This document shows, piece by piece, positions 1 through 32,332 of a stretch of DNA of 32,332 nt. Position numbers and translations under genes: made by a program. Under the pieces are notes generated by a model, which was not told where the DNA came from, did no database searches, and was given only the letters and a program-made list of their open reading frames with translations. Source of the stretch: a virus; the IMG/VR virus record IMGVR_UViG_3300044647_002064, positions 1-32,332 of that record; one strand, given 5' to 3'. How positions within the stretch are numbered: the first letter of the stretch is position 1; the number at the start of each line of letters is the position of its first letter.

Positions 1-168
1 TAAATCTTTTAATATAAAATAAACTTTTTCTTTAAATCTTTTTGTAAATTCGTCTGAGTTGATGTTTATTGGTTTTCCTTCATCACTAGAAAATAAAGAA
101 AGTTGGTCGTCATTTTCAACCAACATTAATTCTTTAATTCTATTTATATTTTCTTGTAAATTTTCCAT
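1..168 (-). CDS. Hypothetical protein, 5' part (runs off left edge)
   Basis: This is the first 56 codons of a minus-strand gene whose end lies outside the window. It starts at an ATG that overlaps the stop of the preceding gene (TAATG). The N-terminus MENLQENINRIKELMLVEN is an amphipathic, Leu/Ile-rich tag, and INRIKELM resembles N-terminal tags I recall from uncultured tailed phages. It contains L-V-E, an (L/I)-x-E site like the tags on other proteins here. The rest is charged and has no motif I recognise. Function unknown. Confidence 0.7.
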   Translation of the reverse strand, partial: MENLQENINRIKELMLVENDDQLSLFSSDEGKPININSDEFTKRFKEKVYFILKDL

Positions 169-932
169 TATACAAATTGGTATTTTTCTAATTCTATTTC
201 TTCAGATTCTTCATAATAATGTTGGTGATAAAGTGATATTGTTTTTTCATTAAAATCAATTACAATTCTTCCGTCAGCCCCTTCATTATTTTCCCAACCA
301 CTGTGATAAACATCTATTATTTCATAACCTAAATATTCAATATCTCTTGGAATGTCTATTGGTTCATCAAATTGTCCACTATCACCTCCTCCATTATAAA
401 CTAATTCAAATACGCCACCATCTCCTTCATTTTTATATTCTTCAATAAAATTAGGATCTCTTAATTTTTTCAAATATGTGAATTTTTGCCATGGATATTG
501 TGGTTGTGTACTAGCCCACTCATCAAAAGTTTTCATGTATTCACTATCTTGTGAGTGTCTTACATATTTTTCAACTCTAGTGGTAAAAGTCATTGTTTCT
601 CCATCATAATTTACATATAAATAACCATTCCCTGTACAATCATCACAAGACAATTCATCAACTAAGTCATCTTCAGAATTTTTTGCAACTTTTTCAGCCA
701 TATCACATATGATATCAAAACCAGGATCTCTATCTATTTGATTAATTTCGTTTTTTCTATCCCATCCATTATCTCCCGCAGGTAATGGTCCATTTAATTG
801 ATCCATCTCTAATCCATAGTCGGAATAACAATATACACTCCATTCTATTCCATCGCCAAATACTGCAGCAATATAACCATTTGGTCTTACTAATTTTTCT
901 TTTTGTTCGTCAGTTAATTTTATTGTTTTCAT
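168..932 (-). CDS. Hypothetical acidic protein with LTD N-terminal tag (254 aa)
   Basis: Acidic protein rich in Asp, Glu, Tyr and Trp. It begins MKTIKLTDEQKEKL, a variant of the MKxIxLTE tag seen on other proteins in the window, with Asp in place of the Glu. Its middle (LYVNYDGE) and C-terminal third (IEYLGYEIIDVYHSGW, then VIDFNEK) align by eye with the next gene, so the two are tandem paralogs. It lies 5 nt downstream of that gene and overlaps the next one by one base. No catalytic motif is visible; function unknown. Confidence 0.8.
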   Translation of the reverse strand: MKTIKLTDEQKEKLVRPNGYIAAVFGDGIEWSVYCYSDYGLEMDQLNGPLPAGDNGWDRKNEINQIDRDPGFDIICDMAEKVAKNSEDDLVDELSCDDCTGNGYLYVNYDGETMTFTTRVEKYVRHSQDSEYMKTFDEWASTQPQYPWQKFTYLKKLRDPNFIEEYKNEGDGGVFELVYNGGGDSGQFDEPIDIPRDIEYLGYEIIDVYHSGWENNEGADGRIVIDFNEKTISLYHQHYYEESEEIELEKYQFV

Positions 933-937
933 TCAAT

Positions 938-1687
938 TTAAAAATTTAATTCTGCTAATTCTACTTCATAAGAAGATTTTTTATTTTCTGTGTGTTCCAT
1001 TAAAATAAAACCGTCTTTAAAATCTACTGTAATCCAACCACTACCACCATCACCTTCTAAATGATATCCACTTTCATATGTTTGAATCATTATATAAGCT
1101 AAATCTTCAATTATACTTGGTGTTTTTGAAATTCCAACATTACTCAAACAATCTCCGTCAACATACTCATTCCAATTTGATCCTTCGTATGATACTTTAA
1201 ATATTGCTCCTTCTTCTTTCCATAATTCAAACTGATATGGATCATTACCTTGATTATTTTTTGAGTAAATCTCAATTATATCTGAAATGTTTTCTTCATA
1301 GTTTCTTTCTTCATTATCATAAAAATCATAAGCCATCTCAATTACCAACTTATTTCTTTCAGGGTATAATGTAAAATATAACCAACCTGTTTCTGTAAGA
1401 TCGTCTGCATGTATTTCGTCAATATAATCCCATAATAAATCAGTAGTTATATAGTGTTTAATTATGTATTCAAAATAATTTTTAACTAAACCTTCCATAT
1501 TAACACCTTGTCCGCCACCATAAAATACTAGTTTGTCCCAAAATATTGCGTCAGTTAAATAAAAATCACATTCATATACCCAACTATTGGTGTCAGAATA
1601 TGCTTGAAGTAATAAACAATACTTTCTAAATTCAGCTCTTACTTTATCTGTAAAATCTTTTTGTAGTGTACTTTCTAATGAACTCAT
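938..1687 (-). CDS. Hypothetical acidic protein, paralog of neighbour (249 aa)
   Basis: Acidic 249-residue protein, homologous by eye to the gene at 168-932. Shared features are an LT-x-x-G-W/Y-L-Y segment in the middle and a C-terminal block with IEDLAY, SGY, a Gly-rich GDGGSG and VDF. It lacks the MKxIxLT tag of its paralog. The start codon is preceded by TATTTATT with a 3-nt spacer (1691-1698), a recurrent motif here, which supports this start. No recognised domain; function unknown. Confidence 0.8.
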   Translation of the reverse strand: MSSLESTLQKDFTDKVRAEFRKYCLLLQAYSDTNSWVYECDFYLTDAIFWDKLVFYGGGQGVNMEGLVKNYFEYIIKHYITTDLLWDYIDEIHADDLTETGWLYFTLYPERNKLVIEMAYDFYDNEERNYEENISDIIEIYSKNNQGNDPYQFELWKEEGAIFKVSYEGSNWNEYVDGDCLSNVGISKTPSIIEDLAYIMIQTYESGYHLEGDGGSGWITVDFKDGFILMEHTENKKSSYEVELAELNF

Positions 1688-1690
1688 ATT

Positions 1691-1698
1691 AATAAATA
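1691..1698 (-). promoter_or_regulatory. TATTTATT motif, 3 nt before start at 1687
   Basis: The minus strand reads TATTTATT-AAT-ATG. The same octamer with the same 3-nt spacer precedes the genes starting at 2857, 3226, 13635 and 14343. It may be a phage late promoter giving a leaderless mRNA; this is inference from position. Confidence 0.5.
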
Positions 1699-1701
1699 CT
1701 T

Positions 1702-2055
1702 CTAATCTTCAAACTCTAACTTTTGAGTTTTAGTTGCCCATACAGGACGTTGTTTATTTTCAACAATCATGAACCATTCTTTCGCAGATGGTATGTATCC
1801 ATCACAATCTTCTCTTACGTGTTGTTCTCCAACATAACGAGTATAAACGGTTTTACCGTCACTATTTTTAAATTCGGGACCAAACCTTTGTTCCATCTCA
1901 AATATCCCCTCTGAGTGATGTCTCCACATTCTATGATATGAATGCCCATACCAGCTCTTCGTTTCATCCAACCAATTATGTAAATGGATATAATCTTCCC
2001 AAATTCCGCCAAACTTTTTGGCAGAACTTTTTGCATGTAAAATTGGATGCGCCAT
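1702..2055 (-). CDS. DUF6915-like conserved protein (117 aa)
   Basis: The protein starts MAHPILHAKSSAKKFGG and continues with HNWLDETKSWYGHSYHRMWRH, HSEGIF, a segment NSDGKTVYTRYVGEQHVRED, and a C-terminal W-F-M-I segment. This order of motifs matches the small DUF6915 family as I remember it, found in phages and bacteria. The family has no established activity that I know of. The conserved His and Asp residues could bind metal, but that is speculation. It lies 14 nt upstream of the acidic paralog pair on the same strand. Confidence 0.85.
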   Translation of the reverse strand: MAHPILHAKSSAKKFGGIWEDYIHLHNWLDETKSWYGHSYHRMWRHHSEGIFEMEQRFGPEFKNSDGKTVYTRYVGEQHVREDCDGYIPSAKEWFMIVENKQRPVWATKTQKLEFED

Positions 2056-2072
2056 AATATTTTTTGATTTAA

Positions 2073-2477
2073 TTATAAGTTTTTTTCTTCTAAAGGTAAA
2101 TTTTTATATTCATCTTCAGCATAACAAGTTAGATAAGTTGATATTGGAATAACTTTTAATTTATCTTCATATATTTCATTTTCTAATGATACTATATACC
2201 AAGCGTATTCATCATAACCTTCTTCTTTCCAAACAAACATCTTATCTTCTCCATCATTGGTAAACTCAGTTATAATGATGTTGATACCTGCAACCGTCAT
2301 TGTTCCCTCACCTAAAACTTTACCAACTTCCATGTAATATTTGAAAGTATATTCTTCATAAATTTCCTCTTCATCATTCCATGAAGTCACCTCATCTTGG
2401 AATGTTGTTTCAAACTCTTGATTTTCAAATAAACCTTTAAGAATGTTTTTTATTTTGATATTTTCTTCTTTTTTCAT
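2073..2477 (-). CDS. Hypothetical acidic protein (134 aa)
   Basis: Very acidic protein, with Glu/Asp-rich segments at residues 25-45 and at the C-terminus. It has alternating aromatic and acidic residues (EEEIYEEYTFKYYMEVG; MFVWKEEGYDEYAWYIVSLE) suggesting a beta-rich small domain. It starts in a 4-nt overlap with the upstream gene's end, which implies translational coupling. No motif recognised; function unknown. Confidence 0.75.
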   Translation of the reverse strand: MKKEENIKIKNILKGLFENQEFETTFQDEVTSWNDEEEIYEEYTFKYYMEVGKVLGEGTMTVAGINIIITEFTNDGEDKMFVWKEEGYDEYAWYIVSLENEIYEDKLKVIPISTYLTCYAEDEYKNLPLEEKNL

Positions 2478-2857
2478 TTTACCGGTAATACAAAATTTAA
2501 AAATGCTCTTATTGTTTTCATCTTTTTTTGTCTATCAGCATCAAACCCTCTATTACCTCTGAAATCATCAGTATTAAGTTTTTCAGCATCTTCTAACATA
2601 TTAAGCAATCTCCACTCCATATCTTTTCTACTCATATAACTTGATAAACCATATCTTGGAAAATCCACAAAATGAACTTCTTTCCAACTAAGTGGTGGTA
2701 AGTCGTCATCATCGGGATCAAAAAAAGTAGATCTTGGTAATGTTTTTTCTTCAACTTTATGTCTTCTTAAAAGAAAGTTTATAAGTTTTCTATCAATATC
2801 TTCGTGTTTTTTTGATAGGTCACCCTTTTCTTCTTCAGTTAAAAAAATTCTTTTCAT
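2474..2857 (-). CDS. Hypothetical protein with MKxIxLTE tag (127 aa)
   Basis: Begins MKRIFLTEEEKGDL, the N-terminal tag shared with proteins at 12397-13635, 18217-18639 and 18644-20221. The L-T-E triplet fits an (L/I)-x-E prohead-protease site. The body has an Asp-rich stretch (FFDPDDDDLPPLSW) and a basic C-terminal helix. The start is preceded by TATTTATT with 3-nt spacing (2861-2868). It overlaps the next gene by 4 nt. Function unknown; a packaged virion protein is a hypothesis. Confidence 0.75.
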   Translation of the reverse strand: MKRIFLTEEEKGDLSKKHEDIDRKLINFLLRRHKVEEKTLPRSTFFDPDDDDLPPLSWKEVHFVDFPRYGLSSYMSRKDMEWRLLNMLEDAEKLNTDDFRGNRGFDADRQKKMKTIRAFLNFVLPVK

Positions 2858-2860
2858 AAC

Positions 2861-2868
2861 AATAAATA
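2861..2868 (-). promoter_or_regulatory. TATTTATT motif, 3 nt before start at 2857
   Basis: The minus strand reads TATTTATT-GTT-ATG, second member of the set. Its flank AAGTATTTATT is identical to that at 1687, although the genes are unrelated. It serves a gene with the LTE tag, which fits a late class. Confidence 0.5.
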
Positions 2869-2869
2869 C

Positions 2870-3226
2870 TTAGTCATTTAAAACAGGAAACTCATCAATC
2901 ATTTCGTTTAACGTAAAACTTACTGGAATGTTTTCTTCCGCAATTACTCTAAAAAAGTCTTTTGATTTTTTTTCCGTTATCAAATTTACAAAAAATTTTG
3001 ATAACTCTGACTGAAATTCTTTGTGATGATATTGGACTCCTGTTATTTCTTCAATTTTACCCCACACTAAAGTAATTTTAACACGACCAACTCTTCCAAT
3101 ATCTATTTTATTACTTCTTGTTTGTGATTCAGGTAAGTCGTGAAGTAAAATTTGTTTTTCTTTTGGGTAATAACTTACCTCATAAAACTCTTTAATATAT
3201 GTTTTAATCGCATCGGATATTGGCAT
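2870..3226 (-). CDS. Hypothetical protein (118 aa)
   Basis: A 118-residue protein with mixed charge and no recognised motif. It starts MPISDAIKTYIKEFYEVSYY and has a likely beta segment at GRVGRVKITLVWGKIEEI. The start codon has TATTTATT three bases upstream (3230-3237). It lies 13 nt from its neighbour on each side in a co-directional run. Function unknown. Confidence 0.7.
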   Translation of the reverse strand: MPISDAIKTYIKEFYEVSYYPKEKQILLHDLPESQTRSNKIDIGRVGRVKITLVWGKIEEITGVQYHHKEFQSELSKFFVNLITEKKSKDFFRVIAEENIPVSFTLNEMIDEFPVLND

Positions 3227-3229
3227 ATC

Positions 3230-3237
3230 AATAAATA
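3230..3237 (-). promoter_or_regulatory. TATTTATT motif, 3 nt before start at 3226
   Basis: The minus strand reads TATTTATT-GAT-ATG, the third exact example with 3-nt spacing. No TTTG box lies at the Bacteroidetes spacing, so it is not the host-type promoter. Confidence 0.5.
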
Positions 3238-3239
3238 GT

Positions 3240-3551
3240 TTACATTTCAGTCACGACCTTGATCACACCATCCACATATGTTACAGTTAATGGTTCATCT
3301 CTTTCACTCAATAGATTTAAAATGTCGTTATCCAATTCCAACTTATCAGGAGTCATTACCACTTTATGTCTTTTGGTCATTGATGTTTTTGGTTTTTGAA
3401 ACAAATTTATTTGTTCTTCATTTTGACATTCAACAAACGTTGGGAATAATTCTCCTACGGTTATAATTGCTTTATCCCCAACTTTTACGTCCTCATCTAT
3501 TGTAAGATATGGTTCATTTTGAACCACAAATATTTTAAATGTTTGTTCCAT
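3240..3551 (-). CDS. Hypothetical protein (103 aa)
   Basis: Small protein with a likely beta-barrel-like N-terminal half (FKIFVVQNEPYLTIDEDVKVGD followed by KAIITVG), then a linker with KPKTSMTKRHKVV and a C-terminal hairpin ending VIKVVTEM. The N-terminal layout resembles small phage proteins I have seen with a VGD turn, but I cannot name a family. Its start codon overlaps the stop of the HAD gene by one base. Function unknown. Confidence 0.7.
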   Translation of the reverse strand: MEQTFKIFVVQNEPYLTIDEDVKVGDKAIITVGELFPTFVECQNEEQINLFQKPKTSMTKRHKVVMTPDKLELDNDILNLLSERDEPLTVTYVDGVIKVVTEM

Positions 3552-3931
3552 TAATTTTTAAAATTTAATAAAGTTTCAACCTCTTGATTTTTTGTTTCAA
3601 CAATAGGTCCCCACTCTCCTTTATAAGTAATACCTCTTACAGGTTTATTATCAATCCACACATATTCCTCATCATCCATACATCTTGGTTTGTCAGTGAT
3701 TAGATCGTGAAATTTAAACCCGTGTTTCCATAACCAAGCAAGTGTCACACCCTTATCTTTATATTCTCTTGCAGTAAAAAAAACTATTTTATTTCCTTCA
3801 TCATAGAGGGTGTTGATTTGTTCTCTTGATCCTTCATATGGTTTTGCGTCTTTGTATAAATGACTATCTTCATTTTTAATGTCGTCACATACGGTTCCAT
3901 CAATATCTATTAAATAAACTCTTTTTTTCAT
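3551..3931 (-). CDS. HAD-superfamily phosphatase (126 aa)
   Basis: HAD hydrolase motif I is DIDGT at residues 9-13, with the first Asp as the expected nucleophile. Motif II is FFTARE near 51-56. The C-terminal acidic motif is EYVWIDNKP. At 126 residues it is a cap-less HAD, the size of small phage and capsule-type phosphatases. The likely reaction is phosphoester hydrolysis on a small molecule or nucleic-acid end; the substrate is not evident. It overlaps both neighbours slightly in a minus-strand operon and is one of three HADs within 3.3 kb. Confidence 0.85.
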   Translation of the reverse strand: MKKRVYLIDIDGTVCDDIKNEDSHLYKDAKPYEGSREQINTLYDEGNKIVFFTAREYKDKGVTLAWLWKHGFKFHDLITDKPRCMDDEEYVWIDNKPVRGITYKGEWGPIVETKNQEVETLLNFKN

Positions 3932-4242
3932 AACCTCAAATCATTTTTAGCGTTCATAGATATAATATAATCCATTAAATTACGAACTAAAGAATCCGCA
4001 TCAACTTTTTTATATAACTCAGGGTATCTATCTTCAAGTATTTTGTTTTCTTCATACTCTCTACAACTTGAAAGTATATCCGACAACATTGATTTCAACA
4101 TATGTTCTTTATCATATGTATCTTCAACTTTTCTTTCTAATATTTGACCTTCAAGATCTTGTGTATATTCAATAAGTTCTTGGACTTCTGGTTTTTCAAG
4201 AAGGTCAAGATTTCCACGAAATAACTGTTTTATGTTTTTCAT
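3928..4242 (-). CDS. Hypothetical helical protein (104 aa)
   Basis: Predominantly helical, charged protein with Leu/Glu-rich segments (LLEKPEVQELIEYTQDLEGQ) that could form a coiled coil. It sits between two HAD phosphatase genes and overlaps each by 4 nt, so it is translationally coupled to both. No motif recognised; function unknown. Confidence 0.7.
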   Translation of the reverse strand: MKNIKQLFRGNLDLLEKPEVQELIEYTQDLEGQILERKVEDTYDKEHMLKSMLSDILSSCREYEENKILEDRYPELYKKVDADSLVRNLMDYIISMNAKNDLRL

Positions 4243-4787
4243 TCCAAAAACTTTAATATTTTTTCTTTAATACCTGATTGTTTTATTCCTTCGTTGTGTG
4301 GTCGTTTACAGTGAACAAAGTTATCAAGTCCCCACAATTTCCAAGATGAACCATCTTTACCCATATTAAGATCATCAACGGCAACCCAATGTGTAACTTC
4401 AGGATGGTCATGTATCCAATTTTTTATTTCAACTGCTCGTGAATGTTCCAATTCCCACATTCCCATCCATTCGTGTTCATTAACAAAATTCTTACAGTCT
4501 TTTATGTTTGGTGTTAAATCTAATGGTTCTTTGATGTCACGAGTTTTATACATTTCTTTCATATTATCTAATGTTCCGTGTTTTTTCCAATCAGAAGATA
4601 TAACTATCTCACACCCTGTTAGTTCTATGATCTCGTTTAATACTTTAACAGCCTTTTCGTCAAAACTATCCATTCGTATATCCATAGGAGTTTCGGGGTT
4701 TGAATCAAACCCTTTTTTCTTATAACGTCCACCCCAATTGTTGGATAGACATATAACTCCGTCGTGATCTAAAAATAATACTTTCAT
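4239..4787 (-). CDS. HAD phosphatase, HAD_SAK_2-like (182 aa)
   Basis: Starting at MKVLFLDHDGVICL, motif I is DHDGV. TGCEIVISSDWKK is motif II with the typical ISSxW signature of the HAD domain found in RNA-repair (Swiss-army-knife type) proteins. HWVAVDDLNMG is the C-terminal acidic motif. The likely role is a nucleic-acid or nucleotide 3'-phosphatase, by family analogy. A longer frame opens 12 codons upstream, but 4787 is chosen because a TTTG-N20-TATCTTTG promoter ends 5 nt before this ATG, so the upstream codons would not be transcribed. Confidence 0.85.
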   Translation of the reverse strand: MKVLFLDHDGVICLSNNWGGRYKKKGFDSNPETPMDIRMDSFDEKAVKVLNEIIELTGCEIVISSDWKKHGTLDNMKEMYKTRDIKEPLDLTPNIKDCKNFVNEHEWMGMWELEHSRAVEIKNWIHDHPEVTHWVAVDDLNMGKDGSSWKLWGLDNFVHCKRPHNEGIKQSGIKEKILKFLE

Positions 4788-4792
4788 AGATA

Positions 4793-4824
4793 CAAAGATA
4801 ATAAATTTATTTATAAAAAACAAA
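4793..4824 (-). promoter_or_regulatory. Bacteroidetes-type promoter for gene starting 4787
   Basis: The minus strand has TTTG (4824-4821), 20 nt, then TATCTTTG (4800-4793), ending 5 nt before the ATG. This matches the Bacteroidetes pattern TTTG / TAnnTTTG. The predicted mRNA starts at or next to the start codon. The TTTG box is also the foot of the terminator stem at 4822-4849. Confidence 0.8.
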
Positions 4825-4849
4825 CCCCCAATAAAAATACTGGGGGTTT
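4822..4849 (-). terminator. Rho-independent terminator
   Basis: Perfect 9-bp stem AAACCCCCA / TGGGGGTTT with a 10-nt loop, followed on the minus strand by GTTTTTTATAA. It ends the transcript from the 5021-5455 gene and the structured segment before it, and directly abuts the next promoter. Confidence 0.9.
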
Positions 4850-5026
4850 AATATAGTTTGGTTTCAGAGTTAAAAATGGTCAAAACAAGAGTTTTAAATT
4901 TTAACTAAATGATTTATGATGATTTGAATTTTTGAGTTTGGGACTATGCATTATCAGTATCACTTATCTTCCAACCGGATTGTCATGAAGTAAACCATAA
5001 TTTTTAACCTTTCACTCAAACTATAC
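4850..5026 (-). ncRNA. Candidate structured RNA / long 3' UTR
   Basis: About 170 nt with no reading frame I can support, between the stop at 5021 and a terminator, in a genome whose other gaps are mostly under 80 nt. On the minus strand TATAGTTTG (5025-5017) pairs perfectly with CAAACTATA (4860-4852). Inside it GTTAAAAA (5008-5001) pairs with TTTTTAAC (4876-4869), and TGGT (4997-4994) with ACCA (4880-4877). TTTGAGT (5020-5014) can instead pair with ACTCAAA (4937-4931), an exclusive alternative. A small hairpin with CTTC/GAAG lies at about 4990-4968. It could be a phage small RNA, a riboswitch-like element or an mRNA-stabilising 3' structure. No tRNA or known RNA family was recognised. Confidence 0.4.
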
Positions 5027-5455
5027 TATTTCTGTGTTTGCGTTGAAGATATCAAGTCTATCTTGAATCTCTTCAATTTTTTCTTCTAATTCTTTTATTT
5101 TATTATTTTTTTCAACAATACTCATTTCAACCATTAAAATAATTTCTGTTGAGGAATATCTATCTCTATTTGATTTCCCTGATGTGCAATCCACTTTTTT
5201 AAGTGCTTGAATTGTTGATTTCATTTCTGCCATTAAAAATATATCTTCTAAAACAGGACCATTCGCTCTATGGATTTTTGCCTTTAATTTAGATAATTCT
5301 AAAGATGCGTCAATTACCTCATAATAAAGTGAATTTACACTATATGGTCTCTCATTTCCAAGTTCAATTGAGTTATACTCTTGCATTAACTTTGTCTTTT
5401 CAGTGATCTCCTTGATCAACTTGTTTTTTTGTTTAAGTGCTTGTTTTATATTCAT
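5021..5455 (-). CDS. DIP1984/DUF6847-like coiled-coil protein (144 aa)
   Basis: Almost wholly helical. It starts MNIKQALKQKNKLIKEITE, has a central LELSKLKAKIHRANGPV segment, and ends in a heptad-like coil (NNKIKELEEKIEEIQDRLD). The opening xxALxxKxxLxxxI, the L-x-x-x-I-x-R-x-N centre and the length resemble the DIP1984-type (DUF6847) family as I remember it, whose biochemical role is unknown to me. It is followed by the structured segment and terminator at 4822-5026. Confidence 0.7.
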   Translation of the reverse strand: MNIKQALKQKNKLIKEITEKTKLMQEYNSIELGNERPYSVNSLYYEVIDASLELSKLKAKIHRANGPVLEDIFLMAEMKSTIQALKKVDCTSGKSNRDRYSSTEIILMVEMSIVEKNNKIKELEEKIEEIQDRLDIFNANTEIV

Positions 5456-5479
5456 AGTTCAATTATATATTTTTAATTT

Positions 5480-5791
5480 TTAATAATCAACATCTTTTGT
5501 TAAATTAATTTCGGTTTTTGCTAAATCACTATAAACCCAAATGTCATATCCTAATCCACCAGTACTTTTAAACTTATATTCAAAATTACCATACATACCG
5601 TAAACACCATAGATACTACCCATCCATTCGTTAAGTATTTTATTCTCGTTTGGGTGGATGGTAAATGTCATTGGTCTATAACCTTCGTCTTCCAAATCTT
5701 GTTTTGGTGGTTTAAAATCTGGTTTAATTTTTTCTGCCTTTTCAATTATTCTTTCTCTCATTTTGTTTAATCTTTCAATTTCACTTTCCAT
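5480..5791 (-). CDS. Conserved phage-type hypothetical protein (103 aa)
   Basis: An N-terminal charged helix (IERLNKMRERIIEKAEKI) is followed by a small beta domain with TFTIHPNENKILNEWM, YGNFEYKFKSTGGLGYDIWV and a C-terminal TKDVDY. The HPNE...W and YGN(F/Y)xYxFxxTGxG layout recalls a widespread small family in Bacteroidetes phages that I cannot name or assign a function. It lies 9 nt upstream of the zinc-finger gene at 5801. Confidence 0.7.
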   Translation of the reverse strand: MESEIERLNKMRERIIEKAEKIKPDFKPPKQDLEDEGYRPMTFTIHPNENKILNEWMGSIYGVYGMYGNFEYKFKSTGGLGYDIWVYSDLAKTEINLTKDVDY

Positions 5792-5800
5792 AACAAAAAT

Positions 5801-6352
5801 TTAATCATTATTTTTTATAACTTCAACAACTTTTAAAGACCATGGATCAAAAAAATTGTCAGTTTCACATGTTTCAATTTTATTTGTAAGAGCATTAAAA
5901 TAAATGTCTCCATTTTTAATTGGTTCCATTAATTTTTTAAGGTATGTTTTACCTTCATGATCAACATATAGTTTTTCGTCTCTATGTTCTTCACATAATG
6001 TATATACCCACCCATTAATTCTATGTTGTTCTCCATGTTCTCCACACACTTCACAAACCTGAAATGTTTCTCTTTCTGCCTCAACAACAAAATGAAATCC
6101 GTTTTCAGGTAGATTATCTAAAAATATACTCATACCTCCAAACTTTTCTTTTACATTAACAAAACTTTTATCCCAACCAAGAGCAATTAATGTTTCAAAT
6201 AATCTTTGAACGATACCTAACCAACCGTTACCAATATTAAATTCATTTCTTTTAATAATTGGTCCTTTATCGATTCTATATGCTCTTTGAAGTCCCTCAA
6301 TTTTTTCAAGGAAACTTTCAAACTCTTTGTCTGTTCTATGATTATTGTTCAT
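5801..6352 (-). CDS. Hypothetical zinc-binding protein (183 aa)
   Basis: The start MNNNHRTDKEFESFLEKIEG is preferred over one 11 codons upstream because it gives a short 11-nt overlap with the HAD gene. The central region has VNVKEKFGGMSIFLD, and then a likely zinc site CEVCGEH...CEEH (two Cys, one Cys and His residues). The KFGG segment followed by a CxxCG ribbon is a pattern I associate with small phage proteins of unknown function. Regulatory or nucleic-acid-binding roles are possible but unproven. Confidence 0.7.
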   Translation of the reverse strand: MNNNHRTDKEFESFLEKIEGLQRAYRIDKGPIIKRNEFNIGNGWLGIVQRLFETLIALGWDKSFVNVKEKFGGMSIFLDNLPENGFHFVVEAERETFQVCEVCGEHGEQHRINGWVYTLCEEHRDEKLYVDHEGKTYLKKLMEPIKNGDIYFNALTNKIETCETDNFFDPWSLKVVEVIKNND

Positions 6353-6776
6353 TCTTATTCCCATTTTTTCTTTGGTGTCTAACAATACTTAAAGCGTTTG
6401 ATAAAGTCCAATATGTGTCCCAAAAGCCACCTCTATCATCAAGGAAGATATTTGCATATAACTTTCCATTAACACCATAAGGTTTATCCCATTCAGGGTG
6501 CATTTCATTTACTCCGTGTACGACAATTCCAAGATCTTCAACTTGTTCTTTTGCCTTTTTTAATTGTTCTTTACTTCTTGCGGTATTGATTAAAAATATT
6601 ATACCCTCTTTTTGACAGTCCAAAATCAAATTAGTCATTTTTTTACAGTTCTCTTTGATTTCTTCGTTGTAAGGAATGATTGTATCATCAAGATCACAAG
6701 CAATTATAATCTTACCGTTTTTCAACCATTCCTTAACCAATCTGTTTGTATAAAAATTTGCGTGATGTCTAATCAT
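6342..6776 (-). CDS. HAD phosphatase, BT0820-like (144 aa)
   Basis: HAD motif I is DLDDT (residues 28-32), FLINTARS is motif II, a Lys-rich helix follows (SKEQLKKAKEQV), and ANIFLDDRGG is the C-terminal acidic motif. The LDDRG ending and small size resemble the Bacteroides BT0820-type cap-less phosphatase subgroup. Its substrate is unknown. The 15-residue N-terminal extension (RHHANFYTNRLVKEW) is not part of the core fold. It is the third HAD in the window and lies 6 nt downstream of the AAA ATPase. Confidence 0.85.
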   Translation of the reverse strand: MIRHHANFYTNRLVKEWLKNGKIIIACDLDDTIIPYNEEIKENCKKMTNLILDCQKEGIIFLINTARSKEQLKKAKEQVEDLGIVVHGVNEMHPEWDKPYGVNGKLYANIFLDDRGGFWDTYWTLSNALSIVRHQRKNGNKNEQ

Positions 6777-6782
6777 AATATA

Positions 6783-7856
6783 TTAATTTCCAAATCCTAC
6801 TTTACCTCCACCTTTAATTGTTGGTGTTTTTTTCAATCCCTCAAGGTTTTCAATTGTTTCTTCAAATGTTCTACCCATAACAATAACTGAAATTACAACT
6901 TCTTTTAAATGTGACAAAGACATTCCTTCAGTTTTTTTGATCCACTCTTCAATATCAATACCTTTTAAATCTTCATCATTTAATTTATGTTGAATGTATG
7001 CTCTTCTTATATCGGCATTTGGTAGTTCCACTTTATAACGTCTGTCAAAACGAGATGGTCTGTTTGTGATTCTATCTTGTAACTTCTCAGGGTAGTTTGT
7101 TGTTGCAATATAAACAACACCTTCAATTTGTTTTACACCATCAAGGATGTTTAATAATCTTGCCGTCTGATGTCTACCTTCACCCGCAAGCGAATCAATA
7201 TCTTCTAATAAAACAATCAACGGTCTATTTGGTTCAACTTTTCTAAATGTAGCAATAAATGATGTAAACCTTTCAACATCTTCTTCATCTTTAACATTGA
7301 TTACAATACCATCTTTTTCAATTATTTGTTGTGATATTAACTGAATGATACCTGACTTACCACAACCTGGTTCACCATACATCAAAATCCCTCTTTTGTG
7401 GATGTAGTTATATTTCTTATAATTGTCTGCTCTATTCCAAAAATTATCAATATCTTTTAAGATGTCTGTAATTTCATATGATGGTAAATGGTATAACTCA
7501 TCTGTCTTGAATGGTTGTTTCTTAACGGTATATGTTGATAGACTACTATTCCATCCTATTTCATAAACACCAGCAGGAACCTTTGGAACCGTTGGGTATG
7601 CTGGTGCGTATTCATTATTTTTTAAATTACTCCAACAAGAAGGTACATCCGCATCAATTTTTTTATCTTCTATAGATGCTTTTAACCTACCAAACCTTCC
7701 AGTAATCACAGGTTCATCCATTCTTTCATCATCTGTGTATTCTACTTCTTCTTCAGGTACAGTATCACCGTACCCTACCGTTTCTTCAATATATTCTTCA
7801 CTCATATTATTTTTTTTTAAAATTTCTTTTAATTCTCTTTTCCAATCTCTACCCAT
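6783..7856 (-). CDS. AAA-family ATPase (357 aa)
   Basis: Walker A is GEPGCGKS (161-168), Walker B is LIVLLEDID (213-221), sensor 1 is the Asn of ATTN (254), and arginine-finger candidates lie in NRPSRFDRR (265-273). The order and spacing are those of classical AAA proteins of the BCS1/FtsH/proteasomal type. About 155 residues precede the ATPase core: an acidic segment and a beta-rich region probably used for substrate or partner binding. The C-terminus is Gly-rich (IKGGGKVGFGN). It is likely a remodelling ATPase acting in the host cytoplasm. It overlaps the upstream small gene by 28 nt. Confidence 0.9.
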   Translation of the reverse strand: MGRDWKRELKEILKKNNMSEEYIEETVGYGDTVPEEEVEYTDDERMDEPVITGRFGRLKASIEDKKIDADVPSCWSNLKNNEYAPAYPTVPKVPAGVYEIGWNSSLSTYTVKKQPFKTDELYHLPSYEITDILKDIDNFWNRADNYKKYNYIHKRGILMYGEPGCGKSGIIQLISQQIIEKDGIVINVKDEEDVERFTSFIATFRKVEPNRPLIVLLEDIDSLAGEGRHQTARLLNILDGVKQIEGVVYIATTNYPEKLQDRITNRPSRFDRRYKVELPNADIRRAYIQHKLNDEDLKGIDIEEWIKKTEGMSLSHLKEVVISVIVMGRTFEETIENLEGLKKTPTIKGGGKVGFGN

Positions 7857-8029
7857 GATTCAATTTTATTCCAATCTTCTTTTTTTATTGCAACTCTTAC
7901 ATCATCAATTGTGATAAAAACTTCATCAATAAAAACCATAGGATCTTTTATTTTTTTTGGATCAACACTAATGGTATTGTAGTAAGTCCCTTCATTTGCA
8001 AATCTTACAAGTATATCAATCTTTTCCAT
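7829..8029 (-). CDS. Hypothetical small protein (66 aa)
   Basis: A 66-residue protein with a beta-rich pattern (KIDILVRFANEG, then AVITIDDVRVAIKKEDW-like segments). It begins in a 14-nt overlap with the membrane-protein gene and ends inside the AAA ATPase gene, so it is tightly coupled to both. Function unknown. Confidence 0.6.
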   Translation of the reverse strand: MEKIDILVRFANEGTYYNTISVDPKKIKDPMVFIDEVFITIDDVRVAIKKEDWNKIESWVEIGKEN

Positions 8030-8234
8030 TTTTACTTTCTTTAAATAATGAATAATATAATGTTAATTCTAAAAAAATAATTATCACCCTACCCCAAACA
8101 CTTTTTATTAACCACCATTCAGTACAGTTAATATTCCAATAAATCATTGAGAATATCAAGTACCAAAATATGTTTGTTGTTATAAATTGTGTGATTTTTA
8201 ACCCTAACGGTTTTTCTTCATTATCTAACGACAT
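8016..8234 (-). CDS. Small membrane protein, two predicted helices (72 aa)
   Basis: Two hydrophobic segments are visible, ITQFITTNIFWYLIFSMIYW and GRVIIIFLELTLYYSLF, separated by a short loop with NCTEWW. The N-terminus is polar (MSLDNEEKP) and the C-terminus is basic. It is likely an inner-membrane protein. It overlaps the genes on both sides by 14 nt. Function unknown; holin and immunity roles cannot be judged. Confidence 0.65.
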   Translation of the reverse strand: MSLDNEEKPLGLKITQFITTNIFWYLIFSMIYWNINCTEWWLIKSVWGRVIIIFLELTLYYSLFKESKNGKD

Positions 8235-8463
8235 AACTATGAATTATTAAAACAATTTCCTCTACCCTTTCACCTTTCATGATGACTGCCCTATCATCTT
8301 TAATTTCTAAATCCATCATGCCAAGTTCATTTTTCATTCTTTCTGCCTGAACTTTAATTTCTTTTTTTGCTCCATCTTCAGTTTTAAAAAACCCAAAATA
8401 AGAATCACATTTTCCTGTTTTGTCACATACTCCGAATATGACTTCTCTCGCTGGTTGTATCAT
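8221..8463 (-). CDS. Hypothetical protein (80 aa)
   Basis: Small alpha/beta protein starting MIQPAREVIFGVCDKTGK, with a helix at AKKEIKVQAERMKNEL and a beta-rich tail (IVLIIHSYVVR). It overlaps its upstream neighbour by 4 nt and the membrane protein by 14 nt. No motif recognised; function unknown. Confidence 0.65.
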   Translation of the reverse strand: MIQPAREVIFGVCDKTGKCDSYFGFFKTEDGAKKEIKVQAERMKNELGMMDLEIKDDRAVIMKGERVEEIVLIIHSYVVR

Positions 8464-8726
8464 AATTTATTTGCTATTTGTTTAATTAATAATTCATCTT
8501 CATTTGATAATCTGTGATATGCGTTCCACAATTTACTTAGGTTATCTCTTAACTCTTTTTCTCCATTTGATTCTTCGTTACCTCTAACCATTTTTCTTAT
8601 TTCAGAGTTTGGGTGTGTGTCTAATATTCCATCTTCGTACAACCATTCAGCCATATCTCTTTTATGATACTTACCCATTTGGTTGTAAACCTCATCCAAA
8701 TCCACTGTTACATTTATGTAAGACAT
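8460..8726 (-). CDS. Hypothetical protein (88 aa)
   Basis: Starts MSYINVTVDLDEVYNQM, continues with RDMAEWLYEDGIL and a helical C-terminus (LWNAYHRLSNEDELLIKQIANKL). The first part looks like a beta strand feeding a short helix, a pattern seen in small phage proteins of unknown role. It is the first gene behind the promoter at 8744-8775 and heads the run down to at least the AAA ATPase. Confidence 0.7.
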   Translation of the reverse strand: MSYINVTVDLDEVYNQMGKYHKRDMAEWLYEDGILDTHPNSEIRKMVRGNEESNGEKELRDNLSKLWNAYHRLSNEDELLIKQIANKL

Positions 8727-8743
8727 ATTTTTAATTTTTTATA

Positions 8744-8775
8744 CAAATATAGACAATCTTATTCATATTTCCAAA
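8744..8775 (-). promoter_or_regulatory. Bacteroidetes-type promoter for gene starting 8726
   Basis: TTTG (8775-8772), 20 nt, then TATATTTG (8751-8744) on the minus strand, a full match to the Bacteroidetes consensus. Unlike most promoters here it leaves a 17-nt gap to the ATG. The TTTG box lies within the 3' end of the HNH gene. Confidence 0.8.
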
Positions 8776-9481
8776 TAAATCCACCGGCTTTTTTTGTTCT
8801 ATTTGATAAGTTGGATTTAATATCACCTTTAATATTATTATCTTTCATCCAATTATAAGCATCAGTCATACAATCATATTTTTTTAAAAAATTACCATCT
8901 AAATCAAATTGTAGAACACATTTACCATTTCTTTTTTTTGCTTCTGCCCGTTTTTTAACTAATTCGTCACTTTGTTTTACACCCTTTAAAGGGCTTACAT
9001 AATCTTTTGGTAAATTTTTTGGGGTTCCTTTTCTTAATCTATTTCTTTCAGATAAATCAGGTCTTGGTACGCCAATTTTTGATAATGCGGTTTTCGGATT
9101 TGGTTTTCCTTTATTGTGACTGGGTCGACCTTTATATGTTTTTGAAATTAACTTTGCAAACTCATCACGAATCCTTTCATATTGTTTTGAATTTATTTTA
9201 TACCTTTTACCATTCCGATCTTGATTACACATTCCCCATAAAGCAAATTTTAATTTTTTTTCGTTAGGGTATATCTCACATAATAATAAATGTGCGATAA
9301 AATGTTCTTTTGCTGTTAATAAGATAATGTTTGGGTGTGTTTTCCATTCTCCGGTTTTTCCTTCACCACCCAAACATTTAGGTATTATATGATGAGATTC
9401 GTAATAAAAATTAGGACTTTTAATTCTTTCTTCACTCTTCGCTCTCTCTATTATCTGATTGTAAATTTTTTTGTAGTCCAT
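8759..9481 (-). CDS. HNH homing endonuclease (240 aa)
   Basis: The HNH core is at residues 30-64: SHHIIPKCLGG with paired His (30-31), NIILLTAKEH (Asn 51, His 60) and a final His near 64. The middle is basic with NUMOD3-like repeats (THNKGKPN-type). The C-terminus (VLQFDLDGNFLKKY...AGGFIWKYE) is a NUMOD1/IENR1-type DNA-binding module. It is a free-standing mobile endonuclease, not inside an intron that I can see. It is related to the HNH gene at 20930-21568 in the core, but the C-terminal module differs. It is preceded by an overlapping 56-residue basic ORF. Confidence 0.9.
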   Translation of the reverse strand: MDYKKIYNQIIERAKSEERIKSPNFYYESHHIIPKCLGGEGKTGEWKTHPNIILLTAKEHFIAHLLLCEIYPNEKKLKFALWGMCNQDRNGKRYKINSKQYERIRDEFAKLISKTYKGRPSHNKGKPNPKTALSKIGVPRPDLSERNRLRKGTPKNLPKDYVSPLKGVKQSDELVKKRAEAKKRNGKCVLQFDLDGNFLKKYDCMTDAYNWMKDNNIKGDIKSNLSNRTKKAGGFIWKYE

Positions 9482-9602
9482 AATATTTTTCCATAGCCTT
9501 TTTATTTATTTTTTCTTTGTTACGATAATAATACTCCTTAGCCCATTTTTTTTGAGCTTCTTTTTTTTCATCTTCTGTGGAATATTTTTTTAATCGTCCC
9601 AT
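9432..9602 (-). CDS. Small basic helical protein upstream of HNH gene (56 aa)
   Basis: Translating from the ATG at 9602 gives MGRLKKYSTEDEKKEAQKKW, then AKEYYYRNKEKINKKAMEKYY and a short tail. It ends 50 nt inside the HNH gene in another frame. Segments of the type (K/E)YYxxNKEKI are common linkers beside phage and viral HNH domains, so this may be a DNA-binding partner or a detached N-terminal module. The start has TATTTATT four bases upstream (9607-9614). Moderately sure it is expressed. Confidence 0.5.
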   Translation of the reverse strand: MGRLKKYSTEDEKKEAQKKWAKEYYYRNKEKINKKAMEKYYGLQKNLQSDNRESEE

Positions 9603-9606
9603 ATAT

Positions 9607-9614
9607 AATAAATA
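9607..9614 (-). promoter_or_regulatory. TATTTATT motif, 4 nt before start at 9602
   Basis: TATTTATT-ATAT-ATG on the minus strand, one base further from the start than the five 3-nt examples. It may drive the small basic ORF and the HNH gene. Confidence 0.35.
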
Positions 9615-9653
9615 TATAACTAATAGAAAAAAACTAATATAAATTAAAATTTT

Positions 9654-10784
9654 TTAATGTGAATCTCCAAAATTGTGTTTTTCACTTGCTATCAAATAGT
9701 CCGGATTTATACATTTTGAGACTTTATTACGAACACCTGTTACAGATTTCACAACTACACCCTCGTGTGGAACTTTAGTTCCTTCTATGAAGTTGTTCAA
9801 AACAAAACTATCTTGTATTTCTTTATTCCAAGTACCACTGTATAACAATTCAACTTGTGGTAGATCCATCACTTCAAAGTGTGCCTTTTCTCTCATATAT
9901 GGTTGGTATTCACCATCAACCTCAACATCAAAACCTGCAAATTTTATATCAGTTAAACCGTATTCGTAGTTTTTCTGTATACCAGCACCATATATTTCTC
10001 CATACACTATAAAACCACTTTCAAGATATTCGTAAGTGTCTTTAACGTGTTCCCACAATTTTTCTCTTATGTTGTATTTTATCGCAACTTCTTCCCATAC
10101 GTTAGTGTCGTAAAAACCTTGTGAGTCGGATCCTTTCTCAACGTTGTGACTACCTACTACATATTCAAATCCCGCCCATTGATTTCCGAAGAAAAATTTA
10201 ACTCGGTCCCATAAAGACATTTTTTTCTTTCTAACTATTCCATAACGAGCATTAGTTCCATGTAACTTACGAGTTATAACGACTTGGTCCTCTTCATTAA
10301 ACATGTCAGGCACATTCTTTTGATTTGGAAACTTGTAGTAAACGTGGAAGTTAGGATTTTGATGGTATTTCACTTTACGTCCACCTGAAACCAAAGTTAT
10401 AACTTTTGCTGGTGGTTCATATTTAGTTATACCTAAAACCTCCATCATGTCTTGACCTTCAACAAACCCGTCTACTGACATGTTTGATTTGAAAACTTGG
10501 CTTAATGACATTATTAAACATTCTGAATAAACACCACGAAGTTTTACAGTTCTAACTCTTTGTCCTTTACGAAGGTAGTTAGTAACACCTAAACCATCAG
10601 ATAATTTTTGAGGTATAACAGCATCGGTAGTTGCAACAACCACTAAATCATCAACCTTATATTCTCCTTTTTTGGTTATGGCGTTCCATCCACCAACAGT
10701 TACTAATTCTATGTTGTCAGCACCTGGTATTTCAGATACTGATCCTATTTTTCCTACGTATGCTACGCTATTTTGATTTTCCAT
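9654..10784 (-). CDS. RNA ligase, Rnl5/DraRnl-like (376 aa)
   Basis: The N-terminal ~95 residues look like an OB-type domain (IPGADNIELVTVGGWNAI, VVVATTDAVIP, RVRTVKLRGVYSECLIM), as in the Deinococcus DraRnl group. The nucleotidyltransferase core follows: motif I RKLHGTN with Lys 173 as the expected AMP-accepting residue, motif III-like GEIYGAG (262-268) and FAGFDV (282-287), and motif IV EGVVVKS (341-347). It would seal RNA nicks, probably restoring tRNA cut by host defence nucleases. The 5' end overlaps a small membrane-protein gene by 17 nt. Confidence 0.9.
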   Translation of the reverse strand: MENQNSVAYVGKIGSVSEIPGADNIELVTVGGWNAITKKGEYKVDDLVVVATTDAVIPQKLSDGLGVTNYLRKGQRVRTVKLRGVYSECLIMSLSQVFKSNMSVDGFVEGQDMMEVLGITKYEPPAKVITLVSGGRKVKYHQNPNFHVYYKFPNQKNVPDMFNEEDQVVITRKLHGTNARYGIVRKKKMSLWDRVKFFFGNQWAGFEYVVGSHNVEKGSDSQGFYDTNVWEEVAIKYNIREKLWEHVKDTYEYLESGFIVYGEIYGAGIQKNYEYGLTDIKFAGFDVEVDGEYQPYMREKAHFEVMDLPQVELLYSGTWNKEIQDSFVLNNFIEGTKVPHEGVVVKSVTGVRNKVSKCINPDYLIASEKHNFGDSH

Positions 10785-10914
10785 TTTCTTTAAAATTTAA
10801 ACTTGGTGTTAATAATAATGCCCATAGACATTGACCACTACCTGTAAAGTACACTGCGGATCCTACTAATCCGAAGAACCCTAAATAAATTAAACTAACT
10901 CCTAAATATTTCAT
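10768..10914 (-). CDS. Small membrane protein (48 aa)
   Basis: Starts MKYLGVSLIYLGFFGLVGSA, a hydrophobic Gly-rich helix, followed by YFTGSGQCLWALLL and a basic tail ending NGKSK. It would insert in the membrane with one or two helices. Its ATG lies exactly 4 nt after a TATATTTG box (10919-10926), identical in arrangement to the start at 14315, which strongly supports a real, leaderless gene. It ends 17 nt inside the RNA ligase gene, so it heads that operon. Function unknown. Confidence 0.65.
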   Translation of the reverse strand: MKYLGVSLIYLGFFGLVGSAVYFTGSGQCLWALLLTPSLNFKENGKSK

Positions 10915-10918
10915 AATA

Positions 10919-10926
10919 CAAATATA
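10919..10926 (-). promoter_or_regulatory. TAnnTTTG promoter box, 4 nt before start at 10914
   Basis: The minus strand reads TATATTTG-TATT-ATG, identical over 15 nt to the site at 14320-14327. No clear TTTG lies 19-21 nt upstream, so it may need an activator or be weak. Confidence 0.6.
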
Positions 10927-10938
10927 ATAATAATTTTT

Positions 10939-11463
10939 CTATTCGTCACTACCTTCTTCAAAATAATCTTTCTTCATAGATCTTGGTTCAACAAAATCCC
11001 ACTTGGTATTTTCAAACTCTTCAATCCATTCTTTCAAATCTTCTCTTGTCCAAATTGGGGCAAAAGAAGGTCTGTATTGAAATGGTACATTATCTCTATT
11101 ATCCCATTCATCAAGTCGTTTTGTTACATCTTCAATAAGGTTTTTAGTCTTAGTATGTTTAATCCACTCTCTGTAATCATCCTCAGATTTAATATACATA
11201 ACGTCACCATAATTTTCAAACTCCATTTCAGGAAATTCTAAATTGGGGTTGTTGGTATAAACATCAACAATACCATTGTCTCCGTAATACGAATCACAAA
11301 GTTCTCTTAGAGCATATAAACTACTTGGTCTTTCTTCCCAGACACTACCAAACTGACGAACAGAACAGATATACAAATACCCATCTGTGTAGTCATATAT
11401 TCTACCATTAATTTCATTTCTTAACGAGATAAGTTCGTCTATTGTTAGTTTATCTAAGTTCAT
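10939..11463 (-). CDS. Hypothetical acidic protein (174 aa)
   Basis: Starts MNLDKLTIDELISLRNEING, followed by aromatic- and acid-rich segments (SVWEERPSSLYALRELCDSYYG; DDYREWIKHTKTKNLIED; WTREDLKEWIEEF). No motif I can name. It overlaps the upstream gene by 14 nt and is last in a four-gene run that begins at the GTG at 12360. Function unknown. Confidence 0.75.
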   Translation of the reverse strand: MNLDKLTIDELISLRNEINGRIYDYTDGYLYICSVRQFGSVWEERPSSLYALRELCDSYYGDNGIVDVYTNNPNLEFPEMEFENYGDVMYIKSEDDYREWIKHTKTKNLIEDVTKRLDEWDNRDNVPFQYRPSFAPIWTREDLKEWIEEFENTKWDFVEPRSMKKDYFEEGSDE

Positions 11464-11698
11464 AATTATTATTTAAAAGACCACTATTAATTAATTCAAT
11501 TATTTCTTCGGGTGTTTCTTTTACATTAAAACCTCCGTTATTGTGTGTTGTTACTCCAACCACAGTTCGTTTTTTTGATGTGGGTTCTCCTTGATACCAC
11601 ATTTGACTATCCTTTACTTCATAAAAATGCCCAATTTCATTAACATTAACGTAAATAAAACTATCGTCTTTATGGGATGTTAATTTAATTATTTTCAT
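11450..11698 (-). CDS. Hypothetical protein (82 aa)
   Basis: Small beta-rich protein: MKIIKLTSHKDDSFIYVNVNEIGHFYE, then a turn with KKRTVVGVTTHNNGGFNVKETPEEIIELI. The pattern (start MKxIxLT, then xxIxVNxxxI and VxxTxxNGGxxVKExxxxI) resembles small proteins with a flagellar FlbD-like fold that are common in phages; this is a weak structural guess. Start and stop overlap both neighbours (14 nt each). Function unknown. Confidence 0.7.
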   Translation of the reverse strand: MKIIKLTSHKDDSFIYVNVNEIGHFYEVKDSQMWYQGEPTSKKRTVVGVTTHNNGGFNVKETPEEIIELINSGLLNNNYELR

Positions 11699-12203
11699 AT
11701 AATCCGTCTTTTTCGTCGTTTTTCATCATTTCAACTAACTTAACTTCTCTAACATACTTTCGTATAAGTTTGAAAATCTCTGTAATATCTGTAAATTCAG
11801 ATGGTGGACTATCGTTTCTACCAGGAAGAAATATCAAAGTAAATCCGTGATTTGCCTCAAACTTTTCGGTAACTCTTATACCACAGATTTCATCAATATA
11901 AACCCAAGGAAAGTTTCCTGATAGTTTTACATCAATTCCAATTTTTTTCAATCTCTCAACAAACCTTGTGATCTTATCGCCAGTTAGTTTTGTTGCACTT
12001 TCAGTTTCCACGTAAGTTCCAAATTTAGTTTCTTTTGTTTTCATACTAGAATTTTTCCATTCTTTCCAAACATCAAAATCTTTAAGTTTTTCTAAAAACT
12101 CATTATCCATTTCTTTGGCTTGTTCAATTACTTCATAGATACATTTTCCTTCATTCTCTATTTGGTCATATAACCATTCTACTGCTGTCTGTTTTGCTTC
12201 CAT
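11685..12203 (-). CDS. Two-module conserved phage protein (172 aa)
   Basis: Residues 1-35 (KQTAVEWLYDQIE...VIEQAKEMDNE) match a short module I recall as an independent ~70-residue protein in Bacteroidetes phages. Residues ~65-160 (KLTGDKITRFVERLKKIG, RVTEKFEANHGFTLIFLPGR, FTDITEIFKLIRKYV) form a second module that I also recall as separate. This looks like a fusion. Neither module has a known activity that I can state. It overlaps the neighbouring zinc-motif gene by 38 nt. Confidence 0.75.
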   Translation of the reverse strand: MEAKQTAVEWLYDQIENEGKCIYEVIEQAKEMDNEFLEKLKDFDVWKEWKNSSMKTKETKFGTYVETESATKLTGDKITRFVERLKKIGIDVKLSGNFPWVYIDEICGIRVTEKFEANHGFTLIFLPGRNDSPPSEFTDITEIFKLIRKYVREVKLVEMMKNDEKDGLYENN

Positions 12204-12360
12204 AACATTCTAATTTTTTATCTTTAACATTCCACAAATCTTTTTTTCCTTCCGTCATATGACAATTGTGTTTTTTACCAGTTCTTTCAGAAAAATCAAC
12301 AATCATATCGTTATGACGATTACGAATAAAGTGTGGACATTCTTTACAAGGTTTTTTCAC
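12166..12360 (-). CDS. DUF6283-like Cys-rich protein, GTG start (64 aa)
   Basis: Begins KKPCKECPHFIRNR after a GTG start. It has CxxCP, then KKHNCHMTEG and LECYG, giving Cys residues spaced like a small metal-binding fold of the DUF6283 type (CxxCPf...C...CxG). The role is unknown, presumably metal or nucleic-acid binding. The GTG start is supported because a TTTG-N20-TACCTTTG promoter ends exactly 4 nt before it. It heads the run 10939-12360. Confidence 0.75.
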   Translation of the reverse strand: MKKPCKECPHFIRNRHNDMIVDFSERTGKKHNCHMTEGKKDLWNVKDKKLECYGSKTDSSRMVI

Positions 12361-12364
12361 CTTA

Positions 12365-12396
12365 CAAAGGTAGGGAATTAAATTTGATTAAACAAA
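12365..12396 (-). promoter_or_regulatory. Bacteroidetes-type promoter for gene starting 12360
   Basis: TTTG (12396-12393), 20 nt, then TACCTTTG (12372-12365), 4 nt, then GTG on the minus strand. A full consensus match, and it predicts a leaderless mRNA beginning at a GTG. The TTTG sits directly after the stop of the metalloprotease gene. Confidence 0.8.
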
Positions 12397-13635
12397 TTAT
12401 TTTTTGTATTTGTAGGAAGTATCTATTGGTCTTTTACCATATCTTTTTTCCATAAGTTTCTGGTGTAAGTCCCAATCTAATATAGATTCATTTGTTTGTT
12501 CTTTTTCATCAGGAAGGAGAGAATATATTTTTGATATTTTTTTCATTAAATTTGTTGAGACATAATTAAATCTTTCACACTCGTCTTTAAAAAAGTCCAT
12601 TTCTCTATCTTTATATTTTGAAACGTGATTAATAAACTTTCTTCTAACCTTTTCTTTTTCTTCTCTTGGTGGATTAATTTGGCCACCAAATAAGTTTACC
12701 CCCATAAACCCACTAAACATTTGTGCCATTTTTTCAGAATGTGTATAAAAGAAATTATCAAATGTATCCACTTTAGCATTAACTAAGTTAATATAAATAA
12801 GTTCCAAAACTGATTTAATTTTTTCTTCATCATTCATAGTATCAGGATCTCCACCCGCATGACTAATTAATCCATCAATACTATCCATTTGTTCGTATAA
12901 CTGCTCCATTAAATAATCATATGAAAATTCACGTATTTTTTTAAGTTCAGTAAAAACCTCATCATTTACAATAAAATCATAAAAATCTTGTTTTTTAATT
13001 CCTTTTTGGATCATTCTTGAGGCAACCTCAGTTGGTCTTACAATGTTTTCTGATTGTTGTATAAAATAACTATACCTCATAAATTCATTAATCACAGGTA
13101 TTCCAAATCTTAAAGTTCCTGAAGAATAAACGTTATAATCAGCAGTTCCACCAATAAGTTCGTGTTCTTGTTTTTGTCTATGAAATCTATGCATTATTTC
13201 GTGTGACATTACAGATACTGTTTGTTCTTTATCTTTGGTAAATTCTTCATATAACTCTTCAGGTTCCCAACCTTCGGGAGATATAAAGTTTATATGTAAT
13301 TCTATTGTTTGACTTTTAGCGTTAACTTGCAACATTACACCTTCGTCAAAATTAAATTCATTACCAACACCCATAGATGCAATCACCGGATATTCATATG
13401 GGAAATCTTCAACTTCTTCAACAGAAACCGCAACATTTATTTCAGTGAACGTTACATCAGATATTACTAAGTCACTATAAATTTTAAAACTATAATTTTC
13501 TTCGGTGGTATCTATTGTTTTTAATTCATCAGATACTAAATTGTATAATTCTTCACCCGCTTGTAATATTCCTTCAGGAACACCAACAGCTTCCTGTAAT
13601 ATTTTAAATTGATTTTCTGTTAAAATGATTTTCAT
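12397..13635 (-). CDS. Putative tagged zinc metalloprotease (412 aa)
   Basis: The zinc site HEIMH (145-149) fits HExxH and sits in SVMSHEIMHRFHR. A plausible third ligand is Glu 203 in RPTEVASR, 54 residues on. The first ten residues, MKIILTENQF, are the tag shared with proteins at 18217 and 18644 and include the (L/I)-x-E site L-T-E. The C-terminal part is long, helical and charged, ending TNESILDWDLHQKLMEKRYG. The likely role is peptidase activity on a host or virion target; injection with the DNA is a hypothesis based on the tag. TATTTATT lies 3 nt before the start. No signal peptide. Confidence 0.75.
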   Translation of the reverse strand: MKIILTENQFKILQEAVGVPEGILQAGEELYNLVSDELKTIDTTEENYSFKIYSDLVISDVTFTEINVAVSVEEVEDFPYEYPVIASMGVGNEFNFDEGVMLQVNAKSQTIELHINFISPEGWEPEELYEEFTKDKEQTVSVMSHEIMHRFHRQKQEHELIGGTADYNVYSSGTLRFGIPVINEFMRYSYFIQQSENIVRPTEVASRMIQKGIKKQDFYDFIVNDEVFTELKKIREFSYDYLMEQLYEQMDSIDGLISHAGGDPDTMNDEEKIKSVLELIYINLVNAKVDTFDNFFYTHSEKMAQMFSGFMGVNLFGGQINPPREEKEKVRRKFINHVSKYKDREMDFFKDECERFNYVSTNLMKKISKIYSLLPDEKEQTNESILDWDLHQKLMEKRYGKRPIDTSYKYKK

Positions 13636-13638
13636 ATT

Positions 13639-13646
13639 AATAAATA
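13639..13646 (-). promoter_or_regulatory. TATTTATT motif, 3 nt before start at 13635
   Basis: The minus strand reads TATTTATT-AAT-ATG, directly downstream of a 10-bp hairpin at the end of the phosphoesterase gene. It serves the tagged metalloprotease, consistent with a late class. Confidence 0.5.
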
Positions 13647-13648
13647 TA

Positions 13649-13678
13649 TTGGTGTTGTAATTTAGCCTACAACACCAA
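13649..13678 (-). terminator. Hairpin at end of metallophosphoesterase gene
   Basis: Perfect 10-bp inverted repeat TTGGTGTTGT / ACAACACCAA with a 10-nt loop that contains the stop codon region of the 13662-14315 gene. It is followed on the minus strand by an AT-rich stretch without a clean T run, so termination is possible but not certain. Confidence 0.5.
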
Positions 13679-14315
13679 CTAATCCGTCCAAATGGTGATC
13701 ACCTGACATATCAGAACCAACAGGTATTTTATCCATAATTTTTATTATTTCAGAAATACTGTATGGGTCCATTCCGTTTCCGTCCATACCAACGTCAAGT
13801 CTTTTTCCGTTACCAAATTTACGGTGTGGCGGTAAATGTACGTGCCCGTGAAGGTGGATAACACCTTTGTTAAGTCCGTTCCAACTTTGTAAAGGATAAT
13901 GACATAACACAAAGTCTTGTCCTTCAATATTTGCTTCCAAATAGTGTTGAACACTTAAAAATCTTCCTTGAACAAAGTCACGGTTTCTATCTATGTGATG
14001 ATCGTGATTTCCAAGTATTAAATGGATGTTGTGACAAACCAATCTTTCAAGAAAGATACCGATGTTATCAAACCCACCAAATGAAACGTCACCTAACATT
14101 ATTAATGTGTCATCTTGACCAACAAAGTGGTTAATACCATCAATCAAACGTTCGTTCATCTGTTCAATAGTTTGGAAGTCACGAGTAGAATCAATAGGTA
14201 CTTCACCATCTTGTGTTCTCCAATTGGTTACTCCTCGCACAATATTTTTGTGTCCGAAATGGGTATCGGATGTTATATATACTTTTCCTGTTGTTAATAA
14301 TTTTCTAAAACTCAT
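13662..14315 (-). CDS. Calcineurin-like metallophosphoesterase (217 aa)
   Basis: The motifs appear in the right order: SDTHFGH (dimetal Asp and His), GDVSFGG, GNHDHHID, CHYPLQSW and HGHVHLPP. This is the compact phage and bacterial phosphoesterase type with the THFGHxN opening. It hydrolyses phosphomono- or diesters, probably of nucleotides; the exact substrate is not evident. The start at 14315 is fixed by a TATATTTG box 4 nt upstream. It is divergent from the secreted nuclease gene, with only 27 nt between them. Confidence 0.9.
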   Translation of the reverse strand: MSFRKLLTTGKVYITSDTHFGHKNIVRGVTNWRTQDGEVPIDSTRDFQTIEQMNERLIDGINHFVGQDDTLIMLGDVSFGGFDNIGIFLERLVCHNIHLILGNHDHHIDRNRDFVQGRFLSVQHYLEANIEGQDFVLCHYPLQSWNGLNKGVIHLHGHVHLPPHRKFGNGKRLDVGMDGNGMDPYSISEIIKIMDKIPVGSDMSGDHHLDGLVGVVG

Positions 14316-14319
14316 AATA

Positions 14320-14327
14320 CAAATATA
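14320..14327 (-). promoter_or_regulatory. TAnnTTTG promoter box, 4 nt before start at 14315
   Basis: TATATTTG-TATT-ATG on the minus strand, identical to the site at 10919-10926. No TTTG at the expected upstream distance. It shares a 27-nt divergent gap with the plus-strand TATTTATT motif at 14332-14339. Confidence 0.6.
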
Positions 14328-14331
14328 CTAA

Positions 14332-14339
14332 TATTTATT
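14332..14339 (+). promoter_or_regulatory. TATTTATT motif, 3 nt before start at 14343
   Basis: The plus strand reads TATTTATT-TAG-ATG. It is the only plus-strand example with exact 3-nt spacing, which shows that the motif follows the gene and not the strand composition. Confidence 0.5.
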
Positions 14340-14342
14340 TAG

Positions 14343-14933
14343 ATGAAAAAGTTTTTACTACTATTATTTTTTATTTTACCTTTTATTTTATTATCTCAAA
14401 AAGTATTAAGAGATAATGTCACAATTAAAACCGACATATTTCAAGTCGTTTACTCCGAAAAATTAGAACAACCACTTTCAGTAACATACACCGTTCAGTG
14501 TCCTTCAGGTTCCGCATCAAGATCAGGTATGGATTTTTTTACTTGTGATTCTGTTAAGACATCAGACAGTAAAGATTATGAAAGTAATGTTTGGGACAAG
14601 GGTCATATGGCCCCTGCGGCAGATTTTAATTGTGATAAAATAATGTTAAAGAAAACCTTTAGTTATTTAAATTGTACACTACAACATCAGGACCTAAACC
14701 GAACTACTTGGAGATTGTTGGAGGTATATGAAAGAGAATTGGCTTTAAAATATACGGTGACAGTAACCGTTACTTGTATGTTTTCTAAAACTTCAGTTGT
14801 TTTAAAATCTGGTGCAACTGTACCTGATGGGTATTATAAAAAAATCACATATAACGGTAAAACTGAAACGTATTACTTTAAAAATGAAAAACCTTCAACA
14901 ACTGACTACAAAAAGTTTATTGTTAAATCTTAA
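14343..14933 (+). CDS. Secreted DNA/RNA non-specific endonuclease (196 aa)
   Basis: The N-terminal signal peptide is MKKFLLLLFFILPFILLSQ. The NUC-family active-site motif follows as DKGHMAPAADF (about residues 81-91, His as general base; the family usually reads DRGH). LNCTLQHQDLNRTTWRLLE is the family's metal-Asn block (N in LNRTTW, ending in W-x-x-L-E). At 196 residues it is compact. It would cut DNA and RNA after export to the periplasm or outside. A typical neighbour in host genomes is none; here it is an isolated plus-strand gene, convergent with and overlapping the kinase gene by 11 nt. Confidence 0.88.
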   Translation: MKKFLLLLFFILPFILLSQKVLRDNVTIKTDIFQVVYSEKLEQPLSVTYTVQCPSGSASRSGMDFFTCDSVKTSDSKDYESNVWDKGHMAPAADFNCDKIMLKKTFSYLNCTLQHQDLNRTTWRLLEVYERELALKYTVTVTVTCMFSKTSVVLKSGATVPDGYYKKITYNGKTETYYFKNEKPSTTDYKKFIVKS

Positions 14934-15327
14934 TCTCAAACCTGTCTTTCATCATTTGCACCTTATCTTCAGGGACATTGTGAATACTTTTATTACCATG
15001 TCTGTTTTCAACAATAATTGAAAATGTTTTATACCCATACTTTTTTGCAAGTTCAAAGTATGGTTCCATTTCCCACTCTTGTGTAAAGGTGTTTGAAACG
15101 GCAATCTTATCAACATTAACTTGAGTTCCGTCGGTTTTCATCCAAGCTTCGGTTTGTGTTCTACAATATTCGTGAGCCAATTTTATTTTACTACCATCAA
15201 AATTGTAATTACCATTACCATCAACAAAGTATTGATCAGCCTCAATGTGTATTCCACCTAATGTTTTAGCAAAAGTTGATTTTCCTGCCGAGGGTAGCCC
15301 TCTCACCAAATATAATATTTTTTCCAT
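14923..15327 (-). CDS. P-loop kinase (PNK/zeta-like AAA_33 type, 134 aa)
   Basis: Walker A is GLPSAGKST (10-18). IHIEADQYF matches the Asp-containing second motif of polynucleotide-kinase-like and NEDD4BP2-like P-loop kinases. NTFTQEWEMEPYFELAKKYGY and a C-terminal N-V-P-E segment (IHNVPEDKV) are typical of this family. It probably phosphorylates a nucleotide or a nucleic-acid 5' end and could supply 5'-phosphates for the RNA ligase. TATATTTG lies 4 nt before the ATG, fixing the start. Confidence 0.85.
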   Translation of the reverse strand: MEKILYLVRGLPSAGKSTFAKTLGGIHIEADQYFVDGNGNYNFDGSKIKLAHEYCRTQTEAWMKTDGTQVNVDKIAVSNTFTQEWEMEPYFELAKKYGYKTFSIIVENRHGNKSIHNVPEDKVQMMKDRFEIKI

Positions 15328-15331
15328 ATAG

Positions 15332-15339
15332 CAAATATA
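15332..15339 (-). promoter_or_regulatory. TAnnTTTG promoter box, 4 nt before start at 15327
   Basis: TATATTTG-CTAT-ATG on the minus strand, 4-nt spacing to the start. No TTTG at -33. It lies directly after the stop of the repeat-protein gene. Confidence 0.6.
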
Positions 15340-15348
15340 ATAATTTTT

Positions 15349-16755
15349 TTATGATTTAACACCATTTTGAATAATATCTTTAACTTCATCTTGATGATAC
15401 CATTCACTTCCTGACATTATAACTTTAACACCATTTTCAATAGCATAATTAATATCTTCAGTAATTATAGCGTTAGTAACCATATGATCTTTTTGTTGAT
15501 AACTTTCAGCCATCTTATGTTTAACTTCTTTAACACCATTTTGTATAACATCATCAACTTTACGATTTATACGGAGATGTCTAGCACCTGTGTCTTTTAC
15601 TCCATTTTGAATAACATCGTCAACTTTACGATAATTCCACCCTAAAATATCTTTAACCCCATTTTCTATAACATCTTCATCAATGATATTATCATCCATG
15701 TCAAAGTGTCCAATATCTTTCACCCCATTTTTAATTGTCTTATCAACATTCGGTGGTTGCTGACCACCAAATTCAATCGCATTTTTAATTTCCCTACTTC
15801 TTGGGAAAACCCAAGCTGAGATTTCTTTTACCCCATTTTGAATAGTTTCGTCAACCGCACCCAATGGATACCACATTCGTGTTTGGGTGTCCTTTACCCC
15901 ATTTTGAATTGTGTCTTCAACATTTATATCTCCCTCAAAATAATACGGATAACTTTCTTTCACTCCATTTTTAAGGGTATCTTCAAAATCAGGATTTAAG
16001 GATTCAAGTACGTCCTTGACATATTTTACCCCATTTTGAAGGGTGTCTTCAACGATATCCTCCAACGGACTTGAATCACCGTCAATTTCCTTTACCCCAT
16101 TTTGAATGGCATTTTCAACATTGGTTGTCATAGAAAATGGATTATCTATAATTTCTTTCACTCCATTTTGAATGGCGTCTTCAACAAACATCCTTCCTTT
16201 TATAAAATCAAAGAAGGTGTGCTTTACCCCATTTTGAATTGTGTTTTCAACACCCATGTCATTCATAAAATCATCGGGTTCAGTATTTTTCACTCCATTT
16301 TGAATGGTGTCTTCAACTAAGTGTTGTACCAACTCATTTTGATATGAGGTGTCCTTTACCCCATTTTGAATGGTATCTTCAACTCGCCTGTAGTAAATCA
16401 TATTTTTTTGTTTGGCGTCCTTCACCCCATTTTGAACTACGTTTTCAACTATTGAATACGGTACATTAGATGTGTCAGTAACATGTTCAATGTCTTTTTC
16501 TAAAAATCTTGATTCAAACCATTCTTTAATTATATCTTTTGACTCAACACAATCAATGCTAAGTAATTTTAATTCAGAATGAAATAGATTATAATTAAAC
16601 CAAAGAGTTTTTGTGTTTGTAAATTCAATAACCCATCTTTTTTCTTCTGTGAATATTAACCACATTGATGATTTTGTTACATACTTATCGGCACCTTCAA
16701 TCATGTCATCAAACATGCCATATATCAATTTTCTTATTTTAGGTGTTATTTCCAT
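15349..16755 (-). CDS. 22-residue repeat protein (468 aa)
   Basis: Residues 1-95 form an N-terminal domain (RKLIYGMFDD, WLIFTEEKRWVIEF, LWFNYNLF, IIKEWFESRF). From residue 103 to the end run about 17 units of a conserved 12-residue block, V-E-D-T-I-Q-N-G-V-K-D-T or close variants, each followed by about 10 highly variable residues. Ten consecutive units keep an exact 66-nt spacing. The unit near 336-350 (IKNAIEFGG) is degenerate. Codon third positions vary within the conserved block, so selection acts on protein. To my recollection other tailed phages carry similar LW-x-N-Y proteins with repeat arrays; function unknown. A promoter lies at 16760-16791. Confidence 0.85.
   Translation of the reverse strand: MEITPKIRKLIYGMFDDMIEGADKYVTKSSMWLIFTEEKRWVIEFTNTKTLWFNYNLFHSELKLLSIDCVESKDIIKEWFESRFLEKDIEHVTDTSNVPYSIVENVVQNGVKDAKQKNMIYYRRVEDTIQNGVKDTSYQNELVQHLVEDTIQNGVKNTEPDDFMNDMGVENTIQNGVKHTFFDFIKGRMFVEDAIQNGVKEIIDNPFSMTTNVENAIQNGVKEIDGDSSPLEDIVEDTLQNGVKYVKDVLESLNPDFEDTLKNGVKESYPYYFEGDINVEDTIQNGVKDTQTRMWYPLGAVDETIQNGVKEISAWVFPRSREIKNAIEFGGQQPPNVDKTIKNGVKDIGHFDMDDNIIDEDVIENGVKDILGWNYRKVDDVIQNGVKDTGARHLRINRKVDDVIQNGVKEVKHKMAESYQQKDHMVTNAIITEDINYAIENGVKVIMSGSEWYHQDEVKDIIQNGVKS
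15352..16449 (-). repeat. Tandem 66-bp in-frame repeat array
   Basis: About 17 copies of a ~30-nt core (plus strand, like TTTACCCCATTTTGAATGG followed by TGTCTTCAAC) separated by ~36 nt of unrelated sequence. Core positions step by exactly 66 nt from about 15833 to 16427, then 57-105 nt towards the C-terminus. It mimics a CRISPR array but is coding. Confidence 0.95.
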
Positions 16756-16763
16756 AATGGAAA
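16749..16763. promoter_or_regulatory. Palindrome over start and promoter of repeat gene
   Basis: TTTCCAT-A-ATGGAAA is a perfect 7+7 palindrome that covers the ATG at 16755 and the downstream half of the -7 box. It is also in the divergent gap before the plus-strand cassette, so it could be an operator controlling one or both. Confidence 0.4.
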
Positions 16764-16791
16764 GGTATGATTATATTTTTAATTAATCAAA
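16760..16791 (-). promoter_or_regulatory. Bacteroidetes-type promoter for gene starting 16755
   Basis: TTTG (16791-16788), 20 nt, then TACCTTTC (16767-16760), 4 nt, then ATG on the minus strand. The last base deviates from TAnnTTTG, possibly because it is part of the palindrome at 16749-16763. Confidence 0.6.
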
Positions 16792-16808
16792 CTATTTATA
16801 ATATTATC

Positions 16809-17255
16809 ATGGAAAGACTAATTAGAAAAATATTAAAAGAGGAAAGTTTAAAACAATCTTTAAAAGATCAAATTAAAGAATTTGGTTGGAAAGATACTGC
16901 GGAATTGGTTAATGGATCCGAGAATCTAAAAAAATTATCCGGAATTAAAACACCGATAGATTTTCTTAACTTATTTAATGATCTTGATGTTGTTCAGAGT
17001 GAGGAACGACCAATATTGACTTTATTTCGATATAAAAAACATAATAATCTAATGGTTTACGATCGAAAAAAAGAGATTGTTTACCTAGACTATGATAAAA
17101 TTTGGTTAGTTTTACGAGATGATTTCGGTCTTAACCTTACTGATACACAACAACTTATAAAGGAATGGTTGGGTGAGGTCTACAATTTAAGTGGAATCAC
17201 AACAACAACCAATTTGGATATACAACTTCCGAGTTGGATGAGACCTATAATTTAA
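16809..17255 (+). CDS. Tag-B cassette protein 1 (148 aa)
   Basis: Starts MERLIRKILKEESLKQSLKD. The first ~11 residues are the tag shared with the next two genes; I-L-K-E fits an (L/I)-x-E prohead-protease site. The body has EFGWKDTAELV, DFLNLFNDLDVVQS, TLFRYKKHNNLMVYDRK and WLGEVYNLSGI. It is homologous to the next gene along almost its whole length. A 14-codon upstream extension is possible but would precede the conserved tag. No known domain. It begins the plus-strand cassette; TATTTATA lies 8 nt before the ATG. Confidence 0.8.
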   Translation: MERLIRKILKEESLKQSLKDQIKEFGWKDTAELVNGSENLKKLSGIKTPIDFLNLFNDLDVVQSEERPILTLFRYKKHNNLMVYDRKKEIVYLDYDKIWLVLRDDFGLNLTDTQQLIKEWLGEVYNLSGITTTTNLDIQLPSWMRPII

Positions 17256-17259
17256 AAAT

Positions 17260-17715
17260 ATGAAAGAACTAATTAGAAAAATATTAAAAGAGGAAAGTTT
17301 AAAGCAAACTTTAAAAGATCGTGTTAAAGAAGATGGATGGGAATATGTTGCAGAATTGGTCGGTGATGGGGAAATTTTAGCAAGATTAGGATTTAATAAT
17401 GATCCGGTTGAGTTCCTTAACTTATTTAACGACCTTGATATTGTTCAGTCAAAAGAAAAACCATATTTGACTTTATTCAGATATGAAAAAGGAAATAATA
17501 TGATGATTTACGATAGAAAAAATGAATATGTTTATATAAATTATGATGTTATTTGGTCATTTTTGGGAGATGTTTTTGGTTTAAAATATGTGGAAATACA
17601 AGAACTTACACAGGAGTGGTTGAGTGAGACATACAATTTAAGGGGAATCACAACAAAATTGCTGGTAAATTACTTTGATTATCAGTTGAGTGAGGCATAC
17701 AATTTAAAAATATGA
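17260..17715 (+). CDS. Tag-B cassette protein 2, paralog of protein 1 (151 aa)
   Basis: Starts MKELIRKILKEESLKQTLKD, nearly identical to the previous gene's first 20 residues, and follows it throughout (EFLNLFNDLDIVQS, LTLFRYEKGNNMMIYDRK, IWSFLGDVFGLKY). Its end is partly duplicated: LSETYNLRG recurs as LSEAYNLKI just before the stop. It is a recent tandem duplication. It overlaps the next gene's ATG by 4 nt (ATGA). Function unknown. Confidence 0.85.
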   Translation: MKELIRKILKEESLKQTLKDRVKEDGWEYVAELVGDGEILARLGFNNDPVEFLNLFNDLDIVQSKEKPYLTLFRYEKGNNMMIYDRKNEYVYINYDVIWSFLGDVFGLKYVEIQELTQEWLSETYNLRGITTKLLVNYFDYQLSEAYNLKI

Positions 17716-18197
17716 AACAACTAATAAAAAAAATATTAAAAGAGGTGGAAGAAGAAAAAGAACTAACAAATCTTAAAGAAACCTTAATGGGTTATATTTC
17801 AACCGTTGGTGTTTTAGAAACAATAAAAATGGTTGGTGATATTGATATTTTTAATGAAATAGTTCCCGATTACTTTTCTAAAAAAAGTCACAAAATAGAT
17901 TTAATTAATGAACTTGTTAATGCTAATGATCCTGATGGTTATATATATTTTTATGAACTAATTAATTCGGACATTTCATTAGGTCAAGTTGATTCTTATG
18001 AAAACGGTGATGGTCACACATTTGAACAATATATACTTTCAGTTGGTGATGGTTCTGTTCTGATTAGTATTTATGAGTATGATGAAGAAGGTGATATGTA
18101 TGACGAATCTGTGGATAGTTATCGTGTTTCTCTTGGAAAATTACCAAATAATGAATTAAATAAAGTTTTTGAAGTATTGGTGGATTATTATTTATGA
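17712..18197 (+). CDS. Tag-B cassette protein 3 (161 aa)
   Basis: The tag MKQLIKKILKEVEEEKEL is like the two preceding genes, but the body is unrelated: a helical part (LKETLMGYISTVGVLETIKMVGD) and an acidic C-terminal beta-rich part (ILSVGDGSVLISIYEYDEEGD; ending ELNKVFEVLVDYYL). This is evidence that tag and body are separate modules. Function unknown. It overlaps the tag-remnant mini-ORF at 18194. Confidence 0.8.
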   Translation: MKQLIKKILKEVEEEKELTNLKETLMGYISTVGVLETIKMVGDIDIFNEIVPDYFSKKSHKIDLINELVNANDPDGYIYFYELINSDISLGQVDSYENGDGHTFEQYILSVGDGSVLISIYEYDEEGDMYDESVDSYRVSLGKLPNNELNKVFEVLVDYYL

Positions 18198-18220
18198 AAA
18201 ACTTAATTAGAAAAATATGA
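18194..18220 (+). other. Tag-B remnant mini-ORF (MKNLIRKI, stop)
   Basis: An ATG overlapping the stop of the previous gene opens MKNLIRKI and then stops at the TGA that overlaps the next gene's ATG. Its DNA (TTAATTAGAAAAATAT) matches the tag-B coding sequence at 16817 and 17268, then switches to a tag-A gene. It looks like the scar of a body/tag swap and could also couple translation to the next gene. Confidence 0.6.
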
Positions 18221-18639
18221 AAATAATATTAACAGAAGAACAATACGATAAATTAATATCTTCTCTAACGGGAGAACCTAAAAGCAATCCGTCTTTATTT
18301 TCTAAATTTAAAAATTGGGTATCGGGTAATAGTGACAACGAGATTGGTAAAATGTTATTGAAGTCAATTGAGTCTGGAAATTATGAATTTGATGGGATTG
18401 ATATTTTATATACTTTATATACTATAAAATTTTCAATAAATAATTTCCCGTTTAAAATAACAAAAGATAATGGTAGCACAAAAGATAATATATTTTCTTT
18501 ATATATGCCATATGTTAAGGAAGAATTAAAAATAAATAAAAACTTATTGAAACATATTTTTGATTTAATGGCTAAAAAACATATGGACCTTAATGATTAT
18601 TTTAACATGTATTTAAATGATATGATTAATTCACTATGA
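18217..18639 (+). CDS. Tag-A cassette protein 4 (140 aa)
   Basis: Starts MKIILTEEQYDKLISSL. The first 29 nt of coding sequence are identical to those of the next gene. L-T-E fits an (L/I)-x-E protease site. The body is Lys/Asn/Ile-rich with FSKFKNWVSGNSDNEIG, ITKDNGSTKDNIFSLYMPYV and a helical end (HIFDLMAKKHMDLNDYFNMY). No domain recognised. Within the plus-strand cassette, 4 nt before the ADP-ribosyltransferase candidate. Function unknown. Confidence 0.75.
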   Translation: MKIILTEEQYDKLISSLTGEPKSNPSLFSKFKNWVSGNSDNEIGKMLLKSIESGNYEFDGIDILYTLYTIKFSINNFPFKITKDNGSTKDNIFSLYMPYVKEELKINKNLLKHIFDLMAKKHMDLNDYFNMYLNDMINSL

Positions 18640-18643
18640 AAAT

Positions 18644-20221
18644 ATGAAAATAATATTAACAGAAGAACAATATAAAAGTTTAATAAATGAGAATTTATTT
18701 AAGGACACCTTAAAAGACCTTAAAATAAATACCGGAATTTTATTCACATTTGGTACAGGAATGGCCGCATTTTTAGGTCCTGTTGAAAGATTACTTACAG
18801 GATCGGGGTTTTCATTTAATTCTACAGAAATATCACTTTTAATAATTTCAGCAATTGCCAATTTAATCAATGACACAAATAAAGATAAGTTATTAGAAAA
18901 GTTAAAAGAATTAAATTTAACTGACGCTCTTGGTGGTGTTGAAAATTTAATTAAAAAATCAACGGATATAATAAGAGAAGTTGTTAAAGGTGTTTTAGGT
19001 GTTTCATATTCATTAACTGAAATACTTGGGTTTGCATTTTTATTAAACCCTGTTATGAAGATCATTGGTTCAATAATAAATGATAGAAATATCACCACTG
19101 ATAATTTACAAGTATTAGTAAGTGGTGTTGTATTAGGAGGTATTGTATTTTTTATTAGAAACCTATTAAAAAAATCAAAAGATAATTTAGGTGAAAGTTT
19201 TGTAACATTAAAAGAAGATATTGAACCATCATCAAAGGCAGTTAAAAACATTTGTGATTCAAAAAAGTTCTGTAAAGCACAAGGAAAAATAACATTCGGC
19301 CAATTAAGAGAATTGGTTGAAAATGCAAAAACAAATAGATTATTTTTACACATTGGTGAAGGCGGATATAAGGCAACTCTTAGATTACTACCTTGGTTTT
19401 TTCCTCAGTTAGCAATTGCTGGTTTTACAGGTTCTTTATTAAGAGCGTTCAACAAAGTTTTTAGACCAACATTAGAAGAAACAACAGGATATAAAACATG
19501 GTGGGGTAAAACCATTATGAAGATATTCAATCTTGTTGAGGGTGAGTTAGGCACAACTGATCCTTTATCTAAAATATTTTTTATATCTGATGGTTTAATG
19601 ACCATGTTAGATGACAAACTAAAAGTTAAATTTGCAAGATACATTGCAGATATTGCATCAGAAAAACCTGATGATGAAGAAGTTCCTGAGTTTTTTGTTG
19701 AAAATGAATTAAGATATTGGTTAAATGAGAAGTTCTTATTGGATCCACCTCTATCACCAAAAAACCCAACAATAGAAGATAAAGAAACTTTAGATGAAAG
19801 TTATATTAGATTAAGTGAGGACAATACTGATAACTTACTTGGTTACTTATATGAGATGGGTTTTGATAATGATGACGCATTATATCAACTAAACGACATC
19901 ACAGATTTTTATGATAATTTACCTGAGACGCTAACACTTTATAGAATGGTATTTGCCGGTAGTAAAGATGAAATAGATACACAATATCCAGGTTCACATT
20001 ACGCAACAAACAAAAATGATTTATTAGATAGTCACTACACTTCTTTAAGAGATTCAAGTTATGGTGATAATTGTTATGTGATAAAAGTTAAAGCACAAAA
20101 ACAACTAATAGATAGTTACGAATCAATAAAGAATAACATTCTTTATCCAAACGAACAAGAGATCACATTAAAGAATAAAGGGTTTGGTGTTGATGTAATA
20201 GAAATAATGCAGGTCAATTAA
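18644..20221 (+). CDS. Tag-A membrane protein with C-terminal ADP-ribosyltransferase-like domain (525 aa)
   Basis: Tag MKIILTEEQYKSLI. Hydrophobic helices lie at about 31-50, 62-77, 125-147, 155-173 and possibly 252-268. A central helical region carries a Cys pair (NICDSKKFCKAQ). The last ~100 residues fit an R-S-E ADP-ribosyltransferase: TLYRMVFAG (Arg 434), YPGSHYATNK (Ser 451), and YPNEQEITL with Glu 504 and Glu 506 as an E-x-E pair, then KGFGVDVIEI. T4 Alt is a precedent: an injected ART cut after I-T-E near its N-terminus by the prohead protease. The role, NAD-dependent modification of a host target after injection, is inference. Convergent with the MPPED gene. Confidence 0.65.
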   Translation: MKIILTEEQYKSLINENLFKDTLKDLKINTGILFTFGTGMAAFLGPVERLLTGSGFSFNSTEISLLIISAIANLINDTNKDKLLEKLKELNLTDALGGVENLIKKSTDIIREVVKGVLGVSYSLTEILGFAFLLNPVMKIIGSIINDRNITTDNLQVLVSGVVLGGIVFFIRNLLKKSKDNLGESFVTLKEDIEPSSKAVKNICDSKKFCKAQGKITFGQLRELVENAKTNRLFLHIGEGGYKATLRLLPWFFPQLAIAGFTGSLLRAFNKVFRPTLEETTGYKTWWGKTIMKIFNLVEGELGTTDPLSKIFFISDGLMTMLDDKLKVKFARYIADIASEKPDDEEVPEFFVENELRYWLNEKFLLDPPLSPKNPTIEDKETLDESYIRLSEDNTDNLLGYLYEMGFDNDDALYQLNDITDFYDNLPETLTLYRMVFAGSKDEIDTQYPGSHYATNKNDLLDSHYTSLRDSSYGDNCYVIKVKAQKQLIDSYESIKNNILYPNEQEITLKNKGFGVDVIEIMQVN

Positions 20222-20231
20222 CCTGCATTAT
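20204..20231. terminator. Perfect inverted repeat at convergent gene ends
   Basis: ATAATGCAGGT, a 6-nt loop, then ACCTGCATTAT: an 11-bp perfect stem over the overlapping stop codons of 18644-20221 (plus) and 20218-20922 (minus). It is placed to act as a bidirectional terminator, though neither side has a strong T run. Confidence 0.55.
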
Positions 20232-20922
20232 CAACAAATTCTAATTCGTTTGTTTTTGGATCCCAATCAACAGTTAATGGTTTGTTTCGGAATTCATATC
20301 TTTCATTTAGAACCGCCGCGTTTATAAAATGGGTGTCACCATCAAAAACATAACCATAACCACTATGGATGTGCCCACACAAGTGAATTTTTGGTTTGAT
20401 TTCTTGTATTTTAGATAACAAATCTTCACAACCAACATTTTTTCCATCATATGGAACAAAATCTAATTTACCAAAAGCGGGTCCGTGAGTAACCAAGATA
20501 TCAACGTCTTTTGGTATCAAGTTCCACTTCTCCATTAGTTTTTCACCACGAGGTAAATTGAATGCCCAATTATGGAATTCAGGTTGCCATGGACTACCCC
20601 ATATTTTAACCATGTTATCTATATCTTCACCAACACCCATCCAATCATCTTGTAGATAATCTATGGTTTTATAACCAGTTAATAACCCTTTAAGTTTTTC
20701 GGCGTCGTCTTGAAACCCAAAGTCGTGATTACCACATATAAAGACTTTGGAGTCGTAATTATCTATTTTGTCATACCATTTGAAAAAGTTTTCAAGTTCA
20801 GTGATATATCCACGACTAGTAAGGTCTCCCGAGTGGAGCAATATATCACCGCCAGGTAAAAAACCATTAAGTTTTTCATGTTTGTTATGTGTATCTGATA
20901 TAAGTGTCAACCTTTTTTTCAT
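20218..20922 (-). CDS. MPPED-type metallophosphoesterase (234 aa)
   Basis: The motif set of the MPPED1/class III phosphodiesterase group is complete: SDTHNKH, ILLHSGDLTSRGY, FICGNHDFGF, IWGSPWQPEF, ILVTHGPAFGKLD and LCGHIHSGYG. It probably hydrolyses cyclic nucleotides or other phosphodiesters, so a role against host nucleotide signalling is possible but unproven. The start MKKRLTLISDTH is preferred over an ATG 25 codons upstream, because the family begins near this motif and the extension would overlap the HNH gene. Confidence 0.9.
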   Translation of the reverse strand: MKKRLTLISDTHNKHEKLNGFLPGGDILLHSGDLTSRGYITELENFFKWYDKIDNYDSKVFICGNHDFGFQDDAEKLKGLLTGYKTIDYLQDDWMGVGEDIDNMVKIWGSPWQPEFHNWAFNLPRGEKLMEKWNLIPKDVDILVTHGPAFGKLDFVPYDGKNVGCEDLLSKIQEIKPKIHLCGHIHSGYGYVFDGDTHFINAAVLNERYEFRNKPLTVDWDPKTNELEFVDNAG

Positions 20923-20929
20923 TTTATAT

Positions 20930-21568
20930 TTATTTTTTATATTTACAGTTATCACCATGCCATTTACTGAAATTACCTTTTCCTGAAAGGACATCACAGT
21001 GTGGGCATTTTATTTTCATTTTACTTGGGTTATTTGTTTCGCTAAAAAGTGCCGGATGTTTATCTACAACTTCTTTTTTTTTCATAGGGTTTTTATCCCC
21101 ATTTATTCTTCCTTTACTTGCTAACCCAATATTTCTTTTATGTTCTTCAGTAAATTTTTTTCCACTATTTACCCCAACTTTACCTAATTTTGATTTACGT
21201 ATCTTTTCTTTATGCTCTTGCGTAAATGGTTTTCTTTTAACTCCCGTCAATACTTCGCTATGTGCCTGTGCCGCCTCCATTTTAATTCTTTCAAAAATCT
21301 TTCCAGATTTTATAATTTTTCTTTCTTGATCACTACTTTTTATTGACATCATTCTAACCGCCAATTTTAATTTTGGATTATTTTGGTAAATCTCTACAAG
21401 TAATAGGTGTATTAACCAATGTTCTTTTGCCGTTAATTTAACTAAATTTTCTTTTTTATTATTTCCACCTAAACATTTTGGGATTATGTGGTGATTCTCT
21501 CCGTAACCAATTAAAACTCTATTCTTTGCTCTGGAAATAATACTGTCGTGTATTTTTTTGTAATTCAT
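20930..21568 (-). CDS. HNH homing endonuclease (212 aa)
   Basis: Starting at MNYKKIHDSIISRAKN, the HNH core is NHHIIPKCLGG (His 26-27), ENLVKLTAKEH (Asn 41, His 50) and a His near 54. NUMOD3-type repeats follow (FTQEHKEKIRKSKLGK; FTEEHKRNIGLASKGR). The C-terminal CPHCDVLSGKGNFSKWHGD-N-C is the zinc finger typical of T4-like HNH endonucleases. The core resembles the nuclease at 8759-9481. An in-frame ATG 23 codons upstream is possible but gives an unconserved hydrophobic leader. It is a free-standing mobile element between a phosphoesterase gene and a coil protein gene. Confidence 0.9.
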   Translation of the reverse strand: MNYKKIHDSIISRAKNRVLIGYGENHHIIPKCLGGNNKKENLVKLTAKEHWLIHLLLVEIYQNNPKLKLAVRMMSIKSSDQERKIIKSGKIFERIKMEAAQAHSEVLTGVKRKPFTQEHKEKIRKSKLGKVGVNSGKKFTEEHKRNIGLASKGRINGDKNPMKKKEVVDKHPALFSETNNPSKMKIKCPHCDVLSGKGNFSKWHGDNCKYKK

Positions 21569-21582
21569 AATGATATCTTTAT

Positions 21583-21590
21583 TATAAATA
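21583..21590 (-). promoter_or_regulatory. TATTTATA motif upstream of HNH gene
   Basis: TATTTATA on the minus strand, 14 nt before the ATG at 21568. It lies in the 5' arm region of a possible TGATAT/ATATCA hairpin. It resembles the TATTTATA before the GIY-YIG gene; weak alone. Confidence 0.3.
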
Positions 21591-21626
21591 TCACGAGCAT
21601 GTAAAAACAAAAAAAATTTAGTAATA

Positions 21627-21634
21627 CAAAGATA
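21627..21634 (-). promoter_or_regulatory. TAnnTTTG promoter box upstream of HNH gene
   Basis: TATCTTTG on the minus strand, 58 nt before the start at 21568, with TATT following as at other sites. No good TTTG at 20 nt (only ATTG at 22 nt). It is the only TAnnTTTG box here with a long leader. Confidence 0.4.
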
Positions 21635-21645
21635 CAAATTTTATT

Positions 21646-21966
21646 TTAATATTTATCAATTTGTTTTTTAATTTTTTCTAATAATTCTTCTGATATATTT
21701 TCAGTTTCAGTTATTTCTTCCAATAACTCTTTTATCTCTTTTTTGGATCTTTCTTTTGATTTGTATCTGGTTTTTAATTCCACTTGATATAAATGAAAAG
21801 AAACCTCATCAACGTTTCTAAGTTTAATCAAATACTTTTCCACTCTTTGGTCAAGTTTTCTACTTCTACTTACATCAAATACTGTGGGTAACGCTTTAAA
21901 TAGTTCATCTAATCTACCTTTGAGGTATTGTATTTCTCCAAATTTTGAAATGTCTTTATCTGTCAT
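21646..21966 (-). CDS. Hypothetical coiled-coil protein (106 aa)
   Basis: Charged and helical: YLKGRLDELFKALPTVFDVSR, KYLIKLRNVDEVSFHLYQVELK, and a Glu/Lys coil at the end (KEIKELLEEITETENISEEL). No catalytic motif. It starts 1 nt after the neighbouring stop in the same operon. Function unknown. Confidence 0.7.
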   Translation of the reverse strand: MTDKDISKFGEIQYLKGRLDELFKALPTVFDVSRSRKLDQRVEKYLIKLRNVDEVSFHLYQVELKTRYKSKERSKKEIKELLEEITETENISEELLEKIKKQIDKY

Positions 21967-21967
21967 G

Positions 21968-22204
21968 TTAACTTATTATTTTAATTTCACTCTCTGTTTC
22001 TATTACTACTCTTGCTCCACAAGATAATAATGGTTTTTTATCTCCACTACCACAATACTTTATTGTACTCGGACCGAGTATTTCCACTTCATTACAGTAC
22101 GTATTGGTCTTACCTTCCTTAATTGTTATAACAGGAAGATCGGTGTCCTTTGTTTTATTGGACCTAACGTTATGTTGATTAACGTGAATACGTTTTATAC
22201 CCAT
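21968..22204 (-). CDS. Conserved phage protein, MGIKRIHVNQH type (78 aa)
   Basis: The sequence MGIKRIHVNQHNVRSN, DLPVITIK, VEILGPSTIKY, PLLSCGARVVIETESEI matches a short conserved protein I know from many phages of Bacteroidetes and other bacteria. It has no assigned function. It is a compact beta-rich protein and sits between a coil protein and a 27-residue ORF that overlaps its start by 10 nt. Confidence 0.85.
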   Translation of the reverse strand: MGIKRIHVNQHNVRSNKTKDTDLPVITIKEGKTNTYCNEVEILGPSTIKYCGSGDKKPLLSCGARVVIETESEIKIIS

Positions 22205-22278
22205 CCTCTACCCGATTGTGACATCGCGTTTATTCTTTGTTGTTCTAACCAACCTAAAAATTTAAATAGTTTTTTCAT
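22195..22278 (-). CDS. Small ORF (27 aa)
   Basis: MKKLFKFLGWLEQQ followed by RINAMSQSGRGWV and stop. It fills the gap between two genes exactly and overlaps the next start by 10 nt. The pattern (basic hydrophobic helix, QQxRI, then SGRGW) looks like a conserved small phage peptide. I cannot be sure it is expressed. Confidence 0.45.
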   Translation of the reverse strand: MKKLFKFLGWLEQQRINAMSQSGRGWV

Positions 22279-22282
22279 AACT

Positions 22283-22813
22283 TTAATCTATTACATCTGC
22301 TAAATATTGTCCAGGTCCGAGTGTTACTTTTTCACAACCTTCTTGACCATCCATCTCATCCATCCAATTATCCCAATTTTTATTTAATAAATCAACAAAT
22401 GCGTCGTTATTACCTCTGTCTTTATATCTTTGAATATATTCATCTTTAATGTCTCTTTCGGGATAAACTAACACATAAGGTATTCCTTTTTTAAGTAATG
22501 CGTCTCTTACGTCTTTATGTGATGATACAAGGATCTTATCTACCTTTGGATCTTGAATGTTTCTTTCAATATGGTCAATGTAGTTTGCAGGAAAGTTCTT
22601 TTTATCAAACTTTGAACTATCACTATCCAATACGTTTTTATCTGTGGTGTTGAAATAAGTTGTTTTTCCTACACCAGGGAATGCTGAATATACTTTTGTT
22701 TTCATATCTATTTTAATTGTTTTTTCCAAGTGTTCTTGAACAAATTTATCAATTTCAGAATCACCGTGTTTGTTTAACCAGTCCGAGATTATGTTGTTTT
22801 TTTTAATAATCAT
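22283..22813 (-). CDS. P-loop nucleotide-kinase-like protein with N-terminal module (176 aa)
   Basis: Walker A is AFPGVGKTTY (about 44-53). VLDSDSSKFDK and HIERNIQDPKVDKILVSSHKDVR follow the adenylate-kinase-like layout seen in phage kinases (VLVYPERD is a late strand). The first ~30 residues (NNIISDWLNKHGDSEIDKFVQEHLE) match a short module I recall as a stand-alone phage peptide, so this seems to be a fusion. The substrate is unknown. It overlaps the PGDYG gene by 4 nt. Confidence 0.8.
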   Translation of the reverse strand: MIIKKNNIISDWLNKHGDSEIDKFVQEHLEKTIKIDMKTKVYSAFPGVGKTTYFNTTDKNVLDSDSSKFDKKNFPANYIDHIERNIQDPKVDKILVSSHKDVRDALLKKGIPYVLVYPERDIKDEYIQRYKDRGNNDAFVDLLNKNWDNWMDEMDGQEGCEKVTLGPGQYLADVID

Positions 22814-23049
22814 ACTTTTTCGTATGTTAATTCAAAAATGTCAGGTTTACACGGATAAAATTCTCCCTTAATTCCTTTAATGATGTAATCCCCTTTGTCA
22901 GCAGTCATATTACCCTCAAGTGTTTCAATGACTACACCTGTAAGTGGGTGTGATTTAATTTTATCACCACAAAATTCCATTATCTTATCAAAATTTTCTT
23001 CTGTTAGTTGGATTGCTTCAATCTCAACCGGTTTTTTTCTGTATTTCAT
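22810..23049 (-). CDS. PGDYG-domain phage protein (79 aa)
   Basis: MKYRKKPVEIEAIQLTEENF, then VVIETLEGNMTADKGDYIIKG and EFYPCKPDIFELTYE. This is the well-conserved small PGDYG-type phage protein; the GDYIIKGxxGEFYPCKPDIF block is diagnostic. Its activity is not established. Overlaps of 4 nt on both sides place it in one operon with the kinase and 2H genes. Confidence 0.9.
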   Translation of the reverse strand: MKYRKKPVEIEAIQLTEENFDKIMEFCGDKIKSHPLTGVVIETLEGNMTADKGDYIIKGIKGEFYPCKPDIFELTYEKV

Positions 23050-23552
23050 ATTTCAATATTTTTTTGATCCCCGTTTGCCATAGAATACACAACATGGGTC
23101 GGATCCAATTTAAACTGTAATCCTTTTAGTTTATTTACATATTTTCTACCCATACCTGGTTTTAAATAACCGATAGTTAAATGTGGGTGGTAGTCAGGAA
23201 AAGATGTTGTGTGAGGATAATTTTTTAATTCAAAGTTCGTTTCGTGTAGGTTAGGTCCACTTGTATCAAATTTTAAAACATCGTAGTTTTCATTTTCAAA
23301 TAAAGAGGGATTTGTAATTCTACAAGTCCCATAATTAAAACCACTAATAGTATCTCTAACATCTTCTTCTGTTACATCATCATGTAACCCATAAAGTAAT
23401 GTTGTGTGTGGCTCGTCTTCTAAACCAAAACTTCTATCACCATCTTCGGTGTAGATATCTTCTTCATCGATTAATGAATGTAGGTTTTTGATTTCAGGAA
23501 AATCAAAATACAACATCACACATCCATAATCATACGTTTGTTTTTCGCTCAT
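23046..23552 (-). CDS. 2H phosphoesterase (168 aa)
   Basis: Two H-x-T motifs in the expected strands: HTTLLYG (His 49, Thr 51) and HLTIGYL (His 124, Thr 126), about 75 residues apart. This is the 2H superfamily (2'-5' RNA ligase/CPDase-like). It opens cyclic or 2'-5' phosphodiesters. It may process tRNA ends, or act like phage Acb1, which destroys CBASS cyclic-nucleotide signals; the sequence does not decide. In one operon with PGDYG and kinase genes. Confidence 0.85.
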   Translation of the reverse strand: MSEKQTYDYGCVMLYFDFPEIKNLHSLIDEEDIYTEDGDRSFGLEDEPHTTLLYGLHDDVTEEDVRDTISGFNYGTCRITNPSLFENENYDVLKFDTSGPNLHETNFELKNYPHTTSFPDYHPHLTIGYLKPGMGRKYVNKLKGLQFKLDPTHVVYSMANGDQKNIEI

Positions 23553-23557
23553 TTTAT

Positions 23558-24529
23558 TTATTTTAATTGAATTATAACTTTATTCATATACCCCTCAAGA
23601 AGAAAAAGTTTTCTTCTAATACCAATATTATCCATATCAGCTAATAACCTCAAATAGTCGTTTAGTTCTTCAAGTAGTGTTTGTAATTCAACTTCCTTTT
23701 GAATCTCTAAGTCAGGAAATGTATTTTTAAGTGCGTTTTTATGTCTATTTGATAGTTCTTCTTTTTCTTCTGTATTTTCTTTAATAAAGCTTTCTATCTC
23801 TTCTGTTGTTGCTGTTGTGATTTCTCTATTTTTGGTAAACTTTTCAATAAACTTATTTTTTAATTTTTTTGGTATAAGTTTAGTTTTCAAAGTTAATGTT
23901 TTATCTTTATCTTCACCATTAGGTTCAAGATAAAAAGCCATATAACTATCGTGTTCTTTGGATTCACCTACTAAAAATGATGGTGATTCTCCACGACCAA
24001 CTGTTTCGCAAACACCTCTAAGCAATACACCTCTTTCACCTTTTACTTTATATTCTTCTGGATTTTCCAAAACATCATCTAACAACTTATGTATATCATT
24101 TTTAAATGTTAATTCTTTATTTATTCCAGAAATATCTTGAGCCATTTCTGGATTCCAAGTTAATAAAATATGTTTTCTTGGTGTAAAATCCATCGGATCA
24201 TAAATTGTTGGCCCAATTGCTGCACCATTTTTAACAGGTTTTAGTAATAAATTTGGGTCATACATTTCAGGAGTTAAACTCAAATTATACAAATAAACTT
24301 TACCTTTAAATTTTGTATCATCATATAATTTGAATGTCTGTGATGTGTGTGTTGCATCTTCTATTATCTGTGTAGGATAATCCATAAATTCAATTCCTTC
24401 ACAAAACATGAATTCCTCACATTTTAATAATTCTTCTTTTAATGGTTCTAAGTCCTTTTTTAAATATTGGTCTGTCGGATATGCCAAATTATCTGCAAAT
24501 CTTTCAGTTAGTAATTCTTTTAGTTTCAT
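23558..24529 (-). CDS. Hypothetical protein with LTE N-terminus (323 aa)
   Basis: Starts MKLKELLTERFADNL. LLTE is an (L/I)-x-E site 8 residues in, similar to other tags here but with a different leader. The middle has YLYNLSLTPEMYDPN and HILLTWNPEMAQDI; the C-terminal third is a long helical, Glu-rich region (TEEIESFIKENTEEKEELSN) ending in a hydrophobic helix. No recognised domain. Its 5' end overlaps the upstream gene by 26 nt. Possibly a virion protein; function unknown. Confidence 0.75.
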   Translation of the reverse strand: MKLKELLTERFADNLAYPTDQYLKKDLEPLKEELLKCEEFMFCEGIEFMDYPTQIIEDATHTSQTFKLYDDTKFKGKVYLYNLSLTPEMYDPNLLLKPVKNGAAIGPTIYDPMDFTPRKHILLTWNPEMAQDISGINKELTFKNDIHKLLDDVLENPEEYKVKGERGVLLRGVCETVGRGESPSFLVGESKEHDSYMAFYLEPNGEDKDKTLTLKTKLIPKKLKNKFIEKFTKNREITTATTEEIESFIKENTEEKEELSNRHKNALKNTFPDLEIQKEVELQTLLEELNDYLRLLADMDNIGIRRKLFLLEGYMNKVIIQLK

Positions 24530-24764
24530 AATTTAATCCCCATCTTTCACTTATTTCAGTGAATTTATCGTTTATTTTTTCGTCTTTAATACCATTTAAA
24601 GATGAGAAATCATTCTCAAATTGTAAACCGTGTTCCCGGTTTGCATCCATAATTTTTTGTTTAAGAACGGAAAGTTCGTTTGAAGTATAAAATTCTGTTC
24701 CGTGATCAATAATTTTCAGTTCCACAAGAATTTTTTTGTCAAATGTTTTTATTTGGTGTACCAT
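24504..24764 (-). CDS. Hypothetical protein (86 aa)
   Basis: Start MVHQIKTFDKKILVELKIID is chosen over an ATG 11 codons upstream because it clears the GIY-YIG stop by 7 nt. The protein has a beta strand pair, then a helix (SVLKQKIMDANREHG) and SLNGIKDEKINDKF. No motif recognised. It overlaps the next gene by 26 nt. Function unknown. Confidence 0.65.
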   Translation of the reverse strand: MVHQIKTFDKKILVELKIIDHGTEFYTSNELSVLKQKIMDANREHGLQFENDFSSLNGIKDEKINDKFTEISERWGLNYETKRITN

Positions 24765-24771
24765 AATTAAT

Positions 24772-25524
24772 TTACTCTTTATATTTGTAATTTTCAAACT
24801 TTGGTGATTTTAATCTATTTTTTATAGTTGATGTCGGTATACCAATTTGTCTCGCACCTTCACTTAAACTTTCATACTCAATATCATCAACAATAACTTT
24901 TATCATATTACCTGGTTTATTTCCCTTTAACGTTTCTGATATTTTTCGTTTATGCTCTTCACTTTTAGGTTTTGAATTTACTTCTTTTATTTTTTGAATC
25001 ACTTCTGGTGTATGTGTTTTCCCTTTGAATGGGTTGTTTTCTTTCATCCATTTTGAGTGTTCCGGGTTTGGTATGCCTTTTTTTCCGTTTGGTCTACCTT
25101 TTATTGGGCTAACTTTACCTTTTCGTGGGTTAACCCAATCGGGATCGTCTCTTTTTTTTATTTTTATAATTTTAGTTCCTTTCTTCTTATTGTGTTTTGG
25201 TGATTTCATTTTTCTACTATGTTCCAATCTTATATCATCCCTTCTTGGATTATTACTTATAGTATCGCCACCATCACCACCTAACGAAATATTATAACCT
25301 TCAGTGATTGCTTTTAATTCTTTAATCCAAAATTTTTCTCTTTCATTAAGTAACTCTAGTGTGTTACAAACTTCTAAAGTTTCTTTTTTGAAGTTCACAA
25401 TTCCATATTTTTTAATTGCCAGTTTTAACCTTTTACCTGAACCATAATAGTTAGGGTTATTATTTGTGTCCTTACCCACATAAAATTTTTGGTTTACTAA
25501 ATTTGTTGTCTTATAAATAATCAT
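24772..25524 (-). CDS. GIY-YIG homing endonuclease (250 aa)
   Basis: The N-terminal GIY-YIG domain reads IIYKTTNLVNQKFYVGK (Tyr/Gly pair), YGSGKRLKLAIKKYG, NEREKFWIKEL (Glu metal ligand) and YNISLGGDGG. NUMOD3-type repeats follow (TPEVIQKIKE; SEEHKRKISETLKG), then a C-terminal helix-turn-helix-like module (YESLSEGARQIGIPTSTIKN). It lies 49 nt downstream of thymidylate synthase, the same pairing as T4 td and I-TevI, but here without an intron. Unlike its neighbours it has a strong Shine-Dalgarno in a hairpin, suggesting a foreign or specially regulated mobile gene. Confidence 0.92.
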   Translation of the reverse strand: MIIYKTTNLVNQKFYVGKDTNNNPNYYGSGKRLKLAIKKYGIVNFKKETLEVCNTLELLNEREKFWIKELKAITEGYNISLGGDGGDTISNNPRRDDIRLEHSRKMKSPKHNKKKGTKIIKIKKRDDPDWVNPRKGKVSPIKGRPNGKKGIPNPEHSKWMKENNPFKGKTHTPEVIQKIKEVNSKPKSEEHKRKISETLKGNKPGNMIKVIVDDIEYESLSEGARQIGIPTSTIKNRLKSPKFENYKYKE

Positions 25525-25547
25525 ATGGTATTACCTCCTTACCATAT
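25523..25547 (-). promoter_or_regulatory. RBS hairpin of the GIY-YIG gene
   Basis: On the minus strand ATATGGTA, loop AGGAGGTAA, TACCATAT: a perfect 8-bp stem whose 9-nt loop holds the Shine-Dalgarno AGGAGG, and whose 3' arm runs into the ATG. It is the only strong Shine-Dalgarno I found in the window. It would hide the start in long transcripts. Confidence 0.75.
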
Positions 25548-25552
25548 AAATA
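25545..25552 (-). promoter_or_regulatory. TATTTATA motif overlapping the hairpin 5' arm
   Basis: TATTTATA on the minus strand ends 3 nt inside the hairpin 5' arm. If it is a late promoter with a start a few bases downstream, late mRNA would lack most of the 5' arm, and the Shine-Dalgarno would be free. Confidence 0.45.
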
Positions 25553-25572
25553 TCTATTAAAACCAAAAAAGT

Positions 25573-26403
25573 TTAAATTGCCAACTCTAATTTTGAATTT
25601 ATTTTAGTTATACCGTCAATACCGGTAATCTCAAAATCATCAATTGTATAGTCGTAGAAGTTTTTATTTTCCTTTAAAATTAACTTTGGTTGTGTGTCTA
25701 ATGGTTCCTTGTTTAAAAGTTCTGAAACACCATCAAAATGTCTATCGTATATATGTAGATTCTGAACCAAATGACAAAACTTACCAACTTTATAACCACA
25801 ATGTCCCGCAACCATCATTAAAAGTGCTGTATATTGAATTTTGTTAATATAACCAGCAACTAAATAATCATTGCTACGTTGAATTAGTGTCATATCAAGA
25901 GTTAATTCTCCGTTATTTTTTCTTACCGAGAATAGTATTTCGTATGCACAAGGAAATAATCCTTCTGTTTCAAATAAATCGTGATACTGAAACATATTGA
26001 TGATATGTCTTCTACCAAACGGATCATCAATTAAACCTACCAATAATCTATCAATTAGATTGTATCTTCCGATTGTTGCACCATATCTTTGTCCAATTGT
26101 ATCGTCACCAATATTCCACTCTTCCCACCAGTTAATACCCATTTCACGAGCAACTCTCAATGATGAAGTTTGTTTTTGATATATCCATAAAATTTCTTTA
26201 ATACCGGTTTTAATTGCGGTATTTCTTAATGTTGGAATCGGAAACTCTTCTTTTGATATGTCATACTCTTCAAAAACTCCTGTAATAAATTTTGAATTTG
26301 CTGGTGTTCCATCCTCGTATTTTGGTCTTGGATTTTCATCCCAAGAACCTTCTTCCATAATTTTTTGGATGTTTTGAATGTAATATTTATCCGCTTTATT
26401 CAT
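25573..26403 (-). CDS. thyA: Thymidylate synthase
   Basis: Converts dUMP to dTMP with methylene-tetrahydrofolate, supporting phage DNA synthesis. The catalytic Cys is in LFPCAYE (Cys 152), the phosphate-binding RR is in GRRHIINMF (131-132), LIQRSNDYL (175-179) is the QRS block, and YINKIQYTALL keeps the Asn (187) that favours dUMP over dCMP, so it is not a dCMP hydroxymethylase. HIYDRHFD is near the C-terminus. At 276 residues it has typical length. It overlaps the upstream tail-coupled gene by 8 nt. The gene is uninterrupted, with the GIY-YIG nuclease immediately downstream. Confidence 0.92.
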   Translation of the reverse strand: MNKADKYYIQNIQKIMEEGSWDENPRPKYEDGTPANSKFITGVFEEYDISKEEFPIPTLRNTAIKTGIKEILWIYQKQTSSLRVAREMGINWWEEWNIGDDTIGQRYGATIGRYNLIDRLLVGLIDDPFGRRHIINMFQYHDLFETEGLFPCAYEILFSVRKNNGELTLDMTLIQRSNDYLVAGYINKIQYTALLMMVAGHCGYKVGKFCHLVQNLHIYDRHFDGVSELLNKEPLDTQPKLILKENKNFYDYTIDDFEITGIDGITKINSKLELAI

Positions 26404-26641
26404 AACTTTCTATTATAATAGTTTTTTTAATTTTTATAAGTTTCGCATCATTCAACCCCATCGGAGTAGGTGAACTCACTTTACTTGGGTCATCTAATTT
26501 AAGATTCCATACTATTGCATTGACTGGATCATCATGCCAAGTTCTTTCGTAATCATTTTCTTCATTACCATAACCAAAATATTTTCCATCCTTGATTATT
26601 AACTGACCTTCCCCTTCTAACCTCCCAATTTCTTTATTCAT
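26396..26641 (-). CDS. Hypothetical protein with ESYE tail (81 aa)
   Basis: Small protein: MNKEIGRLEGEGQLIIKDGKYFGYGNEENDYERTWHDDPVNAIVWN, ending AKLIKIKKTIIIESYE. The last ~16 residues match the C-terminal tail of the genes at 27012 and 27397. Its stop overlaps the thymidylate synthase start by 8 nt with the same GAAAGTTATGAATAA junction. Function unknown. Confidence 0.75.
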   Translation of the reverse strand: MNKEIGRLEGEGQLIIKDGKYFGYGNEENDYERTWHDDPVNAIVWNLKLDDPSKVSSPTPMGLNDAKLIKIKKTIIIESYE

Positions 26642-26687
26642 AACTTTCTATTTTTTTATCGTTGTATTTTATTGTGATTAGTTTGGT
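26639..26687 (-). repeat. 49-bp junction repeat, copy A (frameshifted tail)
   Basis: Matches 27017-27065 and 27402-27450. In this copy the tail KLITIKYNDKKIESYE is still open, but in a frame different from the gene that should carry it, because 4 bases are missing or altered near CCAAAC. Confidence 0.8.
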
Positions 26688-27019
26688 ATAAATCCATATC
26701 TAAAATAAGGTTTGCCATATGTTGCATTTGTAACTACAATCCCTTCGGATTCATTTATTTCTTTCACATCAAATTCGGATAATTCACTTCTGTTTTGTAA
26801 AGAGATAAAGATATTGTTTTCATAAGTTGCTTTTAGATTACCATTACCATCATCTATCACTTCAAGTGAATTTGGTTGGTCTTTACCACTTACAAGACAT
26901 TTTCGTGTCTTTGACCAAATAACGACAGAAGGTGATTCAGTTGGTATTATTTTAGTTTGATGAACACCCTTATTGATAAACCTAGTTATCGTTTCTTGTA
27001 TTGTTTCAATTTCATTCAT
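26678..27019 (-). CDS. Hypothetical protein, probably lost its tail by frameshift (113 aa)
   Basis: MNEIETIQETITRFINKGVH, then KCLVSGKDQPNSLEVIDDGNGN, ending YFRYGFIPN. Neighbouring genes end IPTKLITIxYNDKTIESYE; here IPN is followed at once by a stop, while an intact tail-coding sequence continues in another frame to the next ATG. A small deletion is likely. Starts in an 8-nt overlap with its upstream gene. Function unknown. Confidence 0.75.
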   Translation of the reverse strand: MNEIETIQETITRFINKGVHQTKIIPTESPSVVIWSKTRKCLVSGKDQPNSLEVIDDGNGNLKATYENNIFISLQNRSELSEFDVKEINESEGIVVTNATYGKPYFRYGFIPN

Positions 27020-27404
27020 AACTTTCTATTGTTTTATCGTTGTATGATATTGTGATTAGTTTGGTTGGGATTTTATAAGGTGTGTTATCTACATTAGTAG
27101 GAACCATCATATTAGCTAAAAGACCGTATTTTTCTTTCCATATTGGGAGGGCTATTTTATACCTTTCTTCCAAACTCAACTCTCGTTCTTCAATTTTTAA
27201 TCCCCACTTTTTAGCGAACTCATCATCTGTTTTGATTTTGTTGATGAACTCTTCTTGTGTTAATAATTTTGGATGTGCGTTGTAAACAGGTCCTTCTACC
27301 GCTACAATATCTTTATTGACTTCTAAAAAAAGATTTAAACCTTTAGTTTTCTTAATAAAATTATTATAAGCCTCATCCACCAATTTTTCCTGTTCTTTAC
27401 TCAT
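27012..27404 (-). CDS. Hypothetical tail-coupled protein, paralog of next (130 aa)
   Basis: Start MSKEQEKLVDEAYNNFIKK is preferred to a TTG three codons upstream. Contains LTQEEFINKIKTDDEFAKKW, then GLKIEERELS, and ends KLITISYNDKTIESYE. The EFINK...KWGLKIEEREL block and tail are shared with 27397-27876, so the two have a common origin. Each overlaps its successor by 8 nt. Function unknown. Confidence 0.8.
   Translation of the reverse strand: MSKEQEKLVDEAYNNFIKKTKGLNLFLEVNKDIVAVEGPVYNAHPKLLTQEEFINKIKTDDEFAKKWGLKIEERELSLEERYKIALPIWKEKYGLLANMMVPTNVDNTPYKIPTKLITISYNDKTIESYE
27017..27065 (-). repeat. 49-bp junction repeat, copy B
   Basis: Copy of the repeat at 26639 and 27402. It encodes the C-terminal tail LITISYNDKTIESYE and ends at the overlapping ATG of the next gene. 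Confidence 0.8.
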
Positions 27405-27876
27405 AGCTTTCAATTGTTTTATCGTTGTATGTTATTGTGATTAGTTTGGTTGGAATTTGTAATCTATCAAGTTCTTTTGGTGGTGCAGATGGTGTTACAC
27501 CTCTATTAATTATTGCCCAGTTTATTCTATCAATTTCACTCAACTCTCGTTCTTCAATCTTTAGTCCCCACTTTTCAGAGAACTCTGTATCTGTTTTACA
27601 TTTGTTGATAAATTCATCCTTTGTTAATTTAATTTTATCCCCCATTATCCAGTAATAACCCATATAAGCCTCATTCAATAAGTCTGGTTCGTCTTTACCA
27701 TAATGTTCCAATTGATTTTCGTTGAAGATATGTAATAATCCGTATTCATCCATTTCACCAATCACCCGGACTTCTCCAGCAATTGTTTCAAATACACCTA
27801 CAATTGTACAAGGAAATTTATAACCTTTTGGTTTGTGAGCCTTGTCTCCCACTTTAAATTTTGTTTCTTTATTCAT
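27397..27876 (-). CDS. Hypothetical tail-coupled protein (159 aa)
   Basis: The N-terminal part looks like a small beta-barrel (KFKVGDKAHKPKGYKFPCTIVG, GEVRVIGEMDEYGLLHIFNE), seen in several phage proteins. The C-terminal part LTKDEFINKCKTDTEFSEKW, GLKIEERELS and tail KLITITYNDKTIESYE match the next gene. A two-module protein; function unknown. Confidence 0.8.
   Translation of the reverse strand: MNKETKFKVGDKAHKPKGYKFPCTIVGVFETIAGEVRVIGEMDEYGLLHIFNENQLEHYGKDEPDLLNEAYMGYYWIMGDKIKLTKDEFINKCKTDTEFSEKWGLKIEERELSEIDRINWAIINRGVTPSAPPKELDRLQIPTKLITITYNDKTIESYE
27402..27450 (-). repeat. 49-bp junction repeat, copy C
   Basis: Copy of the repeat at 26639 and 27017, encoding LITITYNDKTIESYE and the overlapping start of the next gene. 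Confidence 0.8.
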
Positions 27877-27884
27877 CTTTTATT

Positions 27885-28112
27885 TTATTTGTATATTGAT
27901 GGTCTTGAATTAAGTCTTTGACTCAATAAAGTTTCCTTGAAACACTTAACAAATTCTTCTTTTATGTCTTCAACGACGTTATCATTACCCCACACCATTA
28001 CATCTTTCTTAACTCTATCTTTCCAGTGATAGTTTGTTGGGTAGTTGTATAAAAGGAAGTTCTCCATTTCCTCCATAGTAAAGGAAAGTTCTATTTTAAT
28101 TTGTTCGCTCAT
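27885..28112 (-). CDS. Hypothetical protein (75 aa)
   Basis: MSEQIKIELSFTMEEMENFLLYNYP, then HWKDRVKKDVMVWGNDNVVED and a helical end. No motif recognised. Its start overlaps the stop of the small ORF at 28109-28204 (ATGA), and 8 nt separate it from the next gene. Function unknown. Confidence 0.7.
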   Translation of the reverse strand: MSEQIKIELSFTMEEMENFLLYNYPTNYHWKDRVKKDVMVWGNDNVVEDIKEEFVKCFKETLLSQRLNSRPSIYK

Positions 28113-28204
28113 CTTTGTTTTATTTTAAAAATTGATTTAATTTTCATCCAAACTATTTCCGGATGATTCCGTAACCACCAAAAAAATATGTAAATTTTTT
28201 TCAT
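28109..28204 (-). CDS. Small Trp-rich basic ORF (31 aa)
   Basis: MKKIYIFFWWLRNHPEIVW followed by MKIKSIFKIKQR. It fills a gap that would otherwise be empty and ends in an ATGA overlap with the next gene, which favours translation. It would be a membrane-active or amphipathic peptide. A weak CATCC/GGATG hairpin lies within it. Confidence 0.45.
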   Translation of the reverse strand: MKKIYIFFWWLRNHPEIVWMKIKSIFKIKQR

Positions 28205-28223
28205 CAGTCAATCATTTTATATG

Positions 28224-28874
28224 TTACTTCTTTTTAAATTGTTCAAACGATTCTTCATTTATTGTAAAGCTCATTACACCAAGTGCTTTAGCTACAGATA
28301 TTTCAATTGCATTTTTTAGTTCTTCCTCACTATACATTCTTTCAGCTTGCCATTTAGCACCTAATTTAACACCATCACTAAATGTTAAATCTACATCATC
28401 TTTTAAACTTTGTTTGTAAAGTCCATTAGAATACTCTTCAAGTGTTTCTTGTTTAGGTTCTTCTTGTGGAATGATGATTTTTAGAGAAGAAGTAATTTCG
28501 GAAATATCACTTAAAATACCACTATGATATTTTCTAATTTCAACAAACTCACAACTTGGATTCTTAACAAACCATTCTAAGAACTCATCATCAATAGCTT
28601 GTACACCATCTGCGATTAAATCTTGGTCTGTTGTCAGGATGATTTTTTTAAATGGGGGAATATATTTTCTGTTAGCTTTATATATAGCATCACCCCATTT
28701 TATCCAATCCCCTTCTTTAATTTCTTCATCAGAAGTGATGTATAAATGATAATTCTTACAATGTCCTTTTGGTGTGTTAGTTAATCCATTAGTATAAAGT
28801 TTAATGAATGAACTCCCACCAGGTTTAGTTAACCTACTTGGTTTTTCTGTTGGTAATAAATGTATGTTTTTCAT
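28224..28874 (-). CDS. Conserved Bacteroidetes-phage protein, MKNIHLLPT type (216 aa)
   Basis: Begins MKNIHLLPTEKPSRL, then NYHLYITSDEEIKEGDW, KKIILTTDQDLIADGVQAID, DEFLEWFVKNPSCEFVEI, and a C-terminal module FSDGVKLGAKWQAERMYSEE. I know this combination from many proteins of Bacteroidetes phages and plasmids; no function is established. It is good support for the host inference. A possible TAATTTTG box lies 17 nt upstream. Confidence 0.88.
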   Translation of the reverse strand: MKNIHLLPTEKPSRLTKPGGSSFIKLYTNGLTNTPKGHCKNYHLYITSDEEIKEGDWIKWGDAIYKANRKYIPPFKKIILTTDQDLIADGVQAIDDEFLEWFVKNPSCEFVEIRKYHSGILSDISEITSSLKIIIPQEEPKQETLEEYSNGLYKQSLKDDVDLTFSDGVKLGAKWQAERMYSEEELKNAIEISVAKALGVMSFTINEESFEQFKKK

Positions 28875-28891
28875 TTTATATAATTCTTACA

Positions 28892-28899
28892 CAAAATTA
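28892..28899 (-). promoter_or_regulatory. Possible TAnnTTTG box before gene starting 28874
   Basis: TAATTTTG on the minus strand, 17 nt before the ATG, the same gap as at 8726, but there is no TTTG at -33. The A/T-rich surroundings make a chance match possible. Confidence 0.3.
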
Positions 28900-28950
28900 A
28901 ATAATATTTTTTGATTAAAAAAGTGATTTTTTAAAATATAGGGTAAACCC

Positions 28951-29106
28951 CTACTCCTTTTCTATTTCTATTTCAGGTTTAACCTTACTTGATTTTTTAG
29001 TTGTTTCATCATCTGTATCTTCTTCAATAACAATCTTTACCGGTTCAGGAAAAAACATATTCATACCAATTCCTAAATTTACTTCAATTACTTTTTCTTT
29101 TTTCAT
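28951..29106 (-). CDS. Small acidic protein (51 aa)
   Basis: MKKEKVIEVNLGIGMNMFFPEP, then VKIVIEEDTDDETTKKSSK and VKPEIEIEKE. It overlaps the end of the zinc-ribbon gene by 23 nt in another frame and lies in a stretch otherwise without a gene. No motif; function unknown. From its stop to 28874 about 75 nt hold only the weak promoter box. Confidence 0.55.
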   Translation of the reverse strand: MKKEKVIEVNLGIGMNMFFPEPVKIVIEEDTDDETTKKSSKVKPEIEIEKE

Positions 29107-29365
29107 TTTTTTTCTTTTTTTTATCTATTAATTCTTTTAAAGTTCCCAAACATTCATCACAGAAAGGACGATTAATTCTTAATGAATCCATCTCTGATTC
29201 ACAAACCAAACATTTTGGTGGATAGTTAACCATAACCTTTTTTTGTTCGTTGGTATTAATATCACCATATTTGTTTTTTAGGTACTCTCTCCATGTTTCC
29301 TGTTTTCTACCGTTTACAAAGAACCAACCGCAGTTTAGTTCAAACCATCTTACAAATCTTTTCAT
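29084..29365 (-). CDS. Zinc-ribbon protein (93 aa)
   Basis: N-terminus MKRFVRWFELNCGWFFVNG, then a zinc ribbon CLVCESE...CDECLG (two CxxC pairs 16 residues apart), and a very basic Lys-rich C-terminus (KKKKKNEKRKSN) that could bind nucleic acid. It starts in a 4-nt overlap with a small membrane ORF. Function unknown. Confidence 0.75.
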   Translation of the reverse strand: MKRFVRWFELNCGWFFVNGRKQETWREYLKNKYGDINTNEQKKVMVNYPPKCLVCESEMDSLRINRPFCDECLGTLKELIDKKKKKNEKRKSN

Positions 29366-29454
29366 TTTTTCTTATTTTTATATTCTTCATAAACAAATTC
29401 TAAAATCCAATAAATAAAAACCATCAGGACCAAGAACCAACAAATAAGTAACAT
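29362..29454 (-). CDS. Small membrane protein (30 aa)
   Basis: MLLICWFLVLMVFIYWILEF followed by VYEEYKNKKK: one hydrophobic helix with a charged C-terminus. It ends in an ATGA overlap with the zinc-ribbon gene, which supports expression. Function unknown. Confidence 0.5.
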   Translation of the reverse strand: MLLICWFLVLMVFIYWILEFVYEEYKNKKK

Positions 29455-29477
29455 TTTAATTAGGAACATAAACAATA

Positions 29478-29663
29478 TCAAAACAATAACCCAATTAAAA
29501 TACCCAAACCAAAACCCGAAAGGAACACACTTAAACCAACAACAATAATTAATTTTTTTATAAGTTTAGTATCGAACAATGGTTTAGAAGTTATATTACC
29601 AAAACCTTTAATCATATTTTCAAGGTTTTTTAACGTATTTGGATCAAACATATTATTTTTCAT
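29478..29663 (-). CDS. Small membrane protein (61 aa)
   Basis: The polar half MKNNMFDPNTLKNLENMIKG is followed by a C-terminal Gly-rich transmembrane helix (LIIVVGLSVFLSGFGLGILI). The single tail anchor suggests a cytoplasmic domain tethered to the inner membrane. Adjacent (1 nt) to the next gene. Function unknown. Confidence 0.65.
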   Translation of the reverse strand: MKNNMFDPNTLKNLENMIKGFGNITSKPLFDTKLIKKLIIVVGLSVFLSGFGLGILIGLLF

Positions 29664-29664
29664 A

Positions 29665-29892
29665 TTAGTTTAGTATTAATTTATTATTTTCAATTAGTTT
29701 TCTTTTTTGTAAATCGATTTTATAATTTAAATCAACAATAAATGGTAATGACATCATTTTGTCGTAATCATCTTTTTCCATTTGTGTTTTAAAGTTTTCA
29801 ATTAATTTTTCACAAGTGGTTAATTGTTCCCAATTTACAGAAGATTTTATAATCTTTTCAATCCATTTTTTAATTTGATACTTTTCTGTCAT
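29665..29892 (-). CDS. WIEK-type small protein, paralog of 30196-30435 (75 aa)
   Basis: IKKWIEKIIKSSVNWEQLTTC, EKLIENFKTQM. The W-I-E-K-x-I...LI-x-N-F block is shared with the protein at 30196-30435. The pattern occurs in small phage proteins that I cannot name. It overlaps the zinc-ribbon gene by 23 nt. Function unknown. Confidence 0.7.
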   Translation of the reverse strand: MTEKYQIKKWIEKIIKSSVNWEQLTTCEKLIENFKTQMEKDDYDKMMSLPFIVDLNYKIDLQKRKLIENNKLILN

Positions 29893-30196
29893 TTTTTATT
29901 ATTTTATAATTATTCAACTTTAACCATTCTAAAAAATCAAGTACGGTCCATTCATTTGGATTCAGTTCACCTAATGGTCCATCTCCGAACTGATCAATAA
30001 ATCCTTGTAAATAATCACGTTCAATTTCAAATCCACCTTCTTCACTTTTAACGATTTTAGTTCTAACCATTTCAATAGCACAAGGTTCACATTGTGTGGC
30101 TCTTTTATCTCCGTGAAATTGTTCTTTACAGGTTACACATTTACACATATAGTCACCAGGTGCAAAACCACCTATTGGGTATTTTGTTTCTTCCAT
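29870..30196 (-). CDS. Zinc-ribbon phage protein (108 aa)
   Basis: The N-terminal GGFAPGDYMCKCVTCKEQF, followed by HGDKRATQCEPCA, is a common phage zinc ribbon (CxCxxC...CxxC) with the conserved GDKRA. The C-terminal part is acidic and ends ELNPNEWTVLDFLEWL. It lies between the two WIEK paralogs and overlaps each. The role is unknown; a nucleic-acid or host-factor adaptor is plausible. Confidence 0.8.
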   Translation of the reverse strand: MEETKYPIGGFAPGDYMCKCVTCKEQFHGDKRATQCEPCAIEMVRTKIVKSEEGGFEIERDYLQGFIDQFGDGPLGELNPNEWTVLDFLEWLKLNNYKIIKNDRKVSN

Positions 30197-30435
30197 TATT
30201 CCTCAATCTTATTTATGAATGATTGTCTTTTAATTCTTACCAAATCCTCAAGTGGCCAAATAACTGTATATTGATAATTGTTCCAATATTTATCAGGAGT
30301 GTTAGTCCTTAGTTGTTTTTCAAAATTCCTAATTAATCTTTTAACAGTAAATGTTTGTTGATATGTCTCGCAAGAATCAATTACCTTTTCAATCCAGTTT
30401 GATACGTCTCCGTAGTGTGTGCTTCTATTTTCCAT
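30196..30435 (-). CDS. WIEK-type small protein (79 aa)
   Basis: SNWIEKVIDSCETYQQTFTV, KRLIRNFEKQL, then YWNNYQYTVIWPLEDLV. Paralog of 29665-29892. The start is fixed by a full TTTG-N20-TATCTTTG promoter ending exactly 4 nt before the ATG. It is the first gene of the run down to 28951 or beyond. Function unknown. Confidence 0.75.
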   Translation of the reverse strand: MENRSTHYGDVSNWIEKVIDSCETYQQTFTVKRLIRNFEKQLRTNTPDKYWNNYQYTVIWPLEDLVRIKRQSFINKIEE

Positions 30436-30439
30436 AAGT

Positions 30440-30471
30440 CAAAGATACAAAACTTTTTTTAAAAAAACAAA
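30440..30471 (-). promoter_or_regulatory. Bacteroidetes-type promoter for gene starting 30435
   Basis: TTTG (30471-30468), 20 nt, TATCTTTG (30447-30440), 4 nt, ATG on the minus strand. The TTTG is the foot of the terminator at 30470-30494, exactly as at 4793-4824. Confidence 0.85.
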
Positions 30472-30494
30472 CCCCAACTTTTAGAATTGGGGTT
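30470..30494 (-). terminator. Rho-independent terminator after 30500-30751
   Basis: 8-bp stem AACCCCAA / TTGGGGTT with a 9-nt loop, followed on the minus strand by TGTTTTTTT. It starts 6 nt after the stop at 30500. Confidence 0.9.
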
Positions 30495-30499
30495 AAATA

Positions 30500-30751
30500 T
30501 TATTTCTCAATAGGTTTGACCATCTTTATATTAACTGTTGGTGTGTCCATCCATTGTCCGTTACACATTTTTATGGTACTCATTCCACTTTCATGTGATA
30601 ATACCTGTGTTGCTTCAATTTGTGACCCATCATTTAGTATTACTAACTCATCACAAACTTTATCATTTTGGATTGAGATGTACACAAACCAACTAAATAA
30701 TACAGATGTTAATATTATAAATAAAATTATAAAACTAAAATTTCTTATCAT
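30500..30751 (-). CDS. Membrane-anchored small protein (83 aa)
   Basis: An N-terminal transmembrane helix or uncleaved signal (FSFIILFIILTSVLFSWFVY) is followed by ~55 residues with two Cys (KVCDELVILNDG; STIKMCNGQWMD) that could form a disulfide outside the membrane. It directly follows the SPFH gene (1 nt) and ends at a terminator, so they share a transcript. Function unknown. Confidence 0.75.
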   Translation of the reverse strand: MIRNFSFIILFIILTSVLFSWFVYISIQNDKVCDELVILNDGSQIEATQVLSHESGMSTIKMCNGQWMDTPTVNIKMVKPIEK

Positions 30752-30752
30752 A

Positions 30753-31700
30753 TTATTTAATGTTTAAAAATGTTCCTGATCCACCCGCAACTGTTGTAGG
30801 AAGTTTTCCGTCCCAACTTTGTGCTTTCAAATATTCAACATAAAGAGGTGTAATTTCTTTTTGTTTTAACTTCATTGCCAAGGCCAAAGCTTGTGCGTCA
30901 ATTATAACTTTTGCCGAATCACCACGAGCGATTGCGATTTTTTCTTGAGCTTCAGCTTCTGCAACTAATTTACGTTGTGTCGCAGCTTGTGCTTCTTGGA
31001 CCGCTTTTGTTTTACCTTCAATTGCTTGTTGTAGAGATTTTGGTGGTATAATATTAGTTCTTAACTGTGATACCTCAAACCATTTAGATAATCTTTTATT
31101 ACACTCCGCAACAATTGCCGCTTCAAATTCTTCTCTTTTATTAAAGATTGCATCCACTTCCCATTTATTAGCCACGTCATTTACTGAAGAGACAATTGCG
31201 TTCATTAACCATCCTTGTTCAATTTGTTTTATATCCAATCTCAAGTTCTCAAACATATTACCAATTGCTGTTGGTTTAAGTGAGTAGTTGAATGACGGTT
31301 TAATTGTTGCTGCGAACCCACCTTTTGTAATCACAGTTTGATCCTTGTATTCAATATGTTGTTGGAATGTAGGAAACTCTAACATCTGTTCTGTCCAGGT
31401 GTTATACATTACCCAACCTGTTTTGTATTCATAACTTGACACACCTCTTTTGTCTCCAGTCAAATTAACTTTGATACCAACGTGTCCCGCATCAACTCTT
31501 TCAAGTGCAAAAGGTTGGATACTACTAATTATAATACCTAAGACAAAAATACCAATTGGTTTGAGTATCCACATTGTATTAAACATCTCTTTACTATCAC
31601 CCCATCTGTCTGTTCCTGTTACATACATTCGGTCTCTTGTTGTAAATGTCACAAATCCCGCAATTACCAATCCTAAAATAAAAATTAAAGTACTAATCAT
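30753..31700 (-). CDS. SPFH/band 7 (prohibitin-like) membrane protein (315 aa)
   Basis: Two N-terminal hydrophobic segments (STLIFILGLVIAGFVTF and LKPIGIFVLGIIISS). The SPFH domain then runs from about 68 (VDAGHVGIKVNL) through YKDQTVITKGGF and LRTNIIPPKSL. A C-terminal Ala/Glu/Gln-rich coil (VQEAQAATQRKLVAEAEAQE; KVIIDAQALALAMK) is typical of prohibitin and stomatin oligomers. It would form ring-like scaffolds on the host membrane, perhaps to control a protease or exclude other phages. Flanked by small membrane proteins. Confidence 0.9.
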   Translation of the reverse strand: MISTLIFILGLVIAGFVTFTTRDRMYVTGTDRWGDSKEMFNTMWILKPIGIFVLGIIISSIQPFALERVDAGHVGIKVNLTGDKRGVSSYEYKTGWVMYNTWTEQMLEFPTFQQHIEYKDQTVITKGGFAATIKPSFNYSLKPTAIGNMFENLRLDIKQIEQGWLMNAIVSSVNDVANKWEVDAIFNKREEFEAAIVAECNKRLSKWFEVSQLRTNIIPPKSLQQAIEGKTKAVQEAQAATQRKLVAEAEAQEKIAIARGDSAKVIIDAQALALAMKLKQKEITPLYVEYLKAQSWDGKLPTTVAGGSGTFLNIK

Positions 31701-31896
31701 TTTTTTCTTCTTTTTTAAATAATTTAATTGTTTCGTTTATTACATACATAAGGACCCCAATCAACCCAACGAAACTTAACAGTTGGAGGAACCCGTTTAC
31801 TTCCCTACTGATGATATACTCACCAAATATTGATGTGGTTGTTATAAATCCAAGCCACATCAGAAACACTTTAAAAAACTTCATTTCATTTTTCAT
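31693..31896 (-). CDS. Small two-helix membrane protein (67 aa)
   Basis: MKNEMKFFKVFLMWLGFITT, IFGEYIISREVNG, LQLLSFVGLIGVLMYVINET and a charged tail. Two predicted membrane helices. It overlaps the SPFH start by 8 nt, so it is co-translated with it and is a likely partner. Function unknown. Confidence 0.7.
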   Translation of the reverse strand: MKNEMKFFKVFLMWLGFITTTSIFGEYIISREVNGFLQLLSFVGLIGVLMYVINETIKLFKKEEKND

Positions 31897-31899
31897 ATT

Positions 31900-32271
31900 T
31901 TAATCGTTAATAAAAACACAATTATCAAACTCATAAACTTGTCCGGATCTTGAAGATATAACATCTAATATAATTCTATAACCGATAATGTTTATTTTTT
32001 CAGCTTTAAACTCTTCACCTTTTTTTGGTACTTTAATCTTAAATGGTTTATCAAATACTATCCCTTGTCTATATGATATTCTTTTAACCGTATCGGTCCA
32101 TGTTGATAACCCGTATTTTCCATTATACCTAAACTTTCTACCGACAAAACTTGGAATATCGAAACTTTCATTTTGATCATCTTTCGATAATGGATTTTTT
32201 TCTCCTGTCAGTTCTTCATAATACGGATTAAGTTCTCCGGTCTGTGGATCGTGTGTTGGTATTGTTTTCAT
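31900..32271 (-). CDS. Hypothetical protein, MKTIPTHDPQTGELNP type (123 aa)
   Basis: MKTIPTHDPQTGELNPYYEE, LTGEKNPLS, then SFVGRKFRYNGKYGLSTWTD and a beta-rich end. The opening recalls short conserved phage proteins, but I cannot assign a function. It lies 3 nt before the small membrane protein gene. Confidence 0.7.
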   Translation of the reverse strand: MKTIPTHDPQTGELNPYYEELTGEKNPLSKDDQNESFDIPSFVGRKFRYNGKYGLSTWTDTVKRISYRQGIVFDKPFKIKVPKKGEEFKAEKINIIGYRIILDVISSRSGQVYEFDNCVFIND

Positions 32272-32273
32272 TA

Positions 32274-32332
32274 TTACTTATTATAAAGTACGTAAAGTCT
32301 TTGAGCAATTTCTTTTAATTGTAATTCTAATT
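32274..32332 (-). CDS. C-terminal end of a gene entering from the right edge
   Basis: On the minus strand an open frame enters the window and reads LELQLKEIAQRLYVLYNK before TAA, 2 nt upstream of the next ATG. The helical composition and the tight spacing fit a real gene end. Nothing more can be said. Confidence 0.55.
   Translation of the reverse strand, partial: LELQLKEIAQRLYVLYNK

Follow-up and report, generated by a model that had tools for sequence, protein, structure and literature searches.

The array gene at 15349-16755 of the window, a 32-kb fragment of a viral record (32,332 nucleotides), encodes a small folded domain followed by repeat units with the geometry of a CRISPR array, and it is neither a CRISPR-Cas locus nor a DGR. 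Despite their CRISPR-like look the units stay translatable, suggesting that CRISPR-style DNA insertions are converted by phages into protein segments that keep changing. The explanation that we tentatively favour, with slightly less than even confidence, is that short pieces of foreign DNA enter a coding gene by a process resembling CRISPR adaptation, with selection on the protein and shuffling acting afterwards. If true, this would constitute a third phage route to protein diversification beside retroelement mutagenesis and cassette recombination, and CRISPR-type repeat-spacer units would become protein, for which no description was found in the literature searched; it would also explain CRISPR-geometry arrays in coding genes, which are invisible to gene-masking searches. 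The main features of the region are:

15349-16755, minus strand: array gene, a single open frame of 468 aa comprising the N-terminal domain (N-domain) and 16 units
16501..16755, minus strand: N-terminal domain, residues 1-85, built of alpha, four beta strands and two alpha helices
15790..16449, minus strand: ten units of exactly 66 nt (residues 103-322), each a 36-nt core and a 30-nt window
16348..16383, minus strand: core most similar to the CRISPR type VI-B repeat (24/36, antisense to the gene)
15349..15789, minus strand: degenerate distal part of the array, six irregular units, VI-B identity down to 13-18/36
16767..17255, plus strand: paralogous neighbour with a lone CRISPR-like core at 17168-17203 (23/36), without duplication
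17260..17715, plus strand: neighbour gene with a single insertion, core 17619-17654, window 17655-17684, partial second copy from 17685

The initial annotation had read the gene as a repeat protein translated in one open frame, with ten units at an exact 66-nt period, and both statements were borne out, six irregular units following the ten regular ones. Its core of about 30 nt and spacer of about 36 nt have to be swapped, the step lying between nt 36 and nt 37. Each 22-residue unit consists of a 12-aa core peptide (consensus V-E-D-T-I-Q-N-G-V-K-x-T) and a variable window of 10 aa. The N-terminal domain that had been placed ahead of the array is present, but instead of about 95 residues it spans about 85 aa, with a linker up to residue 102. 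Residues 1-80 are predicted by AlphaFold2 with a pLDDT of 94-98, and D23, S30, W32, W41, L51, W52, N54, F58 and W79 are invariant in 62 relatives. The domain found no match in Pfam or, including by structural comparison, in the PDB, and its matches in BFVD are uncharacterised proteins of uncultured phages only. Proteins with three successive N-domains and a small array after each (L183, L184 and L185) were observed on G001, the contig of array L106; some of these triple-domain proteins are fused to further domains, one of them with nucleotidyltransferase-like motifs. A further family match, G009:C1:49675-50169, carries an in-frame TAG and is possibly a decayed copy or a case of recoding.

The array gene has two close relatives, L002 and L003. 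A pattern search of IMG/VR for two NGVK codon blocks at unit spacing yielded at least 119 stretches, and a search for exact cores yielded 88 viral-contig stretches with two exact 17-nt cores at the same spacing, so that the repeat pattern is not a matter of chance. Removal of near-duplicates left 72 arrays with 630 windows. Related arrays, more than 100 of them, occur in uncultivated phages, and relatives of the array protein were not found in 84,980 prokaryote genomes. The array-carrying phages have T4-like terminases, and one of the best-covered named matches is that of Flavobacterium phage immuto, at about 27% identity. One and the same 24-unit array was seen nearly unchanged in more than 10 contigs from different metagenomes (L007, L009, L013, L022, L072, L080 and others), and a long array can therefore be stable.

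The boundary between core and window is sharp at the DNA level. The nine cores of L106 share at least 30 and mostly all 36 nt without a difference, next to unrelated 30-nt windows, the contig ending within the ninth core. Over all pairs of near-identical cores, an identity of 0.97 gives way to 0.266 across the adjoining windows (0.272 by chance), and in young relatives it drops from about 0.95 to about 0.25 precisely between nt 36 and nt 37. The CRISPR-like geometry with unrelated windows noticed earlier is thus real, window identity being at chance level in young arrays. N-proximal cores are under DNA-level constraint, as they keep codons which are rare in other phage genes: ACC at T4 (0.89 vs 0.15), GGG at G8 (0.82 vs 0.11), GTG at V9 (0.71 vs 0.12) and ACC at T12 (0.79 vs 0.15). 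This bias relaxes in distal units. Toward the C-terminal end of the array, core identity to the consensus declines (Spearman -0.44, p 3e-26) and windows other than 30 nt become commoner (Spearman 0.36, p 4e-17). Units differing between related arrays are enriched in the N-proximal third (216, 134 and 119 in the N-proximal, middle and distal thirds, set against totals of 401, 362 and 424 units), the pairs being non-independent. Given this core decay and N-proximal turnover, the units next to the N-domain seem to be the young ones and those at the array end the old ones. The final copy often breaks off 18-23 nt into the core, for which simple target duplication does not account.

The reading frame is strict across the 630 windows of this N-domain family. 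None of the 213 young windows contains an in-frame stop, whereas a composition-matched shuffle places at least one stop in 53% of windows, which gives a joint chance of about 10^-69. No unit was located past a stop codon and no core outside an open frame, and a scan with open spacing recovered only in-frame distances in the array family (66 nt, 69 nt twice and 63 nt once). Stop counts in the remaining five frames were set aside as uninformative, because their depletion is explicable by codon-position composition.

The same geometry is found on other cores. Further N-domain genes on G001 have the core VERILQKEVKDT, with 36+30 nt units and cores DNA-identical inside each local array, and a second domain family, to which both neighbours (16767-17255 and 17260-17715) appear to belong, has arrays of VEEHYKMGVTTT with the same 36+30 geometry. 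Inserts in these sister genes are of 30 nt, and also of 29 nt (L130, and L086/L214, which are one allele) and 31 nt (L020); the 29- and 31-nt inserts shift the frame at the gene end.

The 630 windows form 449 clusters, 377 of them singletons, and the commonest windows occur in 13-15 different non-redundant arrays. Relatives L002 and L003 (the latter with 25 windows) keep 12 of the 14 windows of array 15349-16755 in the same order, and related arrays differ by gain or loss of whole units. Shared windows are under purifying selection (pN 0.096, pS 0.274, dN/dS 0.30; their cores 0.32), the counts being confined to windows at least 60% identical as protein, which biases the values somewhat downward; once present, windows are therefore held as protein. 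When windows were compared with one another as reverse complements or shifted copies, 3 short matches in reverse orientation turned up and no out-of-frame ones. The proposal of freely hypervariable windows beside a strongly conserved block does not survive these data, since relatives keep windows in order, windows recur in up to 15 arrays, and shared windows are under purifying selection. What persists of the scaffold with variable windows is that windows are unrelated within an array; the variation consists in which units an array holds. The units are modular, with conserved windows, turnover of whole units and exchange of units, and do not form a freely variable scaffold. The array may still display peptides that bind targets.

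An alternative is that the protein came first, as a modular peptide-display repeat protein whose units are shuffled between phages by homologous recombination at the cores, with windows supplied by an unknown phage process and the VI-B likeness described below due to coincidence and peptide constraint. The strict frame, the selection on shared windows and their recurrence agree with it, as do cores devoid of a CRISPR hairpin and the failure to find a spacer source. We nevertheless consider it rather unlikely, because it leaves unexplained why a sharp 36/30 ruler recurs on three different cores, why cores identical at the DNA level adjoin unrelated windows, why N-proximal units keep rare codons and why sister genes have 29- and 31-nt inserts that break the frame.

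The insertion reading draws on the similarity of the cores to known CRISPR repeats. Compared antisense at offset 0, VED cores match Flavobacterium VI-B repeats at 22-24 of 36 positions, and VER and VEE cores at 21-22 each; the next best offset gives 13-16, shuffles average about 10, and II-C and V-A repeats gave nothing comparable. The core of the neighbour gene (17619-17654) matches the F. branchiophilum VI-B repeat, antisense, at 24 of 36. Flavobacterium repeats of the VI-B form (a subtype assigned here, the source table giving none) are of 36 nt with spacers of 29-30 bp (PMC5395568), and in F. columnare the II-C and VI-B repeats are both of 36 bp, with new spacers of 28-32 bp, mostly 30 (PMC8092290). 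The peptide accounts for some of this VI-B likeness, since the main core still averages 18-20/36 when recoded with synonymous codons; the observed 22-24 exceeds that value with P 0.002-0.015. The excess holds for VER (P 0.0004-0.0014) and for VEE of L217 (P 0.0006-0.003) and is not significant for the L086 and L130 cores. The fetched phage DNA contains 3.8 million 36-mers, of which 352 in array context and 16 elsewhere have at least 24 matches to the F. columnare VI-B repeat, several of the 16 sitting in a genuine CRISPR array; these counts are inflated because the loci overlap. Cores of array 15349-16755 match the same repeat at 18-24/36 in the ten-unit part and fall from 24 to 13 along the gene. 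The resemblance is clear but stops short of identity, and the core types, probably interrelated, are not independent cases. CRISPR mimicry, as first suggested, holds for the geometry but understates the likeness, which extends to VI-B sequence and register and to DNA-level codon constraint. Rare codons in N-proximal cores, the VI-B match and the Flavobacterium-like 36/30 geometry all point to CRISPR.

It is very unlikely that the locus is a working phage CRISPR array, in which antisense crRNA-like RNAs would be loaded by host Cas13b, block it or be aimed at rivals and the open frame would be secondary. Repeat and spacer sizes and the VI-B similarity would suit such an array, and the same phages can have genuine mini-arrays (L032), but the open frame is kept against the chance given above, with no unit past a stop, and older windows drift at synonymous sites. 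Nor is the repeat hairpin conserved: fold z-scores of the phage coding cores range from -0.5 to +1.1, compared with -2.5 and -3.7 for two Flavobacterium repeats. No Rfam CRISPR family matched above its gathering score. No spacer-like match to foreign DNA, which the initial annotation had named as the sign of a true array, was obtained in phage, plasmid and IMG/VR searches.

The 23 windows of G001 have a GC content of 0.475 +/- 0.016 without strand bias, higher than the 0.29 of the L106 locus and the 0.27 of its N-domain, and are therefore unlike the DNA of that phage. With natural arrays each used as a single query, neither the contig G001 itself (190 kb) nor 1.8 Mb of related phage DNA nor cultured phages and plasmids yielded a source for any window; for two windows the search extended to all of IMG/VR and gave no second copy. 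Own-genome origin is ruled out for G001 and the 1.8 Mb, matches of 16-25 nt being about as expected by chance. A match to Prevotella phage Lak-A2 was rejected as due to chance in AT-rich sequence, the large gene in which it lies being unrelated.

According to the insertion reading, the C-terminal end of a small folded phage domain would lengthen by 66-nt steps, each new unit being a 36-nt copy resembling the antisense Bacteroidetes type VI-B direct repeat together with about 30 nt of DNA that is unrelated and looks foreign. The likeliest source of units would be a host Cas1-Cas2-type integrase that measures the ~30-nt insert and duplicates the 36-nt repeat; in a close variant, units would be acquired by recombination with host CRISPR arrays. 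In F. columnare the II-C Cas1 serves the divergent VI-B repeat in trans (PMC8092290). Cas1 (PF01867) was not detected in 16 array-carrying contigs, which are possibly incomplete and in which host genes are not visible. An exact search of the 84,980 genomes did not recover the core 23-mer, which leaves this exact repeat without a known host array and counts against the insertion reading. In the array-gene family only inserts preserving the frame would survive. Older units would lose the DNA signature of the repeat, retain its protein motif and be swapped between phages via the cores, their windows turning into constrained peptides. The likeliest benefit would be that CRISPR adaptation is absorbed or diverted, with the translated array as a changing set of peptides; such counter-defence, in which spacer integration is diverted into phage DNA, had no description in the literature searched. 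The more specific proposal that host adaptation machinery writes random 30-bp fragments into CRISPR-repeat mimics, the phage thereby diverting memory and gaining selectable peptide modules, we regard as doubtful. Confidence in the mechanism is held below even by points that it leaves unexplained or that run contrary to it: the incomplete last copy, the absent hairpin, the apparent orientation of the young end and the missing protospacers. The younger, N-proximal end lies opposite to the expected VI-B leader side, as far as orientation is readable from PMC8092290, which counts against integration.

An ordinary tandem repeat protein of 22-residue FNIP/MORN-like units with diverged loops is improbable and already disfavoured: it shares the period and N-G motif, has a Crov588 profile match (E 1e-4) for the whole sequence only and could form the beta hairpins of one low-confidence model, but single repeats pass no profile, Pfam has no match, the windows lack conserved fold positions, the better-covered of the two conflicting models is disordered, and DNA-identical cores beside unrelated windows are not expected from divergence.

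With Flavobacterium VI-B and II-C arrays the phage arrays share 36-nt repeats, unique spacers of 29-30 nt and an age gradient (PMC8092290, PMC5395568), and with VI-B arrays also repeat sequence similarity at zero offset; they differ in being translated in one frame and fused to a protein domain, with no cas genes seen, no hairpin in the cores, older units conserved as protein and protospacers not found. Racrs, the solitary repeat units (PMC10651486), are likewise phage-borne CRISPR-repeat-like sequences, but they are solitary and non-coding, whereas the array here is tandem, coding and devoid of a hairpin; in that survey predicted genes were masked and there were no type VI cases (PMC10651486). 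The mini-CRISPR arrays of huge phages are similar as short arrays with host-like repeats in large phages, yet they are non-coding guides (PMC7162821) and the present arrays are coding. DGRs too are a phage mechanism diversifying defined protein segments. Here, however, the windows match each other at chance level, being unrelated and not mutated versions of a template, no template repeat and no copy of the windows elsewhere in the fetched phage DNA were found, and no reverse transcriptase (RVT_1) was found in the 16 array-carrying contigs, which are possibly incomplete.

Many unrelated proteins near the array gene begin with one of the short recurring N-terminal tags LIRKILKEE, MKIILTEEQ and MKLKELLTE. 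These could be targeting or cleavage signals, as on capsid-internal proteins of T4-like phages. The proteins with recurring start tags are:

16767-17255, 17260-17715, 17712-18197, 12397-13635, 18217-18639, 18644-20221 and 23558-24529

Other CRISPR-like elements were also observed on viral contigs. The stretch 6907-8790 of L211 (IMGVR_UViG_3300042869_000717, the contig of L032) comprises a gene for a 443-aa Cas12f-like/TnpB-type protein (PF07282, E 2.5e-20) and, following it, a mini-CRISPR array of five repeats GTTGGGAATCATCACAATTTGAAAGGTAGTCACAAC with spacers of 29-30 nt; a coding array gene lies 1.4 kb beyond. The locus is possibly a compact phage CRISPR system, and the L032 repeat was rejected as a coding-array type, being part of the Cas12f-like system. 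On another viral contig L110 (885-1845) has 15 repeats GTTGCGACTTGACCCCGTTTTCCCTTCTGCTACGCT with 29-31-nt spacers outside an open frame, a conventional-looking array, and L093 (4294-7900), also viral, has a long array with the repeat GTATAATCCTAGCCATAATGGCGTTAAAAT and a period of 65-68 nt.

Follow-up and report, generated by a model that had tools for sequence, protein, structure and literature searches.

The internal proteins and Alt of phage T4 are the best-known proteins injected together with phage DNA, and T4 IPI* blocks a host restriction enzyme. In T4 controls, the N-terminal peptides and their cuts (/) read MKTYQEFIAE/A in ipII and ipIII, MLKEQLIAE/A in gp22, MAKINELLRE/S in gp24 and MELITE/L in alt. 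It is established for the T-even phages that a conserved capsid-targeting sequence (CTS) is carried by otherwise unrelated injected proteins (PMC3012670). The T4 prohead protease gp21 cleaves at the motif L/I-X-E, and Alt is trimmed at both ends (PMC9026906). In phiKZ and SPN3US, the ejection proteins are processed by a gp175-type protease with an S/A-x-E motif (PMC9026906). A further class, the polyvalent proteins, comprises multi-domain proteins that are predicted to be packaged and injected, are likely processed, and carry ADP-ribosyltransferase (ART) and metallopeptidase domains (Iyer et al. 2017, PMC5512222).

The locus described here lies in a viral DNA fragment of 32,332 nucleotides (the window), which, judged by its sequence, is a piece of a T4-related phage. 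A preliminary description of this DNA interpreted five consecutive plus-strand genes, carrying one of two N-terminal tags, as a module of proteins loaded into the capsid and injected. The present analysis supports that interpretation, and of the three conditions named as able to refute it, the two accessible from sequence (no prohead protease, no ART fold) both turned out in its favour: the cassette is probably a hypervariable capsid-cargo locus of a T4-related Bacteroidota phage, with packaging, cleavage and injection inferred in the absence of virion data. All five tagged reading frames are present at unchanged coordinates, i.e., protein 1 (MERLIRKILKE/E, 148 aa, 16809..17255, +), whose body has no known function and no Pfam match; protein 2 (MKELIRKILKE/E, 151 aa, 17260..17715, +); protein 3 (MKQLIKKILKE/V, 161 aa, 17712..18197, +), with homologues in contigs L001 and G013; protein 4 (MKIILTE/EQ, 140 aa, 18217..18639, +), with a homologue in L090; and protein 5 (MKIILTE/EQ, 525 aa, 18644..20221, +), in which the tag is followed by membrane, middle and ART-fold modules. 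The start at 16809 is an internal ATG within an ORF that begins at 16767. The bodies had been called unrelated, which holds for four rather than five, since proteins 1 and 2 are paralogues. The cassette occupies a variable slot that holds 2–5 genes between fixed flanks, namely a 22-residue-repeat protein that is not cargo on the left (15349..16755, −) and a metallophosphoesterase on the right (20218..20997, −). The adjacent 66-nt repeats were considered as a CRISPR array, and this was rejected because they form part of the coding sequence for a conserved protein. The claim that no such system has been described is true of the gene set, whereas the principle is known from the T-even phages (PMC3012670).

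The two tags, MxxLIRKILKE and MKIILTEEQ, are both present but are not separate kinds; each corresponds to one half of a single N-terminal helix, (I)xLTESxLxxLIRKILKE, which relatives carry as a fused full-length motif (RIITLTENDLTRIVKRVLNE, MKKIIRLTESDLTRIVKRVIKE). Across eight genomes, the tag was found at 82 of 1379 N-termini compared with 7 of 7189 internal 30-mer windows (60-fold, p=2.5e-57), and clustering of the 122 tagged proteins by their bodies gave 80 groups. The tag pattern gave at least 120 viral-contig hits, whereas a randomly composed degenerate pattern of about the same length gave none; two control DNA patterns gave no matches and a third supplied the control contig set. Homologous bodies were also observed behind different tags (G003:90526 vs. 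G008:170225; G003:2727 vs. G008:264155). A signal-peptide reading was rejected because the tags are charged and amphipathic. The Flavobacterium phage immuto possesses gp21 without such tags, showing that the tag is lineage-specific; neither a tblastn search of cultured phages with the 22-aa tag and two tagged head-region proteins nor a literature search for the tag strings returned a match or a relevant paper.

The shared 5′ ends could instead be translation or expression signals of late mRNAs, e.g., for bS21-modified ribosomes. The tag-bearing phages do encode a ribosomal protein S21 (Ribosomal_S21, E=1e-6), on the reverse strand between the portal and prohead protease genes in G008, G006 and G003. 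The same arrangement is described in the available passages on bS21-encoding Bacteroidetes phages, which are likewise AT-rich and reach about 300 kb, and there the S21 is suggested to give late transcripts of the phage an advantage (Chen et al. 2022, PMC9723584); those passages make no mention of N-terminal tags or cargo cassettes. The MNLQESIRRILREE arrays, moreover, are nearly identical in DNA at the tag. However, 28–39% of identical residues in the other three tag classes are encoded by different codons, so selection acts on the tag peptide. In addition, the tag is found at C-termini (G008:262699, G006:69129) and within a fusion (G003:87190), positions in which a signal for the 5′ end would have no effect, and an expression signal can be given only slight credence. 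Hardly any is left for the idea that the shared ends are mere recombination seams for cassette shuffling, without any role in targeting. The variable slot between fixed flanks and the near-identical DNA of the NLQ arrays would fit such seams, but the three remaining classes are diverged in DNA while conserved in peptide, a constraint largely seen also in single-copy, non-clustered genes, and recombination alone would keep neither the LxE nor the amphipathic pattern.

Targeting to the head, as preferred here, would involve the prohead protease, and the preliminary description had compared the (L/I)-x-E triplet of the tags with T4 gp21 sites. This triplet is confirmed near the N-terminus of 119 of the 122 tagged proteins, compared with 435 of 1258 other proteins; [LI]xE is thus a weak motif, contained in 35% of untagged N-termini. 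The S77 gp21-type protease is absent from the 32-kb window, and no head genes were seen in the window or its closest relatives (<70 kb). Head genes were seen only in other large relatives and in a 257-kb relative, G003, which is collinear with the window (38 of 65 window ORFs matched, median 71%) and encodes a T4-type gp21, the capsid protein gp23 and S21; gp21 and a gp23-type capsid also occur in four further relatives. The S77 protease was detected in 26 of 40 tag-bearing contigs of at least 40 kb and in every one of the ten of at least 180 kb, compared with 3 of 26 control contigs, and the S78 protease in none of the 40.

It remains possible, at a low probability, that the tag serves for docking to some phage structure other than the head, such as the tail, the tape-measure interior, a replication compartment or the membrane. 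Direct evidence for the head is missing (a literature search found no virion proteomics for any tagged phage), and tagged genes are in some cases located within tail modules (G008:34847). Among the tagged bodies of relatives are a sigma factor and peptidoglycan hydrolases, and the latter could function at the tip of the tail or during lysis; the endolysin-like tagged bodies need not be head cargo. Nevertheless, the recognizable tail genes (sheath, tube, baseplate) are untagged, the tags end in the prohead-protease motif, long tag-bearing contigs encode gp21, and tagged proteins, one of them tagged at both ends (compare the trimming of T4 Alt at both ends), are encoded next to gp23 and TerL.

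Tagged genes also share a late-promoter-like motif, found in gene orientation at 55 of 122 tagged genes compared with 234 of 1257 others (p=2.5e-10; no RNA data). It stands upstream of the first cassette gene (TATTTATA, 16793..16800, +) and, in relatives, upstream of the MCP, gp21, scaffold and tail-tube genes; it is present at head and tail genes and absent at replication genes.

Compared with T4 IPI–IPIII, the cassette likewise shows short N-terminal peptides ending in (L/I)xE on otherwise unrelated small proteins and a polymorphic locus, in phages with gp21/gp22/gp23-type heads. However, the tag is unrelated in sequence to MKTYQEFIAE, with which it has no more in common than the terminal (L/I)xE and an amphipathic helix, and it comes as two half-motifs plus a fused full form. 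Tagged proteins number tens per genome rather than the few of T4, tags are also C-terminal and internal, and packaging, demonstrated for T4 internal proteins, is here an inference. By analogy, the tag may work like the T4 CTS, whereas descent from it has not been shown. The phiKZ and SPN3US phages resemble this system in that many head proteins lose propeptides behind a short x-E motif (PMC9026906), but the motif is S/A-x-E there and L/I-x-E here, and the phages and proteins are unrelated.

The 525-aa protein consists of three fused modules, each of which stands alone behind a tag in relatives. The tag and hydrophobic membrane module (residues 1–188; 18644..19207, +) recur as a separate tagged gene at G003:65296-65916, G006:25395-26012 and G008:207357-207977. 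The four to five membrane helices first described were close to the mark, with at least three hydrophobic segments in the N-terminal half (around residues 57–75, 127–145 and 157–175) and one in the middle module (248–266). The first junction, LKE at residues 189–191 (19208..19216, +), is a predicted prohead-protease site and reads LKE, ISE, LNE or INE in relatives, retaining [LI]xE while the middle residue varies. The middle module (residues 192–382; 19217..19789, +), for which AlphaFold gave only a poor, helical model (pLDDT 60), lies directly behind MKNIIRDILKEE in G008:162431-163426; its homologues in megaphages of 634–735 kb, about 31–35% identical, bear more T4-like peptides (MKNIIKYNHFLILE, MNTIKKYDEFLIQE). 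The second junction, LDE at 383–385 (19790..19798, +; LNE in L003), is likewise a predicted site. Several conserved (L/I)xE triplets also occur within folded domains, so conservation at the junctions alone is not decisive. Another multi-module protein, G003:65921-67747, joins the middle module to a cupin-like and an HExxH peptidase-like part and thus resembles the polyvalent proteins; unlike in those, the modules here are joined via recognizable tags and prohead-protease motifs, and every one of them is found singly as well. An activity is predicted for only one of the three modules of the 525-aa protein.

That module, the C-terminal domain (residues 384–525; 19793..20218, +), is predicted to adopt an ADP-ribosyltransferase fold, as had been suggested. 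The AlphaFold model is confident (pLDDT 88), and its best Foldseek matches in the PDB are mostly members of the ART superfamily (ParT first, then IcmQ, PltA and others), at a moderate level (best E 1.8e-3, TM about 0.44). In G013:36448-36906, the domain, about 140 aa when standing alone in relatives, lies directly behind MKELIRKILKEE, so that it, like the middle module, is found behind an LIRKILKE-type tag; several homologues carry no tag. Among the residues first singled out, Arg434 and E-x-E 504–506 are invariant, whereas Ser451 varies (S/N/T/A/I/K) and the neighbouring His452 is invariant. The domain might instead be related to these enzymes yet serve a different NAD-linked or binding function, which is considered unlikely but worth keeping in mind. 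It has no sequence match in Pfam or the PDB, including to Alt, ModA or ModB, so the fold rests on the model; His stands in place of the Ser of R-S-E, and the matches include IcmQ, an ART-fold protein that binds NAD and is not known to transfer it. However, all 47 of the diverse homologues retain R, G-x-H-[YF] and E-x-E (two by eye, NNVLYPHENE), and the top solved-structure matches are mostly ADP-ribosyltransferases (ParT, PltA). With an ADP-ribosyltransferase as the favoured reading, the protein, itself from a T4-related phage, shares with T4 Alt an ART-fold domain and an (L/I)TE propeptide at the N-terminus. In contrast to Alt, to which it has no sequence similarity, it has R, H and ExE as invariant residues and fuses the domain to membrane and middle modules; the catalytic S-T-S of Alt, ModA and ModB (R-S-E) is not conserved. 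ADP-ribosylation and its target are inferred.

In the proposed mechanism, every cassette gene would encode an amphipathic CTS in front of an effector body that differs from gene to gene, and would be expressed late, under TATTTATA-type promoters, alongside the head genes. The peptide would bind the growing prohead core, enclosing the protein, and gp21 would then cut behind (L/I)xE (after LTE, LKE, etc.), as in T4 IPI–IPIII, gp24 and Alt, leaving mature bodies with the DNA to enter the next host. The 525-aa protein would be a three-cargo fusion, probably cut apart at LKE and LDE to deliver an Alt-like host-modifying enzyme. Opinion is evenly balanced on a broader reading for large T4-related phages of Bacteroidota, in which the full, first-half or second-half LTESxLxxLIRKILKE helix, N-terminal, C-terminal or between modules, is a readable peptide code that loads a large and rapidly exchanged head arsenal of tens of proteins per phage, among them gp21-cut multi-cargo precursors as well as a sigma factor and an ADP-ribosyltransferase that would be injected. 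If this were true, packaged effectors could be listed from sequence only. If the tags are targeting sequences, sequence data would suffice to predict which effectors are injected by this phage group, which is abundant but scarcely cultured; in the present case these would be an ART-fold enzyme, a zinc peptidase, a sigma factor and peptidoglycan hydrolases, together with many functionally uncharacterized proteins. A route of diversification is also suggested, with a fixed label, a variable slot and fused cargoes separated by protease sites, and the tags might lend themselves to loading selected proteins into phage heads.

A sixth tagged gene, absent from the preliminary description, lies on the minus strand (12397..13635, −) with the late-promoter-like motif ATATTTAT just upstream (13640..13647, −). 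It encodes a 412-aa protein with the tag MKIILTENQ and a HEIMH zinc-peptidase motif, without a Pfam match, and its tagged homologues occur in G002, G013, G003 and G008.

The two types of N-terminal tag that the preliminary description had reported in five plus-strand genes (16809-20221) were confirmed, with MxxLI(R/K)KILKE starts in three and MKIILTEEQ starts in two; a sixth tagged gene, on the minus strand (12397-13635; MKIILTENQ start, zinc-peptidase HEIMH motif), had been overlooked. This cassette lies in a 32-kb virus record of 30% GC, between minus-strand genes for a repeat protein (15349-16755) and a metallophosphoesterase (20218-20997), and none of its bodies was matched in a Pfam search. 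The bodies had been called unrelated, which holds in general (80 body clusters among 122 tagged proteins) but not for the first two of the cassette, which are paralogues of each other. The outline of the earlier interpretation, a packaged and injected set of proteins, is supported, with its details corrected here.

Across 1796 ORFs, a position-specific score derived from the LIRKILKE helix gave 107 matches at N-termini, 11 at C-termini and 19 internally, and after de-duplication the tag was present at 82/1379 N-termini versus 7/7189 internal 30-mers (p = 2.5e-57). The whole motif in relatives is MKKIIRLTESDLTRIVKRVIKE, of which MKIILTESQ is the first half and MKxLIRKILKE the second. The gene 3' of gp23 (capsid protein) carries tags at both ends (G008:262699, G006:69129), and homologous bodies can bear different tags, e.g., G003:90526 (MNLKDSIKNILRE) and G008:170225 (MKNLIRSILNE). 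Three tag classes differ in synonymous codons at 28-39% of identical residues, indicating that conservation acts on the peptide. The MNLQESIRRILREE arrays, each a series of about ten genes with differing bodies behind a near-identical 5' end (G003:83916-91473, locus L048; G002:59969-68668, loci L066/L067), are near-identical in DNA, a sequence-level likeness which suggests their recent spread; one fusion among these genes has the tag twice (G003:87190-88128).

The window is mostly collinear with 100-140 kb of the 257-kb contig G003, which 38 of its 65 ORFs match at a median identity of 71%; 24 of the 65 match the 291-kb contig G008. G003, G008 and a further relative, G006, encode the T4-type prohead protease gp21 (Pfam S77, E ~1e-23) and gp23 (E ~1e-64). 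In phage records, the closest matches to gp23 (41-46%) came from an uncultured 484-kb record, Microcystis phage Mel-JY01 and Flavobacterium phage immuto. Between portal and gp21, on the opposite strand, all three contigs carry a gene for ribosomal protein S21 (E = 1e-6; G008:256810-256995, G006:62292-62477, G003:13488-13670), the arrangement reported for bS21 phages with predicted Bacteroidetes hosts (PMC9723584). The G003 portal ORF (14400-18422, 1340 aa), whose start is intein-like (CIAGDTKIATTDG), and TerL ORF (19487-22492, 1001 aa) are much longer than those of relatives.

T4 gp21 cleaves behind L/I-X-E (PMC9026906). This motif lies within the first 10 residues of T4 IPII/IPIII, gp22, gp24 and Alt, and it was found in the N-terminal region of 119/122 tagged versus 435/1258 other proteins, a result in part inherent in the tag definition. 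Co-occurrence was observed in 40 contigs of at least 40 kb chosen solely by full-tag DNA: S77 was encoded by 26, including 10/10 of those of at least 180 kb, and HK97-type S78 protease by 0/40, compared with S77 in 3/26 control contigs (Fisher p = 1.4e-5; p = 0.04 in the subset of at least 100 kb). Genes for gp21, scaffold, gp23, tail tube and baseplate are preceded by a gene-oriented motif, ATATTTAT/TATTTATA, which is absent ahead of those for recombinase, helicase, primase and ThyA. This motif was found at 55/122 tagged versus 234/1257 other genes (p = 2.5e-10); TATTTATA lies 16 nt before the ATG at the cassette start, and ATATTTAT accompanies the tagged zinc-peptidase gene. No tags were found on recognisable tail proteins. 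In G008, a second upstream motif, TATnTTTG, resembles the Bacteroidetes -7 element; it marks another set of genes, possibly with early promoters.

The 525-aa protein encoded by the last cassette gene (18644-20221) is composed of three modules, each of which relatives encode as a tagged gene of its own (membrane module, G003:65296-65916; middle module, G008:162431-163426; C-terminal domain, G013:36448-36906). LKE, ISE, LNE or INE stands ahead of the middle module in 10/11 rows despite differing upstream parts, and LDE or LNE at its junction with the C-terminal domain; prohead protease cleavage is inferred at both junctions, with the caveat that conserved [LI]xE also occurs within modules. The middle module is elsewhere fused to a cupin-like segment (G003:65921-67747 and loci L016 and L010), and the G003 and L016 fusions also have an HExxH peptidase-like domain; in G003 a tag-like internal helix (ELRNIIRTIVRD) stands ahead of this domain. 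In three uncultured megaphages (L175, L176, L177; 634-735 kb), middle-module homologues and adjoining genes begin with T4-CTS-like peptides (MKNIIKYNHFLILE, MNTIKKYDEFLIQE, MIKDYFTYIKES), which suggests a second tag dialect.

Viral contigs encode at least 105 relatives of the C-terminal domain, earlier proposed as an ADP-ribosyltransferase (ART) from Arg434, Ser451 and E-x-E 504-506; these relatives are mostly stand-alone (136-159 aa) and frequently start MKLLPILSE, MKLLNILKE, MKLLQLLTE or MREIIKKVLKE; 30/42 distinct relatives have [LI]xE within the first 16 residues. The AlphaFold model of the domain (pLDDT 88) matched the PDB folds of ParT (E = 1.8e-3), IcmQ, PltA and other ARTs, with nothing below E = 0.001. 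Arg434, the G-x-H around His452 and Glu504/Glu506 are kept in 47/47 distinct homologues (including two with NNVLYPHENE, read by eye), whereas Ser451, part of the original proposal, is not conserved. Because of these fold matches and residue conservation without Ser451, an ART fold is likely for the modelled domain and ART activity, which is inferred, is plausible, but membership in the Alt R-S-E group is not supported.

Between the same flanks as those of the cassette, five related loci hold differing combinations of two to five tagged genes (L001, L003, L017, L090, L093), and L002 shares these flanks but has an added homing-type ORF. The final gene of this slot encodes the 525-aa protein, except in L017/G013, where it encodes only the C-terminal domain, preceded by MKELIRKILKEE. 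Directly preceding the ART protein gene in L002 is that of a tagged sigma-70 family factor (L002:2706-3245; MKIIITEEQ tag; Sigma70_r4_2 E = 1.7e-16, r2 7e-13), a candidate virion-packaged sigma factor; families among tagged bodies elsewhere include M23, lysozyme, GH19, cell-wall hydrolase and AAT. By inference, the tagged proteins would be synthesised late, alongside head proteins, and the tag helix would join the prohead core; gp21 would then cut off the tag and separate the modules, and the bodies would travel with the DNA into the next host. What the analysis demonstrates directly is the anatomy, the conservation, the co-occurrence and the fold. New aspects are the tag dialect and its scale, the fusions that join several cargoes, and the list of cargoes.

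The flanking repeat protein has 16 copies of a conserved 22-residue (66-nt) repeat, xVEDTIQNGVKDT plus ~12 variable residues; homologues occur in L001, L002, L003, L017 and L090, with 4 to 23 copies in relatives and repeat blocks reshuffled among close ones. A plus-strand gene outside the cassette (14343-14933), with ATATTTAT immediately upstream, encodes a DNA/RNA non-specific endonuclease with a signal peptide (Endonuclease_NS, E = 2.6e-23), and an SPFH/Band 7 membrane protein is encoded on the minus strand at 30753-31700 (E = 5.5e-22).

Follow-up and report, generated by a model that had tools for sequence, protein, structure and literature searches.

Is the start of the GIY-YIG nuclease gene on this viral DNA controlled by a hairpin and a late promoter, as that of I-TevI is in phage T4? 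The window (the whole stretch of 32,332 nt analysed here) carries on its minus strand a free-standing GIY-YIG homing endonuclease gene of 250 aa (24772–25524) with an I-TevI-like DNA-binding end. In Pfam the product matched I-TevI_DNA-bd (PF20987, 3.8e-7) and NUMOD3 (1.3e-5), both above the cut-off, and the GIY-YIG domain itself (PF01541) only at 0.0086, below it; PHROG 314, homing endonuclease, was matched at 2.5e-43. Located 48 nt upstream on the same strand is an intact, intronless thymidylate synthase gene, thyA (25573–26403, 276 aa; Pfam Thymidylat_synt, 7e-61). No group I intron was found around the nuclease gene, thyA being intact over its 276 aa and the window having no Rfam match, so the gene is not a member of the intron-encoded I-TevI kind and is better described as a free-standing relative. 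Cleavage of the thymidylate synthase gene by the nuclease is putative, what is known here being the adjacency to two types of thyA. The window holds three homing endonuclease genes within 17 kb, the GIY-YIG gene and two of the HNH type (8759–9481 and 20930–21568), and also, at 15349–16755 on the minus strand, a gene for a protein built from about 17 diverged copies of a repeat of the type VEDTIQNGVKDT.

Read on the minus strand, the sequence before the nuclease gene is GATATTTATATGGTAAGGAGGTAATACCATATG. It contains the candidate late-promoter element GATATTTATA (25545–25554) and, in sense orientation, TATTTATA (25552–25545), which overlaps the 5' arm (ATATGGTA, 25547–25540) of a perfect 8-bp stem. 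The 9-nt loop (AGGAGGTAA, 25539–25531) holds the Shine-Dalgarno (SD) sequence AGGAGG at 25539–25534, and the final two bases of the 3' arm (TACCATAT, 25530–25523) are the A and T of the ATG start codon (25524–25522). The hairpin (25523–25547), with the SD in its loop, its 3' arm ending at the ATG and its 5' arm overlapped by TATTTATA, is exactly as the first-pass annotation had described it. In the fold the inner stem grows to 10 bp by addition of U25548-G25522 and U25549-A25521, which takes in the whole AUG, and beyond one U-U mismatch an outer stem involves codons 2–4, the region 25513–25522 (last base of the start codon and codons 2–4) pairing with 25557–25548. The structure has a computed energy of −14.6 kcal/mol and a z of −5.7, none of 200 dinucleotide shuffles being equally good; T4 I-TevI treated in the same way gives a z of −5.0. 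Perfect 8-bp stems are common in this AT-rich DNA (24 on the minus strand of the window), so that a stem of this kind is not rare by itself and the proof of the hairpin rests on conservation. Part of the pairing also comes free, since the coding start ATG ATT ATT TAT is partly complementary to the promoter.

The computed effect of the hairpin depends on where the RNA begins. On long transcripts (starting 60–200 nt upstream) the AUG is unpaired with a probability of 0.002 and opening of 25539–25514 costs 13.5–15 kcal/mol, compared with 4.3–4.5 kcal/mol for RNAs starting at 25539–25544 (4.3 at 25540), in which the AUG is predicted to be still engaged in weak long-range pairing. This difference in opening cost is matched or surpassed by 15 of 442 control ORFs. 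The SD lies outside the stem and is unpaired with a probability of 0.98, and a ribosome could still dock there.

The nature of the promoter was approached through seven contigs of the phage group (464 kb and 579 ORFs, window included), in which motifs were counted over the 60 nt upstream of ORFs. The top 8-mer in these regions was ATATTTAT, seen 97 times with 6.3 expected (its reverse complement, 28 times), and [AG]TATTTATA was the most enriched motif upstream of genes across the 464 kb. It precedes the genes for the tail sheath, tail tube, baseplate wedge, endonuclease VII and endolysin. Given this enrichment and the position before structural and lysis genes, [AG]TATTTATA is very probably the late promoter of the group. 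A reading of TATTTATA as the T4 late sequence itself does not hold: the T4 consensus TATAAATA lies at the same place on the opposite strand, and TATTTATA, being its reverse complement, is a different promoter, specific to this group. The T4 sequence TATAAATA as such was rejected as the promoter: besides its opposite orientation, it shows the lower enrichment before ORFs (37 vs. 71).

Distances from the motif to the ATG fall into two classes, of 12–15 nt and of about 19–31 nt. In the long-distance class the consensus is [AG]TATTTATAnnTAAA, positions 13–15 being A in about 85%, and we take the late start to lie at motif position 13–14, which at the GIY-YIG gene is 25541–25540, just after the 5' arm (predicted start 25539–25541 on the minus strand, best guess 25540). 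The short class comprises about half of the late genes of the 223-kb relative G007 (L054–L065) and of its relatives, and would give rise to nearly leaderless messages. G007 has a contractile tail related to those of T4 and cyanophages and a gene for a small sigma factor (PHROG 1740, 1.8e-26; Pfam sigma regions 2 and 4), whose match to the T4 gp55 family is marginal (9e-4). As a separate observation, an N-terminal tag resembling MKIIITESQ is common to 27 of the 579 otherwise different proteins, the phage sigma factor among them; it occurs in the window at 18644–20221(+), 18217–18639(+), 12397–13635(−) and 2474–2857(−) and in the G007 contig (L054–L058). The late motif lies upstream of 19 of these 27 genes and of 110 of the 552 others, and the tag could be a virion or capsid targeting signal.

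The host-type promoter sequence TATCTTTG is also enriched upstream of ORFs (19 vs. 2.2), and a candidate early promoter of the form TTG...TATCTTTG was found by pattern match at 30440–30470 on the minus strand, upstream of the thyA operon. Since a terminator scan found no terminator-like site on the minus strand between this candidate and 25524, early transcripts reading through into the nuclease gene are plausible. The only other copy of GATATTTATA in the window (21583–21592, minus strand) lies upstream of the HNH homing endonuclease gene at 20930–21568, where no significant hairpin was found (z −1.4).

For the conservation of this start region we have used 52 relatives of the nuclease from a protein-guided scan of IMG/VR and more from a profile scan. 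The 30 nt before the ATG (GATATTTATATGGTAAGGAGGTAATACCAT) are identical at 30/30 positions in 14 related loci (L002–L015), whose coding sequences are down to 78% identity and differ at as many as 32/58 fourfold sites (55%). The 30 nt preceding this block match at only 7–19/30 positions in ten of these loci, and the sequence to the left of GATATTTATA is unrelated in several. The conserved block begins at GATATTTATA, the left edge of the cassette, and travels with the gene; the cassette accompanies two clearly different types of thymidylate synthase, at a distance of 46–48 nt from the stop. In LR756504 only 3 nt separate a related thyA from the gene that follows it, and this is likely an empty site for the cassette.

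Conservation of this kind is at the level of sequence, and the block might be kept as DNA only, i.e., as a late promoter and a strong translation start on a recently spread mobile gene, the hairpin being a by-product. The partial complementarity between the AT-rich promoter and ATG-ATT-ATT-TAT and the abundance of 8-bp stems in the window would fit such an origin, as would locus L016, where two differences remove inner pairs. A recent spread agrees poorly with fourfold sites that are so far diverged, and the GGTA/TACC part is accounted for by neither promoter nor protein. A single base of the loop-closing pair is changed in five loci (L018, L026, L373, L376, and L377), and L017 has three differences, with SD, promoter match and significant folding gone (z −0.6); the close group as a whole offers too little variation in the hairpin for covariation. 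Among more diverged relatives, L383, 66% identical over the first 87 residues, folds as GTAGATA-U-UUAUAAU-9 nt-AUUAUGA-U-UAUCUAC (z −6.2), and L382 has a five-pair inner stem (z −3.1); both have the AUG paired and keep a 9-nt loop with both arms changed in sequence. The joint shortening of their arms is not expected from sequence conservation alone, and as neither has an SD, the hairpin and not the SD looks like the basic device. Together with the behaviour of other late genes (see below), these loci make conservation as DNA only an unlikely explanation.

An I-TevI-like stage switch is in our judgement probably the best explanation for the 30-nt block. From the sequences, their conservation, the late motif before structural genes and the computed structures we infer which transcripts exist, where the late one starts and when translation is off or on. 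The block would act as a portable stage switch: long transcripts from early host-type promoters would read through thyA, and on this RNA the 5' arm, at the same time the late promoter, would pair with the start-codon region and prevent ribosomes from starting. Later, RNA polymerase directed by the late sigma factor of the phage would start at about 25540, inside the hairpin, giving a late message 5'-AAGGAGGUAAUACCAUAUG in which the stem could not form and which would be translated. The gene likely works like the I-TevI switch, and the earlier proposal of a start codon hidden on long transcripts, a late promoter in the 5' arm and a late start near 25540–25544 is well supported by comparison and folding.

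The layout of hairpin and late motif is not confined to the GIY-YIG gene, to judge from upstream sequences of the group, yet it is not universal. Of ten distinct regions upstream of endonuclease VII genes, nine carry ATTTCACA...TGTGAAAT directly before the ATG, around a variable loop that holds the late motif, and L338, the tenth, keeps the hairpin without the exact motif; covariation in their alignment was not beyond chance. Upstream of endonuclease VII in L304–L337 there is a terminator-like hairpin whose U-run and the A-rich first codons are complementary, so that pairing between them could lengthen the start-hiding stem. Among HNH endonuclease relatives from other contigs, L351 and L352 have hairpins of 11–12 bp that run up to the ATG (z −6.5 and −6.7), while in L340 a hairpin of z −1.8 includes the late motif. 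Long-leader late genes as a class also tend this way: for closure by the sequence upstream, 11/49 surpass the 95% mark of the control ORFs (p 0.001), which counts against the hairpin as a by-product, and 11/42 fold better than shuffles at the 5% level. A hairpin before the endolysin gene was discarded as a general feature of the group, as it is not conserved and the layout is present in some relatives only. Three GIY-YIG relatives (L385, L390, and L393) show pairing of TATTTATAGT, their late motif, with ACTATAAATA (in L390 with ACTATAAACA); it lies shortly before an AGGAG and does not involve the start region. A pattern scan of IMG/VR for late motif, SD and ATG gave at least 120 matches, mostly chance, and among the matches listed there was no other gene with the same hairpin.

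Hairpins combined with late promoters have precedents in T4 I-TevI, I-TevII, I-TevIII and segB and in mobE of Aeromonas phage Aeh1 (PMC2988022, PMC3014915). With I-TevI in the td intron the present gene shares a late promoter in or beside the 5' arm, a start region closed on long transcripts and the linkage of a GIY-YIG nuclease to thymidylate synthase. The T4 gene, however, lies in an intron and has its SD (AGAGG) paired in the 3' arm, whereas here the gene is free-standing, the SD is in the loop, the AUG is paired instead and the promoter is TATTTATA instead of TATAAATA; the I-TevI-like layout first proposed holds for a late promoter overlapping the 5' arm and, by computation, for the closed start, and not for pairing of the SD. 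Neither is the free-standing enzyme the novelty that it had been thought to be. Both mobE and segB are free-standing homing endonuclease genes with a hairpin at the ribosome-binding site and a late promoter (PMC2988022, PMC3014915), although mobE is of the HNH family, the hosts are SD-using gammaproteobacteria and the neighbours are others. The adjacency to thymidylate synthase has a parallel as well, since in Yersinia phage fHe-Yen9-01 an intronless thyA is directly followed by a free-standing GIY-YIG gene; there the GIY-YIG start overlaps thyA, and no late motif or strong start hairpin was found. In T4 gene e and gene 49 (endonuclease VII), the latter listed among hairpin-controlled genes (PMC3014915), the late promoter removes the 5' arm, and endonuclease VII and the endolysin of some relatives are alike here, although the sequences are unrelated and the endolysin hairpin is not general in this group. 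Hairpin control of a free-standing enzyme is already known; what differs here is the host group, the late-promoter sequence, the hiding of the AUG rather than of the SD, and the lone SD. We found no paper joining homing endonuclease, hairpin, late promoter and Bacteroidetes, most subscription journals being outside the text search.

I-TevI also represses its own promoter (PMC2988022), and the conserved quasi-palindrome, which travels with the gene, might likewise be an operator bound by the nuclease. The thyA of L008 has a 16/20 match to it, by eye encoding the active-site residues LPPCH. The best 20-mer matches in thyA genes, of 14–16, are at the level of shuffles, in a weak test that also missed the known T4 similarity. 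We regard this explanation as very improbable, and an operator role need not exclude the hairpin.

The SD itself is exceptional. GGAGG or AGGAG at −18 to −4 was found before 6 of the 579 ORFs of the seven related contigs, window included, and all six are copies of the GIY-YIG gene; none of the other ORFs has it, and chance alone gives about three inside genes. The first-pass annotation had called this the only strong SD in the window, which holds for positions before a start, although AGGAGG as such occurs three times in the window. The perfect SD is kept in about 20 loci. It might be explained otherwise, as tandem arginine codons of a tiny frame, ATG GTA AGG AGG TAA (25545–25531), encoding a stalling leader peptide, and ATG NNN AGN AGG TAA is indeed intact in the loci checked (L002, L016, L017, L018, L373, and L376). 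The frame is absent in L382 and L383, and its ATG, which belongs to the stem, would not be carried by the late transcript; this leaves the proposal with hardly any credibility.

Host-type promoters point to Bacteroidota, which the phage probably infects, and so do the closest named relatives of two proteins, from Bacteroides phages for the endolysin and from Chryseobacterium and Bacteroides phages for endonuclease VII; a host search against genome contigs gave distant matches alone (Selenomonadaceae and one Clostridia bin) and was uninformative. In Bacteroidia the proteins bS21, bS18, and bS6 conceal the anti-SD of the ribosome; a response is seen with extended SD sequences only, and it is stronger without bS21 (PMC9976891). 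A switch that hides the AUG is what would be expected in a host that does not normally rely on SD pairing. A simple duplex calculation with an assumed Bacteroidota 16S tail gives −13.1 kcal/mol for the SD of the nuclease gene, near the −13 reported for rpsU. The loop SD might be a second lock, the late message starting efficiently only on ribosomes without bS21 or with an altered or phage-encoded bS21, a suggestion that we consider quite doubtful. No bS21 gene was matched in the window, and one is present in a relative, G004 (L083), with the late motif upstream and no SD; phage bS21 of lake Bacteroidota phages is late-expressed (PMC9723584).

The switch proposed here would extend a regulatory device familiar from T4 to a group of phages that are largely uncultured and whose hosts are probably Bacteroidota, and the group gains a testable late-promoter consensus. 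The same device is suggested for endonuclease VII and some other late genes. If the second lock were true, the type of ribosome as well as the type of transcript would control the mobile gene, and the lone perfect SD offers a ready probe for special ribosomes or for phage bS21 steering translation.
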